Shown here piece after piece: positions 1 to 64,000 of a stretch of 64,000 bases of DNA. Source of the stretch: Diphasiastrum complanatum (Eukaryota; Streptophyta; Lycopodiopsida; Lycopodiales; Lycopodiaceae); the NCBI GenBank assembly GCA_029204225.1, contig CM055107.1, positions 2,345,218-2,409,217 of the forward strand. Reading direction: 5' to 3'. How positions within the stretch are numbered: position 1 is the first letter of the stretch; each line of letters opens with the position of its first letter. The notes beneath the pieces were generated by a model. The model was not told the origin of the DNA. It saw only the letters and a list, made by a program, of their open reading frames with translations, and did not search any database. The translations under genes were made by a program, and so were the position numbers.

Positions 1-849
1 GGTGTCAGTAGAAGACATGGTGACTGGACAGTAAGTGCGAGTGTATATCAAAAGGCAAAAAAAAGTTTGGAGAAAGTTTTGGTCACAATTTTTTTTTTTA
101 AGACCTCCGCTAGCACAAGTGACAAATGAATCGAATTCAGCCTACTTATAGGTGAATTTGGAGGGTCCATTACACAAAATACTAGTTTGATTGATCAGTT
201 CTGGACAAAAATTTGCAGGCTTGTTCAGTATTGTGAAAATAGCTCCCAAAATTCTCAGCGAAGGTTTTGGACAAAACTAGTAGTTTGGCGAACGTTCTGT
301 AGATCTGACGAAGGTTCAACATTCGCTTAAGGCCATCATTCGCCTAGAATCGGTAATAAATGCAAATTTGCAGGATCTGAACCTATGATCGACCTAAATC
401 TAACATTTTAAATCCATCTAGCATGTCGGCGAAGGTTCATCAGTATTGGAAGATGATCAGCGAATGTTCCCAAAAGGCCATGATACTGAACATTCGCCTA
501 AGGTAAAAACAGGTACCAACTGGTACAAAGAACGTTCGCCCAACTCAGTATGGGTATATATGAAGTAGATCTTGTCTTTGAAAACTCGGCGAACAAGTCT
601 AGAATAGTATGTGCACAAAATGACCCAAAAAGTAGTTTTCCAAGTCATTTTCCATAAAGATTCGATTCTTGAAAATACTTTCCTTCAATTTTTTCCTAAT
701 TAGATGACATTTTTGAATTTTGCTCATCAATCTTTTCATACATGTTTTTTTTGTTTTTTTTTTCATGCTGTCTTTTCCAAAAGAAAATGCCAATTAAGTA
801 GTGAAAACAAAAAATTGAAAAACAAGCAAATTAAAAGCATAGTTTGCAA
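1..849 (-). other. 3' untranslated region of gypsy element B (partial)
   Basis: No open reading frame of note lies here. The stretch follows the stop codon of the B polyprotein (at 850) and continues past the left window edge, so the 3' LTR of B is not seen. It carries about nine scattered copies of words like gcgaaggttc, gcgaacgttc and their complements between about 250 and 600. The leader of element A (3895-5100) uses the same words, which supports a shared family origin. Confidence 0.5.
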
Positions 850-995
850 TCATGCTAACTGAACTGGCGGAGCAGGTTGCCAAAACTTGCGTAGTCGGCT
901 GCCATTCACGGGAGTATCAAAATGTTTTCCATCCAAATGTTCAAGAATAACTGCTCCATAGTTCAGTATTTATTTGACTCTATACGGACCTTCAT
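850..995 (-). pseudogene. gypsy B integrase C-terminus (GPY/F module), detached
   Basis: Read on the minus strand from 995, the frame gives GPYRVK, one stop, then ILNYGAVILEHLDGKHFDTP and RLRKFWQPAPP before a TGA at 850. This is the GPY/F-type tail that ends Ty3/gypsy integrases of the Tat group. It continues the integrase that breaks off at 5847, where the frame ends in KLIKKKLKI. The 4.85 kb between the two pieces is element A. The in-frame stop shows decay. That it belongs to B rather than to another gypsy copy is inferred from matching reading direction and matching ends. Confidence 0.7.
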
Positions 996-1549
996 TGTAG
1001 TGGGTTTCTTTCCTTGCCTATCCTCAACCCAAGATCTAATCAATCTAGCATCGAGGAGATGAAGTTAGTTGTCACACGTATAGATTCATTCCCATGAGAG
1101 CGATAGCATAGTTCAGATTTGAGCATGAATGGAAGATTCACATCTAATCCTTACATCCATTAACACTAGATTCACAATGAAGATAGCTTACTCTTTCTCT
1201 CTCTCTCCCTTTCTCTCTCATAAAAAGTATAAAAACATGCAATCCCAATAACAATCAGATCCAACAATTAGCAAAACACAATAAAAGCATAAGAGATGGA
1301 GGAAAAGTGATAGAGAGCAAGGACATTCATAAATCCATTTCACAAGAAAATCAATCTGCTTTATTGAAATGAAGATATGTCCATGTGTAGGAAACTCTAG
1401 TTTCCCCTTTTTATAATAGAGAGGAGGACCTTGGCCTCTGAATCCTATTGGTCCATTTCTGCCTCCCTAATTATTCAAATTTAAAAAAGAGTGGGAACCA
1501 TCCAAATTGGAGGGAAACCCAACTTTATTCACTAACTTGACATTTAGGT
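996..1549 (-). repeat. Truncated LTR of element A
   Basis: About 550 bp closely match 5119-5690, from the terminal tgtagtggg through the CT tract and tataaaaacatgc to catttagg. The last 150 bp of the LTR, ending in ccaaca at 5846, are missing. At about 1549 the match stops and protease-region sequence of A begins. The left end abuts the integrase tail of B directly. It is most simply the 3' LTR of A, shortened by a deletion that also removed most of pol. Confidence 0.8.
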
Positions 1550-3894
1550 CACAAGTATGATCCGTTGTTGATGACTCATCATCCTCTTTTTGAACCACTG
1601 GTTTGATAGTCCAAGTCACAGGATCAACCTTAACTGCACGTTCACGATTTTCAAAAGCGATTTTCCCAGTACCCCAGTTATGAATTACTTGCGCAACTCA
1701 TAACCGTGGGCGTCCCAATAGGACTCGGTAGACATTTGGTGCTTCTGGTAAGTCCATTACTACAAAAGTAATGACAAACTGTACTCCGGCAATTCTGACA
1801 GGTATATCTTCAACCATTCCTTGCGGATCAAGTGTTGTTTGATCAGCTAGCTTAATGGCAAAAGTCGCAGGTTTTATCTTTGTAAGGCCCCATTTTTCAC
1901 ATAGCTTTGTAGAAATCAGGAACCGCCATCTATCACAGCTGCTTCATTAGAAAATTGTCTATGCTGTATCGCCAGGGTGATATTTTTTTGTTCACTTTCC
2001 CAAGCTGCTTCGACATGGAGTACTTCATTAGATTCTTCAAATCCAGCACAAAAAAGTGGCTCCTGATGGACTTTTGGTTCAGGTTGAGTTAACTTTTGCG
2101 CTAATACTTCTTTTGCTTTTGGCACCAACTTCAGGAACTCTCCTAGTGAAATATTGATCTTACTAGATAAAATATTCATGAGCAGTTCTGTTTGCGGTGC
2201 TTCCGGTTCAGTCATCTTGAAGGGTTCTTTATGATGATGCAACTGAGAATTCATATTTGTATGTGAATATTCCGATGACTACAATGGTGAAGAATCTAGC
2301 AGCTTCAAGCTTCTCTTCTTCTTGCAGATGTTTAATCCACTGCCTCATATCCTGATATCTTCTTTTTTCTGCAGAGATTTTGATAGACTCTAGATGCTGT
2401 TAGTATATCAGTTAATGGTAAATATTGGATTTGCTACCAGTTCTTTCTACTTCTGTGCTCTGGTGACCACCATCAAGGGTACACTTGGTTTACTCTGAGC
2501 TACTGGTCTTTACTTGATTGTTATCAAACTTACAAGAGCTATAGCCGGTGGTGGCTTCGGTTTTGCTAGACACTCCTTATAGCAATGTCCATAACCACAG
2601 TCATGACAGAATGGTACAATTTTTTTTTTATTTGGACATTCTGCAACTCTGTGATTTTCTCCACATGTGAAGCATCCAAGTGGTGCTCTGGTCCAGTTTC
2701 TAGATGCTTGTTGCTGCGCGACAACATAAATAGCATATTGGTCTAAAGATCCACCTTCTTGATCATTACCATAGTTCCATTGCTCGGCACTTATATAAGG
2801 TTCTGGTTCCATCAGATTGGTAGAAGGAGCGAGGTGCTTTGGTGGGGCAGGTAAGGCTAATCGTTCCGGGTATCCAAGAGCAGATTGTCGAGGACTAGTT
2901 GTCGAATTTCCTCCATAATGTGGTTTTCGATATCCCATCTGCGCATACCGTTGCTCCGAGGATTGAAATTGCAAAAAGCAGTCTCATGATCAGGCAAATT
3001 ACACAAATGGCATATACTGATTTCCATTCGTTTTTTCAATTGAAGACACTCATTCACTTTGTGATTTCTTGTACAAATAAAACACCAGACATTTTCCCTG
3101 GTAGAAAAAGTCTTTGCAAAATTCTCAGATTCCTTGTTTGCTTGTCCATGAAAATCTTCCAATGCTTTGATCTTCTCATCAAATTGCGATTGTAACTTTT
3201 CCATTTGTTTCTGTTGGTTCTTCTCGAATTTTTCGAACTCATTGAGCATCATTTCTGCAGTAGCGTTGACATTCATTGATGCAATAGTGGTGGATGTCGT
3301 AGTGGTCTACCCTGCTGTATAAGGCAACATATTGATATTTGAATCATCGTCTGAATTTTCATCCTCCTCTCGAATTGCATCATCCATAGCATTTTGCAAA
3401 AGTGTATACTCATTATGGCGTTTCAGCTCACATCTGATCCTTTTAGGTAAACCTGACAAAAATCACATAATCATGACATTTTTGTTAATCAGCTCAGGTT
3501 CACACTCAGATCTGAGGCGTTTTACCCGTTCAATGTAATCTCGAACCATTTCTCACTTTCCCATTTTAATTTTACTTAAAAGTAGGAAAGGGTCTTCCAT
3601 AAACTTCTGAGGTTTGAACCGTGTGATAAGGACTCTTTTAATAGTCTCCCAATCTGTACGCTCAGTTTCATCTTGATTATAGTACCAATCTTGTGCTGCG
3701 TCTATTAAGGCCATAGGAAAAAGCTTAAGTTTATTTTGGGAAAAAATTTTGCCATAGACTTCACAAGATTCAGAATAGATCTGAAAAAATCTAACTGGAT
3801 CTGTTAATCCATTGTATTTGGGTAGATCCAAACAAGATGCTCTTCTAACAATGATTGGATTGACTTCCTGAGGAGCACCTCCAGGGGCAGCCAT
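1550..3894 (-). pseudogene. gypsy A gag-protease remnant
   Basis: The frame opens at 3894 with MAAPGGAPQEVNPIIVRRAS, followed by a retrotransposon gag domain (FFQIYSESCEVYGK, DWYYNQDETERTDWETIKR). A stop follows at about 3553, but homology continues through a coiled-coil stretch (EKFEKNQQKQMEKLQSQFDE). Zinc-knuckle motifs follow: CFICTRNHKVNEC, CHLCNLPDHETAFC and CFTCGENHRVAEC. Frames must be changed near 2970 and again near 2500. The stretch 1916-2254 is the acidic linker ahead of the protease and ends in VIDGGS. The rest of the protease (1550-1915) parallels 9217-9590 of element B. Reverse transcriptase, RNase H and integrase are absent, so A could not have moved by itself in this state. 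Confidence 0.8.
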
Positions 3895-5100
3895 CTTTAC
3901 AGATTAAATCAAGCAGACAATGAGATTGGATCTAGATTTTCAATCAAAATTATCTCAGATTAGATTTGCTAGATCTCTTCCACTTGACAAGAATTAGATT
4001 CCTATATCGTGAAAAATATTCCAAAATTCAACCAATCGATACTTCTCAAAAATGAAAAATCCTCAGAATCAAAATCAGACTGTATCAGATTTGACCCAAA
4101 ATTTGACAGGGACTTGATCTGGAAAATCAGCCTAAAAATAGAACTAGCAAAGGTTCCCTAGGCGAAGATTCACTCAGGGAAGGTTCAACAGTGCTATTTT
4201 TGAAGAAAAAAAAAACTCTCTAATCAGGCTTTTCTGACAAATTCTTCGGAAATAACCTTCGTCGAACTTTCAAACTCAGAATCTGACACTAGATAAGCTA
4301 GGGTAGAATTGACGAAGGTTTCTAGCACACAAAAACACAGTTTCGGTAGTTTGGCGAGGGTAAAAATAAAGATTTTCTATGAACTGGATAGGATGAATGT
4401 TCACCGAACTCAGAAATAGTAACTTACTATAAATAGCATGATTTGGAAACTCGGCGAAGGTTCTAGCGAAGAATAAAGAGTAATACTAGTATTTTCACAA
4501 ATTTGGCAAAAATATGACAATATGACAACTGATCCTCTGAGAAATCTTCTATTTTTTATATAATTCTTTGTCGGTCTGGTAGTAGATAGATCTGAATCAC
4601 ACCTATGCACAGTGAATTGGGCGAAGGTTCTTTTTCTGTATTTTAAAAAATTTGGTGATTTTTTTGTGTTTTTTGATGGTTTTTCTGATGTTTCTGGAAA
4701 TCTGTTGGGAAGGATTGTTCGTCCTTCAAGCTAAATGTTCTGTGATCAAAACCGAAGGTGCCTATACCTCGACAAATGTTTTCTAAAAGAGAAAAAAAAT
4801 TATCAGCTCTGATGACGATTTTTTGCCTCCTTCTGACCAAAATCTGACAGATTTGACCGATTTTTGTTGTTTTTTTTGATATCTCAGATCCAAATGGATA
4901 TTAAGATTGGTGATCTGAATAGCTTTCCCTGTTCCACAATCAGATTAGATTTCAAACAAGCAAATCCACTCAAATCAGGCAAATCACTCCCAAACTAATC
5001 CTAAATGCAGATTTAACACTATTCATGCCACGACAAGATGCCTAATACAAGCTAGCCATCCAACAAACATGCTGCAAACTGAAAAATTGGCGTAGCTCTC
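3895..5100 (-). other. Leader (5' UTR) of gypsy A
   Basis: About 1.2 kb lies between the primer-binding site and gag. It is AT-rich, contains no convincing coding frame, and carries scattered gcgaaggttc-like words (around 4160, 4310, 4450 and 4620). Long leaders are normal in Tat-type gypsy elements. Confidence 0.6.
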
Positions 5101-5118
5101 CGGCAACGGTGCCAAAAT
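5101..5118 (-). other. Primer-binding site of gypsy A
   Basis: On the minus strand, directly after the LTR end (cactaca), the sequence reads ATTTTGGCACCGTTGCCG. This is close to the TGGCGCCGTTGCC type of primer-binding site seen in many plant Ty3/gypsy elements. Its place next to the LTR fixes the 5' end and orientation of A. Confidence 0.75.
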
Positions 5119-5846
5119 TGTAGTGGGTCTCTTTTCTTGCCTATCCTCAACCCAAGATCTAATCAATCTAGCATCGAGGAGATGAAGTTACTTGTCACAC
5201 GTAGATTCGTTCCCATGAGAGCAATAGCATAATTCAGATTTGAGCATGAATGGAAGATTCACATCTAATCCTAACATCCATTAACCCTAAGCACTAACAC
5301 TACATCCACAATGAAGATACCTTATTCTTTCTCTCTCTCTCTCTCTTTCTCTCTCATAAAAAGTATAAAAACATGCAATCTCAATAACAATCAGATCCAA
5401 CAATTAGCAAAACACAATAAAAGCATAAGAGATGGAGGAAAAGTGATAGAGAGCAAGGACATTCATAAATCCATTTCACAAAAGAACCAATCTACTTTAT
5501 TGAAATGAGATATGTCCATGTGTAGGAAACTCAAGTTTGCCCCTTTTTATAATAGAGGGGAGGACCTTGGCCTCTAAATCCTATTGGTCCATTTCTGTCT
5601 CCCTAATTATTTAAATTTAAAAAAGAGTGGGAACCATCCAAATTGGAGGGAAATCCAACTTTATTGACTAACTTGACATTTAGGCCCTGCGACATTAAAA
5701 GTCCCGCAAAAAGGCCTAAAGTCCTTTTATTGACTTTCTTATTAATCAAATAACTATGTGATCATCGGGTTGGACTTACACACGCATGGTGCCAAATCCC
5801 TCTAGCTAGGGTTAGGATTGCCTTGGGATCTGCAAACCCTCCAACA
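5119..5846 (-). repeat. 5' LTR of gypsy A (728 bp)
   Basis: On the minus strand it starts TGTTGGAGGG and ends CCACTACA, giving TG...CA ends. It contains a short GA-rich tract beside ttttatactttttatg, a plausible TATA region. The LTR of element E (21746-22313) has the same two ends, so A and E use related LTRs. On the right it interrupts the integrase frame of B. A clean 5-bp target duplication was not found, probably because the opposite LTR is truncated or rearranged. Confidence 0.85.
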
Positions 5847-6974
5847 GTCTGTGATCTTCAATTTTTTCTTGATTAACTTGGCTTTATACATCAATGCTAG
5901 ATCTCCTTCTTTCAGGTCCTTTTTGTGTAATCGGCGATCATGCCATGCCTTATGACAGACTTTTTCTGCTGCTAACACATGAACTACCATCAATCTGGTT
6001 TCACATAATTTGTGCAAAGCTTCGTGACGCAGTTGTAAAGATTTATCGTCATCTAAACACTCTGTTGCTGCTATGCGTAGAGATGGTATTAACAATTCAA
6101 TTGGCATGACAACATCTTAATCATAAACCAGTTGAAACGGTGTTTGATTCGTTCTTCCTTTATAAGCGATCTTGAATGCCCATAATGCTACATGCAATTT
6201 ATGTTCCCAGTTAGAACAACTCGCTTCAACCGTTTTTGTCATAATAGTGCATAGAATCTTATTGGAAGATTCAGCTTGGCCATTACTCCTAGGATAATAC
6301 GGAGGAGTACTTAACCAGTGTATAACAAAAAAGTCTTCCAACAAACACTTTATTGTTTGATTAACAAAGTGTGTACCATGATCACTGACGATCTCAATAG
6401 GACATCCGAATCGAATAATGATGTCTTCATAGAGAAACTTAGCCATAGATTTTACATCAGCAACTTTAACAACTTTGGCTTCAACCCACTTGGTCACATA
6501 ATCGGTTGCTACGATGATATATCTAGCTTGAGATCCTCTTGCCGTAGGATGAATAGGACCAACATAATCCAGTCCCCATTTCTCAAATGGTGCTTGCGAT
6601 AAAACCGGATGTAAGGGTTCATAATTTTGTCGTGTAGGATGTCGTGCTCGTTGGCAAACATCACATGACTGAATATAATTTTTGGTGTCTTTATGAAGTG
6701 TAGGCCACCAACACCCTGATTGCAAAAGCTTGCGAATAGTGATATCTATAGCAAAATGTCCTCCGCCCATTCCATCATGTGAAAACATGATTAATTCAGT
6801 TATTTCATGTAGTAAAACACATCTTCGAAGAATATCATCCATTCCGCGATAATACAATTGTCCCGCAATCAATTGATAAGGTTGAGTCTTATGAATCAAT
6901 TGTCTCTTTTGTACTTCTGTCAAGGAGTCATTAGGTTGACCTAGCATTAGATACTCAACAATTCCGCTGCCCAC
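5847..6974 (-). pseudogene. gypsy B integrase
   Basis: The first part (6974-6117) holds the zinc-binding region (GGHFAIDITIRKLLQSGCWW then SCDVCQRARH). The catalytic core has D in WGLDYVGPIHP, D in SDHGTHFVNQ and E in YYPRSNGQAESSNKIL, so all D,D-35-E residues are present. The frame then shifts to 6107-5847, which carries the linker (LQLRHEALHKLCETR, DLALMYKAKLIKKKLKI). It ends abruptly at the inserted LTR of A, and the expected GPY/F tail is at 850-995. The core resembles Tat-clade Ty3/gypsy integrases. Once intact it would have joined element cDNA to the chromosome; it is now split and frameshifted. Confidence 0.85.
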
Positions 6975-8760
6975 TCAGCTACTGGTTCAACATAGAATAA
7001 CGCAGCATCTAGTAATTCATCATCCACCTCCGTATTAACTGGTGCGGATTCAATTCTTGGAATATGGTCGGCGAGATAATGTTGTTTTCCCTTTCGAACC
7101 ACAGCTCGAAAGTCAAATTCGGTCAATAACAGTAACCATCTTGCAATACGCCCTGTATTACACGTCTTGTTTACCAAGTAAAGTAATGGCTAGTGATCCG
7201 TATAAAATGCAAAGTGCGTTTCCATAAGATAATGTCTAAAATTTTTTACAGAGAAAATAATTGCTAAAGTTCTGTTGTCGAATAGTTTTTCTCTGAATCC
7301 GTAAGTTGTCGGCTTGCAAATCATATTGGATAGTCTTTCTTGTATTCAGTGTGAACATGAAATTCAATCGTCCAATCTGGAGAACACAGTATCGGTGCTG
7401 AAGCTAATGTTTTTTTTAATTTTTCAAAGGCTTCTAATGCCTCAACTGTCCAAATAGAAACAATAGTCAGTTTGTATATAGGTCTTGCAAGATCTGCAAA
7501 GAAGATAATAAAAATTTGATAATAATTCGCATGACCCATAAAGACATATACTCCACAAATTGTTTCTGGCGGTGGTAATTCCACAATGACTTTTATTTTT
7601 GAATAATCTGTTGCAATGCCATGCCTTTATACCACATGCCCAAAAACAACTCCATGAGGAAACCCATATCTGACACTTTTCTAGATTTAAGAAAATTTGG
7701 TACTTGCGACAACGATCAAATACTTTTTCTAGCTGATCCAGGTGGTCTGTATCTGTGTTATGGATTCCAAGGTCATCCAAGTATATTTCAAGGAATTTTT
7801 GTAGATAATCTTTGAAAGCAAACTGCATCACTCTTTGGAATGAACTAGGTGCATTACAGAGTCCAAAAGGCATTACTTTATAGGCATAAGTGCCCCATTC
7901 AGTCGCAAAGGCTGTCTTATGACGATCTGCATATGCAATCTTGACCTGGTTGTATCCACTGAATCCATCCAAGAGACTATAAGCTTCTGCTCCAACAAGG
8001 CGGTCCAAAATACTTTTAGTAAAAGGTAACGAAAAGTGAGACTTTCACGTCACTTTGTTCAAAGCTTTGAGATTCACACAAATTCTCAATTTTCCATTCT
8101 TCTTAGGAACAATGACAATTGGTGAAACCCATTTTGTGTCCTCGATCTCATAAATGGAGTCGGCTTCAAGCAATCTCTATAACTCTTTCTTTATCAAATC
8201 CATAACATTAGGATTACAATCGATAGAATCTTGTGACCTTTGGAACTACATCAGGTATTAAGGGTATGGTATGCTCAGTAACTAATGTCGGAATCCCTTT
8301 GAGATCTTTATAAGTCCACGCAAAGCAATCTTGATACTTAATAAGGAATTTTTGTAGCACTTGAAACTGTTCAGGAGTAAGTTGTGCTCCAACTTGTACA
8401 ATCTTTTCTGATTCTCCTGGTTCTACAAGATTCATAGGCTGCATCCTAGCTGGGCCATCATAAACATCTTTTGATTCTGACACTTGTTCTTCAGGTTCAC
8501 GATGTGCTTTTGGTAACATGAAAACCACATCATCCAGAGTATAACATTTGAAATGCTCTAGCATATCATGCTGGACTTCATCTGATTGTTCTTTGTCAAA
8601 AGGATTAGTCTTGGATCTTCTCTTAGCTTTCTTAGCAGAAATTGATCGTGGAGGCGATGACTTCCAAGAAGATAGACTCCATTTTGAAGGTGAAGACTTC
8701 CTAGATGGTGATATTTTGCTAGAACTTAAACGAATCAATCTTTTGAGGTGTATTTTCTCA
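6975..8760 (-). pseudogene. gypsy B reverse transcriptase and RNase H
   Basis: Several frames together make one reverse transcriptase. 8738-8214 leads into the domain (CFAWTYKDLKGIPTLVTEH, IPLIPDVVPKVTRF). 8008-7442 carries SLLDGFSGYNQVKIA, AFATEWGTYAYKVMPFGLCN and the active-site block EIYLDDLGIH (the Y-x-D-D box). 7584-7321 holds the connection (YKLTIVSIWTVEALEAFEKL). 7177-6947 holds the RNase H end (ARWLLLLTEFDFRAVVRKGK, HYLADHIPRIES). Stops and frameshifts separate each piece. Order and spacing are normal for Ty3/gypsy pol. Confidence 0.85.
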
Positions 8761-8879
8761 TTTTAGGACCGTATTATAATGTTTCTTAGCTTGTTTCTTC
8801 GTCATTGATCTTGTGATCTTGTCTTCCTTCAATATAACTACTTTTGGCGATTTTATTGCTGGTTCATGAGGAATATCAC

Positions 8880-9700
8880 GTACTCCAAATCTGGTAGGAT
8901 CCATGTAATTTAGAACCTATTCATCAATAAGTTCTACATTGTCATCATAAGTCAAGGCATGACTCACATGAATGAGTTCATCTTCAATCGGATTTGGTAC
9001 GAGTTCCGTTGATATCCAAGCTACGTTCAGTACAGTCAATGGAAAAGTGATAGGTGTATCCAAGGTTCGATCAAATAAAGAAATCTCGCTCAAATTGGAT
9101 TGGTTATCTTGTTGACACAGGTATCCTGCTGTACAATCAATTGTTGCAAGAGCTTGATTCCGGTTGACAATATCAGTTTGAGAGTCATAATGAACTCCCC
9201 AATTTTTTACTGGTTGGTCACATGTATGATCCATTGTTGATGAATCATCATCCTCTTTTTGGGCTATTGGTTTGATAGTCCAAGTGATTAGATCAACTTT
9301 GACTGCACGTTCACGATTTTCAAAAATGAATTTTTCGGTACCCCAGTTATGAATTACTTGCACAACACATAACCATGGGCACCCTAGTAGGACTTGGTAG
9401 ACATTTGGTGCATCAGGTAAGTCCATTACTACAAAAGTAATGACAAACTGGACTCCAACAATTTTGACAAGTATGTCTTCAACCATTTCTCATGGACGAA
9501 TTGTCGTTTGATCAGCTAGCTTAATGGAACAAGTCATAGGCTTAATTTTTGTAAGGCCTCATTTTGCACATAGCTTTGTTGAAATCAGGTTAACTCATGA
9601 ACCTCCATCTATCACGGCTGCTTCTTTAGAAAATTGCCTATGTTGTATTGGCAGAGTGATATTTTTTTGCTCACTTTCCCAAGCTGCTCCGACACGGAGT
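8880..9700 (-). pseudogene. gypsy B protease region
   Basis: 9486-8917 reads as the aspartic protease-like C-terminal half (VGVQFVITFVVMDLPDAPN, YQVLLGCPWLCVVQVIHNWG) followed by an acidic spacer. The LLGxPWL motif is usual in plant gypsy proteases. The catalytic half lies upstream in another frame around 9490-9700, where the strand is interrupted by stops. It aligns with 1550-1915 of element A. Confidence 0.7.
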
Positions 9701-10440
9701 ACCTCATTAGATTATTCAAATCCAGCACAAAAAATTGGTTCTTGATTGGCTTCTGGTTCAGTTTGAGTTAACTTTTGCACTAATACTTCTTTTGCTTTCG
9801 GCACCAATTTCAAAAATTCTCCTGATGTAATATCTATCTTACTAGACAAACTACTCATGAGGAGTTTTGTCTGCGGCACTTCTGGTTCAGTCATTTTGAA
9901 GGGTTCTTCATGATAATGCAATTGAGTATTCATATCTGTTTGTGGATTATTTGGTGGTTGCACTGGTGAAGAACGAACTTCGGCTGCTGCTCTAGCGGCT
10001 TCATCTTCTTCTTGCAAATGTTTAATCCACTGCCTCATATCCTGGTATCTCGACTTTTTCTGCATGGAGATTTGGATAGAATCCAGATGTTGTTGGTATA
10101 TTAGTTGATGGTATAGAATCAGCAGGTACTGGATCTGCTAACAATTCTTTCTGCTTATGAGCTCTAGTAACCACCATCAAAGGTATACTTGGTTCCGGTT
10201 GAACTGCTGGTCTTTGCTTGATTGTTATCAAATTTACAGGAGCTGTAGCCTGGGGTGGCTTTGGTCTCACTGAACACTCCTTGTAGTAATGCCCATAACC
10301 ACAGTCGTGACAGAATGGTACAAATTTGTCTTTTCTTGGACATTCTGCACCTCTGTGATTTTCTCCAAATGCAAAGCATCCAAGTGGCACTCTGGTCCAA
10401 TTTCTAGATGTTTGTTCTGGTGCGGCAACATAAATAACAT
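9701..10440 (-). pseudogene. gypsy B gag C-terminal part
   Basis: 10390-10022 encodes zinc knuckles. The first reads CFAFGENHRGAEC, where the second metal-binding cysteine has become phenylalanine (element A keeps CFTCGENH). The second reads CHDCGYGHYYKEC. 10065-9712 overlaps and continues into the linker (RYQDMRQWIKHLQEEDEAAR, FKMTEPEVPQTKLLMSSLSS). The N-terminal gag, leader and 5' LTR are missing because sequence of element E starts at 10441. Confidence 0.8.
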
Positions 10441-11396
10441 CGTACTAGGCAGACATCTTCAACTACGCTTGCACCCCCTGCTGCCATTTGCACTGAACTA
10501 CCCATCCCCCAATCCACTGATGCCCAAGCCTCCTCTTCCTCACAAGGTCAGTCTGTGACCATTGGTCATAGCTACCCAAGCCGCCTCACCCCCACACACT
10601 CATGTGATTTCACCAAATACCCAAGCTTTTATGGATATGTTCGATGATTCCAAGCTGTTGGGCCCAGATGAGATTTTTGAAATGCCCAAGAGTCTAGGAC
10701 CCTTTGATCCCCAATCCCCTAAAAAAGAATTTGAATAGTTCCATGACAGTTCTACATTTTTTATGACTCTTTTCAGATCAATCAGCAAGATGAAGCTGAA
10801 GTAGCACCGGATACCATCAGGGTCGATCATGCGGTCAAATCTCCGAAACAGTTTGACGTCATGGTGCTAGAAGGATTTGAAGGAGCAGATACTTTTGAAG
10901 AGAAAGAACTGGCCAGACACCAAAGCCAAACCAGCACCATCCCTACAAGTGTTGCTCCTACTATTGTTGCTACAACCCAAGTGGATTCTGGTGACGCATT
11001 AAGTTTAGTCTCAAACCTTGCGCGAGTGATCCAGACCATGATAGATGAAAAGAAAGACATGGACAAACGCATATCAGAATTGGGTACTGAGAATACCCTG
11101 ATAAGCCAGAAGGTCATTCAGTTGAATCGCGAGCTCAAGATTGCCAAGCAACATAAGGCCAAATCTGAAGCTGAGCTGAAGAAAGCCCAACAAACAGCTG
11201 ATGCTCTTGAAGGCCATGTGGGAACTCTTCAGGATTCATTGACAACAGCGCAAGATCAAGTGGACAAAGCGGTCCAAGATGCTAAACAATAGATCATGCT
11301 GCTGACTAGTCAATTGGACATAGCTGAGTTGAAATGTGAACGTCTTCAAGGTGAATTGGATGAGACTACCCTTGAACACGATTCTTATATTCAGAC
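10441..11396 (+). pseudogene. Element E, 5' half: coiled-coil protein of unknown function
   Basis: I do not recognise a named domain. The longest open stretch (10861-11292) encodes 143 residues, with VDSGDALSLVSNLARVIQT followed by about 80 residues of heptad-like coiled coil (KVIQLNRELKIAKQHKAKSE, ALEGHVGTLQDSLTTAQDQV). The same protein is encoded on the minus strand at 47716-48715, where DSGDALGLVSSLVQVIQS is recognisable, so this is a dispersed repeat under past coding constraint. It begins abruptly at 10441 inside gag of B and is cut at 11396 by the LTR of copia C. Its continuation, including the LTR, is at 21254-22313. Confidence 0.55.
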
Positions 11397-11867
11397 TGAT
11401 GGGGCAAGGGACTGCGAAGAACGCTAATGGAGAAGGGAGTAGGAATATTGAGGAACAAGTCTCCTGTTATAATCAGCTGCTAGATGCAAAAATAGTCTAA
11501 TAGAAAGCTTATGCTAAATATAATCACAGCTTTATGTGTTCTAGTTGCCCAACGAGATCTTAAAAATTAGTTCGTACTCACAAAAACAAGAGTACAGTCC
11601 ACCGAAGATATTAGAAATGGTTTGTGTGTGTGGTGTTACTAGAAATTAGAGTCAAGTTTAGTTCTAAAATAGATGGAAGAGCAGTATGATATCACGATTT
11701 TCTCAAGCGTCAAAGATAGCCATCGTCTAATCAGAAGCGAAGGAGTCATAGACGTCCGTGTTCTGATCAGAGTGAGTAAACAAGCGTGATCAAACAGCGA
11801 TAAAGTGCATTCAATCACAACAAACATTCATCTACATTATACATAGATAGAAAAAGCGCGTTGCTGC

Positions 11868-12136
11868 AGTTAGAATTAAAGTAGAATAACTATGCTATTG
11901 TACTGTGGGTCCTATCAGTTGATAAGGATCAGTTGGCCTCGCCACGAGGCAAGTCGACGGGACACACGTCCCGCCAACGGAAACCTGGGTCATTCATGGG
12001 TTGCATGAGTGAAAAACTATATGTACAGTGTAATTTCATTTTGAGAAACACAATTGCTATGTGAGCTTGTTGTGGAGAGTGTTTTTCTGTCTGTGTTACT
12101 GTGTAGCATGATCTATGTTCCTGTGCAAAGCAAATT
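11868..12136 (+). repeat. 5' LTR of copia D
   Basis: About 269 bp. Positions 11923-12136 match 14712-14925 nearly base for base (ttggcctcgccacgaggcaa, then tgtgttactgtgtagcatga). It starts agttagaatt and ends gcaaagcaaatt, so canonical TG...CA ends are not preserved. Confidence 0.75.
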
Positions 12137-12141
12137 CAAAG

Positions 12142-12154
12142 TTGGTATCAGAGC
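12142..12154 (+). other. Primer-binding site of copia D
   Basis: TTGGTATCAGAGC, the complement of the initiator methionine tRNA 3' end used by most plant copia elements. It sits five bases after the LTR and fixes the plus orientation of D. Confidence 0.9.
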
Positions 12155-13457
12155 CGTACAGGGAGTGTACACAGTACATCATCGCCGTTGAAGAGAGCAG
12201 CAGGAGAACTGTCTTCTGAGAGTTCGGGGTTTACGGCGGGTTGAAGACGAAAAGAGAAGCACTGGTGCATGGTTTCTAGTTTATAGAGGCTTGCCAAGCT
12301 CATAAGAGGGATTATTAGCATGTGCATAGCATCAGACAGGGAAAAACTTGGTGAAAAATTGACAGTTTTGAAGCCAGTTGAAAATTGAAACCGGGTTTCG
12401 GGTTACGGTTTTTTATACATAACTGGTGATTTTTTCGCTGTTTGTGCACCGTTTTGGATGCCGTAAGGACAGGATGGAAACTAATTACATTGTCAACTAG
12501 CCGTGGAGAGATTCTGAGGTTTATGTCATAGATTTGTCTCCAGATAGTTAACCTAGCAAATTTGCGGTAAAAGGTGAAAAAAGCCACTTTGTTAAGTTGA
12601 GCTAAAATCACCGTTTCTCCACGGAATTTCATGATTGAACACTCTATAGACTTGGTATCAGTAGGGCGACCCTGCTACATGCCTTAGATTGTGCTCAAAT
12701 TGATCCAAAAACAAAATAGATCAAGCAAAGCCTAGCTTGGGGAGGTGCGGCTGTAGACAGGGAGGTCGCAGACTCTTCGTGCGTGGAACCAGGGTGAAAC
12801 CATAGCGTTTTGGAGTGGACAACATCTACAAGACTCTCCATTGGTGCATAGAAGTGCTTAGATCCGTTGGATAGAGAAGTTACAAGATCAACGGCTCAGA
12901 TTGTGCTACCCAAAAGGGATTCCCACAGTTGGATCAGAATCAACCATTGGATGGAGTCTGAAGGGTTGTTGAAGAGGGCCCTGAAGAAGTGAAGTGCATT
13001 TTGGCCTTCAACTTCATTAAAAATTTTCATACTAAAATTGGAGTTGGGTCCCTTCACAAGTGAAGAGTGAAGTTTCTTCAAGGTGAAGAAACAGTTCAAA
13101 AACTAGAAAAGTCCCTATTTTTGGGTCCTTTGCCCGTTTTGACCCAAACGAAAGGCTATAACCTCCAAACGAAGGGCACTCGGACTGTACCTACAAGTGC
13201 GGTATAACAAAACAGAGTGATTGCAGCAGAGAAAGTGTTCAGAGTGCGCCAGAAGTGATTTCACCATTCCATTGGGCACGTAGTTGGGAGTTGACGGCTG
13301 AGTGCATTTCGGAAGACAACGCCGATTTGGCTTTCAAATTGGTGGCGAGTGGCCTGGTAAGGGAAAAAGTGCAAGTCATTATTTTCAACTTATGACATCA
13401 CTATTGGCCTTGGCATACTGCTTTTAGCTTACGGCGAAAGTTTTAAGCAGTTTTGCG
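12155..13457 (+). other. Leader of copia D
   Basis: About 1.3 kb between the primer-binding site and the gag start, without a convincing frame. A leader this long is at the upper end for copia elements. Confidence 0.6.
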
Positions 13458-13910
13458 ATGGCAAACATGGGAGAGTCCATTTTGAGTGAAAGTAACAAAT
13501 TGGACGGGATTTCCAACTATGCAGTGTGGAAATTCAAAATGAAAAACATACTGATGGAGAAAGATGTGTGGGAAATCGTCACAACTGATGAGAGAAGTCC
13601 GCCAAATGAAGCGGATATCAAAGTGTTCGATAAAAAGATGAGGAAAGCTTTGACCTTCATTAACTTGTCAGTGAAGGACCATATCATTACCCACATTTGT
13701 GATGCTGTTACACCCAGACAGGCATGGGATGTGCTAAAGGAGCAGTTCGAGATGTCAAATTCGTCAAGAATCATGTTTTTGAAGTCAAATCTGAATAATG
13801 CCCACATGGAACAAGGAGAGCACATTGAGGCGTACATGACCAGAATCAAGACAATGAGGGATGAACTGCATTCTATTGGTGAGCGCATACATGACATGGA
13901 GTTGGTGCAC
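13458..13910 (+). pseudogene. Copia D gag, truncated
   Basis: Opens with MANMGESILSESNKLDGISN and continues through the copia gag (UBN2-type) signature: YAVWKFKMKNILMEKDVWE, KALTFINLSVKDHIITHICD, AWDVLKEQFEMSN and HIEAYMTRIKTMRDELHSIG. After about 150 residues (near 13910) homology stops and the frame runs into antisense integrase before ending at 14003. The zinc knuckle is missing. Gag would form the cytoplasmic particle that packages element RNA. Confidence 0.8.
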
Positions 13911-13914
13911 CCAT

Positions 13915-14711
13915 GGTACATCCTTCTCCTTGTGTTTGTCACCTGCAATTCAATCTTTTTTGCACCAAAAGGTTTGTCCCTACCTCTCCAATCTGTCTCT
14001 TGAGGTTGAGTAGTAGTATCTTGAGATGTGTCCTCTTTTTCATCACTTGGAAGGTCAATGAATGGATCATCATCAGGTGGTATCCTCACTATACCATCTT
14101 TCCCACTGGATGTATCTATCTTCTCAGCATCCTCATCTTCATACATCTTGGATTCATCAAATATAACATCACGACTTACATGGATTTTGTTTTCCACTGG
14201 ATCAAAACATCTATAGCCTTTTACATGATCATCATATCCTAGGAATATGCACTTGATAGCTTTTACATCAAGTTTATGTCTCTCTTCCTTAGGAACGTGT
14301 ACAAAGGCCTTACATCCAAAGATTCGCAAGTGGTTCACCTTTGGCTTCTTCTTCGTGAATGCTTCCTCAGGTGTTATCTTTGGTATGGCAATGGTAAGAC
14401 TTCTATTTTGAAGATAGACTGCCGTACGGCATGCTTCTGACCAAAAATCTTTTGGTAGTTTCATCTCAGCTAGCATAGATTTGGCACTTTTCACAATCAT
14501 ACGATTTTTGCGCTCAGCTACACCATTGAGAGCAGGAGTATGAGCTTGCGTAGATTGTCTTTTAATCCCACATTGATCACAAAGATCATTGAAGTCATTA
14601 GACTTGTACTCGCCTCCACTATCTGATCTTAGAACTTTGATCTTCCTACCTGTTTGATTTTCGACCAAAGCTTTGAAGCTCTTGAAGTTGTCAAATGCAT
14701 CTAATTTCTTC
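13915..14711 (-). pseudogene. Copia integrase C-terminal half, inverted inside D
   Basis: Read on the minus strand from 14668 it gives IKVLRSDSGGEY (catalytic D), AHTPALNGVAERKNR (catalytic E), LPKDFWSEACRTAVYLQNRS, LRIFGCKAFVHVPKEERHKL and IFLGYDDHVKGYRCFDP. This is the copia integrase core and C-terminal region without the zinc-binding part. Beyond about residue 255 the open frame is only the antisense of gag and should not be read as protein. It lies opposite to the gag and LTRs of D, so it was inverted relative to its home element. Confidence 0.8.
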
Positions 14712-14925
14712 TAAGGATCAATTGGCCTCGCCACGAGGCAAGTCGACAGGACACGCATCCCGCCAACGGCAACTTGGATCATGCATGGGTTGCCTGAGTG
14801 AATAACTATATGTACAGTGTAATTTCATTTTGAGAAACACAGTTGCTATGTGAGCTTGATGTGGAGAGTGTTTTTCTGTCTGTGTTACTGTGTAGCATGA
14901 TCTGTGTTCCTGTGCAAAGCAAATT
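14712..14925 (+). repeat. 3' LTR of copia D, 5'-truncated
   Basis: 214 bp matching 11923-12136. The missing start coincides with the end of the inverted integrase segment. The right end touches the target duplication gctgc. Confidence 0.8.
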
Positions 14926-15192
14926 GCTGCTATATTACATTGAAGCACAATAAAATAGCAATTACAACCAAAATGACGACATAACTGGGAGGCTCAAATC
15001 ATACATCTCATGGACGGAGCATCACGTAGAGTGTGTCTGGATGATCCATTTATACAATCCATCCATGTACTAATTATAGTAAATGTTTGTCACCTAATTA
15101 GACAAGCCGTTGTACTTGGAAGTATTTGGCTTTTGTGACAACTACATATAGTATATACGGTCAATGAATCAAAGAATGTTAATGCGGACAAG

Positions 15193-17175
15193 CATTAGAG
15201 GAGTTCCAAGCACCAAAAGGGCTGTTTGTCAAGATAATTTTATTGACTATTCAACTATTCAATGTACATGTGGCCAAATAAAATTTTTACACCTGTGAAA
15301 GAACATAACGTTGTTTGTTGGTCTGAAAAATTTGGAATTTTTCGGTAATATTTTGAACATTTCGAAACTCCCACTGGGCAGGGTCTGGAGTTGTGATGTG
15401 ACAATACTTGCTGCCCGCAAGACTCCTAACTGCCCGACTCTTAAAACTTATGGTTAGTAGTAATATATTTTGAGCAAAGCATAGTTAAACAAAATTACAT
15501 GTTTTAAAGAGGGCTGACCAACAAGAAGCTGCAAAACATCATCTACAACAACATTAGCCATTAAACTACAGATGAGTAGAACAACAATATATTTTCTAGA
15601 AATTTTTTATATTTTTATAGAATCATAATCAATATGTGATCATTCCAATGTATTCTACATGAAGAGTAGATCATTTTTGCTTTTTACCTCATCTCCATCC
15701 GAGTTCAAATAAGAAAGTTATGGCTAATCATAGATTTTGATAATGTGGCATATCGCCATGACGCAAGAATAGACCAATTTTCTTTACCAGAATGCAGATT
15801 CTTACGTGGTGGAGACATTCCAATGGTTTCTACATGAAGAGTAGATCATTTTTGCTTTTTACTTCATCTCGATCCGACTTCAAATAAGAAAGTTATGGCT
15901 AATCAAAGATTCTGATGCTGTGGCATATCGCCATGACACGAGAATAGACAAGTTTTTTTACCAGAATGCAGATCCTCACGTGGTGGAGATATTCCACATC
16001 ATCAAATGCCACATCATCAAATAATATAAATGCCACATCATCAAATGCTTATCTGGTACTATAAATCTTTGATCTACCCTTTCTTATCTGAAGTTTGATA
16101 GAGATGAGGTCAAAAGCAAAATTGATCTACTCTTTGCATAGAATATGATGATGTGGCATATCGCCATGACGCGAGAATGGACAAGTTTTTCTTACCAAAA
16201 TGTAGATCCTCACGTGGTGGAGATATTCCACATAATCAAGTGTCGCGTCATCAAAAGCTTATCTTGTACTATAAATCTTTGATCTACCATAACTTTCTTA
16301 TCTGAACTCTGATAAAGAGCAAAATTGATCTACTCTCTGCATAGAATATGATGGAATGTTCGTATCTTGATTATGATTCTATAAAAATTAAGAGCTTGCA
16401 TTTTCATTTCATAATTGACCTCTTTTTAATTTGCATTTTCAAATTTGAAAAAACATAAAAGCAAAATTTAGACCCAACTTCAAATTCTCCCTTATTTTAA
16501 TAGTTTAAGCGAAGAGGATTTGAACCTCTACAAGGTTAAGCCTTGTCTTCCAAACCCTTAATCCTACACAAAGGAGTGGTTAATCTAATAACAGAGGGAA
16601 CATCTTACTCAACCAAGAAGTTGGAAACATCAATACATTATCTACAACAATATTAACTATTAATCTAAGGGAGAGCAGAATAACAATAAACTTGAACATT
16701 GCAAAAAGCAATCACATCACCTACAAGAACAAGACATATAACATCAATAAAAAAAGTTGCAAAAGGAGCCCACATTGCTAAAACTTCCTTACAAAGCTCC
16801 TCAAAGTCATTCTCAGGACGACTCAAAAGTATTTGACAAGCTGACATGCAAATTAGTGTGACAACATGACTGGAGAAATCTAAAAGACTAGAGGTTCTAT
16901 TTATGTAAAACTTCGATCTTTTACACATGAAATTTTGGAGGGAATTTTCTCCCGCTTGTGGTGTGTGCTTTGTTTCTTGGCAGCGTGCTTTGTTTCATGC
17001 GCACTATTAATATACTTCAAAAAATGAGCCAGCCACATAACTTAGACAGCGGGCAGCACCGAAAACTAAGAAAACGAGAAAAAATTTTGGTCATTTTATC
17101 ATTCTCTATCTAACATTCTCTTACTAAGGCACGATTTCTTATACGGCCCTTTTAGAGTCAAAAACTCCTCTAATG
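15193..17175. mobile_element. Fold-back element F
   Basis: About 2 kb inserted in the LTR of C, bounded by terminal inverted repeats: cattagaggagtt on the left and aactcctctaatg on the right, with weaker pairing inward (caaaagggc against gcccttttaga). Inside, 15608-15700 and 16310-16400 are inverted copies of each other (tttttatagaatcataatca against tgattatgattctataaaaa). Units near 15643-15826 and 15827-16000 are direct repeats carrying gtggcatatcgccatgac. No transposase was recognised, so F is probably non-autonomous. A target duplication could not be resolved. Confidence 0.65.
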
Positions 17176-18052
17176 GACGCTGCAAATAGAGCTCTCACTT
17201 TGCATTTTACGTGAAGTGGCTTTCTCTCACTTCGTATTTTTTGGAAGTCACTGAGAACATTCCTTGTTGAAAATAGACGACTGTCGGGTTTTCTCTCTCT
17301 TCGGGATTTTGTGAAAAAGTTGGCAATGCCCTTAAAAAGATGACACTATCCTTTAAAAAGCCGACAGTGCCCTTAAAGCAAGTTAATTTCTTCAAAATAG
17401 TTGAAAGGAAGAAGTTTAAGACAAGTGTCGCTTTTTGAAAAAAGCCGACATTGTCGCAAAAAATTGACACTATCGCATTTCGGAAAAATGCGAAAAAACT
17501 AACATTGTCGCATCAACTTGAATTTGTGAACTATGCTAAAGTGTCTTTTTGAGAAAAGCCAGCATGGTCGCTTTTCGGGGAAAGCCGACACTATCGCTTT
17601 TCGGGGAAAGTCGACACTGTGAAATAGATAATTCATTTTTACAGACTGTAGCGACACTTAGAGTATTTCTGCAGACTGTTGCGACACTTAGTGTATTTCT
17701 GCAGACTGTTAAAAAAAGTAATGTGAATCTGCAGACTTGTTCTAAATGCTAGTTCTTGGAAGTCCTTGAATATGGCCAAGTCTTCAATGACTTCAAGCAA
17801 TGGAACTTTACATCTGAATTTGAAATTATGACAAGATTGGTTACCCTTTGTTGGAGATCAGCCGAAAGCCCGTTGTAGATGTTCTTCAATAATTTGGCTG
17901 TCTAAGTTGCGATTCCTGCAGATATCAGATGAGCAGATGTAAAACCAAAGTTGGTTTCACCTGACCCTAGATCAACGATCAATAAACGTGCAGGAAGAAT
18001 CATGAAAAATAGATATTCACCAAGGAGACAACTGCGGACTTAATTTTCAACA

Positions 18053-18960
18053 GTCCTCCTTAAGGTCACGGTTGGTGCCTTGGTATCTTCATCAGATTCA
18101 GCATGTGAAGAAATTTTGATGCTTGGTCTTGGGAAGCGCTTTGGTGAAAATGTCTGTGACCATTTCTGTTGTGGAGCAATATTGAAGGATCACTTGCCCT
18201 GAGAAAACTTTCTCCTAAATGAAATGATACTGGATTTCTATGTGCTTGGATTTGCCATGAAATTTGAAATTCAGTGACAGTGAAACACAACTCAAGTTGT
18301 CACACAGAATGGTGGTAGCATTGAACTGAGTGTGATGTAGGTCATGAAGTAATAACTTGATCCATACAGTTTCTTTTGAAGCTTGACATGCTGTGATGTA
18401 CTTTGCCTGTGTCGAAGAAAGCGCAATTGATTTTTGATTCCTTGAGTTCCACAAAATTGGTCCCCCTGCCAGATAGAAACAGGACCCGGAGGTAGATTTT
18501 CTAGTAGAGACAGTTCCTCCCCAATCAGAATCGGAGTAGTCTCACAAGACGAGTGGGTCGATAGCATTTCCATCATAACATAAAATGTCATCTAAACTTC
18601 CCTGAATATATCTCATCACTCTCTTTAATGTTTTCCAATGAGAGATCCTAGGATTAGACATGAATTGACTTAATGTGCTAATAGTGTATGCTAAATCTGT
18701 CTAGTACACAACATTGCATACATCAAAGATCCTATTAGTGAATGATAAGGGTATTTTGCTATGTCAAGTACTTCACTATCCGAGTAGGTTTAGTCAATAC
18801 TATACTTGGATCCATTGGAGTATCAATTGGTTTGCAATCAGACATATGAAATTTTTCTAAAATGCCTTTTAGATATGTCTGTTGGCTAAGATAGATCTCG
18901 TAAAGATTTTCGACTCTAGTGCATGTAGTCAGAGTAGTATCTTCCTCGGATATTGTACAC
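18053..18960 (-). pseudogene. Copia C RT tail and RNase H
   Basis: Minus-strand frames show the end of reverse transcriptase (LSQQTYLKGILEKFHMSDCK, PIDTPMDPSIV) and then RNase H (DYSDSDWGG, STRKSTSGSCFYL, IALSSTQAKYITACQASKE, KHIEIQYHF). The conserved SSTEAEY has become SSTQAKY. The frame ends just before the polypurine tract. Several stops and frame changes separate the blocks. Confidence 0.75.
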
Positions 18961-19615
18961 TACTCAGATGAGAAAGTAACAATGTAGCCCTCATCAGTTA
19001 TCTTAGAGACCGATAACAGGTTCTTTGGTAACTGAGGAACGTGAAGGACGTTGGGAATACAAATATATAGATCATTGTTGAATGTGATCTTGACTGTCCT
19101 TTCATCTTCAATGCGTATGGTGTCTGAATCTCCCAGGTAGATGAATTGATCTCTATTGTAAGCTGCATACTCGGTAAACCATTCCTTGTGAGAGGTCATG
19201 TGTTGGGTAGCGCCGTTGTCCAGAAACTGTTGATGTGAGAAGTGATGGCAGTAGAATCAGACATGCTAAGAGTAAAGAACTTCCTTCTAAGATGTACTCT
19301 AGTGGTTACATCATGAGTCTCATAGAGATTTGATAACAAATCTAATGCATCCTTAGAGGTTTTGCATGTGGTAACATGAGATATTTGGGAGTCGGCCAGA
19401 CTGAGTGTGATACATGGTAAGGCCTTTTGATCTTTGATCTTACATGCCTTTGCTTGATCACCATCTTATGGTTTCAGGTCAGCACCTTCTACTACATCCT
19501 TATCTATCAACATCGTCTGGAGTTTTAACTTCCAGATGTAGAAGTTAGACCCATTGAACTTGTCAATGACTCTAACCTTGTTGAATGATGACGAAGAGTT
19601 ACCAATATGAGACAT
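18960..19615 (-). pseudogene. Copia C gag and pre-integrase region
   Basis: Gag starts at 19615 (MSHIGNSSSSFNKV, FNGSNFYIWKLKLQTML) and meets a stop after about 46 codons, with homology continuing (ISHVTTCKTSKDALDLL). 19199-18960 holds the region after the protease (MTSHKEWFTEYAAYNRDQ, VLHVPQLPKNLLSVSKITDE). It then runs directly into the end of reverse transcriptase at 18960, which places a deletion of integrase and most of RT at that point. Confidence 0.75.
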
Positions 19616-19667
19616 CTTAACGGTAACACAAATAGAACAAACTTAGTCTCTCGGTTTATGTGAGCTA

Positions 19668-19680
19668 TACTCTGATACCA
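19668..19680 (-). other. Primer-binding site of copia C
   Basis: Minus strand TGGTATCAGAGTA, complementary to initiator methionine tRNA, three bases from the LTR end at 19684. Confidence 0.85.
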
Positions 19681-19683
19681 ATC

Positions 19684-21253
19684 TGATGGAGCATGAGAGT
19701 ACGAAGAATTCAAACAGAGAAGAGAGCAGGAATATCGCGGAACAACTCTCTCATTACAATCAGCTGCCAGATGCAAAAACAATCTAATAGAAAGCTTATG
19801 CTAAATAAAACCACAACTTTAAGTGTTCTAGTTGCCCAACAGGATCTTAAAAATTAATTCATAAACACAAAAATGAGAGTATAGTCCACCAAAGAGATTA
19901 GAAATGGTTTGTGTGTGTGGTATTACTGGAAATCAGATTCAATATGAAGTTTACTTCTAAAATAGATGGAAGAGCAATATGATATCGCGAGTTCCTTAGG
20001 CGTCAAGGACAACCATCATCTGATCATAAGCGAAGGAGTCGTAGACGTCTGTGTTCAGATCAGAGTGAGTAAACAAGCGCGATCAAACAACGATAAAGTG
20101 CATTCAATCACAACAAGCATTCATCTACGTTATACACAAATAGAAAAGCGTGATGCTGCTATATTACACTGAAAATAGCAATTACAACCAAAATAACGGC
20201 GTAATTGGGAGGCTCAAATCATACGTCTCATGGACGGAGCATCATGTAGAGCGTGCATGGATGATCCATTTATACAATTCATCCATGTATTAATTATAGT
20301 AAATGTTTGTCACCTAATTAGGTAAGCCATTGTACTTGGAAGTATTTGGCATTTGTGAAAACTACACATAGTATATACAGTCAACGAATCAGGGAATGTT
20401 GACATGGACAAAGACGCTGCAAGTAGAGCTCTCACTTTGCATTTTACTTGAAGTGGCTTTCTCTCACTTCGCATTTTTTGGAAGTCACTGAGAACATTCC
20501 TCATTGAAAATAGACGACTGTCGGGTTTTTTCTCTCTTTGAGATTTTGCGAAAAAGCGGACAGTGCCTTTAAAAAGACGATACTATATTTTAAAAAGTCA
20601 ACAGTGTCCTTAAAACAAGTTAACTTCTTCAAAATAGTTGAAAGGAAGAAATTTAAGACAAGTGTCGCTTTTTGAAAAAATCCGACCTTGTCGCAAAAGA
20701 TTGACACTTTTGCATTTCAAAAAAATGCGAAAAAGCTGACATTGTCACAAAAACTTAAATTTGTGAACTATGCTAAAGTGTCGCTTTTTGGAAAAAGCCG
20801 ACATTGTTGCTTTTTGGGAAAAGCCGACATTGTGAAAAAGATAGTTCATTTCTGCAGACTGTAGCGACACTCAGAGTATTTCTGCAAACTGTTGCAACAC
20901 TTAGTGTATTTTTGCAGACTATTGAAAAAGTACTGTAAATCTACAAACTTGTTCTAAATGCTAGTTCTTGGAAGTCGTCTTCAATGACTTCAAGTAATTG
21001 AACTTTACATTTGAACTTGAAATTATGATAGAAATGGTTACCCTTTGCTGGAGATCAACCGGAAGCTTGTTGTAGACGTTCTTCAAATAATTTGGCCATC
21101 TCAGTTGTGATTCCTTCAAGTATCAGATGAGCAGACGTAGAACCAAAGTTGGTTTCTCCTAATCCTAGATCAACGATCAATAAACGTGCATGAAGAATCA
21201 TGAAATAAAATAGTTATTCACCAAGGAGACAACTGTGGGGTTAATTTCCAACA
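19684..21253 (-). repeat. 5' LTR of copia C (about 1570 bp)
   Basis: Complete, uninterrupted copy of the LTR seen in three pieces at 11397-18052. It runs from tgatggagcatgag to ttaatttccaaca. The repeated gccgacattg and gcagactgttgc words around 20560-20930 are shared by both LTRs. Confidence 0.8.
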
Positions 21254-21745
21254 CCAACACAAGTGCCTGATCGTCCAATCACACCGGACAAAATCAGATA
21301 TCTGTTCAAGAAAGTCTAAACCTACTGCATTTCATTGGTAGGGTTTCAGAAAAATTTGATAAACTCAAAGGTACGACAACCATTGAACTGGCAAAGGCAA
21401 AAGCGGTTATCAAAGATTATGAAAAGGCAGCCACTCAAGTGTTGGAAGCCGGTCCCCAGATTCCAGTTCTTGTGATGTTGCAATTCTCTCCTCAGCACCA
21501 AGATCAAGGAGGCTTGAATATAGGTTTGGACGGGCCAGAAATCCAAAATATACCAGGTGTTCAAGCCATAGAAGACCAATAAGTGTTTTTTACCGCACAA
21601 GAAAGACTTCAATACGGCGCGCCTAGAATTTATGGAGAAGGTGCAGTATCATCTTATCAAAGTATGACAAGAGGCCAATCAGAGCCCTAAGTGAATAAAT
21701 CTTGCAAGGTGTCATGGGATCGCCACCAGTTCTTGTGCGGGATAC
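21254..21745 (+). pseudogene. Element E, 3' half
   Basis: A plus-strand frame reads RVSEKFDKLKGTTTIELAKA, KAVIKDYEKAATQVLEAGPQ, then LQFSPQHQDQGGLN. It parallels 29840-30100 (FQTEFDKYRASVTQELAQAK, then ASTSQDQGQQ). Together with 10441-11396 this makes a long coiled-coil, glutamine-rich protein of unknown role. The segment leads into an LTR at 21746. A polypurine tract is not obvious. Confidence 0.5.
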
Positions 21746-22313
<568 letters not shown>

Positions 22314-23947
22314 ACAGTACAGAGAGAGAGTGGGTTAGTAAGACACTTGACACGTCACCCTGCCACCTAGGCTTCACACGTGCGATCAGGAAATGACTGA
22401 AATTGCAATAGGAGGGTGCACTTTTTGTAGGTGGTACCATAAAAAATCCATATCCAACCCAATATGCATCCAATCAGAGGTTACAAGAACTCTTCTAAGG
22501 GTCATTAGAGAGGCATAAAGGCTTCCATCAGGTCCAACAAGCAAACAAAAGCTCAGATCATGCAAAAATTGTATTTATGGAGTCCTTCAACAAGTAAAAC
22601 TTCAAGATATTGGTGCCTAAGCCTTCCATCTCCAAATTGGGTGCATGATGGCTAAAATCAGAGGAAATCTATCATATCTTTTAGCTTGCAAAAAAATCCA
22701 GCAGGTTCAGACCATCTATTGAGAGTTATTCAAGCTCAAAAAACCACAAAAATACACTATTTTTTGATTTTTTGAGACCCTTAATGGTGTCCAATCCTAA
22801 TCAAACTTCATGAAAGCCTTAGTACAACATCATTACACCTCTGATATTAGCCATGGATTTTATGAATATCACCAAAAACATTGAAAAAACCACAAAAAAA
22901 CCATGTTTTAAAACTATTTTCCAACCATTTTTGAAATTTTTTTGTGGATAAAACCCACATGCAAGTGAATTAGGACATATCTACTGTAATTCAATTACCT
23001 GAAAGCACTAAAATATTTGATTTCAGTCAATCATGGTTCATATAGCCCATTTCACTAGATTTTGACCAAGAATCACTATTTTTGACCATAACTATGGCAT
23101 GCAATCATTAGAATCAATCATGATGACTGGAAAACAACAAGTACAAATCTTAAAAACGTTCATGAATAGTAGATTTAGTGAATTTCATGCCAAAACATGG
23201 AATACTAGCTCAAAAACTGCAAAAAATCATAAAAAATCCCTAAATTTCCATTATTTTCTATGGAAAGTTTCCATAGTAATGATCATGCGGTTGATAGCAA
23301 ACCAAAATAAGAGGAGCCACTTACTTGGACGCCAATTCCACCACCAGAAGTAAAAAGCAAAGAGGAAATACCAAAAAGCTGGAAAAAAACAAAAAAGCAA
23401 CTCCACGTTCTGATCGATGCAAAGCCTTGCTCTAAAGATCTATTGTAAGGATCAGCACATGAAGATCTACCTAGATCCTATTGCATGCAACCAAAAGTAC
23501 ACATGTGGAGCCAAAGCACCCAACCAACAAGAAACGAATAGTCAAATCCCTACCCGTTTCGCCCCCGAGCTATGGTGATTGAATGAAAGAGAGGAGAGGA
23601 TCTTGGATGTTAAAAACATGAATTTGGAATGAGGAGTAGGGCGAGTTTCACCATGTTATATAATCTCCAAAAGATAAAGAATCTTCTTTCTAGGATCCCT
23701 CCAATTCTATCAAAAGCAATTGATCTCCTATTCTTGCATAATAGTAGTCAAACACCACGCAAGTGCTCCATAAGTCCAATTATAGGCTTGGGTCGCGATA
23801 AGATTATTAATTACATTATCGGCCAAGTCTGAAATGACGTGGCATAACTAATAATCCTATACCCGCTATCCATGTCAGGAATTATTTCGAATCCCACATA
23901 CGGGACATGGACGTAACATAAAGATAGATGACTTTTACAATTTCACA
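22314..23947. other. Unassigned stretch, probably partly the LTR of copia N
   Basis: No coding frame is convincing. The right end (ttcaca at 23947) is followed by a minus-strand polypurine tract (TTTTAAGGAGGAA), so at least the right part should be the 3' LTR of the copia remnant to the right. I could not place the left end of that LTR. 22700-23260 is AT-rich with repeated ccacaaaaa words. Confidence 0.4.
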
Positions 23948-25868
23948 TTCCTCCTTAAAAGATATCTATCTACTTTAACATAGATCTTGGAATCAAGCCA
24001 AGATTAGATCTAAGCTTGATGAAGGCACTCTTGAGCATTGGTTTGGTGAGGAGATCGACAATACATGATGATGACCCAATATGCTCCAAGTTGATTTCTC
24101 CTCCAATGATTTTTTCCCTTACAAAGTGGTGTGCAATCTCAATATGTTTGTTTCTTGCATGAAAAATAGGATTGTTCGCAAGATCTTGAATTGAGATGTT
24201 GTCACACTTGATGATAGGTAGATCTCCATCCTTGATGCACTTGAGCTCCATAAGTGATCTTTTGATCCATAATATTTCTTTAGTAGTGGTTGTAAGGGCC
24301 TTCTACTTGGCCTCACATGAAGATAAAGATATAGCTTCTTGTTTCTTGGATAACCAAGACACAAGATTGCCTCCAATAAAGATAGTGAAAGCACTAGTGG
24401 ACTTCCTATCTACCTTGTCGCTTGCAAAGTCCAAATCCGAGTAGGCAGCCATTGATCGATCTTCACTTTCATAGAATAATCCATAATCAAGTGTGGAAGA
24501 TAAATATCTCAAGATCCTTTTGGCCAATTTCCAATGACAAATCTTGGGATCTTACATGAATTGACTCAATTTATGCACACTAAAGCTCAAATCCGGCCTA
24601 GTTATTGTCAACCATGTAAGGAAGCCAATAAGACTCCTATAAAGGGTGATGTCCTCGAAGGATCTTTCATCCCCTTTCATAGGATTTTTTATAACATGCT
24701 CCATGGGAGTATCAATGCTCTTGAAATTCTCCATAAGAAATTTCTTAAGCATAGAAAGAGCATATCTTGATTAACTAATAAATGCATGATCTTGATAAGG
24801 ATCTACTTCTAGGCCTAAGATGTACTGAAGCTCACCTAGATCTTGCATTTTGAATTCCCTAGCTAATGCACTTTCTATCTCATCAACAAGTTTCATGCAA
24901 TCTCCACATGAGATGATATCATCTACATATATTATGAGAATAACAAGATTGCTATTTACAAACTTTATATACAAGGATGGATCATAAGCACTTAGATTGA
25001 ATCCAAGTGAGAAAAGATATGAATTGAGCCTTGCATACCAAGACCTTGGGGCTTGCTTGAGCCCATAAAGGCTTTTGAATAAGAGACATTTTGGATTCAT
25101 CACCATCTTTTATAAAGCCCTCGGGTTGCTCCATATAGATTTCTTCCTCAAGGTAGCCATTGACGAAGGCTTTAGAGATGTCAAGTTGGAACATTCTCCA
25201 CTTGAAATAGTATGCAATAGAGATGACAATTCTTATAGTGACCATCTTGGCCATGGGTGTAAAGGTGTCTAATTCATAATCAAGACCATGAATTTGAGCA
25301 TATCCTTTGGCACATAGTCTTGCATTGAACTTGTTGATAGATCCATCATTGTTGTACTTCACTCTAAATGCCCATTTGCATCCAATAACATGATTGTTGA
25401 TAGGTGGATCCACAAGCTCCCAAGTATTGTTGGAAATCAAGGCTTCATACTCCTTTGACATGGCTTCATATCACTCTTTTGATTGGAGTGCATCTTGGAC
25501 ATCACTTGGCTCATCATGAGAGATGAAAAATTCATGATAAGAGTGTCATCCTCCACTTGCTTGCCTTTCTCTACATATGTGAGCCTCCTTGGTTCGGATC
25601 TCTCTCATACATCTTCTTGGATTGCTTCAAGATGCTCCTCTTCAAGCCTTAGCCCCTCCACATCTTGATTGGCATCAAGATTGACAATAGAAGATCCTTC
25701 ATAAGTTGGCTTGATCTAGATCCCATCCAATTTGAGCTTTGATCAATCAAATTTGTATAGTGTCATCATAGTCAAAAGACAACCATATTTTCTCAAGGAT
25801 GATGCCATCAAATATGTCCTAAGATTTCTCAATAGCATCCTAGGACCGAGATAAACACTCAAGATATA
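23948..25868 (-). pseudogene. Copia N pol remnant (RT and RNase H)
   Basis: Reverse transcriptase starts near 25461 (EYEALISNNTWELVDPP, VIGCKWAFRVKYNNDGSINK, MFQLDISKAFVNGYLEEEI) and continues in a second frame (FKSLYGLKQAPRSWYARLNS, IIYVDDIISCGD). RNase H follows (AYSDLDFASDKVDRKSTSAF, then KHIEIAHHFVREK). The frame ends LRSNLGLIPRSMLK. At least four frame changes are needed. The stretch 25480-25868 is decayed integrase-RT linker. No 5' LTR, gag or integrase core was found. Confidence 0.8.
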
Positions 25869-26236
25869 ATAATAGTTTTTCTCAGCCAACTTCTGAACTA
25901 GTTCACAATACTAGCCAAAGTCTACACCAGTCTAGCAGTGACATAACTGCCTGAGAAGCATTTCTCAAATCTTACAACCATAATGTAGGAGGCTGTATGG
26001 TTAGAAAATCACATACCTGAAACTTGTCAATGAAATTACCTTGTCCAATAAACATTATAACTACTAGTGTAGTAAGGAACACGATAATGAAAGACAAATT
26101 ACAAACCCATGTAAGATAGTAATGTCAATAGTAACTTCAAAACACTAAAAACCCAGTATTGTTGGTGAAATGTCATGAGGAAAATTTAGCCAAGTATGGT
26201 TGGAGTTTTTAGAGGAATCCTCTCCAACACATGAGT

Positions 26237-26282
<46 letters not shown>

Positions 26283-26466
26283 TGAACCTAACAAATCTAA
26301 ACAAAACTACACATTATTACCACAATACCAAGCATATGAATCTTAAAGTAAATCAAATTTGTATAGAGTCATCACAATCAAAGATATCATATAAAACCTA
26401 AAAACCATCAAAAGCTCTGAGTTGAGGAGAATATGCTCACCTGCATCCATCCACAACAACAACCGT
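25869..26466. other. Intergenic; (GT)n at 26238-26279
   Basis: No gene or recognisable element. A perfect GT/TG run of about 21 units lies at 26238-26279. Confidence 0.6.
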
Positions 26467-26524
26467 GTTAGTACTAGAAAGTGTCAAGGCTATAGCCCTT
26501 GCACAATAGTCTAGGAACACAAAT

Positions 26525-26594
26525 GGGTGAATAGCTCAATGGAAGAGCACCCCACCGGAATGGGGGAGGTCCTAGTTCAATCCCTAGCCTCCAA
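26525..26594 (+). other. tRNA-like Pol III domain in the 5' LTR of the TRIM
   Basis: Box A TAGCTCAATGG (26532-26542) and box B AGTTCAATCC (26574-26583) fit the internal Pol III promoter consensus at tRNA-like spacing. The D arm pairs GCTC (26534-26537) with GAGC (26545-26548). An anticodon-type arm pairs CCCCA (26550-26554) with TGGGG (26561-26565) around a six-base loop. The T-loop TTCAATC is intact, but its stem lacks one G. The acceptor stem is poor in this copy. I see a tRNA fold; transcription is inferred. Confidence 0.75.
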
Positions 26595-26625
26595 CCACAC
26601 ACACCAAGTGTAAAAACTTTTCACA

Positions 26626-26638
26626 TGGTATCAAAGGC
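26626..26638 (+). other. Primer-binding site of the TRIM
   Basis: TGGTATCAAAGGC directly after the LTR. It resembles the initiator-methionine site TGGTATCAGAGC with small changes. Confidence 0.8.
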
Positions 26639-26688
26639 ATGGTTGTGGGTGTGGTCTAGGCGGGCGGTAGCTAAAAGGTCTATGCCTT

Positions 26689-26697
26689 GAGGGGGAG
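26689..26697 (+). other. Polypurine tract of the TRIM
   Basis: GAGGGGGAG lies immediately before the second LTR (TGTTAG), as needed for plus-strand DNA priming. Confidence 0.85.
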
Positions 26698-26750
26698 TGT
26701 TAGAAAGTGTCAAGGCTATAGCCCTCGCACAACACTCTAGGAACACAAAT

Positions 26751-26813
26751 GGATGGGTAGCTCAATGGTAGACCGGAATGGAGGAGGTCCTAGGTTTAAT
26801 CCCTAGCCCAACC
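26751..26813 (+). other. tRNA-like Pol III domain in the 3' LTR of the TRIM
   Basis: Acceptor-like GGATGGG (26751-26757) pairs six of seven with CCCAACC (26807-26813). Box A TAGCTCAATGG is at 26758-26768. The T arm is perfect: CTAGG (26790-26794), loop TTTAATC, CCTAG (26802-26806). Box B is GGTTTAATCC. The anticodon arm has lost about nine bases compared with the other LTR. The two LTRs together therefore show every arm of a cloverleaf. Confidence 0.75.
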
Positions 26814-26847
26814 ACACACACCAAGTGTAAGAAATTTTCATAGTTAG

Positions 26848-27935
26848 AACAGAGACATTATTGTGGGAACTACAGGTGTCTACACATATTCTCAGTTGTT
26901 ATCCATGTTGCAACAAGTAGTCATTGCCAAGTTAGCATTGCCAAGTTAGGTGACTCTAATTTTGTCCATATCATGAGTAAAAAGTCGGACGTTGTTTCAG
27001 CTCTACTCAAAGTTACAATATTATAAGATTAATAATATATAATAAATGCTTGAAAGTCAAAAATTACATAAGTACGACTAAAGTAGACAATTACATCCAG
27101 ACTAGTTTTAAAGTAGAGTAAAAAACTATTTACCATTACACTTTTCAGAATGCATATCGGAACACCATCCCTTATCCTAAGTAACAACTTAGAGAAATAT
27201 TTATTGCACTGTCAATTTCAAATGTTAGGGCATAATAGTCCACAAATAAGTATATATAGACTTTAACAGACATGTATAATCCAAGTCATATAACTAAACC
27301 CATCATACCATTTATATTAGAAATAGTCGAGAGTAACGAAAGGTTTAAGCAAAAAGCAGTACACTTCATGTCAAAGTACAATACTTTAGGACCCTAAATG
27401 GATTACACAAGATCCACAAGAGTGATTGGATGTTTGCTAAACAATCTATTGCCAAAACTAGACACAAAAATTGTTCTAGAATAGCAATTTTGCATTTAAC
27501 AAACAAGAACAATCATAAAGCATTGATCAATTATGGAAATACGAGTCCAAACATGTGGTATAGCTTGTGTAAATGGCCTACAAACAGAGAATGGAAGTAA
27601 TATCATTTGATTGCATTTGGATAATCAAAACTCAATACAAATGTGGAGTAGACTCGAGATTGCCAATAAGCTCTAAAAAATAATCTAAATGTTTACTATG
27701 GAGAGTCTACTACATAGAAAAGTCTTTTCCTTTGTAAAGTTAGGTGAATTTCCAACATGTAATAAGGAAGTTGATTTGGCTTTCTTGCCCTAATTTGCCA
27801 TTCTAGCCTCATTCCTAGAGTCATGCCAAGTAGGTGGCTAGTTGGTCAATTTTCTCCATAAATCTAGGATCTAGGTCTTATAAAGTAGGAATCACTACCA
27901 AATTGACTCGACCCACTTTTTAGACTTGATCTAAC
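26848..27935. other. Intergenic, AT-rich; right part may be LTR of copia K
   Basis: No coding frame. The end of copia K's pol lies to the right, and a minus-strand polypurine tract (TTTGAGGAG) precedes TGTGAAAAATTG at 28049. The 3' LTR of K should therefore extend leftwards from 28049 into this stretch. Its far end was not identified. Confidence 0.4.
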
Positions 27936-28049
27936 CTACACTAGGATAGGTTTCCCACGTGGCTCCATGACCTCACATGTGTGGGACCCACTTGTGTAAT
28001 TTACAATATTTGACATGGTTAGATTTGCCAACATAGGCAATTTTTCACA

Positions 28050-29776
28050 CTCCTCAAATCTAGCTTTGGAAATTATGATACATCTATCAATTACTCCAAG
28101 TGAAGATCTTATCTTAACAAATGAATCCTTAGGCAAGGATTTAGTAAACAAATCAACCAAGAAATTCGATGAAGACACATGTTGGAGCTTGATCTCTTTG
28201 GCTTGCACTTTCTCCCTCACAAAATGATGAGCAATCTTGATGTGTTTGCTCCTTGCATGGAATGTAGGATTAGTTGCAAGTGATTGGGTTTACTGACATG
28301 AAGCAATATTACTAGCCTCTTGAGCCATAAGACCTCCTTGCATGTTGATGTCTAGGCCTTGTACTCGGATTTTGTGGAAGTTAAGAAAATTGTATCTTGC
28401 TTTTTGGAAAGCCATGATACTATTCCATCACATAAGAAAGTAGAAAATGCACTTGTAGACTTTTGATCTACTTTGTCACCTGCAAAATCCAAGTCACTAT
28501 AGGCTCTTAAGCCAAGATTAGTCCCTTGTACAATATGCCAAAATCCCTAGTTGATGAGATATATCTAGGACTCTTTTGGCCATTTTCCAATGTGACACCA
28601 AAGGACTTTACATGAATTGGCTTAATTTTCCAACACTATAACTAAGATCAGGTCTATTTATAGTGAAATAGATTAAGGAGCCTAAATCCTTCTATATAAA
28701 GTGATGTCCTCAAAGGATGCTTCATCACCATCAATAGATGCTTTTACATGTTGCTCCAGTCTCAATGCCTTTAAAATTCTTCATTCCAAATCTATCTAGG
28801 ATGGATGTAGTATATTTAGATTGACATATGAAGCTAGAATCCAATCCTCTTATGACTTCTATTGAAGTAGGGAAAGTATATGAAGTAAAAGATGAAATGC
28901 CTTCCCTTTGATCACCTTTGCCATCATAAGTTACCTCAATGGCTCGGCCCTTTATCTTGTGGATCTTCTTGGAGTCCTTGGATCTTGAGTTGGATCCTCA
29001 AGCTCTTGATGACTTTGAAGCTCCTCCTCCATCCTAGCATGGTCTTTCACATCAAGATGATTATTAGCATTATCATCCACTTTACAAGCATGTCCTTCAT
29101 AAAAAATAACATCCCTACTCGCTATGACTTTCTTAGTGATGGGATTGAAGACTCTATACCCTTTGATATTTTCACCATATCCCACAAAGATGCCTTTGAT
29201 AGAAGTTGCATCATGCTTTTTCCTTGTATCCAAGGATTGGTGTACATAGCATGTGGATCCAAATATCCTTAGATCCTCGAGATTTGGCTTTTCTCCAACT
29301 AGAGCTTCTTATGGTGTGATTTCTCCAATGGCTTGGTTGGGAAATCTATTGCATAAGAAGTTAGCACAAGTGATTGCCTTGCCCCAAAATGCTTTTGGTA
29401 GAGAAGCATCTAGCCTTAAGGCTTTAGCACACTCACAAAGAGATCTATTTTCTCTCTCAACCATTCCAATTTGTTGAGGGGTATAAGGACAAGATAACTC
29501 CCTCTTAATTCCATTAGAACTACAAAACTCTATCAACTTATTGGAGATATAATCTCCTCCATTATCACTTCTTAATACCTTGATCTTGGTACTAAGTGGA
29601 TTTTCAACTAGAGTTTTGAACTTTACAAATGAATCAAGCACCAAAATTTTACAAGACAAGAGGTAAATCCAAGCATATCTAGAATGAGGATCAATGAAGG
29701 TTACATAGTACTTAGCACCACCATTTGATTCTTGTGAGAAGCCATGCACATCCGAATGTATGATTTCAATCTGCAA
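28050..29776 (-). pseudogene. Copia K pol remnant
   Basis: 29776-29309 is integrase core: HSDVHGFSQESNGGAKYYVT, KIKVLRSDNGGDYISNKLIE, YTPQQIGMVERENRSLCECA. 29233-28952 is its C-terminal part: GIFVGYGENIKGYRVFNPIT, SRDVIFYEGHACKVDD. Further left, decayed frames show late reverse transcriptase and RNase H (DEASFEDITLYR, RDFGILYKG), with most of RT deleted near 28950. The last block (28220-28050) reads KLQHVSSSNFLVDLFTKSLP. The 5' side is cut at about 29777 by the E-like segment. Confidence 0.8.
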
Positions 29777-31080
29777 AGTGAAAAACTCGCCTAGTTAGCT
29801 CAACCCACACCTGACTCAAGGCCACTATCTCAAGCAGAGATGAATCTCTTTAGGCATCAGGTGCAGGTCTACAGTCAAACTCTAAACAGCTTCCAGACAG
29901 AGTTTGACAAGTATCGGGCCAGTGTAACTCAGGAGCTCGCCCAAGCCAAACAAGTCCCCAAGGCTTGTCAACAGTTTATGGAGCAGAAAGCTCAACCAAC
30001 CCCGGTGGTGATTCCAATGCCACCTCTCTTTGATGCTGCACAGGCAAGTACAAGTCAAGATCAAGGCCAGCAGGCAGTAGGGGCCACAAGTCAGAATCAG
30101 GGGTCATTCGAGAAAGGCCAAGGACCTCATGATACTGGAGCTGAGACGCATGACCAAGGTCAAGACATGGGTCCCAGCCATAGCCACGGGGAAGGACAAG
30201 CCTCCTCATCAAGAGGCTCGCGCACTATATCTACCAGTCAGGCTTTCAGACGTCCCAAGTCCATGGAGGAGAAAATCAATGAATTTCTATTCAAATATCT
30301 CTACGAGTCTTCAAGGACGGTTGGCAGATATCCTTTTCAGTGCAAACTATCAAGGAAAACGAGCTGCAAGCACTCCCCGCCCTCTTACCACAACCAAAGT
30401 GGTGCCAGTAGCTCTTCGAGCATGACCCTACGGCCATCAGGGCTTATGTGACAAGTCCTCAACAACTTCGGGTAAACATTCATTTCCTGCCATGTCTACG
30501 ACAAACCAAATGGGTGGAATGCGGCACCCCAATGGACAAAATCATGCCCAACAACTACAACTGGCCAAAAATTGACTCCGAGCACAACTGGACAATGGTT
30601 GTAGACGTCCAAAGGGCTCTCAGCAAATTTTCCACGGAGTATTTCAATTGCCCAGATCCAACAGTCCACGCGGCAGCAACTTACGTCCGGGACTTGGAAT
30701 ATCTGATGGAAATCAAGACCAAGTGGGATAACTTTCTCCCACCAATTTGTTTTGATCCTAATAAGGCCTTGGCCTCAGATCACGTGGAGGATTAGCCGCC
30801 AATCGCTCGTGTGTATTACCGAGCCAACCTTCTGGGCCACCCCTGGACGAGCCGTTTTCAAGCTTGGATCGATCAACAATGGATCACCAATGTCCACAAG
30901 TCACTGCACACAAGTAAGGACTTGAAAAATATTGGCAGAATCACCTTTATGGAAGACCTAACGACGTACTTGATCAACCAGCGGCGAGTCAGACGCTCAT
31001 TTTACTGAATCGACCGAGTGTTGAGAGACAGGCACTACTTCAAGCGGTGGGTCCTATTGGGGGTATTCCCAACATAGAGC
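29777..31080 (+). pseudogene. Second E-like segment (unknown coiled-coil/Q-rich protein)
   Basis: 29840-30451 encodes VQVYSQTLNSFQTEFDKYRA, TQELAQAKQVPKACQQFMEQ and a Q/G/S-rich tail (ASTSQDQGQQAVGATSQNQG). 30448-30795 reads YNWPKIDSEHNWTMVVDVQR, ALSKFSTEYFNCPDPT and DLEYLMEIKTKWDNFLPP. 30811-31008 reads VYYRANLLGHPWTSRFQAWI, then TTYLINQRRVRRSFY. The frames join by frameshifts into one protein. The first third matches element E at 21254-21600. I do not recognise a known domain. Codon pattern and conservation between copies point to a former protein of a retroelement or a captured host gene. Confidence 0.5.
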
Positions 31081-31859
<779 letters not shown>

Positions 31860-32220
31860 ACCTATCCAGTGTTCTAACCCTTGTTGACAAGCGGTAGGGC
31901 TACTACGACGCGAGATCTTTGACCCTACAAAAGATCCATCAGCATGAATCTCATATGGGCGTGTGCTAGACTCGCCAGTAGGGATAAGTGACCCAGTCGT
32001 CGCGTCCTCACGCATCAACTGCTCATAGATCATCGTGCGCTCAGAAGGGTGCATACTTATAAAGAGACGTAGTGTCGTCTGGTGGTCACTGCCAGAGGTC
32101 GCCCTCAGAAGTGCACCCCCCCCAGAAGAACTAGACAACTGGTCACGTCGACCGCGTCGTCCACCACTTCCACTAGCCATCAAGACCAGTGGTACAATAA
32201 CTAACCATGTAAAAAACATT
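31860..32220 (-). CDS. Hypothetical protein, glycine/serine-rich N-terminus
   Basis: The probable start is the internal methionine at about 32178, giving MASGSGGRRGRRDQLSSSSG then TLRLFISMHPSERTMIYEQL. The frame stays open to 31860 (about 105 codons). No domain is recognised. The basic, low-complexity start resembles N-termini of plant transposon second proteins such as the one at 62945-64000, but no direct match was found. Confidence 0.3.
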
Positions 32221-33611
32221 GAAACCAGAACTACAAATAAAAACTGTATGGAAAACTACCCTAAATTACTGCAATAAAACTAAACTAAACACTAAGATTG
32301 CAACTAAGTAGGTGCTAACAAGTAACAAAATCACTATGAATATGCAAATGAAAATGAGTATACAAGCAACAAGATTAATATGAGAAAACAAGTAACAAGC
32401 AACAAGATCACTATGAAAATGAGTAATGGCAAGCAAGGAAGCAAAATGAGAGGATTGAGAATGATAGAAAAAATGAGAGAGAATATCAGAAATGGCATGC
32501 AAAGAAAATTTCAAATCGTCTGTCGCTGGGCGACGGATATATGTTGCTTCAAACGTCACCAGGTGACGCATAATTGACTTTAAAAAATTAGTGACATATG
32601 TGGGCATGTAGCGACGTTTAGGTGATGTTTGTTGGCATGTAGTAGCGACGTTTGTTAATAATTCAGTGACATTTATGAGGTTTTTTTTTAACCAATTCTT
32701 GGATTTATGGACAATATTTTAGGCCGATCCTTAGATTTGTGGACAATCCTGAGGTATATTATCATCAATGGATTTATGTAGGTCAAACCATAGTAACCAT
32801 GGTTCTGAGAACTGTGCAAAAGTGATTATTGGATCACTACTGCTCTGTATCATAAATTGAAATTTTTTGCTGGTTTCTGTACATGCAAAGTTATCTTTCA
32901 AAGTATTTGAAAGACTTTTTTTGAAAGTAACAAAGACTTTGCTTTTTAGATATAGACTTTGCTACAAATTGAATTGAATCAATTAATTATTAATTACACG
33001 GTTCACTAGACGGTTCTCAGAACCGTGGTGAACCGTGGACGGTTCACAGATTCTATCGGTCAAACATATGCATCAAGCTAAGCTGCAAGACATTAGATTA
33101 TGATGTGTGCGATTGATGAGTACTACTATAGATGGACAACTATATATTTTCTTAAGAAGGATTTTAGGCCAATTCTTAGTTTTATGGACAATGTTGAGTA
33201 CTACGGTGGCCTTGTACAATTCAGCTGATCGTTGGATATTCCTGGGGAAGTTGCAACAAGATTGAAAATCTGTTGTGCAGAACCTTTCAAGAAATGATTG
33301 GCCAACATTCATGGCTTAAAAATTATTCAATGTTCAGCTTTTCTCGTGTGTATGCTCCATTGCAATTTGGTACTTTTATATTCTATGGCATTTTTTTCTC
33401 TCATGATATCCAAAGATCTTTTTGATCAGTCTTTCTGACATTGGTTGTCAAACATGGGCCACTTGCAAAAATAGAATATAATTGAGCTCAGTAACAATGT
33501 CCAGGTTTTTGAAGTTTAGATACAAAATTTTAAAATAAAGTTGGAGAATTGGAAGCTGATGATGATGTGATGATGATCGTCTTTGTGTCTTGATATCTAC
33601 ATGGTGAATAG
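32221..33611. other. Non-coding stretch with dispersed short repeats
   Basis: 32640-32720 (cagtgacatttatgagg, then ccaattcttggatttatgga) recurs at 35150-35240, and a weaker copy lies at 33160. 33060-33130 also parallels 34210-34290. At 32520-32650 gtgacgcat- and agcgacgttt-type words repeat several times, possibly the end region of a DNA transposon. No frame is convincing. Confidence 0.4.
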
Positions 33612-33905
33612 GATGAGACACAGGATGATGCACTGGATGAGCCAGAGGATTGTGCACCCGATGAGGCCTAGAGCCTAGAGCATTTGTATTCAGATGCAGA
33701 GCTAGACGACTTGATTGCCATGATGGATTCAGAGGCCCACCTCATGCCGAGTGTTAGGGCACCCCAATCATCTCTTGCCAGCGAGTCCTACACAGAGTCT
33801 CAGCCAGATCAGCTACATGAGGTGCCTCCAGTTCCTCAGAGGGTTTATATGCGGCGCACAACACCTCCAATGCCACCTATGCTATTGAGGCCTGTAGCAA
33901 TGTAA
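33612..33905 (+). pseudogene. C-terminal exon of an unrecognised gene
   Basis: Follows a good 3' splice site (gaatag at 33606-33611). It reads DETQDDALDEPEDCAPDEA, one stop, then LYSDAELDDLIAMMDSEAHL and a proline-rich end (RRTTPPMPPMLLRPVAM), with TAA at 33903-33905. An acidic then proline-rich tail after an intron could be the last exon of a transposase or host gene. No domain is identifiable. Confidence 0.35.
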
Positions 33906-35519
33906 TTAAGTTCATTCATGGTTTCATATCTGGTGGAGCATTTTGAATATTGCACCATATACAAAACCATGAATTTCGATGTTGCATAGAGGTTGCTGAG
34001 CATTAGTCAATGCATTATTAACATGAGTCATTCGAATTCTCTAAGATCTCTTCAGTCTCTCCAACATTGATTGTCAAACATGAGCCACATGCAAAAATAG
34101 AATTTTTTGAGGAACAACATGGGCTTGAGATACACATGCATTGAAGTCAATATAATTGTGAAAAGCTTTGTGCCGAACTTATACTAATATGCTTACCAAT
34201 CATCAATGCATTTATGGTCGAACAACAAGCAGCAAGACATTGGATCATGTACATGTGCGCTATTGAGTACCATTAACGGTTGAAAATGGTGAAGCATGCT
34301 TCAAGGACATTCATATTGGAGAGGAAATGGTGGAGGTCATGTATTGTCTAAGGGTCTTTGATGAGGATGTTTGAGTACTACAGGCCCCTCCCCGCTCGCT
34401 CCCACATGCCCAAAAACAATTAAAATTAAATTTTCTCCCCCTACGTATATTATACCCCCCCCCCCCCCCCCCCGCCCCGGAATTAATTATTAGGGGACAT
34501 TTGGCGATTACCTGCCCCCTTCGGTTTGCCAAAAACCTACCCACTGCCCATGCCTCCCATAACTGATACCACCAAACGAGCTTGAAAGAGCAAACAAATT
34601 GTATTTTTTACAAGAGAACTCTCTCTCGCTCTCTCAAGCGTGTGTGAGTGTGTTTATATATATATATGATAAAGAGATTCTTATACTACAACTTGAAGCT
34701 TTCAAGATTTGGACATAGGAGGATACAACCTGAGAGCAGATTCAAGCTTCCAAAAACTCTGGCAACGAGCCAAAAGTAGTCTACTATTACTAAAGCAAAG
34801 CTTCAAAGCTAAAGTAACATCGAAAGAACAGATTGAGTCGCATAGAAAGGTGTTGTGGACACAGAGCTCTTGGAGCTAGGCAAACTTCAAGATCAACTGA
34901 AGTCCTTCAATTTTGTTCAAAGAAAAGGAATACAGACTGCTCAAGCTATGCTTGACCACATAATTTTCTTGGATAAATTTTTCTAGTGATGTTTACTATC
35001 ATGTCTCTCTTGGTGGTTGTTGAATATGATAGTTGTCATGCACAAACGTCTGAAATTCATTTGTTATAATTGTCATTGAAAGCTTCTATCCATTGTGGAG
35101 ATGTTAAGAATTAGAAAACATAGCAAACTTTGTTGATAAGTACATGTAGCAATGTTTTTCAAAAATTTAGTGACACTTATGAAGGTTTTTTTTTACCAAT
35201 TCTTGGATTTATGGACAATGTTTTAGGCTGATAATTTTTTGTTCTGGAAGCTTAAAGTCCTTTTTTCTGTTGAAAAAATATAATCCCTTGGTACCATTGC
35301 TTGATAATTTAGGTTCAAGTTTTGGGAGTGCATATTCTTTGTCGAAATACTCTATTTTTCACTACCAAAATTAACTATGCTATGATTTTCTACTTATACA
35401 AACATGTTTTTGTTAACTTTACTTCTTGCAACTTATAAATTTTGGGGTTGTTGCTTGACGTTGTTTGTTAATGATCATGATTTTTATGGTTAGTAATGTA
35501 TTTTTTGCTATGGATGTAG
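33906..35519. other. Non-coding; contains a 19-base C run
   Basis: 34455-34473 is an uninterrupted run of 19 C followed by gccccgg. 35140-35240 repeats 32640-32720. Nothing else recognisable. Confidence 0.5.
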
Positions 35520-37718
35520 GAATGGTTTCATCAGATGATTGACCACGTCGGCCACCAGAGGCACCTCCCCTAGATCGCAAGAAAGGTCTAGCATTGGCTC
35601 GCAAAGCCCAGCAGGTAATTAAGTTCACTTTATTTTCAAATTATAGTTTTTAATTTTTTATATCTATCCTCAATGTTTTAAAGAGAAAAATTGATGTTCA
35701 TATTCCTAATTTCTATGAATGGTATTTATACAGTATCTTCTTCAGAGAAATTTCAGAAATGCCCCTATCCATGGGCATGGACGTGGACCGCAAGGCCTAG
35801 GAGGACGTCAAATGTTCCTGTTTCTTGTGAGCCAACCACTACCTCATTAGCAGTGCCACGACCTAGTATTCATGATCGTTCAACGCCTGCTCCTTCACAT
35901 GATGCAGGTCTAGTTAACGTTATTATATCCACTATTTCTATATAATGTGTTTGTGGCTCTCTTGTTATTCTCTTGCAATGTAGATTTATGTCACTAGTCA
36001 AAATATATATAGAGTATTGATGTTACTACTGAAAAAAATACATGCAGGTCGAGTTTCATCTAGCACTTCAGGTAGTGATCAATCCAGACCATCTAATGGG
36101 TCTCCAGCTATGCCTTACGAGACACAAAGATGATATCCACATCTTTTTGGACAAGTACGATAAAATATTGTTCACCATGTTTGTTTGTATCTTTTATTTG
36201 TTTGCATTATAAGTAGTTCTTTTTTTTTAGATTTCCATAAGTAGCATCTTTTGAATTTCAAGAAACTTGCTAATTTCTAATTGCAAGCCATATTTGAGTG
36301 CTCGAATATATGACAATAATGATATTTTTTCTTTTGATTTATGTAGCCAGATCCATGGGATAAAAAGATCTGTTGTAATTGTCCCGATTGCAAAGGATTT
36401 AAATATTGCAAAAGGAGGAGGCCTCCACCAAAACCTGATCAAGCGCCTGCGGGTCCTTCAAACCCTATAAATGCTCAAGGCATTGAAGATCATGTCATGG
36501 TATGTAGTTTGCTCAATCCACTAGTTTGTTACACATTCTTATTTTGCAAGTTTTATGGTAATTTATCTTATTGAAAAAAGATTATTGTTTGTTGTTTGTA
36601 TTTGCAGGTAAGTGAACATGATTCTGATCTAAATATTGTGCTTGATGTTACATCCAACGAACTACAACCACAGACGATTCCTGTCAATCTGCCTATATTA
36701 CCAGGTGGCATGCAAGAATTGTTGACTTGTCCATCCACACCTTCAGAATCACCTAGTGGATGGCTAAAAGAATGGGAGTTTGTCTAAATTTTGGATCATC
36801 ATTAACATTGGATGAAGATTTGGTGGACAATATTGACGAGGTCATAGGTCCGGCCATAGTAAATGATGTTGATGTTGTTGAAGATTTTCCTTTGGGGTTA
36901 TTTGAAAATGTGATGGAATCACCCATTGAGAGCCCCTCCAAATCTTTTTCCATTGATACTATGGACCGCCCTCTTGTAGATAGAACATGTCATCGGAGAC
37001 AAATCAGGGCACTAAATAAAAAGGTTAAAACTTTGCGTATTCATGATGTGAGTGCCACTATTTTGGACCAAATACCCGACACCATAGGTATTGTCCTACC
37101 ACACCTATTTGCCATCCAGAAACCATTCAACTGTGTACGATTTGGATGTTGGCCAGAGTTTGTTGCTTTCCCTAGAGTAGGTAATACATTTCAATATTGG
37201 AATCGAGCCTATTAGCTCTTGCCTAGCTTACGATTTCTAGACGCCGACCTAAGTTTGTATATCCACACTCATGTGGATGTGACTCAAGGTAGTTATGTCA
37301 CACTCATGGTGTATGGAGGCTCTGAGCACAATTGGGGTGATTGGCATGCTTTATGCAGACATTATTGGAGGATGCAAATATATGGTTTACATTCAAATGC
37401 ATGCTCCACAAGAGAGAAGAGCAGGGCGAGTTGATGGGACGTGGAAACTATACATACATTGATGGAAGGCCATTCAAATTTGGAAATATAGCAGGATATA
37501 TTAAAAGTGCTTATGGTTTTCCTAGTTTAACAAATTGTATTTTTGAAGAGCACAACAATGGCATGGAAGATTATTTTACTAGATTCGTTAAAAGTACTTA
37601 TGTGATAGTTTGTGCTTGTAAATCATTGCAAGCTGGAGATGAATTATTTATTAGCTACTATGACTATAATCGTCCATTGCCATCTATTATTCAAAATGTA
37701 ATGAACTCTATTTTCTAA
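35520..37718 (+). pseudogene. Multi-exon gene with Cys-rich exon and SET-like C-terminus
   Basis: Likely exons, each with AG/GT borders, are 35520-35614, 35734-35907, 36048-36130 or so, 36347-36499 and 36608-37718. The exon at 36347 encodes a cysteine cluster (KKICCNCPDCKGFKYCKRRR) that would suit metal binding. The last exon contains DKIPD-like and PEFVAFPRVGNTFQYW text, then FGNIAGYIKSAYGFPSLTNC and KSLQAGDELFISYYDYNRP. These resemble the SET-domain end motifs (NIAGY/N-x-C and GDEL-x-x-Y). SET proteins methylate lysines. Frameshifts near 36770 and 37350 and a stop at 37213 show decay. Origin as a transposon-carried or host gene is open. Confidence 0.5.
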
Positions 37719-37984
37719 ATAAATGGTGTAAGTTTTTGTTTATGCAATGTCTTTTTATAATTAAATGGTGTAATCTTTCATGTATTAACATGTATTGTGT
37801 ATTGCATGATGTATTCAACGTTTATAGTATTATGGAGACGAAGACGATTTTGGAGGGCATGGACTCAGAGCGTTTTCGAAATGACTTAGAGAAACGGTTC
37901 GAAAAATGCGACAAGCATCATTGGAGTATATTTGTCGATGATCGACGAGCCAATGAAACAACATTCCAATCCAAGAAGGCAATC
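37719..37984 (+). pseudogene. Short exon-like frame next to gypsy H
   Basis: After a possible splice acceptor (tttatag ending at 37827) a frame reads METKTILEGMDSERFRNDLE then HHWSIFVDDRRANETTFQSK. It is open to the border of the H fragment. No known domain; possibly a further exon of the gene to the left or part of a transposase. Confidence 0.3.
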
Positions 37985-39282
37985 AGACTATCCCCGACAA
38001 TCGCGCCAAAAATTGATATATGTCGTGCTATACCAACAGGGTTAATATAGATTTTAAAGTGAAAAGTATCATTCCCACAGAGGACAGTTTTAGAAAATTA
38101 TGTTTTTGGTGTGATTATGGCAGGTGGTTTTGAATGTTATTCTGGTTGTCGACAGACATTAAAAAGTAACCAATATTACTTATATTTGGAATGGTAATCT
38201 TAATGAATTCAGAACAACAATCTGGCCTCTATCGAATTGAAGGAAGCACGTTCTACAAATGAAATGTTATCAGAGTAGTACAGCAGACTACACTATGGTA
38301 GACTAAGGTGTCAACAGAGAATCAGGGATTGTTCGATGTATTCACAACTGCGCAGACAATTGATTAATCGAGTTCGCAAACTATTCGTTCCTAGACAATA
38401 GTCCTCAACAACTAAAGCCCAACTTAATGGCTAAAGAGCACGAATGGTTTTAGAGCACGTTAGGTACTTATGTCAATGCCAATCAGGAAGACAGATCAGA
38501 GACTCAATTCTTCAGAAAAGGACTGTCATCTCATTTGTATACATACAACTTAATTCAATGATCATGCTAGACTGCACAAAGATAGTCATTATTCGAGTGT
38601 CGGAAAGAAAGTAATCGTGACAGACGAATAAGATGATTTTAAGATAGTTCTTTAGAGCATGCTTTACGGAAACACAGCAAACGACTGTAATGCACTAGAG
38701 CGTCTGTCTGATCAGAGAGTAATTCATGAAATGCGTTAGAGATTGTTAGAAGACTCTAGATCACTCACACTCAGAAGTGCAGAGAACAGAGATAAGGGAG
38801 AATAACTCACAGAACTCTATTCACTTCTTCAATCTCTTACATAAGCATAAACTCTTCTCTCTCGATGATCGAGACTGAAGTGTGAGATCAATATATGTTC
38901 TACGGGGCGAACAAACACACCTCTTAAACAATAGGTGCGTCGCTCCCGCGAAAGGGTCTAGTTAAGAATTAAACTGAAAATACGTTCAACTATATCATAA
39001 GAGGTATACTTAACTATGAGTTAAAGTTACTCTAGTTTAACGCATCTTTTCATAACTAGTCATTTCGTATGGACTACCTAGTTAAGGGTTATCCAAGGCA
39101 ATGTCTTTTCCTATTAAAGGTCTAGCCCTTAATTTATAAGACAAGTCCCTAGGAGATATATTCTCGAAAAATGACTTAGGCCTCTTCATGATTTATACTT
39201 AACCAACTTATATCTTCATTTTCGAGTATATCATGTCATATTTATGTTGATATTCAATTTTTGACATTTGCATGGCATCAAA
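37985..39282 (-). repeat. H LTR copy 1 with attached primer-binding site
   Basis: LTR body 38021-39282 (tgtcgtgctata to ggcatca). To its left, 37985-38020 repeats the primer-binding side of H (ctatccccgacaatcgcgcc, against ctatccccagcaacgatgcc at 43259). It is therefore the 5' LTR end of a separate, more diverged H copy cut off at 37985, and not the 3' LTR of the element at 40500-44553. On the right it abuts transposase-like sequence at 39283. Confidence 0.75.
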
Positions 39283-40138
39283 CTTACATTTAATTTAAAA
39301 ACTTGTACTCATCATCACTTCCTCCTTCATCGCCTCCTTCATCTTGTAGGTGTATGTTGGTGTCCACATCTTCAAACTCCCCTTCGCTCTCATTCACGTA
39401 CTCTTCCACGTTCTCTTCCAATTTTCCACATTTTCTTCAACATCACGAACACATGAAGTTGTAGAGCCTCTTCACAAAATAGAATCAAAGATTTAATTCT
39501 ATTGAGATTAAACTTACTTGTAAACCACAAAGTAAACAATCACAAAACAATAAAAATTGAAAGTTTACGATTGAAAACAATCCATGGGATTCCATAAAAG
39601 TCTTAAGGCCAGCATATCCATGATCGTAACCTTGCTTGTACTCCGCGGGGGTCATGTGTCTAAGCTACATTCAACAAAAAAACATAGTTTAGCAATAAAA
39701 AACATTAACAATCTCACTACAAAAAATAGAATCATATTAAAAAATATTGCACTTACAAATTTGGCCTCTAGATTGCCCCTTCTTCCTGATCCCAAGTGAC
39801 TTTGGCCATGTTTTAAGAGCTTCTCGGCGGCGGCCCTATGTTGTTGTTCATACTTTTGGGAACTGTTTTGCAACAATTCCTCTTTCACCTTCCTCCAATC
39901 CCTTTTGGAGCACCATCCAGGCTTTGTGGGATTCTTGGGATTCCTCACGGCTCTTCTCATCAATTGCCTTTTGTTTCGAATCCAAAGGCACATTGTATTC
40001 AAGGCCCAAGTCCTACTAAAAGCATTGGATTGAGGGAATTCAAAATAGAAAGTCTCTATTATTTTATTTTTGTCTTCAAGCGATTGGGAGGACCAATCGA
40101 TCATGTAATCTTTACCAAAATATAAAGCAACTCACCTC
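39283..40138 (-). pseudogene. Transposase-like gene, truncated second copy
   Basis: Close copy of 62925-63795. The main exon (40104-39755) reads MIDWSSQSLEDKNKIIETFY, WALNTMCLWIRNKRQLMRRA, PGWCSKRDWRKVKEELLQNS and QYEQ-type helix to LLKHGQSHLGSGRRGNLEAK. Exon 2 has a 12-bp deletion at its start (lost ttccaaaatcac). The last acidic exon (about 39470-39300) is present. At 40138 homology to the right-edge copy ends (aaagcaact, then unrelated sequence), so the N-terminus is missing. Confidence 0.65.
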
Positions 40139-40500
40139 TGAAATTGAATGGATGGAGTTCACGAATTCAGTACTGACTTCAGAGAGGATGATGGAGGGGT
40201 CCACTTTCAAATCACCCAACCTGCATCGATTAAAAAAGAACTGGATGGATGCCAGGCAAATTCCTGCGCGTGCTTTCCAAATGATATTAGAGCTCGAACC
40301 TGATGCGGAGGCCATTGTTCGAATGTTTAACGATAGCTTCGTAGATCGCAATAGTTCGCAAAAAAGTGCTTTGATCGCAAAGAGTGAGCGCAGGAAAGCA
40401 CAAACTTTGCAGGTAGAAAGTGTAAAGAGGAAAAATGAAAAATAACTCTGATAAGCAGTAGCGGTGTGGAAGGGATGACGACGTGGCATGGTGACTTGAC
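40139..40500 (+). CDS. Hypothetical protein fragment
   Basis: 40152-40445 encodes 97 residues: MEFTNSVLTSERMMEGSTFK, LHRLKKNWMDARQIPARAFQ, MILELEPDAEAIVRMFNDSF, then a lysine-rich helix (ALIAKSERRKAQTLQ). It looks more protein-like than its antisense, but I do not recognise it. It sits between a transposase fragment and the 3' side of gypsy H, so it may be captured sequence. Confidence 0.3.
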
Positions 40501-41180
40501 ATCTGTCACTTCCATTTATGGAGGACGTGCATGGCTCAGTGTTTGAAACTATAATTTGCCAAATCGATCTTTAATGAAGGAAGACCGTTTGTCAAAAGAA
40601 AAAATAAATAAAGCAAGGAAAAACAATATTTGTGAGCGTACACACGTGTGAGTAATGATGATCACGTGGCCATCATCTTTAATGGAGGGATACAAAAAGT
40701 AGGTCGAGAGATTCTCAAAAGATTCTCAAAATTATGCTAGAAAGTTTCTAGAAAGTTTCGCGAAACTTTCTCGAAGGATCTAAAAACAAAAAATGTTACA
40801 GAAACTCATGAAAATTTCTCAAAAATTTTAGCAACACACTAAAAAATTTCTCAAAAAACTGGAGATAATGCTAGAAAAATTCTAGAAAAATTCTCGAGAA
40901 CGATTTACAAAAATTTGATTAACAATTTTAGTGTCGCAAGAAAAACAAAAATCTCAAAAATTCTCGAAAATACTTTTAAAATGATATTTAAAGATTGAGA
41001 GAACTCAAGAAAATTTCTCGAAAATTTCTAGAAAATTTCTCGAAAATTTCTAGAAAATTTCTAGAAAGAAAAACAAAATAAAAGAAATGTCGCGAAAAAC
41101 GTTTTTAGACAAGATAAAAGAAAATTCTTGATTATTTTCAGAAAAATACTAGAAAATAATAAGAATTAAAAAAATTCTGG
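40501..41180 (-). other. 3' untranslated side of gypsy H with a TTCnnGAA array
   Basis: No coding frame. Between 40730 and 41075 at least ten TTCnnGAA dyads occur (ttctagaa, ttctcgaa, ttcgcgaa). The densest run is at 41005-41065, where they recur about every 11 bp. Confidence 0.6.
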
Positions 41181-42300
41181 TCAAAGATAATATTTCTTCA
41201 GTCTGGATTTGTTAATACATGTCGGTAATAGTTCATCTTCAAGTGATTGAAGTTGCACAGAACCATTGTCAAACACCTCTATGACTTTATACGGTCCAAG
41301 CCATCGCATATGGAGTTTTCGAGGGAACTTTTGATGGCGACTGTCATATATCAGTGCATAATCATCAGCTTTAAGATTACTTTTTTTTATATGACTGTCA
41401 TATTTCTTCTTTCTTTGTTTCTAGATTTCCTCCGTTAGTTTTTGTGAAGTCTCTCGAGCTTCAGCTAGTTCTTCAATATTAGTCAACCTTTCATTTACTA
41501 ATCCTGCATCTGTTCGTTGTGCTTGAATACGAAAGGTTTTCACCTCGAATTCAATTGGCAAGATAGGATGCATACCATATGTAAGAAAATATGGTGTCTG
41601 TTTTGTCGTGATTTTCTCTGTGTTGCGATAAGTCCAGAGAACTGATGGTAGTTGTTGATCCCAATCCGTTGCATGTGCAATAGTAATTTTAGACAGGATC
41701 TTATATAAGATTCCATTAGCTCTTTCTGTCAACCCATTTGCTTTTGGATTATACGGTGTAGTTTTCCTGTGTTTGATCAGGAAATAGATTGTCAGCAACC
41801 GTATCGTATCATTTAGAGAATGTGTTCCTCGGTCACTTACTAGTTCGAGTGGACAACCATATCTTGTGATTATACTTTTGAATAAGAATGTTGTGACAGT
41901 TTTCGCATCGTTTCGTTTTGTCGTCTCTGCTTCACCGTTCTTGGTAGCATAATCCGTGGCAACTAGAATATAATGACATTTTGTATGTCGGGTAACAGGT
42001 TTGATTGGACCAACAAAGTCAATCCCCCACTTGTTGAATGGTGCAAGAGGCAAGATTGGTGTCAACGGCCAACACATTGTTGGCCACCAATACTTGGTAG
42101 TCAATATTTTATTAACTGTATTCTTCAAAGCAAAATGTCCGCCAGCATCTTCTGAGTGTAAGGCTTTAATGACCTTTTTAATGTTTTCAGTTTCGAGACA
42201 TCTTTGTAGTTGGTGGTCAGCACCAAGCTTGTACAGAACATTGTCAATAATTGTATAAGGTGCTACCTTATATTTAAAAACTGTCTTTTGCTCCAAATCG
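41181..42300 (-). pseudogene. gypsy H integrase
   Basis: Frame 42296-41421 reads AGGHFALKNTVNKILTTKYW with the second half of the zinc-binding site missing (WWPTM runs straight into CWPLTP). The core follows with D in WGIDFVGPIKP, D in SDRGTHSLNDT and E in TTPYNPKANGLTERANG. After a stop near 41421 the C-terminal module continues (RHQKFPRKLHMRWLGPYKVI, QSLEDELLPTCINKSRLKKY) to a TGA at 41181. A Tat/Athila-like Ty3 integrase is the best fit. Loss of the two zinc-binding cysteines and the internal stop make it non-functional. Confidence 0.8.
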
Positions 42301-43208
42301 TAATCATCCGAATATATTCGATCCTTAAGATAAATAATAATATCAGAATATAACGAATTTGTAGATGAAATCTCGAATAAATGTTCGTTTGGAAAATCAT
42401 CATTGACAGGGTCTTCAATTTTTCCGGTGCTGAGTCGCGATAGATAATAAGCATTTGTATGATACTTTCCTTGATGAGGTTCTACTTGATAAGTAAATTC
42501 TTGTAGAAGTAGAACCCATCGAGCAATTCATCCTGATAGATCTGGTTTATTTACAAGATACTTGAGAGCATAATGATCCACATGAAAAATAAATGCATAT
42601 CCCAGCAAATAATGTCGAAATTTTTTAATAGTGAAAATCATGCCAAGTGTTTCCCTTTCTGTAGCCGAATAATTCTTCTCTGATGCACTGAGCTGTCGAC
42701 TCGCATAGTAGATGGGATGATCCTTCTTCTGGTCATCCTTCTGGCTTAGACAGACGCCAATAGCAAATGCAGAAACATCCACATAACTGTGAAATAAAAT
42801 AGCCCAGTTGGGTGGTCTCAGAATAGGAGCATTAATCAACATTTGCTTAAGATCTTTGAATGCTTGACTGTACCATATGTGCGCCTGCCTTCTTAGCAGA
42901 CCAGGGATAATTCGTAGTTTGTCTACGTCAGTTCCCTCGTTATTCGCAATAGCGATTGACTCAAATTGTGAGACATAGCTATAGCTATCTACATCATCGG
43001 AAGAAGTCCCTTTAAAATAATCGTATTTAATTTTGGAGATAGAAGTGAAACGTGCAGTAGGACCCTCCATACCGAAGCTAATTAGGAGTTCAAGTAACTG
43101 GGCAGCGATTTCGTCTAGATTTTTTCGACTAGTATTCTCACTTTGTCTTCGTAAAAATTTCTCTCTAAGCTTACGGTATCGTTCTAATCTGGATTTTCTA
43201 TCTGACAT
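42301..43208 (-). pseudogene. gypsy H gag fused in frame to RNase H
   Basis: A single 226-codon frame (43208-42528) starts as gag (MSDRKSRLERYRKLREKFLR, FKGTSSDDVDSYSYVSQFES, LLRRQAHIWYSQ). It passes without a break into the RT-RNase H region (AFKDLKQMLINAPILRPPNW, ASRQLSASEKNYSATERETL, FIFHVDHYALKYLVN). Zinc knuckle, protease and most of reverse transcriptase are deleted. After a stop the RNase H end continues to 42301 (RWVLLLQEFTYQVEPHQGK). The clean in-frame fusion is probably chance from one deletion. Confidence 0.8.
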
Positions 43209-43261
43209 ACACTAGAGATGGAAATGGATTTGTCAGATTTGTTATAACTTTCCTAAACTAT

Positions 43262-43290
43262 CCCCAGCAACGATGCCAAAAATTGGTATA
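43262..43290 (-). other. Primer-binding site of gypsy H
   Basis: Minus strand TTTTTGGCATCGTTGCTGGG, a diverged TGGCGCCGTTGCC-type site, separated from the LTR by about eight bases (tataccaa). Confidence 0.7.
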
Positions 43291-44553
43291 TGTCGTACTA
43301 TACCAACGGGGTTAATATAGATTTTATAGTAAATAATGTCATTCCCACAGAAGACAGCGTTAGAAAGTTATGTTTTTGGTACAATTATGACAAGTGGTTT
43401 TGAGGGTTATTTTGGTTGTCGACAGACATTAAAAAGTAACCAGTATTACTTATATTTGGGATGGGTAGTATTAATAAATTCAGAATAACAATTTGGCCTC
43501 TATCGAATTGGATGAAGCGCGTTCTACAGATGAGATGTTATCAGAGTAGTACAGTGGTACTACACTCTGGCTGATTAAGGTGTCAACAGATAATCGAGAA
43601 TTGTTTGATGTATTCGCAACTGTGCAGACAATTAATTAATCGCGTTCGCAAACTATTCGTTTCTAGACAGAAGTACTCAACAACTAAATGTCCAACTTAA
43701 TGGTTAAAGAACTTATGGTTAAAGAGTTTTAGAATATGTTAGAAACTTATGTCAATGCCAATCAGGAAGACAGATTGGAGACTTAATTCTTCAGACAGGG
43801 ACTGTCATCTCATATGTATACATACAGCTTTATTCAATGACCGTGCTAGACTGTACCAAAGATAGTCATTATTCGAGTGCCGAAAAGAAAGTATTCGCGA
43901 CAGGCGAATAAGATGGTTTAAAGACAGTTCTTTAGAACATGCTTAACGGAAACACAACAAACGACTGTAATGCACTAGAGCATCTATCTGATCAGAGAGA
44001 AATTCATGAAATGCGCGAGAGATTGTTAGAAGACTCTAGATCACTCACACTTAGCAGTGTGGAGAACAGAGATAAGAGAGAATAACTCACAGAACTCTAT
44101 GCACTTCTTCAATCTCTTACATAAGCATAAACTCTTCTCTCTCGATGACCGAGACTGAAGTGTGAGATCAATATATGTTCTACGAGGCGAACAAACACAC
44201 TTCTAAAACAACAGGTGCGTTGCTCCCGCAAAAGGGTCTAGTTAACGATTAGACTGAGAATACGTTCACCTATACCATAGGAGGTATACTCAACTATGAG
44301 TTAAAGTTACTCTAGTTTATCATGTCTTTTCATAGTTTTGTATGGACAACCTAGTAAAGGTTGTCCAAGACAATGTCTTTTCCTTTAAAAGGTCTTGCCC
44401 TTAATTACAAAGCAAGTACTTAGGAGATATATTCCCAAAAAATGACTTAGGCCTCTTCATGATTTATACTTATCCAGCTCATATCTTCATTTTCGAGTAT
44501 ATCATGCCATATTTGTGTTGATATTTAATATTTAACATTTTTGTGGCACCACA
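43291..44553 (-). repeat. H LTR copy 2 (5' LTR of gypsy H)
   Basis: 1263 bp. On the plus strand it runs TGTCGTACTATACC to GGCACCACA, so the ends read TG...CA in both directions. By eye it is closer to copy 3 (50694) than to copy 1 (38021). Its right end is followed by gaaca and the continuation of a TNP2-type gene. Confidence 0.85.
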
Positions 44554-46513
44554 GAACACCAACTGGATTTGCCCATTCTCTACAGTCATCATTCACAGTT
44601 GATGGAAAGTTGCAAGGTCTCAAATCTCATGATTGGCTAAAGATGATTCAATTCATCTATCCATTGTCAATTCGTGGGTGCTCATCAAAAGACATTTGTG
44701 AGACCATATACAAACTATCAATCATTATCAGGTATTTACATGTACTTGGTGCATTTTTTTATTTAGTATTTATCGATTGGAAATTCAAATATACATAAAA
44801 TGGATTGAATATGTTGCAGATGGATGTGTTCACAAGAAATCCGTGAGCTGGATCTTTGCAAGAGACATGAGGATATGGTGGAGATTGTGTGCATGTTTGA
44901 GAGATATTTTCCGACTTCCATCATGGACTCACAAGTGCATTTATTGGTGCACTTGGTTGAAGAAGTTTCTATTGCTGGTCCAGTGCACACTAGGTATAAG
45001 TGCATAAATTATCTTTTGCATGTGTATTTAAACTAAATCATTTGATACATGAACTCATTAAATAAAACACTTACTTTTAATTATTTGTGACTTTTTAGGT
45101 GGATGTTCTTTATGGAAAGGTACATGAAAGTCTTAAAAGATTTTGTGCATCAAAAGGCAAGGCCTGAAGGTAGCATGTCAGAGGGATGGTTAGTACATGA
45201 ATCTCTCTTTTATGTTACTAAAATTTTGCACCAACTACATCCATCTTCTCCACTATTGTGGCGTGATGAGGTAGCCGAAGAGGTAACTAGTGAAAAATCT
45301 CAAGGGATGGGAAAGGTCCATAGGTTGGCACCCTTCCAACGAGATAAAATTTCTACATTCATGCTTTATAATTGTGAATGGTTAGACCTATATGAAGAAG
45401 AAAAAAAAAAAGAGGGCCTTGTCTAGAAAGTGCCAATGACAGAATAGAGGCAGACATATGGCCTCAAGTTCACATGATCTTGAGCCATTGCCCAAGCAAT
45501 GCACTATAGAGTGGATGCATGTCACACTACAAAAAGCAACAAAAGAGGGACAAAAAATATCAAACGCAGAATGGGACTATGCAAGAGGATGCGAATGGAA
45601 GGTATTATTCTTTAGATACTTTATTATTAGAACATTCTTGTTTATAACAATATTTGTTTAATCATTTTGAAACACCATGTTCATTCACAGTGATTATTTA
45701 TGAGATTCATGTTTGTCGTGTGGCAGTGCAAAATGTATAATGTTATATGGGCTTTTGGTTTCCACTTTCGTGTTGAAAGGATTGCTAGCAAGAGACGCAC
45801 ACACGATTGTGGTGTAATAACATCTTTTCAACAAGAAAGTCAAAGCAGTGCATGAGATCGAAATCCCATCTCAGGAGATATAGAATACGTAGGAACTATA
45901 CAAAATATTTATGATGTGTCATTTGGTGAAAGTGGACACTATTTTTTATTTGATGTGAAATGGTTCAAGGTAGTTTGTAGAGGGCTAAATGCAACCATAA
46001 AATCGGATCCAAGTGGATTTTTTGCGATTGATTAATCAAAAACATTGAACATGGAGTCCTTTGACGCATTGGTGTTGCCTTGTCACTGTGAGCATGTGCA
46101 CATGCTATGCTATAATGTTTTTCATTTTATTGCAAGTGACTTCAATAATTGAGTTTTTGATATGTTCTAAAATAGTGATTTTTGCAGGTGTTTTTTCAAC
46201 CAGATCGACTAAACAAGATATGGTGGTTGTAGCTCAAGTTGAACCACGTTCACAACGAGTATTTGAGGGTGCAAATGTTGAGAATGAAATGGAAAGCCTT
46301 CATTTTAACTATGAGATTGAGCTACCTAGAGATGTAATAAATCGTCAAACCATATTTAAAGCACCCACTTCCATAGATGTTGAGAATAGAAATTCTAATA
46401 GTCAGGATGATGAAATAATTTTTGAAAGTGAGAGTGATGATGAAAATCATCTAAGAGGAGATGAATTGCAAGATGTTGTTGCTGATGAAATTGATTCTTG
46501 TAATTCTGAATAA
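44554..46513 (+). pseudogene. CACTA transposase TNP2-type, 3' part (DUF4218 and DUF4216)
   Basis: Starts in mid-gene with TPTGFAHSLQSSFTVDGK right after the H LTR. Exons: 44554-44731 (SHDWLKMIQFIYPLSIRGCS), 44820-44993 (CKRHEDMVEIVCMFERYFPT, VHLLVHLVEEVSIAGPVHTR), 45099-45426 (WMFFMERYMKVLKDFVHQKA), 45458-45601 (NAEWDYARGCEWK), 45727-46034 (SGDIEYVGTIQNIYDVSFGE, HYFLFDVKWFKVVCRG) and 46188-46513 (acidic tail). Splice borders fit GT/AG. The first blocks match DUF4218 and the later ones DUF4216 of CACTA (En/Spm) transposases. Stops (SSA*DRN) and frameshifts disable it. Confidence 0.8.
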
Positions 46514-46651
46514 AAATTAAATTGCAATTCTGAATGAAATTGATTCTTGCAATGCTTTCAAATGATTGTTATTTAGCCAAAATAGAGTCTCATTTATGGT
46601 CAAGTAAGTGAAAAGAATAGACATAGTTTGACTTCAATCCCGTTTTTTTGG

Positions 46652-47259
46652 AGATAATGTCGGTGAAGATAGATGTACGGCTTCATGTTCCAAGAAAATT
46701 CTCATTTTTTAACAAATGCTGCAAAGGCAATAAATCACTAAAAACATGTGAGTTAATGAAATCACCACCACAAACTATGACAAAATCAAGTGTTTCATCA
46801 TAGTCAATTTCCTTGTATTGAGCATATCCCTTGGCAACTAGTCTTGATTTATAATTGTTCACACTACCATTTTGATTAAGCTTGATCTTAAAGACCCATT
46901 TGCAAACAGTAACATTTTGTATCTTTGATGGAGGATCAATAATTTTACAAGTATCTCAAACAATGCATCATGTACTCACCTCACTTTTCATTACATCAAA
47001 TCACTCTTTTGTTGCTACAGTTTCATTCACACTTGAAGTAACATCATCAAACTTAAGGTAGTAATAAGGGCAATAAAAATTAAACAATCATCAACTTGTA
47101 ATTGCTTCTCTCCTCTTTGTATTTGAGCCTTGATGGTTGCATTTGGGCTCTGATACCATGTTAAAATCACCTCATTTGGATACTAAAACCTTGAAAAAGC
47201 ATCAAAGGTTTCACTTATATCTAATAGATAGAAAACTAGCACACAATTCAACCTATTTC
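46652..47259 (-). repeat. Left arm of a large inverted repeat: copia J remnant
   Basis: 608 bp, inverted copy of 49446-50052. Minus strand from the right: 101 bp of LTR end (47259-47159), primer-binding site TGGTATCAGAGCCC (47158-47145), then a deleted internal region with a short reverse transcriptase stretch ([37 protein letters not shown], about 46930-46800). Gag and integrase are absent. Confidence 0.8.
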
Positions 47260-47540
47260 GAAAATTTTGTTTGCGTGGAACATCCACGCGTGGATTATCC
47301 ACGTCAAAAAAAAATTGAACATGCCTCCGGCCAGTCCACCGGTGTTTTTTTGACACGGCACCAAAATATTTATGCGCGTGGATAATCCACGCAAAATTAA
47401 ATTCTAAAAATTTTGACAACTGTTTGGGAGGGAAGGTTGGCGGCGCCAGATTGCAGTTTTGGCATGGATTATCCACGCAAATTTCAGTTTGTGCATAGGA
47501 CCAGACCGGAAGTTAAAGATATCCACGCGTGGATATCTTC
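47259..47540. repeat. Palindrome-rich repeat P, copy 1
   Basis: Direct copy of 48886-49183. Dense in dyads: ATCCACGCGTGGAT, GCGTGGATAATCCACGC, and the perfect 20-mer GATATCCACGCGTGGATATC near 47518. A further copy of the dyad lies at 47541-47558. No frame. Confidence 0.75.
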
Positions 47541-47715
47541 TACATGGATTATCCACGTTTTTTTTTTTGCATGTTGATAATGACATAAAATTAGTTAAAT
47601 AAATATATTTCTAAAGTGAAATATATTATAATTAGGCTATATTTTTTTTTCTAAAGTGAATTATATTATGATGAGGTTTTTTTTTTTTTTGCATGTTCAT
47701 AATGAATAATTTTCT
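47541..47715. other. AT-rich spacer
   Basis: Two imperfect copies of ctaaagtgaa(a/t)tatattat with poly-T tracts. Nothing else. Confidence 0.4.
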
Positions 47716-48715
47716 GACTGATGAGAGTATTTTTCGATTTCATATCTGAGATGTGCTGCTCCATTTTTTTTTTCTTATCCAGCATAGACTGGATCACTTG
47801 CACAAGGCTTGAGACCAAACCGAGAGCATCACCAGAATCTACTACTATGGAGGTGGTAGCAGCAGAAGGACCTGATGGTACTGTCCTTGGTTGGCATGGA
47901 ACGGGTGCCTGTAACTCTTCTTCTTAAAAGAGGTCCTCTTCTTCATAGCCCTCAGGCACTGTGGCATCGAACTGCTTTGGTGATTTGACAGCTTGCTCGA
48001 CCCGAAGTGTGGCTGGTGCGGCTTCAGCTTGAGGTTTCTGCGGTAGCTGGAATGAATCTTCAACACCAGTAATAGAATCATGGAATTGTTCGAATTTTCT
48101 TCCAGGGGATTGGAGTTCAAACGGCGCAGGACTCTAGAACATTTTGAAAAACTTTTGAAGTCCCAAGGGGGTCAGAATCATTGAACATATCCATAAAATA
48201 TTGCATGTTTGGAAAAACAGCTTTTGTGTGTGGGGGTGAGACGGCCTGGATAGCTGTGATGGGAATGGTAGCTCCAATGGTCACAAATTGTCTGTGAGAG
48301 GAAACAGAGGCGAGGGAAGCCTCAAAGGAAGGGGGGGGGAATATGGAGTTCAATGCGAACAACAACAGGGGGTGGAAGCGCAATTGACGATGTCTACCTA
48401 GTACGACGTCGTGACGCGGAAGGCGAGTTAGGAATGACGATCTCGCTGCGTGGACAATGCCGACTATGTGAACTAGAGGCCTGGTGAGATGACTCAGTCG
48501 GTGCTTCTTCATAAATAGAAAGCACAGAATCCAAACGAAACCCATGGATTTTATTTTCAAGGTGAGAGACTGCTAGGAGAGATAACAAGGGGCCAACAGC
48601 AAACTGCTGCTTGGTATTGCTCTTAATGGCTCGTTTGAGCTCACCAAAAACAGTCTTAAACCAATTATATGGTTCCAGAAGGGCCTTGGCTATCTTGAGT
48701 ATGACTCAACTATCC
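47716..48715 (-). pseudogene. Third E-like segment (unknown coiled-coil protein)
   Basis: Minus-strand frames read ILKIAKALLEPYNWFKTVFG, ELKRAIKSNTKQQFAVGPLL, AVSHLENKIHGFRLDSVLSI, then RSEIVIPNSPSASRRRTR. Following decayed frames match 10441-11396 (FMDMFNDSDPLGTSKVFQN against FMDMFDDSKLLGPDEIFE, and DSGDALGLVSSL). This copy extends further toward the N-terminus than the first. Function unknown; frames are broken. Confidence 0.5.
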
Positions 48716-48840
48716 TATGCAAGATTTGAAAAGTAATGCGGTCTTTCCTGAGGTTGCCAACCATCAGGAAATTATTAAGAAACTGAGCAGCGGCATGTAT
48801 GGCAAGCTCAGTAATGCACAACTAGAAAACTCTGTGTTTA

Positions 48841-49183
48841 TCCACGTAGAGTATCCACGCGAGACCCGACACTTAGTCGATTTTTTGAAATTTTGTTTGC
48901 GTGGAACATCCACGCGTGGATTATCCATGCCAAAAAAAATTTGAACACGCTTCTGGCCAGTCCACCGGTGTTTTTTTGACACGGCGTTGAAAACTTTATG
49001 CGCGTGGATTATCCATGCATGGATAATCCATGCAAAATTGAATTTTGAAAATTCCGACAAATGTTTGGGAGGGAAGGTTGGAGGCGCCGAAAAGCAATTT
49101 TGACGTGGATAATCCACATCCACAGGTGGATTATCCACGCAAATTTCAGTTTGTTTATCGGACCAGACCGGATATCTTCTAAT
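48841..49183. repeat. Palindrome-rich repeat P, copy 2
   Basis: 48886-49183 matches P copy 1 in the same orientation, including ccagtccaccggtgtttttt and ggagggaaggttgg. It has more dyads (around 48905, 49003 and 49101) and lacks about 23 bp near its right end. The lead-in 48841-48870 carries two further tatccacg words. Copies 1 and 2 flank the E-like segment as direct repeats. Confidence 0.75.
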
Positions 49184-49445
49184 GGCACTCTACCTAATCT
49201 CATATCCGAGATCATTTGATATGGATTGAGAGCTCCATACTTTGAGAGATTATCAAGAGATGGTGATTTTGGCAAGTTTGCTCTTTAATGAGGACTTGAT
49301 GAATGATGAATGTGATATTTTTTGTGTCTAATGAATAGATCTGAATCTGAACAAAGTATTATACTTTCCACGTGTGTGACAGGATGTGAAGATCAATTAT
49401 TTCTAGTTTTATTGTGGTGTTCAAAAGCCTTTGCCAATTAGATGC
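49184..49445. other. Unassigned spacer
   Basis: Under 300 bp, no recognised feature. The part next to 49446 may be further LTR of copia J that is missing from the other arm. Confidence 0.4.
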
Positions 49446-50052
49446 AAAATAGGTTGAATTGTGTGCTAGTTATCTATCTATTAGATATAAGTGAAACCTT
49501 TGATGCTTTTTCAAGATTTTAGTATCCAAATGAGGTGATTTTAACATGGTATCAGAGCCCAAATGCAACCATCAAGGCTCAAATACAAGGAGGAGAGAAG
49601 CAATTACAAGTTGATGATTGCTTAATTTTTATTGTTCTTATGCCTACCTTAAGTTTGATGATGTTCCTTCAAGTGTGAATGAAACTGTAGCAACAAAAGA
49701 GTGATTTGATGTATTGAAAAGTGAGGTGAGTACATGATGCATTGTTTGAGATACTTGTAAAATTATTGATCCTCCATCAAATAAACAAAATGTTAATTTT
49801 TGCAAATGGGTCTTTAAGATCAAGCTTAATCAAGATGGTAGTGTGAACAATTATAAAACAAGACTAGTTGCCAAGGGATATGCTCAATTCAAGGGGATTG
49901 ACTATGATGAAACACTTGATTTTGTCATAGTTTGTGGTGGTGATTTCATTAACTCACATGTTTTTAGTGATTTATTGCCTTTGCAGCATTTGTTAAAAAA
50001 TGAGAATTTTCTTGGAACATGAAGCCGTACATCTATCTTCACCGACATTATC
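49446..50052 (+). repeat. Right arm of the large inverted repeat: copia J remnant
   Basis: LTR end 49446-49546 (gaggtgattttaaca), primer-binding site TGGTATCAGAGCCC at 49547-49560, then a deleted internal region with [20 protein letters not shown] and [18 protein letters not shown] (about 49800-49910). Same truncated structure as the left arm but in plus orientation, so both arms share the same internal deletions. Confidence 0.8.
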
Positions 50053-50163
50053 TACATACAACTAGTAATTCTTGACATTTACATGATATACTACAATGGC
50101 TATAATTATTCTTTGACATATACTTTCTTTAATAGTGATTGATAGTATCCATTTGTTGGGCAG

Positions 50164-50693
50164 GCTTTCAAACGACTGGAGAAAATGCTTGTTTTTTGTG
50201 CGGGCCAAATCTTGTGGGAAGATACTCTCTTAGTCTCAAAAAAGTGGTTTATGAAAATCATCATAAATACTTGCATGAAGGCCATCCATTCAAAGACACT
50301 CATAGAAGAGGTTTTGGAGGAAGACTTGGGAGAGAGATGCCTCCAAAGAGGATGTCCGTGAAAGATTGGCGAATACTATGGGAGGAATCTCAAGCAAAGC
50401 CAATCGATGGTATGAAAAAATTATCTATATTTCATCGATTAAAATATTGGAATAACCTTTTGATTAATCACCTACTTGATCCCATGCACATATTTAAAAA
50501 TGTGGGTGAATCTATTTGGAAACACTTGATTGGTGAAAAAGATACCATTGCTGCAAGGTGCAATCTAAAAGAATCAAACACCAAAAAAGAATATTGGATA
50601 AAGGATGGTGAAGATCATGCTCTAAAAGTACCTTGGACATTCACTAAGGAGGAGCTTGACCATGTGCGCTCCATTATTCATGACATTAGAACA
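50164..50693 (+). pseudogene. CACTA transposase TNP2-type, 5' part
   Basis: An exon opens after gttgggcag (50155-50163). It reads ENACFLCGPNLVGRYSLSLK, VVYENHHKYLHEGHPFKD, IFHRLKYWNNLLINHLLDPM, HIFKNVGESIWKHLIGEKD and ends HDIRT at the H LTR. This is the core of the TNP2 transposase family of CACTA elements, which cut and paste DNA at the element ends. The missing next codons (PTGFAHS) are found at 44559, after a repeated gaaca. Upstream exons were not found. Confidence 0.8.
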
Positions 50694-51094
50694 TGTCGTA
50701 CTATACCAACATGGTTAATATAGATTTTATAATAAATAATGTCGTTCCCACAGAGGACAACATTAGAAAGTTATGTTTCTGGTACAATTATGGCAAGTGG
50801 TTTCGAGGGTTATTTTGGTTGTCGACAGACATTAAAAAGTAACCAATATTACTTGTATTTGGGATGGGTAGTGTTAATAAATTCAGAACAACAATCTCGT
50901 CTCTATCGAATTGGATGAAGCGCGTTCTACAGATGAGATGTTATAAGAGAAATACAGTGGTAATACACTCTGGCTGATTAAGGTGTCAACAGAGAATCGA
51001 GAATTGTTCGATGTATTCGCTACTGTGCAGACAATTAATTAATCACGTTCGCGAACTATTCGTTTCTAGACAGAAGTCCTCAACAACTAAAGTC

Positions 51095-51750
51095 TGTGAA
51101 AAATACAGATCCTAAGTGGATCTAAACTCCAAGATCATTGGCTTGAATGCTTGCACTCCAAACTACATAAGCTAGGAATTGGCAACACATTCTATGCTAC
51201 CTAGAATGCAAAGAACTTGATCAAAAAGCATTTATCACAAATGGAAACTTCCATAGACATCAAGTGCGGCCCAAAATAGCATTATACAGTCCATAATACA
51301 TCAGCCTATCACTTTTGGAAAGCACCTAAGATCATACACAATAGCTTGAAGACAATACACACAACAATGCTCTCAATGGAGGAAGAAACAATGACAATGA
51401 TCTATTGATCTCAATGAAGCATACAAAAGGTTTCTCCAACCTGTTCTCCACGACTTCTCTACTATTTATGGATGAGGAAGATGACTCTCTCTCCTCTCTC
51501 TAGAAGGTACTTGACCCTAGATATTCCCTATATAGGAAAAATAGCTAAAAAATGGCTTATATGACCAAAATACATCAAAATGGTCTCATTTTGAAGGGTA
51601 TGAAGTTTGACACTTCATCATACTGAAAAAATACAGTAAATAAAAACATTGTGGCCTGGTTCACACGTGTGAAACTCCAGAACCAAAACTATTTACAATT
51701 TTAGCCAATTTAGGCCTCAAACTAGCTAGGAAATGTTGACAATTTTCACA
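51095..51750 (-). repeat. 3' LTR of copia M
   Basis: 656 bp; minus strand starts TGTGAAAATTGTCAAC and ends TTTTTCACA. The last codons and stop of gag-pol overlap its first five bases. It contains ccctatataggaaaa near 51525, a possible TATA region. Confidence 0.95.
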
Positions 51751-54700
51751 CTCCCTCTTCAACATTGGATGCTAGTTTCAACATAGTCTTTGAGCACATT
51801 CCAAGATTAGATCTATGCATTAAATATAGGTCCTTTCCCAATGGTTTGGTGAAGATATCAGCCACACACTCCTTTGAAGAGACATGTTGAAGCTCCACCT
51901 CTTTGGCAATGACTTGATCTCTCACAAAATGGTGAGCAATCTCAATGTGCTTGCTCCTTGCATGAAAAACAGGATTGCTTGCCAAGCTTTGGGCTGAAAG
52001 GTTATCACAAAGTATGATTGGAGTCTTCTCTGGTTCCAGCAAGTGAATATCCAATAACATCCTCTTGATCCAAAGAATCTCCTTGGTGCATGTTGTTAAT
52101 GCCTTGTACTCGGCTTCGGTGGAAGATAGAGAGATAGTTGGTTGCTTCTTTGATAGCCATGAGACCACTCCATCTCCAAGATAGATTGCAAAGGCACTTG
52201 TTGACTTCCTATCCATTTGATCACCTGCAAAATCTGAATCTGAAAATCCACAAAGGTTAGGTGTAGTACCTCCATACAAGATGCCAAAATCTCTAGATCC
52301 CGAGATGTATCTAAGTACTCTCTTTCCTAGCTTCCAATGAGCCTCACTAGGATCTTGCATAAATTGACTTAGTTTACCAACCACAAAGCTTAGATCAGGT
52401 CTTGTGATGGTTAACCATATAAGAGATCCTATTAGCTTTCTATAGAGAGTAATGTCCTTGAAGGATCTTTCATTACTTCTTGTAGTTAGCTTTACATTTG
52501 ATTCCATAGGAGTAGAAACAACTTTACAATCTTCCATATGAAACCTTTTTAGAATAGAGTTAACATACTTTTCTTGACATATGAATGTAGATTTAGAAGT
52601 TCTAATAATCTCTATTCCTAAGATATAATGAAGTTTACCAAGATCTTGAATTTCAAACTCTCTTTTGAGTGCCATCTTGATTTCATCTATATCTAGATTG
52701 TTACCACCACTTAAGATAATGTCATCAACATAGATCAAAAGTAAAGTGATATCATTTTCATTCAATCTAAAGTAGAGAGAATGATCATACTCACTCATAA
52801 CAAAGTTTTGAGAAAGTAAGAAGGAATTGAGCTTAGCATACCAACTCCTTGGTGCTTGCTTTAGCCCATACAAACTCTTTTGGAGATAGCACACATGATT
52901 AGGCTCATCATGTGAAACATAGCCCTCGGGTTGCTCCATGTAAATATCTTCTTCAAGATCACCATTCAAGAAGGCATTAGTAACATCCATTTGCCACATA
53001 TCCCAATCATAAAGAGTTGCAAGAGAGATTAGGATTCGAATAGTTACCATCTTTGCCACGGGTGCAAAGGTCTCATCATAGTCAATACCATATTCTTGAG
53101 CATACCCCTTTGCCACCAACCTTGCCTTGTACTTGTTGATTGATCCATCTTGATTTGTCTTGATCTTGAAGATCCACTTACAACCAATTGCCTTCTTGTC
53201 CTTTGGAAGCTTTACCAACCTCCATGTGTTGCTTTTGATGAGTGCTTGATGCTCATGATCCATGGCTTGGATCCATTCCTTCTTTTGAATTGCTTCACCT
53301 ACACAAGTTGGTTCATCAAAAGAGGTAAGAAAAGCAAAGTTAGAGTTGTCCACCACTTGCTTTCCTTTTTCATCATAGGTTAGCCTTGATGGCTTAGCCC
53401 TTTGCCTTTGAGTCTTCCTTGAAGTTTGCTTTGGAGTGGCATCTCCATCTTCATCCAAGACATCTTGCACATCATGATGATTAGTAGGCACATCAACATC
53501 AACATCAACAACATTGGAAACATTCTCTTCATGAAAGATGACATCTTTACTTATGACAACTTTCTTTGTAGAAGGAATGTACACTTTGTAAGCCTTGCTT
53601 ACTTCACTATAGCCAACAAACACACCCTTCTTTAATGAAGGATCTTCTTTAGTTCTATCATCAAGTGTGATATTGACAAAACATGTACATCCAAAGATCC
53701 TACAATGCTTGACACTCGGCCTTCTACCATAAAGAACCTCATGAGGAGTTTTACCATCCAAGGAAGCACTTGTCCATCTATTACATAGATAGTTAGCACA
53801 TGCTAAAGCTTCCCCCCAAAAAGACTTAGCAAGATTAGCATGTAGTCTCATTGCCTTGGCACATTCACAAAGGGTTCTATTCTTCCTCTCGGCCACTCCA
53901 TTCTGTTGTGGAGTCCTAGGACTAGACATCTCCCTCTTAATCCCATGTGCTATACAAAAGTCTTTGAACCTATTTGAGGTGTATTCCCCTCCATTATCAG
54001 ATCTTAAGCATTTGATCTTTGTATTGAATTGGTTTTCCATTTCATTCTTGAACTTGACAAATGCAGCAAACACTTCATCCTTACTTTTAAGAAGATAGAT
54101 CCAAGTATACCTACTAAAGTCATCAATGAAAGTTGCATACATCTTTGCCCCACCATTGCTAGTTGTACTAGAAGAATGAATATCAGAATGCACAAGTTGA
54201 AAAGCTTCTTTAGATCTAGAAGTAGATCTAGAATAAGCAAGTCTATGAGATTTGGACAAGGCACAATGTTCACAAACACTATTGTTTGCAACAAGACTTT
54301 TAGGGAGACCAAGAACAAGCTCTTTCTTTGCCATTACCTCCAAAGATTTGAAGTTGGGATGGCCCAACCTCTTGTGCCAAACTTCTTGGTTTGTCAATTG
54401 CTCCCTAGCCATACATCCTTCATGATTAGAGATCACACATGCATCAAGCTTGAAAAGTTTACCATGCCTCCTACCTTGAGCAATCAAGGATCCACATTTA
54501 CTTATCAAACATGCATCTCCAATGAACTCCACATCAAGTCCTTTGTCAATCATTTGACTTACACTAAGCAAATTCTTAGTGATTGAAGGAATGTACAAAA
54601 CATTTTCAAGATTTGCTTTCCTATTTGTTGAAAGGGAAATAGGAATAGTGCCTATGCCTTTGATGTCACATTGACCATCATTTGCAGTGTAGATGATGTT

Positions 54701-55699
54701 ACCTTCTCCCTCATAAGACAATAAGGATGTACAGTATTCCTTATGTCTTGTCATGTGAGATGAGGCTCCACTATCAATCCACCAAGGATCATTATAATCT
54801 ATGTTGGCTAACAAACTTGAAGTCATAACAAGTGATTCACATGTGTTATGTTCTTCCTCATCTATTGTAAGATTTCCTTGCCTCTCTCCTTGCTCTCTTT
54901 TCTTCTTATAACATTCATTTGCAAAATGACCTTTTATCCCACAATAAAAGCACTTGAACTTTGACTTATTGTTCTTAGTAGAAGAGGAAGAGGAAGAGTG
55001 ATCATCATGATCAAAGTTACCACCTTTGGACCATTTCCCTTTGCCTTTACCTTTGCCCTTGAATTTGCCTTTTGTGAAGAAAGCCTCTTCACCTCCACCT
55101 TGCAAGGATGCACCATCAAGCTTTGATTGCAACCTATGTTCTTCAGCCAATAAGATTTCTTGCAAGTCAACCACACTTGGCAAGACTCTTTGAATGACAA
55201 AACTTTGCACAAGGTTAGCATGTTCATTTAGCAAACCATTCAACATAACTTGGACTATTTCACCATCTTTTATGTTCTCATCAATGCATGCTAAATCATC
55301 ACTTAGGGACTTAACTCTCAAGATAAATGCATGAGCACTTTCACCCTCTCTTTGCCTACTAGAAAATATTTGTCTCCTTAGGGTCAATACCCTAGATGTG
55401 GACTTTGATTCAAAGAGCTTCTTTAAGGCATTCCATGCCTCACTTGCACTTTGACACTTTCCAACTTCCTTGAGAAGTTCATTTGTAACATTCATTTTAA
55501 TGATATGAAGAGCCCTTTTGGCCTTCTTATCAAACCTTTGTTGCTCTTGAAGTGTGAGAGGTCTCTCTTCAATTTCTGCAACTATGTCCATGAGTTCATT
55601 CAACTCAAGTAAGGACTCCATCCTCACTTTCCAAGTAGAGTAGTTTGATGAACTCAACCTTTCACTAGACTCTAGCATGATCCCACCATTGGAAGCCAT
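51746..55699 (-). CDS. Copia M gag-pol polyprotein, complete (1317 aa)
   Basis: One frame from MASNGGIMLESSERLSSSNY to VEEGV. Order with rough residues: UBN2-type gag 1-200; basic GKGKGK stretch about 210-225; zinc knuckle CFYCGIKGHFANEC about 249-262; protease DSGA about 306; pre-integrase HKRLGHPN about 441; integrase core D about 503 (VHSDIHSSS), D about 565 (RSDNGGEY), E about 605 (PQQNGVAERKNR); reverse transcriptase about 810-1055 with YVDDI about 988; RNase H about 1150-1285 (DSDFAGD, SSTEAEY, ADIFTKPLGKDL). Every catalytic residue expected for copia is present and no stop interrupts it. Gag and pol share one frame, as is usual for plant copia, so their ratio must be set after transcription. 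The start is the first methionine before the gag domain. Confidence 0.95.
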   Translation of the reverse strand: MASNGGIMLESSERLSSSNYSTWKVRMESLLELNELMDIVAEIEERPLTLQEQQRFDKKAKRALHIIKMNVTNELLKEVGKCQSASEAWNALKKLFESKSTSRVLTLRRQIFSSRQREGESAHAFILRVKSLSDDLACIDENIKDGEIVQVMLNGLLNEHANLVQSFVIQRVLPSVVDLQEILLAEEHRLQSKLDGASLQGGGEEAFFTKGKFKGKGKGKGKWSKGGNFDHDDHSSSSSSTKNNKSKFKCFYCGIKGHFANECYKKKREQGERQGNLTIDEEEHNTCESLVMTSSLLANIDYNDPWWIDSGASSHMTRHKEYCTSLLSYEGEGNIIYTANDGQCDIKGIGTIPISLSTNRKANLENVLYIPSITKNLLSVSQMIDKGLDVEFIGDACLISKCGSLIAQGRRHGKLFKLDACVISNHEGCMAREQLTNQEVWHKRLGHPNFKSLEVMAKKELVLGLPKSLVANNSVCEHCALSKSHRLAYSRSTSRSKEAFQLVHSDIHSSSTTSNGGAKMYATFIDDFSRYTWIYLLKSKDEVFAAFVKFKNEMENQFNTKIKCLRSDNGGEYTSNRFKDFCIAHGIKREMSSPRTPQQNGVAERKNRTLCECAKAMRLHANLAKSFWGEALACANYLCNRWTSASLDGKTPHEVLYGRRPSVKHCRIFGCTCFVNITLDDRTKEDPSLKKGVFVGYSEVSKAYKVYIPSTKKVVISKDVIFHEENVSNVVDVDVDVPTNHHDVQDVLDEDGDATPKQTSRKTQRQRAKPSRLTYDEKGKQVVDNSNFAFLTSFDEPTCVGEAIQKKEWIQAMDHEHQALIKSNTWRLVKLPKDKKAIGCKWIFKIKTNQDGSINKYKARLVAKGYAQEYGIDYDETFAPVAKMVTIRILISLATLYDWDMWQMDVTNAFLNGDLEEDIYMEQPEGYVSHDEPNHVCYLQKSLYGLKQAPRSWYAKLNSFLLSQNFVMSEYDHSLYFRLNENDITLLLIYVDDIILSGGNNLDIDEIKMALKREFEIQDLGKLHYILGIEIIRTSKSTFICQEKYVNSILKRFHMEDCKVVSTPMESNVKLTTRSNERSFKDITLYRKLIGSLIWLTITRPDLSFVVGKLSQFMQDPSEAHWKLGKRVLRYISGSRDFGILYGGTTPNLCGFSDSDFAGDQMDRKSTSAFAIYLGDGVVSWLSKKQPTISLSSTEAEYKALTTCTKEILWIKRMLLDIHLLEPEKTPIILCDNLSAQSLASNPVFHARSKHIEIAHHFVRDQVIAKEVELQHVSSKECVADIFTKPLGKDLYLMHRSNLGMCSKTMLKLASNVEEGV
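51751..51763 (-). other. Polypurine tract of copia M
   Basis: Minus strand TTGAAGAGGGAG directly before the LTR. It also encodes the final residues (VEEGV) of gag-pol, a tight overlap of coding and replication signals. Confidence 0.9.
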
Positions 55700-56859
55700 G
55701 ATTCTAATGTTTCTTCAACTTTTAGGTTCTGTCCTAAAGCACTTAGCACTCACTTTTCTCTCAACAAATGATAGATAAAGAGATCTATGAAGATTTAGGA
55801 CCCTAAAACACTTCTATCTTGAACCTAGATGGTTTCCAAGCATAGAAAGGAAGATTGAAACACATGCAACACTTTGCACACACTAAGAATGGATTACAAA
55901 ATCAAACCAACCTGAACACACTCTTGCTTAAGCTCTCAAACTTTCCAGCAAGTGACCAAATCAAGTTATGGTGTGAAGAGTTACTTGCATTCTTAGAAAA
56001 TACCCAAAACTAGGATGCCAAGATTACCTAGTAATGAACAAACTTGATCAACATATGATCAACACACTAAGATATTGATTCAACCTGTAAAACCACATGT
56101 AAACCACACTTCTAAAAGTTTATAAACTCCAGCAAGTGATAAATACAAGATTTAGAGGTGAATGAATGAGCACACTTAGTGAATCACAAGACTAGCTTCA
56201 CTATCTTGTCAAATCTTGGTGTTTAGATGTAGATCTAAGATCACTTCACATGAGAATGTTCCTCAACCTGTTAAGAACCTGAAAACACACTTGCATAATG
56301 GTTAACACCTTCCAGCAAATGCTCCAATCAAATTACATAAGGAGAGTTACTTACATGCTCAACAAAGTACACCAAAATTTATGCCAAAATTGATGACAAT
56401 CTTTACAATATGCTCTTCACAATGGAGCTTGCAATATGTTCACCCAAAAAAGGGGATCTTTCATCAAAATGGGAGCTTTGCTCAGCCTTTAGGAGAATTA
56501 CAACTCACTCAAAAGAGCATTTGTCATCCACTTAAGGAGAAGTTTCATCCACTTAAGGAGAGTGTTCATCCAAGAATGGAGATTGTCAACAATAGGATTG
56601 AAAAGAACATTGTTAGTATTGAATATGCACAAGCCTCACAATCACAAATGATTAGGTGTTATGATCTGATCCAAAATAGTTTCTTTTCAGCCTCTGATCT
56701 TCAATAGACCTGAAATATGCTTTTGATCCACAAGTTCAACTCACAAAACAAAGGTTAGTAAGATTTGATCAACAAAGCAATGCAAAATCATGCTAGAACT
56801 TGATCAAACATCCAAATATCACCAAAAATGGAATACTTACTGTAAATAGAAGCCAACCA
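55700..56859 (-). other. Leader of copia M
   Basis: 1.16 kb between primer-binding site and gag. It contains imperfect repeats (ccagcaagtga and ccagcaaatgct words near 55950, 56133 and 56320; catccacttaaggagaa near 56530-56570). A 108-codon frame on the opposite strand (56381-56707) is made largely of these repeats and has no domain. Confidence 0.7.
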
Positions 56860-56871
56860 GTTCTGATACCA
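56860..56871 (-). other. Primer-binding site of copia M
   Basis: Minus strand TGGTATCAGAAC immediately after the LTR, matching the initiator methionine tRNA type with one change from TGGTATCAGAGC. Confidence 0.9.
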
Positions 56872-57527
56872 TGTGAAAAATACAGATCCTAAGTGGATCT
56901 AAACTCCAAGATCATTGGCTTGAATGCTTGCACTCCAAACTACATAAGCTAGGAATTGGCAACACATTCTATGCTACCTAGAATGCAAAGAACTTGATCA
57001 AAAAGCATTTATCACAAATGGAAACTTCCATAGACATCAAGTGCGGCCCAAAATAGCATTATACAGTCCATAATACATCAGCCTATCACTTTTGGAAAGC
57101 ACCTAAGATCATACACAATAGCTTGAAGACAATACACACAACAATGCTCTCAATGGAGGAAGAAACAATGACAATGATCTATTGATCTCAATGAAGCATA
57201 CAAAAGGTTTCTCCAACCTGTTCTCCACGACTTCTCTACTATTTATGGATGAGGAAGATGACTCTCTCTCCTCTCTCTAGAAGGTACTTGACCCTAGATA
57301 TTCCCTATATAGGAAAAATAGCTAAAAAATGGCTTATATGACCAAAATACATCAAAATGGTCTCATTTTGAAGGGTATGAAGTTTGACACTTCATCATAC
57401 TGAAAAAATACAGTAAATAAAAACATTGTGGCCTGGTTCACACGTGTGAAACTCCAGAACCAAAACTATTTACAATTTTAGCCAATTTAGGCCTCAAACT
57501 AGCTAGGAAATGTTGACAATTTTCACA
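56872..57527 (-). repeat. 5' LTR of copia M
   Basis: 656 bp, the same by eye as 51095-51750. It would carry the promoter for the full-length RNA. Confidence 0.95.
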
Positions 57528-57945
57528 AAGTCCAACTTAATGGTTAAAGAGCACGAAGAGTTTTAAAATACGTTAGAAACTTATGTCAATGCCAATCAGG
57601 AAGACAGATCAGAGACTTAATTATTCATACAGGGACTGTCATCTCATATGTACACATACATCTTTATTCAATGACCGTGCTAGACTGTACCAAAGGTAGT
57701 TGTTATTCGAGTGCCGAAAAGAAAGTATTCGTGACAAACGAATAAGATGGTTTAAAGACAGTTCTTTAGAGCATGCTTTATGGAAACACAACAAACGACT
57801 GTAATGCACTAGAGCGTCTGTCTGATTAGAGAGAAATTCATGAAATGCATGAGAGATTGTTAGCAGACTTCAGATCACTCACACTCAGCAGTGCGGAGAA
57901 CAGAGATAAGAGAGAATAACTCACAGAACTCTATTCAATTCTTCT

Positions 57946-58689
57946 GATTCAGTCTCTTTGGATTACCCATCTGTCTTTTTTAGTTTTTTCTTTTCATATT
58001 TGACTTGTGACCTTGGCTGTCGATCTTGCTGATGTTGTTGTTGGCAGCGTAACTGCTCCAGTGGATCCAAGCAGATCCACTCTCTCCCCCCCCTAAAAAA
58101 AAAAACATCTGTTGCTGGTGACTGTTCATGCTCAAGATTGAATCGGCATGTGGAACACGTAGTTAAAACTCGTTGAACATGCAACTGGACTAAAGATTGA
58201 ACAAATTTTAACTAAATTTGTTTCGATTTTGCTGTAGTTGACTCAAGAATAATATGGCACTGAGATGCAAGAATCAGCTTTAATTTGACATGGATTTCTC
58301 ATATGTCTCAAAAATCCTAAACTGCTATACAAGGAAATCTAAAGATGGACAGATGAATGAAAATGTGTTCTAGAGATGCTTTATAGAAGACTCTCGTGCA
58401 ATAGCTATTTCTCATGCAAAAATCAATCACACAAAATAGGTGAAGAGAAACAAGGAAATAAACAAACATGACAAAGAGTGAGAACTATATAGTACTTGTC
58501 AAACAAAACTTGCATTCATCAACATTGATAATGTACCTTGATAGTTGCAATATTTTAGTTGTTTTGTAGAGTAATGTGACTTACTCTGACATGTCCTTTT
58601 CAAAACAAGACAGGGTTGGTGACACTAAAATCTACCATCATTGATAGCAGATATTGTAAGATATAGCTTGAGATGTAGGTATTATTGAG
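57946..58689. other. Unassigned stretch
   Basis: No convincing gene. A 73-codon frame at 58184-57963 (minus, with CQQQHQQDRQPRSQVKYEKK) has no domain. It lies between the truncated H LTR and the gag of G, so it is probably debris of one of these. Confidence 0.4.
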
Positions 58690-60370
58690 GTACTATGTCC
58701 TGAGGACCTCTGTGAACAAGAGATTCAGAACCGAATCTCTATTTGGATTTCCGAATCCGAGAAATATTGTGTATTGGCACATTGGAAATCTTATCAGCAT
58801 GTGGAAAGACAAATAGATTTGAGGTTGTAGAAGGGGAGAAAAACCGTCAATTCCCTGTGGAGGTTGCTCTTGGTTGGACATTGTAGCAGATGACAGAATA
58901 TCGGTTTCACTTTCTTTCGACAAGGACTCATTTCATATTGTCTTTTTTGCATTATGGAGCTGGTGTATTGGATGGTGATGTAGAAGTTTACAAGAAACTT
59001 CTCAATTGAGCAGCAGGTTGAGCGGGAGGGTGCTATAGTGCTTGTGTTGTTGTCATGAAGATATTATTGTGATTCATAACTGACGTGACAGACATGTAGG
59101 ATCTTAGTTGGTTGTTTTGGACAGTCTTTGAAACTGTGTTTTCGGATACAATCAGGACACCCAGCATGGTACTGGGTCTTTTCTGGACAATCAATCATGA
59201 AGTGGCCGGTTTCACCACAAATGAAACATCTGATGTGCAGTGGCCCTTGTATAACGGCGTAGCCATCTTGTAGTGGTTCTGGACTTGCTGGTGGATATCC
59301 ATGATAAGGAAAGGAATGTCCAGATGGTGATGGGTGTTCTTCATATTGTTGAACTGTATGTGTTTGGATAGGTCGATATGAAGGACAAGCATCAACAAGA
59401 TGCGTAGCCCGACAGTGTGGGCACCATATTATTTTTCGTCTATAAGGTACCTATATAGGGTTTGACTGACCAGACATACTGCTTTGGATAGACTTCAGGG
59501 TAGCTTGAAACTCATTGGTGAGTTTCTCCAACTGTAGTTAATGTTGCTTATTAAGCAACTCCAGCTGTGATTTTCAAAGCTGATCTCGGGTATCCTCGAT
59601 CGGCTTTGACTCATGGAGAGGAGCACGTGGTGCTCATCTTTCCTTGGATTCGTCAACATCTGATCCTTCGTCTTCTTCCTTGGTGGCATCAGACATAGCT
59701 AATTTGAGACTCATATATTCATCATTGGATTTAAGCTCGTGTCTAATCCATCTTGGAAGGTCGACTAAAAATCAGATGATGAGCATCTGTTCGGAGGGTT
59801 GTTCCTATACTTGATTTTTGAGGCATTTGAAATGCTCGATATAGTCTCATACACGTTCATTTTTTGCCATCTTGATGTTACTCAATTTGACAAAAGGACT
59901 CTCGATCAAGCGAAAGGGATTAAAGCGCTTGATAAAGGACTCTTTCAATATTGACCAGTCTGTCTTATCTTCACGATCAAGGTTGAAAAACCAATCACGT
60001 GCTTTAGCGATCATGGTCATTGAAAACAGTTGGACCATCGCATCGGGAGATGTTTTGCCATACACATCACATGCATTCTCAAAGATTTGTAAAAAACTTT
60101 GAGGGTCCGAACTACCATCAAACTTTGGTGGGTAGCAGAAATGCCATTAAGGTTGGTTCTGGCATGGGATGTTTCAAAACCATGAACATGGGTTCTGGCT
60201 CGTGAGGACTGGGCTCTATCAGGTTCTTGTCCTTTGAGTGAATTTGGGGATGGCTCGTAGGGTTGGGACCGCATTCGGTAGAACCTATGACGTCTGATTT
60301 GTTCAGCTACAGGGGACCTGATCTCGTATGGATAATCTTCTGGGATTTCAGGATCTGTATTGTCAGCCAT
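58690..60370 (-). pseudogene. gypsy G gag
   Basis: Starts at 60370 (MADNTDPEIPEDYPYEIRSP). After a frame change near 60120 it shows the gag domain (ENACDVYGKTSPDAMVQLFS, ARDWFFNLDREDKTDWSILK, ESFIKRFNPFRLIESPFVKL), much like gag of element A. Zinc knuckles lie at about 59110-59235: CFICGETGHFMIDC and CPDCIRKHSFKDC. Decayed C-terminal frames continue to 58693. Protease and pol are missing. At least three frame changes or stops are needed. Confidence 0.75.
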
Positions 60371-61300
60371 TGGGTATTGTTGTCTTTTTTGTGTTGGGTA
60401 TGTGTTTATGATGTTCTTGGATTTTTTAGGATTTTTGGTGTTTTTGGATTTTTTAGGGTTTTTGGTGTTTTTGAATTTTTTAGGATCTTGAAGGAAGTGA
60501 AGGTGGAGACTCAGTATAAAAAGGGCTTTCTATTGGTATGAGTTTTATTTTTTGAGATTTTTTTGGTGTTCATGTCTTTTTTTCTTTTTTTTTTCAGCAT
60601 CTAAGGCTTTGGGAAGATGGAATTCGGTCGAAATGCCAATCAGAGGTGTCGTTTGAAAGTTCTGTGGTCTGACATAGAGTTGGTCGGTTGAGATGGCGAG
60701 GAATCTCGTCGGTCGAGATTGGACCCAGAACCGTCGGTCGAGATCTGACGCTAACCCGTCGGTCGAGATCTGATCGAAAATCCGTCGGTCGAGATCTGAC
60801 GTGAACCCGTCGGTCGAGATCTCAAAAAAAAAACGTCGGTTGAGATTTCAAAAAACACGTCGGTTGAGATTTCAAAAAAAAAAAAAATTGTCGACTGATA
60901 TATGAGTTGAGGGCATCGGTTGAGATATGAGCAGAGGGCATCGACTGAGATGAGAGCGGAGGGCGTCGGCTGAGATGTGAGCGGAGGGCATCGGTTGATA
61001 TGTGAAGGGAAGCGTCAACTGAGATACGAAAAAAATGGAGCGTGACGGAGCGGCTGAAGGAGTGTAGTTGATGGGTGTGGGCTCTAGTTTGTAGTTGTTG
61101 TGGCTTGCTGGTTGGTTTGCAGGTTCAGGTGCAAGAAATTTAGTTTTCAGACAGATTTGCAAGCAAGTCGTTTTGTCTGCAATTGTTGTTTCTTGCTGGT
61201 CGTTTTGCAGGGTAGATTGCAGATCAGAACACTGTTGCAAGGTAGACTGCAGATCAGAACACTGTTGCAGCAGGTGTGGGTTTATGAGGTGTGGAGTTCA
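60371..61300 (-). other. Leader of gypsy G with a minisatellite
   Basis: 60681-61027 holds about 14 copies of gtcggtcgagat or its variants (cggttgagat, cgactgagat), spaced 20-29 bp apart. The remainder is T-rich. No coding frame. Confidence 0.8.
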
Positions 61301-61318
61301 AGCAGCAATGGTGCCAAA
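61301..61318 (-). other. Primer-binding site of gypsy G
   Basis: Minus strand ATTTGGCACCATTGCTGC next to the LTR end, the same type as in elements A and H. Confidence 0.75.
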
Positions 61319-62452
61319 TGTTGGCTGGTTCTTCTATCTGTCTACTAGTTCTGCTTGTTTGTTTCTTGTTACAACTTATGCTGCCTCCATTTTGGTTTTT
61401 AGTTGGGCATGTTCTTGATCATTTCTATTTGGTTCAATGCCCAGATCAGGTAGCAGATTCTCGAGGTTGTAGTATGGTTCAACCTGTCACGGATACTCAG
61501 ATTTCAAACACTCTTGAACTCTTGAAATCACTTGCAATCATTCTACCATACAAGCACACCAAGAATGCCCAAAAACAGCTCTTCTTGAAACACGGTTGGG
61601 CATTATTATGGCACTTAAAAACAGAATGCTAAAACAGATCATTGCAAAATGAACTAATATCAGATCCTACACTACTTTACTTGCATAAATTGACAAAACA
61701 AGCAACAAAAAGTAATCTATAGCATGTTAGAAGTCCAAGAATCAAGAAACTAACCAGTCTTTTGATTTTGGGACATTCCAAGAAGATCAAGAACTAGAAT
61801 GTTAGAGAATATGCAAGATTTATGCGACATTTCTAGCCTATTTAGTTTACTTGAATGTTGGCTCCTACATTAATCCACAAGAAAATATGAAATCTAATCC
61901 ACAACTAGGAAAGCAAGAAAACTAATCCACTCTAAATCCACAACCACACATAATATGAATGGAAGGGCATGATCATAGGGGCATCACTCAAAAAATCATC
62001 ATGATCAAGGAGCTTAGTGTAGCATCAAACTCATGGGAAATCTTCTTATTAAGCATGGAGTAGATACAATGCAAAAAGCTCCTCTTCACAAACAGGGAGT
62101 CTCTTAAATAAACAAGAGAGCTCCTTAGGTGGCATCCTAGTGGAAGTTCCACATTTCACAAATTACAAGTGGAATCAAAAGGTTACTCTACTTTCTTTAA
62201 GAGGGATCTACTTGCATTTATTACATTTGCTTAGAAATACTAGTTCCTACATGGTCATTCCATCTTTCGGGATTCACCACGAGGCTTACACAGTTCTTGC
62301 ATGTTATTACTAATTAGCATTTCTCGGCTCTCATACTCGGCTCTCAGTCTTCATTAGTCTCGTCTTTTCAGAGACCTCCTCGGTCTAAAGTGAGAGGTGC
62401 TCTTGAGTTGTTCTGTCTGAGTATCTTGGGGATTCGTCAGAATCAGCCAACA
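61319..62452 (-). repeat. 5' LTR of gypsy G (1134 bp)
   Basis: Left end TGTTGGCTG and right end CAGCCAACA form a perfect 9-bp terminal inverted repeat. A primer-binding site follows the left end, which gives minus orientation. No second copy is in the window, so the 3' part of G has been lost or lies elsewhere. Confidence 0.8.
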
Positions 62453-62944
62453 AGGTTTGGATATGAAAAATGAAAAATGAGCTTTGGATTCAAAGATCAA
62501 GTGCATGCAAAAGGAAAAGCAAAGATTGCAAAACAATGGAGATACAATAGTAAAGGTAAATTCACATTTATTTTGATTCATTTGATATTTAGTTGATAAC
62601 TTAAACTTTTTATTGTGCATTCTAGCATGCAAATCATGTGATAAAAAAGATACATTGCATTGAATTCATCAACGGATACATTTGCATTGCATAGATATGC
62701 ATTAAATAGACTATACATTGCATTAAATACATCAATAGATACATTTGCATTCAATAGATGTGCATTCAATAGACTATACATTTGCATTCATGGATTAAAA
62801 ATATACGCATTCAAAATTTTTGCAAGAATGATGTGATGCCAAAACATTATATTGATTGATTAAAAAACAAGTACATTGATGAGAGAATAAATTCTCTCTT
62901 CCTACATTGCCTTCTACAAGGCCTTACATTTAATTTAAAAATCT
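62453..62944. repeat. Short tandem repeats downstream of the transposase-like gene
   Basis: 62640-62790 contains imperfect repeats of about 60 bp (tacattgcattgaattcatc, gatacatttgcatt, agactatacatt). This lies just beyond the gene's stop codon and may be a subterminal region of its transposon. The rest is featureless. Confidence 0.4.
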
Positions 62945-64000
62945 CTACTCATCATCACTTCCTCCCTCCTCGCCTCCTTCATCTTGTAGGTGTACGTTGG
63001 TGTCCACATCTTCAAACTCCCCTTCGCTCTCATTCACGTACTCTTCCACGTTCTCTTCCACATTCTCCTCCACATCATGAACACTTGAAGTTGTAGAGCC
63101 TCTCTACAAAATAGAATCAAAGATTTAATTAAATTGAGATTAAACTTACTTGTAAACCACAAAGTAAACAATCACAAAACAATAAAGGTTAAGAGTTTAC
63201 GATTGGAAACAATCCATGGGATTCCATAAAAGCCTTAAGGCCGGCACATCCATGATCGTAACTTTGCTTGTACTCCACGGCGGTCATGTGTCTTCCAAAA
63301 TCACTAAGCTACAGTTAACAAAAAAACATAGTTTAGCAATACAATATAGTTTAGCAATAAAAAAACATTAACAATCTCAATACAAAAATAGAATCATATT
63401 AAAAAATATTGCACTTACAAATTGGGCCTCTAGATTGCCCCTTCCTCCCGATCCCAAGTGACTTTGGCCATGTTTTAAGAGCTTCTCGGCGGCGGCCCTA
63501 TGTTGTTGTTCATACTTTTGGAGATTGTTTTGCAACAATTCCCCTTTCACCTTCCTCCAATCCCTTTTAGAGCACCATCCAGGCTTCGTGGAATTCTTGG
63601 GATTCCTCACAATTCTTCTCATCAATTGCCTTTTGTTTCGAATCCAAAGGCACATTGTATTCAAGGCCCAAGTCCTACTAAAAGCATTGGATTGAGGAAA
63701 TTCAGAATACAAAGTCTCTATTGTTTTATTTTTGTCTTCAAGCGATTGGGAGGACCAATCGATCATGTAATCTTTACCAAAATATAAAGCAACTAAATCA
63801 TGCAAACGGGCATGAACTACATTGCCACACATATTTTTTATAACTCCACCACGTGGATTAAGATCATAATACATGCTACACGATTCTTGGGAAGGGGCAC
63901 CTTTGGAAGCTCTTCTCTCGGATGATTCACCCGAAGAAGATAACACAAGATTTTTGATTCTATCTCTTTGTTGAGGAGATAGATTCTCAAACCACTCTTG
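62945..64000 (-). CDS. Transposase-like protein (Ptta/En/Spm second-protein type), 5' end outside window
   Basis: Three exons with GT/AG borders in phase 0: 64000-63419 (open at the edge), 63308-63201 and 63103-62945. Exon 1 reads QEWFENLSPQQRDRIKNL, SMYYDLNPRGGVIKNMCGNV, WALNTMCLWIRNKRQLMRRI and a helical stretch ending LLKHGQSHLGSGGRGNLEAQ. Exon 2 is SDFGRHMTAVEYKQSYDHG. Exon 3 is a very acidic tail (HDVEENVEENVEEYVNESEG). The HLGSGG end resembles plant Ptta/En/Spm transposase proteins that bind element DNA. No stop or frameshift was seen, so it may be functional. A decayed copy lies at 39283-40138. Family assignment is moderate. Confidence 0.6.

Follow-up and report, generated by a model that had tools for sequence, protein, structure and literature searches.

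A 371-bp retroelement in the genome of the lycophyte Diphasiastrum complanatum is an old, decayed copy of an abundant family of miniature LTR retrotransposons (TRIMs), family A, with tRNA-like sequence in both LTRs. A second, diverged TRIM family (family B) is present in the same genome. Elements of this kind have already been described as Helenus; what is new here are families A and B, together with one composite that joins a Copia element to a TRIM. We think it likely that these are Helenus-type TRIMs that carry a Pol III promoter in the LTR and are moved in trans by Copia.

Helenus was named in 2024 for TRIMs with tRNA-derived LTR sequence in fungi, animals and one plant, and was grouped with Cassandra and Ajax under the name TRIMp3 (Kojima 2024, Biology 13:119, PMC10886601). 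A preliminary description of the element had interpreted it as a TRIM counterpart of Cassandra in which a tRNA replaces the 5S gene, and this part of its interpretation stands. It knew of no described tRNA-bearing family, but both Helenus and its umbrella group were already in print (PMC10886601), and the Pol III transcription that it assumed stands as a prediction from promoter anatomy.

The window element and family A

The element lies at 26472–26842 of the window, by which we mean the whole stretch of 64,000 nt that was analyzed (contig CM055107.1). With tRNA-like sequence in both LTRs, a primer-binding site (PBS), a polypurine tract (PPT) and a perfect GTTAG target-site duplication (TSD) on both sides, the element is as originally reported, and its parts across 26467–26847 are as follows:

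26467..26471 (+): 5′ TSD GTTAG, from the sequence and the TSD test
26472..26625 (+): 5′ LTR, 154 bp (153 bp in most family-A copies)
26491..26494 (+): TATA of the 5′ LTR, at position -34 relative to where the tRNA-like sequence begins
26525..26597 (+): tRNA-like sequence of the 5′ LTR, with damaged T arm
26532..26542 (+): box A, TAGCTCAATGG
26618..26621 (+): T4 run close to the 5′ LTR end, a possible Pol III terminator
26626..26638 (+): PBS, TGGTATCAAAGGC in the window copy as against TGGTATCAGAGCC in most copies
26626..26697 (+): interior, 72 bp, starting TGGTATCA and ending GAGGGGGAG
26689..26697 (+): PPT, GAGGGGGAG
26698..26842 (+): 3′ LTR, 145 bp
26717..26720 (+): TATA of the 3′ LTR, at position -34 relative to where the tRNA-like sequence begins
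26751..26814 (+): tRNA-like sequence of the 3′ LTR, minus 8 nt of the anticodon arm; RF00005, 31.1 bits
26835..26838 (+): T4 run of the 3′ LTR
26843..26847 (+): 3′ TSD GTTAG, from the sequence and the TSD test

Neither tRNA-like stretch is whole, in line with the earlier account of different arms surviving on each side: one base is missing from the T arm (box B) of the 5′ stretch, and 8 bases are missing from the anticodon arm of the 3′ stretch. ARAGORN called no tRNA in the window, and an Rfam scan of the entire window at the gathering threshold returned no tRNA match; in a smaller scan the 3′ copy exceeded the RF00005 cut-off of 29 bits, with the 5′ copy absent from the list, and neither copy folded into a cloverleaf. 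Given that its LTR pair diverges by 9.7% over aligned sites, compared to a median of 2.6% for family-A LTR pairs (28 elements, window copy included), we regard the window element as a decayed family member.

Searching the genome with the window element (1.74 Gb in 5176 contigs; best 40 of 578 candidates scored), a step that the preliminary description had suggested, yielded at least 48 matches. Our working set of 40 loci (L001, L009–L047) includes seven groups of segmental or assembly duplicates, and setting aside 9 duplicate rows and the multi-LTR loci L013, L027 and L038 leaves 28 distinct two-LTR elements. These measure 371–381 bp (374–381 bp without the window copy), with an LTR of about 153 bp that reads TGTTAG...CACA in most copies and an interior of about 73 bp that in most copies runs from TGGTATCAGAGCC to GAGGGGGAG. 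At the predicted boundaries, an exact 5-bp TSD flanks 16 of the 28, with 4 of 5 positions matching in three more and 3 or fewer in the remaining nine. Among the multi-LTR loci, L027 consists of a tandem array whose nine LTR matches include a single partial one. The genome matches and the exact TSDs show that the window element is not a chance arrangement, and a chance repeat is likewise ruled out by the interior-sampled and tRNA-block loci described below.

Several further repeats were seen beside family-A copies. The left flank of L030 appears by eye to hold another very small TRIM in reverse orientation, with an interior of about 36 bp between PBS and PPT. The right flank of L014 and the left flank of L019 share a repeat starting TGGTATCATGTGAAAG, in opposite orientation and adjoining the family-A copies, and a relative of this repeat was recognized by eye at about 27380–27440 of the window.

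The tRNA-like block in families A and B

A tRNA covariance model, another of the checks initially proposed, matched family A throughout: RF00005 exceeded its cut-off in all 31 loci scanned, with a best score of 61.4 bits, and the better copies hold a near-complete tRNA in both LTRs. ARAGORN called at least one tRNA in 36 of the 40 loci, with none in L001, L035, L038 and L044. Three good copies were folded; two took a cloverleaf as their minimum-energy structure, and the folding energies of all three were no better than those of shuffled sequences (z -0.5 to -0.9). Of the 56 family-A LTRs, 51 have C at position 33, four have U and one has A. With U33 thus absent from 52 LTRs, the block is probably not a working tRNA, and we set aside a functional tRNA as unlikely.

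To sample copies through a part of the element outside the tRNA-like block, we searched with a 79-base PBS-to-PPT query (best 40 of 475 candidates scored; at least 41 matches). Seven matches inside loci of the first set were set aside and 32 loci examined, of which 8 were supplied and 24 fetched (L048 and L051 repeat L023 and L033). In the flanking LTR, at least 65 of 72 tRNA nucleotides were present at 28 loci and a partial block at four, with none lacking it; where both outer LTR ends were available (n = 10), an exact TSD was found in six. This search, which covered best-scoring candidates only, was our route to copies without the tRNA block, and may miss old ones. Conversely, a search with the tRNA block (best 40 of 869 candidates scored) gave 40 places, 18 of them in earlier sets, and in all 22 examined the block was set within LTR sequence. 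The preliminary description had named two outcomes that would undermine it, namely a SINE inserted in only some LTRs, or an absence of other copies with LTR, PBS and PPT. Neither was seen in the sampled copies: a family of such copies exists, and since tRNA-like sequence lies in the flanking LTR at 32 of 32 interior-sampled loci, it is integral to the LTR rather than a SINE present in a few copies.

Family B, first seen in L084 and L099, was characterized at 20 loci (best 40 of 1248 candidates scored). Its LTR measures 144 bp and its interior 116 bp, for a total length of 404–406 bp. Two LTRs are present at 12 of the 20 loci, with a median divergence of 2.1%, and nine of these 12 have an exact TSD; in the exceptions, L125 matches at 4 of 5 positions and L130 and L132 show no match. 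A PBS and a PPT lie between the LTRs in both families. Of the 20 loci in the family-B set, 16 were scanned with RF00005 and all gave a match above its cut-off, the match in L119 being a family-A copy. A degraded family-B relative at 2330–2600 of L135, with a weak tRNA match of 31.6 bits, is possibly a third, older family.

Comparison of one LTR from each family indicates that the tRNA-like block is their best-shared part. The blocks share the same base at 61 of 71 aligned positions (z 13.9 relative to shuffles), compared to z 3.0 for the upstream LTR and z 1.1 for the LTR tail; the interiors align at z 7.7, or z 2.9 without PBS and PPT. This contrast fits selection on the tRNA-like block, and a rival account of its identity is that one family later acquired the block from the other. 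Within family A there is no sign of purifying selection: LTR pairs differ by 4.2% in the block compared to 2.8% and 2.4% in its flanks, so the block is no better kept than its surroundings.

Over 20 distinct A and B blocks, cloverleaf pairing holds in 87.9% of cells, compared to at most 53.6% in slid controls. Pair 7–66 is A-U in family B and G-C in family A, and two-sided changes occur in two pairs (9 cells and 1 cell). We dropped covariation as evidence, since 215 of 500 shuffles reach the same number of pairs and a slide of -3 reproduces both pairs and all ten cells.

Promoter anatomy and competing explanations

In family A, the LTRs resemble a plant tRNA transcription unit, with TATA near -34, CAA near -5, boxes A and B, and a T4 run downstream. 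Among the 56 LTRs of the 28 elements, TATA occurs at -36 to -25 in 55, CAA at -10 to -2 in 46, box A in 53, a strict box B in 47 and T4 after the tRNA in 54; both boxes, which the preliminary description had noted in the window LTRs, are found together in 44. As the copies are related, the 55 LTRs with TATA amount to a single observation. When one upstream region was dinucleotide-shuffled, TATA fell within its interval in 1.1% of cases, CAA in 32% and both in 0.4%. Among angiosperm tRNA genes, 22–32% have TATA within 50 nt, 36–45% have CAA within 10 nt and 67–72% have a T stretch (PMC11700998).

The internal boxes and CAA are common to both families. TATA and the terminator are not general, since the 35 family-B LTRs (counted without L119 and the fourth match of L135) show box A in 35, box B in 29 and CAA in 34, with an upstream TATA in one and an LTR T4 in none. 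The T4 run of family A sits about 20 nt past the tRNA and ahead of the PBS, where a share of any Pol III transcripts would end prematurely; if it is efficient, Pol III RNA would fall short of the PBS in this family. The lack of T4 between the LTR ends does not count in favor of Pol III, as 94% of dinucleotide shuffles lack it as well.

From this promoter anatomy we infer Pol III transcription of family-A and family-B elements, and propose the following route. TFIIIC would bind boxes A and B in the 5′ LTR, and Pol III would start near the CAA at -5 inside that LTR. Some transcripts would read through the weak T4 at its end and finish in or beyond the 3′ LTR, yielding a terminally redundant RNA. 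Reverse transcription would be primed at TGGTATCAGAGCC by a tRNA that we take to be initiator-Met tRNA, with Copia reverse transcriptase and integrase acting in trans, the PPT priming the plus strand and integration giving the 5-bp TSD. The tRNA-like block would thereby serve as a promoter and not as a working tRNA. Cassandra offers a precedent, with an RNA that initiates within the 5′-LTR 5S and terminates within the 3′-LTR 5S (PMC10886601).

An unlikely but still serious competitor is that Pol II makes the genomic RNA from an unrecognized LTR promoter, leaving the tRNA-like block to produce a separate short Pol III RNA (about 100 nt, to the T4) or to act as a TFIIIC-binding boundary. The position of T4 between tRNA and PBS in 54 of 56 family-A LTRs is what such a division of labor predicts, the TATAG of the upstream LTR could serve Pol II, and a 2008 PNAS paper on Cassandra, by its title, reportedly concerns an independently transcribed 5S RNA. 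This explanation fits less well with the absence of an AATAAA-like signal from the two elements checked, and with family B, where T4 is found in 0 of 35 LTRs and upstream TATA is missing from 34, yet box A is kept in all 35 and box B in 29.

We consider it quite improbable that the block is a passive relic, a SINE or tRNA once inserted into an LTR and now a functionless passenger. A SINE insertion has been proposed as the origin of such sequence (Kojima 2024, PMC10886601), and the replacement of U33 by C in 51 of 56 family-A LTRs (U being kept in four), as well as the higher LTR-pair divergence of the block relative to its flanks, would suit a passenger. However, no other part is nearly as well kept between the two families, boxes A and B persist in most copies of both, and cloverleaf pairing far exceeds that of the slid controls. 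The chance that we are dealing with an independent tRNA-derived SINE family that merely resembles an LTR element is negligible: a tRNA head with boxes A and B is expected of a SINE, but LTR pairs, PBS, PPT, 5-bp TSDs and tandem LTR–interior arrays are not, and 0 of 22 tRNA-block loci lay outside LTR sequence, which refutes a SINE for the copies sampled.

Copia composites and known relatives

For mobilization by Copia, a component of the promoter-in-LTR reading that we favor, the clearest evidence comes from a single locus, L112, the one composite with a testable single TSD. Its parts follow in the order Copia LTR, Copia interior, Copia LTR, TRIM interior, TRIM LTR, with the joint falling exactly at the PBS (TTTGACA, then TGGTATCAGAGCC), and ATACT stands on both outer sides of the whole 6-kb unit as a single 5-bp TSD; a 5-base match at a fixed place has a chance of about 1 in 1000. 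Because the joint lies at the PBS inside one ATACT duplication, we read L112 as a single insertion, and it provides strong evidence for one shared reverse-transcription and integration event of a Ty1/copia element and a TRIM. The simplest route would be a template switch between two RNAs that share a PBS, followed by one integration. The Copia PBS of L112 itself is altered (TGGTATTCGAGCC); TGGTATCAGAGCC is found in L118, a relative whose LTR end is 97% similar. L118 matches Retrotran_gag_2, Pol_BBD and RVT_2, with integrase at 32.0 bits, just below the cut-off of 32.6.

Further fusions were also seen. In the family-B loci L126 and L138, the sequence joined at the PBS is 81% like the apparent LTR of a second element, Copia W (in L114); their upstream 1.5 kb are 95% identical and their 3′ flanks different. 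In L128, also of family B, the fused sequence is 89% similar to Copia W interior sequence and integrase-like by eye. L082, L091 and L092 share upstream sequence that is 98–99% identical and may represent a single event, and no second copy of the L092 upstream sequence was found in the 6.4 kb upstream of L092 (L113). We did not count L095, which belongs to a longer-LTR variant and is not a foreign-LTR fusion; L081, L096, L098 and L060 are cut down or otherwise rearranged. Together, the L112 composite and the further fusions favor Copia as the mobilizer, and a larger Copia element probably moves the TRIM.

Other Copia-like and repeated sequences were noted in passing. At L060, a family-A 5′ LTR reduced to its last bases is joined to sequence resembling a Copia reverse-transcriptase region in the window. 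In L114 (locus reversed), a longer variant has a repeat of about 510 bp that opens with the tRNA-bearing LTR, closes with TGACA and is followed by the same interior; this entire 1.2-kb block is present twice, at about 2867–4052 and 7792–8987, 4.9 kb apart. On the minus strand of the window, 51095–57527 holds a Ty1/copia element whose LTRs are 100% identical over 656 bp, with a GACTT TSD on both sides and one 1322-aa open frame with gag, integrase and RVT_2 domains, and it looks like a very recent insertion. A 610-bp inverted repeat, 96.7% identical, at 46649–47258 and 49447–50056 of the window, carries an outward TGGTATCAGAGCC in each copy, perhaps as two head-to-head LTRs around some 2.2 kb.

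Set against published elements, both families match Helenus and TRIMp3: they are non-coding, shorter than 1000 bp and bounded by two LTRs, with tRNA-derived LTR sequence, PBS and PPT, conserved boxes A and B, and 5-bp TSDs, a length that Helenus shows in plants and fungi (PMC10886601). As published, Helenus was suggested to use Copia as a helper in fungi and its tRNA was judged unlikely to be functional (PMC10886601); a Copia helper and a non-working tRNA are the probable readings here as well. The sole plant family in that account, Helenus-1_SMo of Selaginella moellendorffii, has an LTR of 120 bp and an interior of 85 bp (PMC10886601), and these published dimensions set it apart from families A (153 and 73 bp) and B (144 and 116 bp). 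Helpers were there proposed from the PBS and interior similarity (PMC10886601), whereas here one locus appears to be a joint Copia–TRIM insertion. Among open-licence PMC papers, literature searches returned only Kojima 2024 and a 2026 meeting report for Helenus retrotransposons, and nothing relevant beyond Kojima 2024 for TRIMp3.

Cassandra is similar in having a Pol III gene in the LTR, the PBS TGGTATCAGAGC and tandem LTR–interior arrays (PMC7215508, PMC10853983), but carries 5S where these families carry tRNA-like sequence; a 5S model (RF00001) found no match in 31 family-A loci at E-values up to 1. Ajax, another TRIM whose LTR holds a Pol III promoter, has a partial 5S and is reported from two nemerteans only (Kojima 2024, PMC10886601). 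Plant TRIMs and tandemly arrayed TRIMs agree in size, structure and arrays such as L027, in an article whose main text does not contain the word tRNA (Gao 2016, PMC4717578). Retrozymes are also non-autonomous plant retrotransposons with LTRs unlike those of canonical elements, but they reportedly carry a hammerhead ribozyme (PMC4918200). Lastly, tRNA-derived SINEs have no LTRs, PBS or PPT and insert in LINE fashion, unlike the two families, with their LTRs, PBS, PPT and TSD.

If these assignments hold, the D. complanatum families put Helenus in a second lycophyte order. A reading as the first Helenus of a seed plant was abandoned on the strength of the 5S gene, whose ends differ from those of flowering plants and come closer to those of spore-bearing plants. 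Described LTR elements that have a Pol III promoter are few, and two abundant Helenus families that share the tRNA block best strengthen the case for a captured small-RNA gene as promoter; such elements can also inflate predicted tRNA gene counts, as noted for rust fungi (PMC10886601). We tentatively raise the possibility that Pol III-made Helenus RNA is co-packaged with Pol II-made Copia RNA, and that composites joined at the PBS record template switching between the two. If true, composites would be traces by which each family's helper can be identified, Copia X in family A and Copia W in family B; helper identity is a point left open for Cassandra. More broadly, they suggest that the helper of a TRIM may be found from the genome alone, through foreign LTRs fused at the PBS within one TSD.
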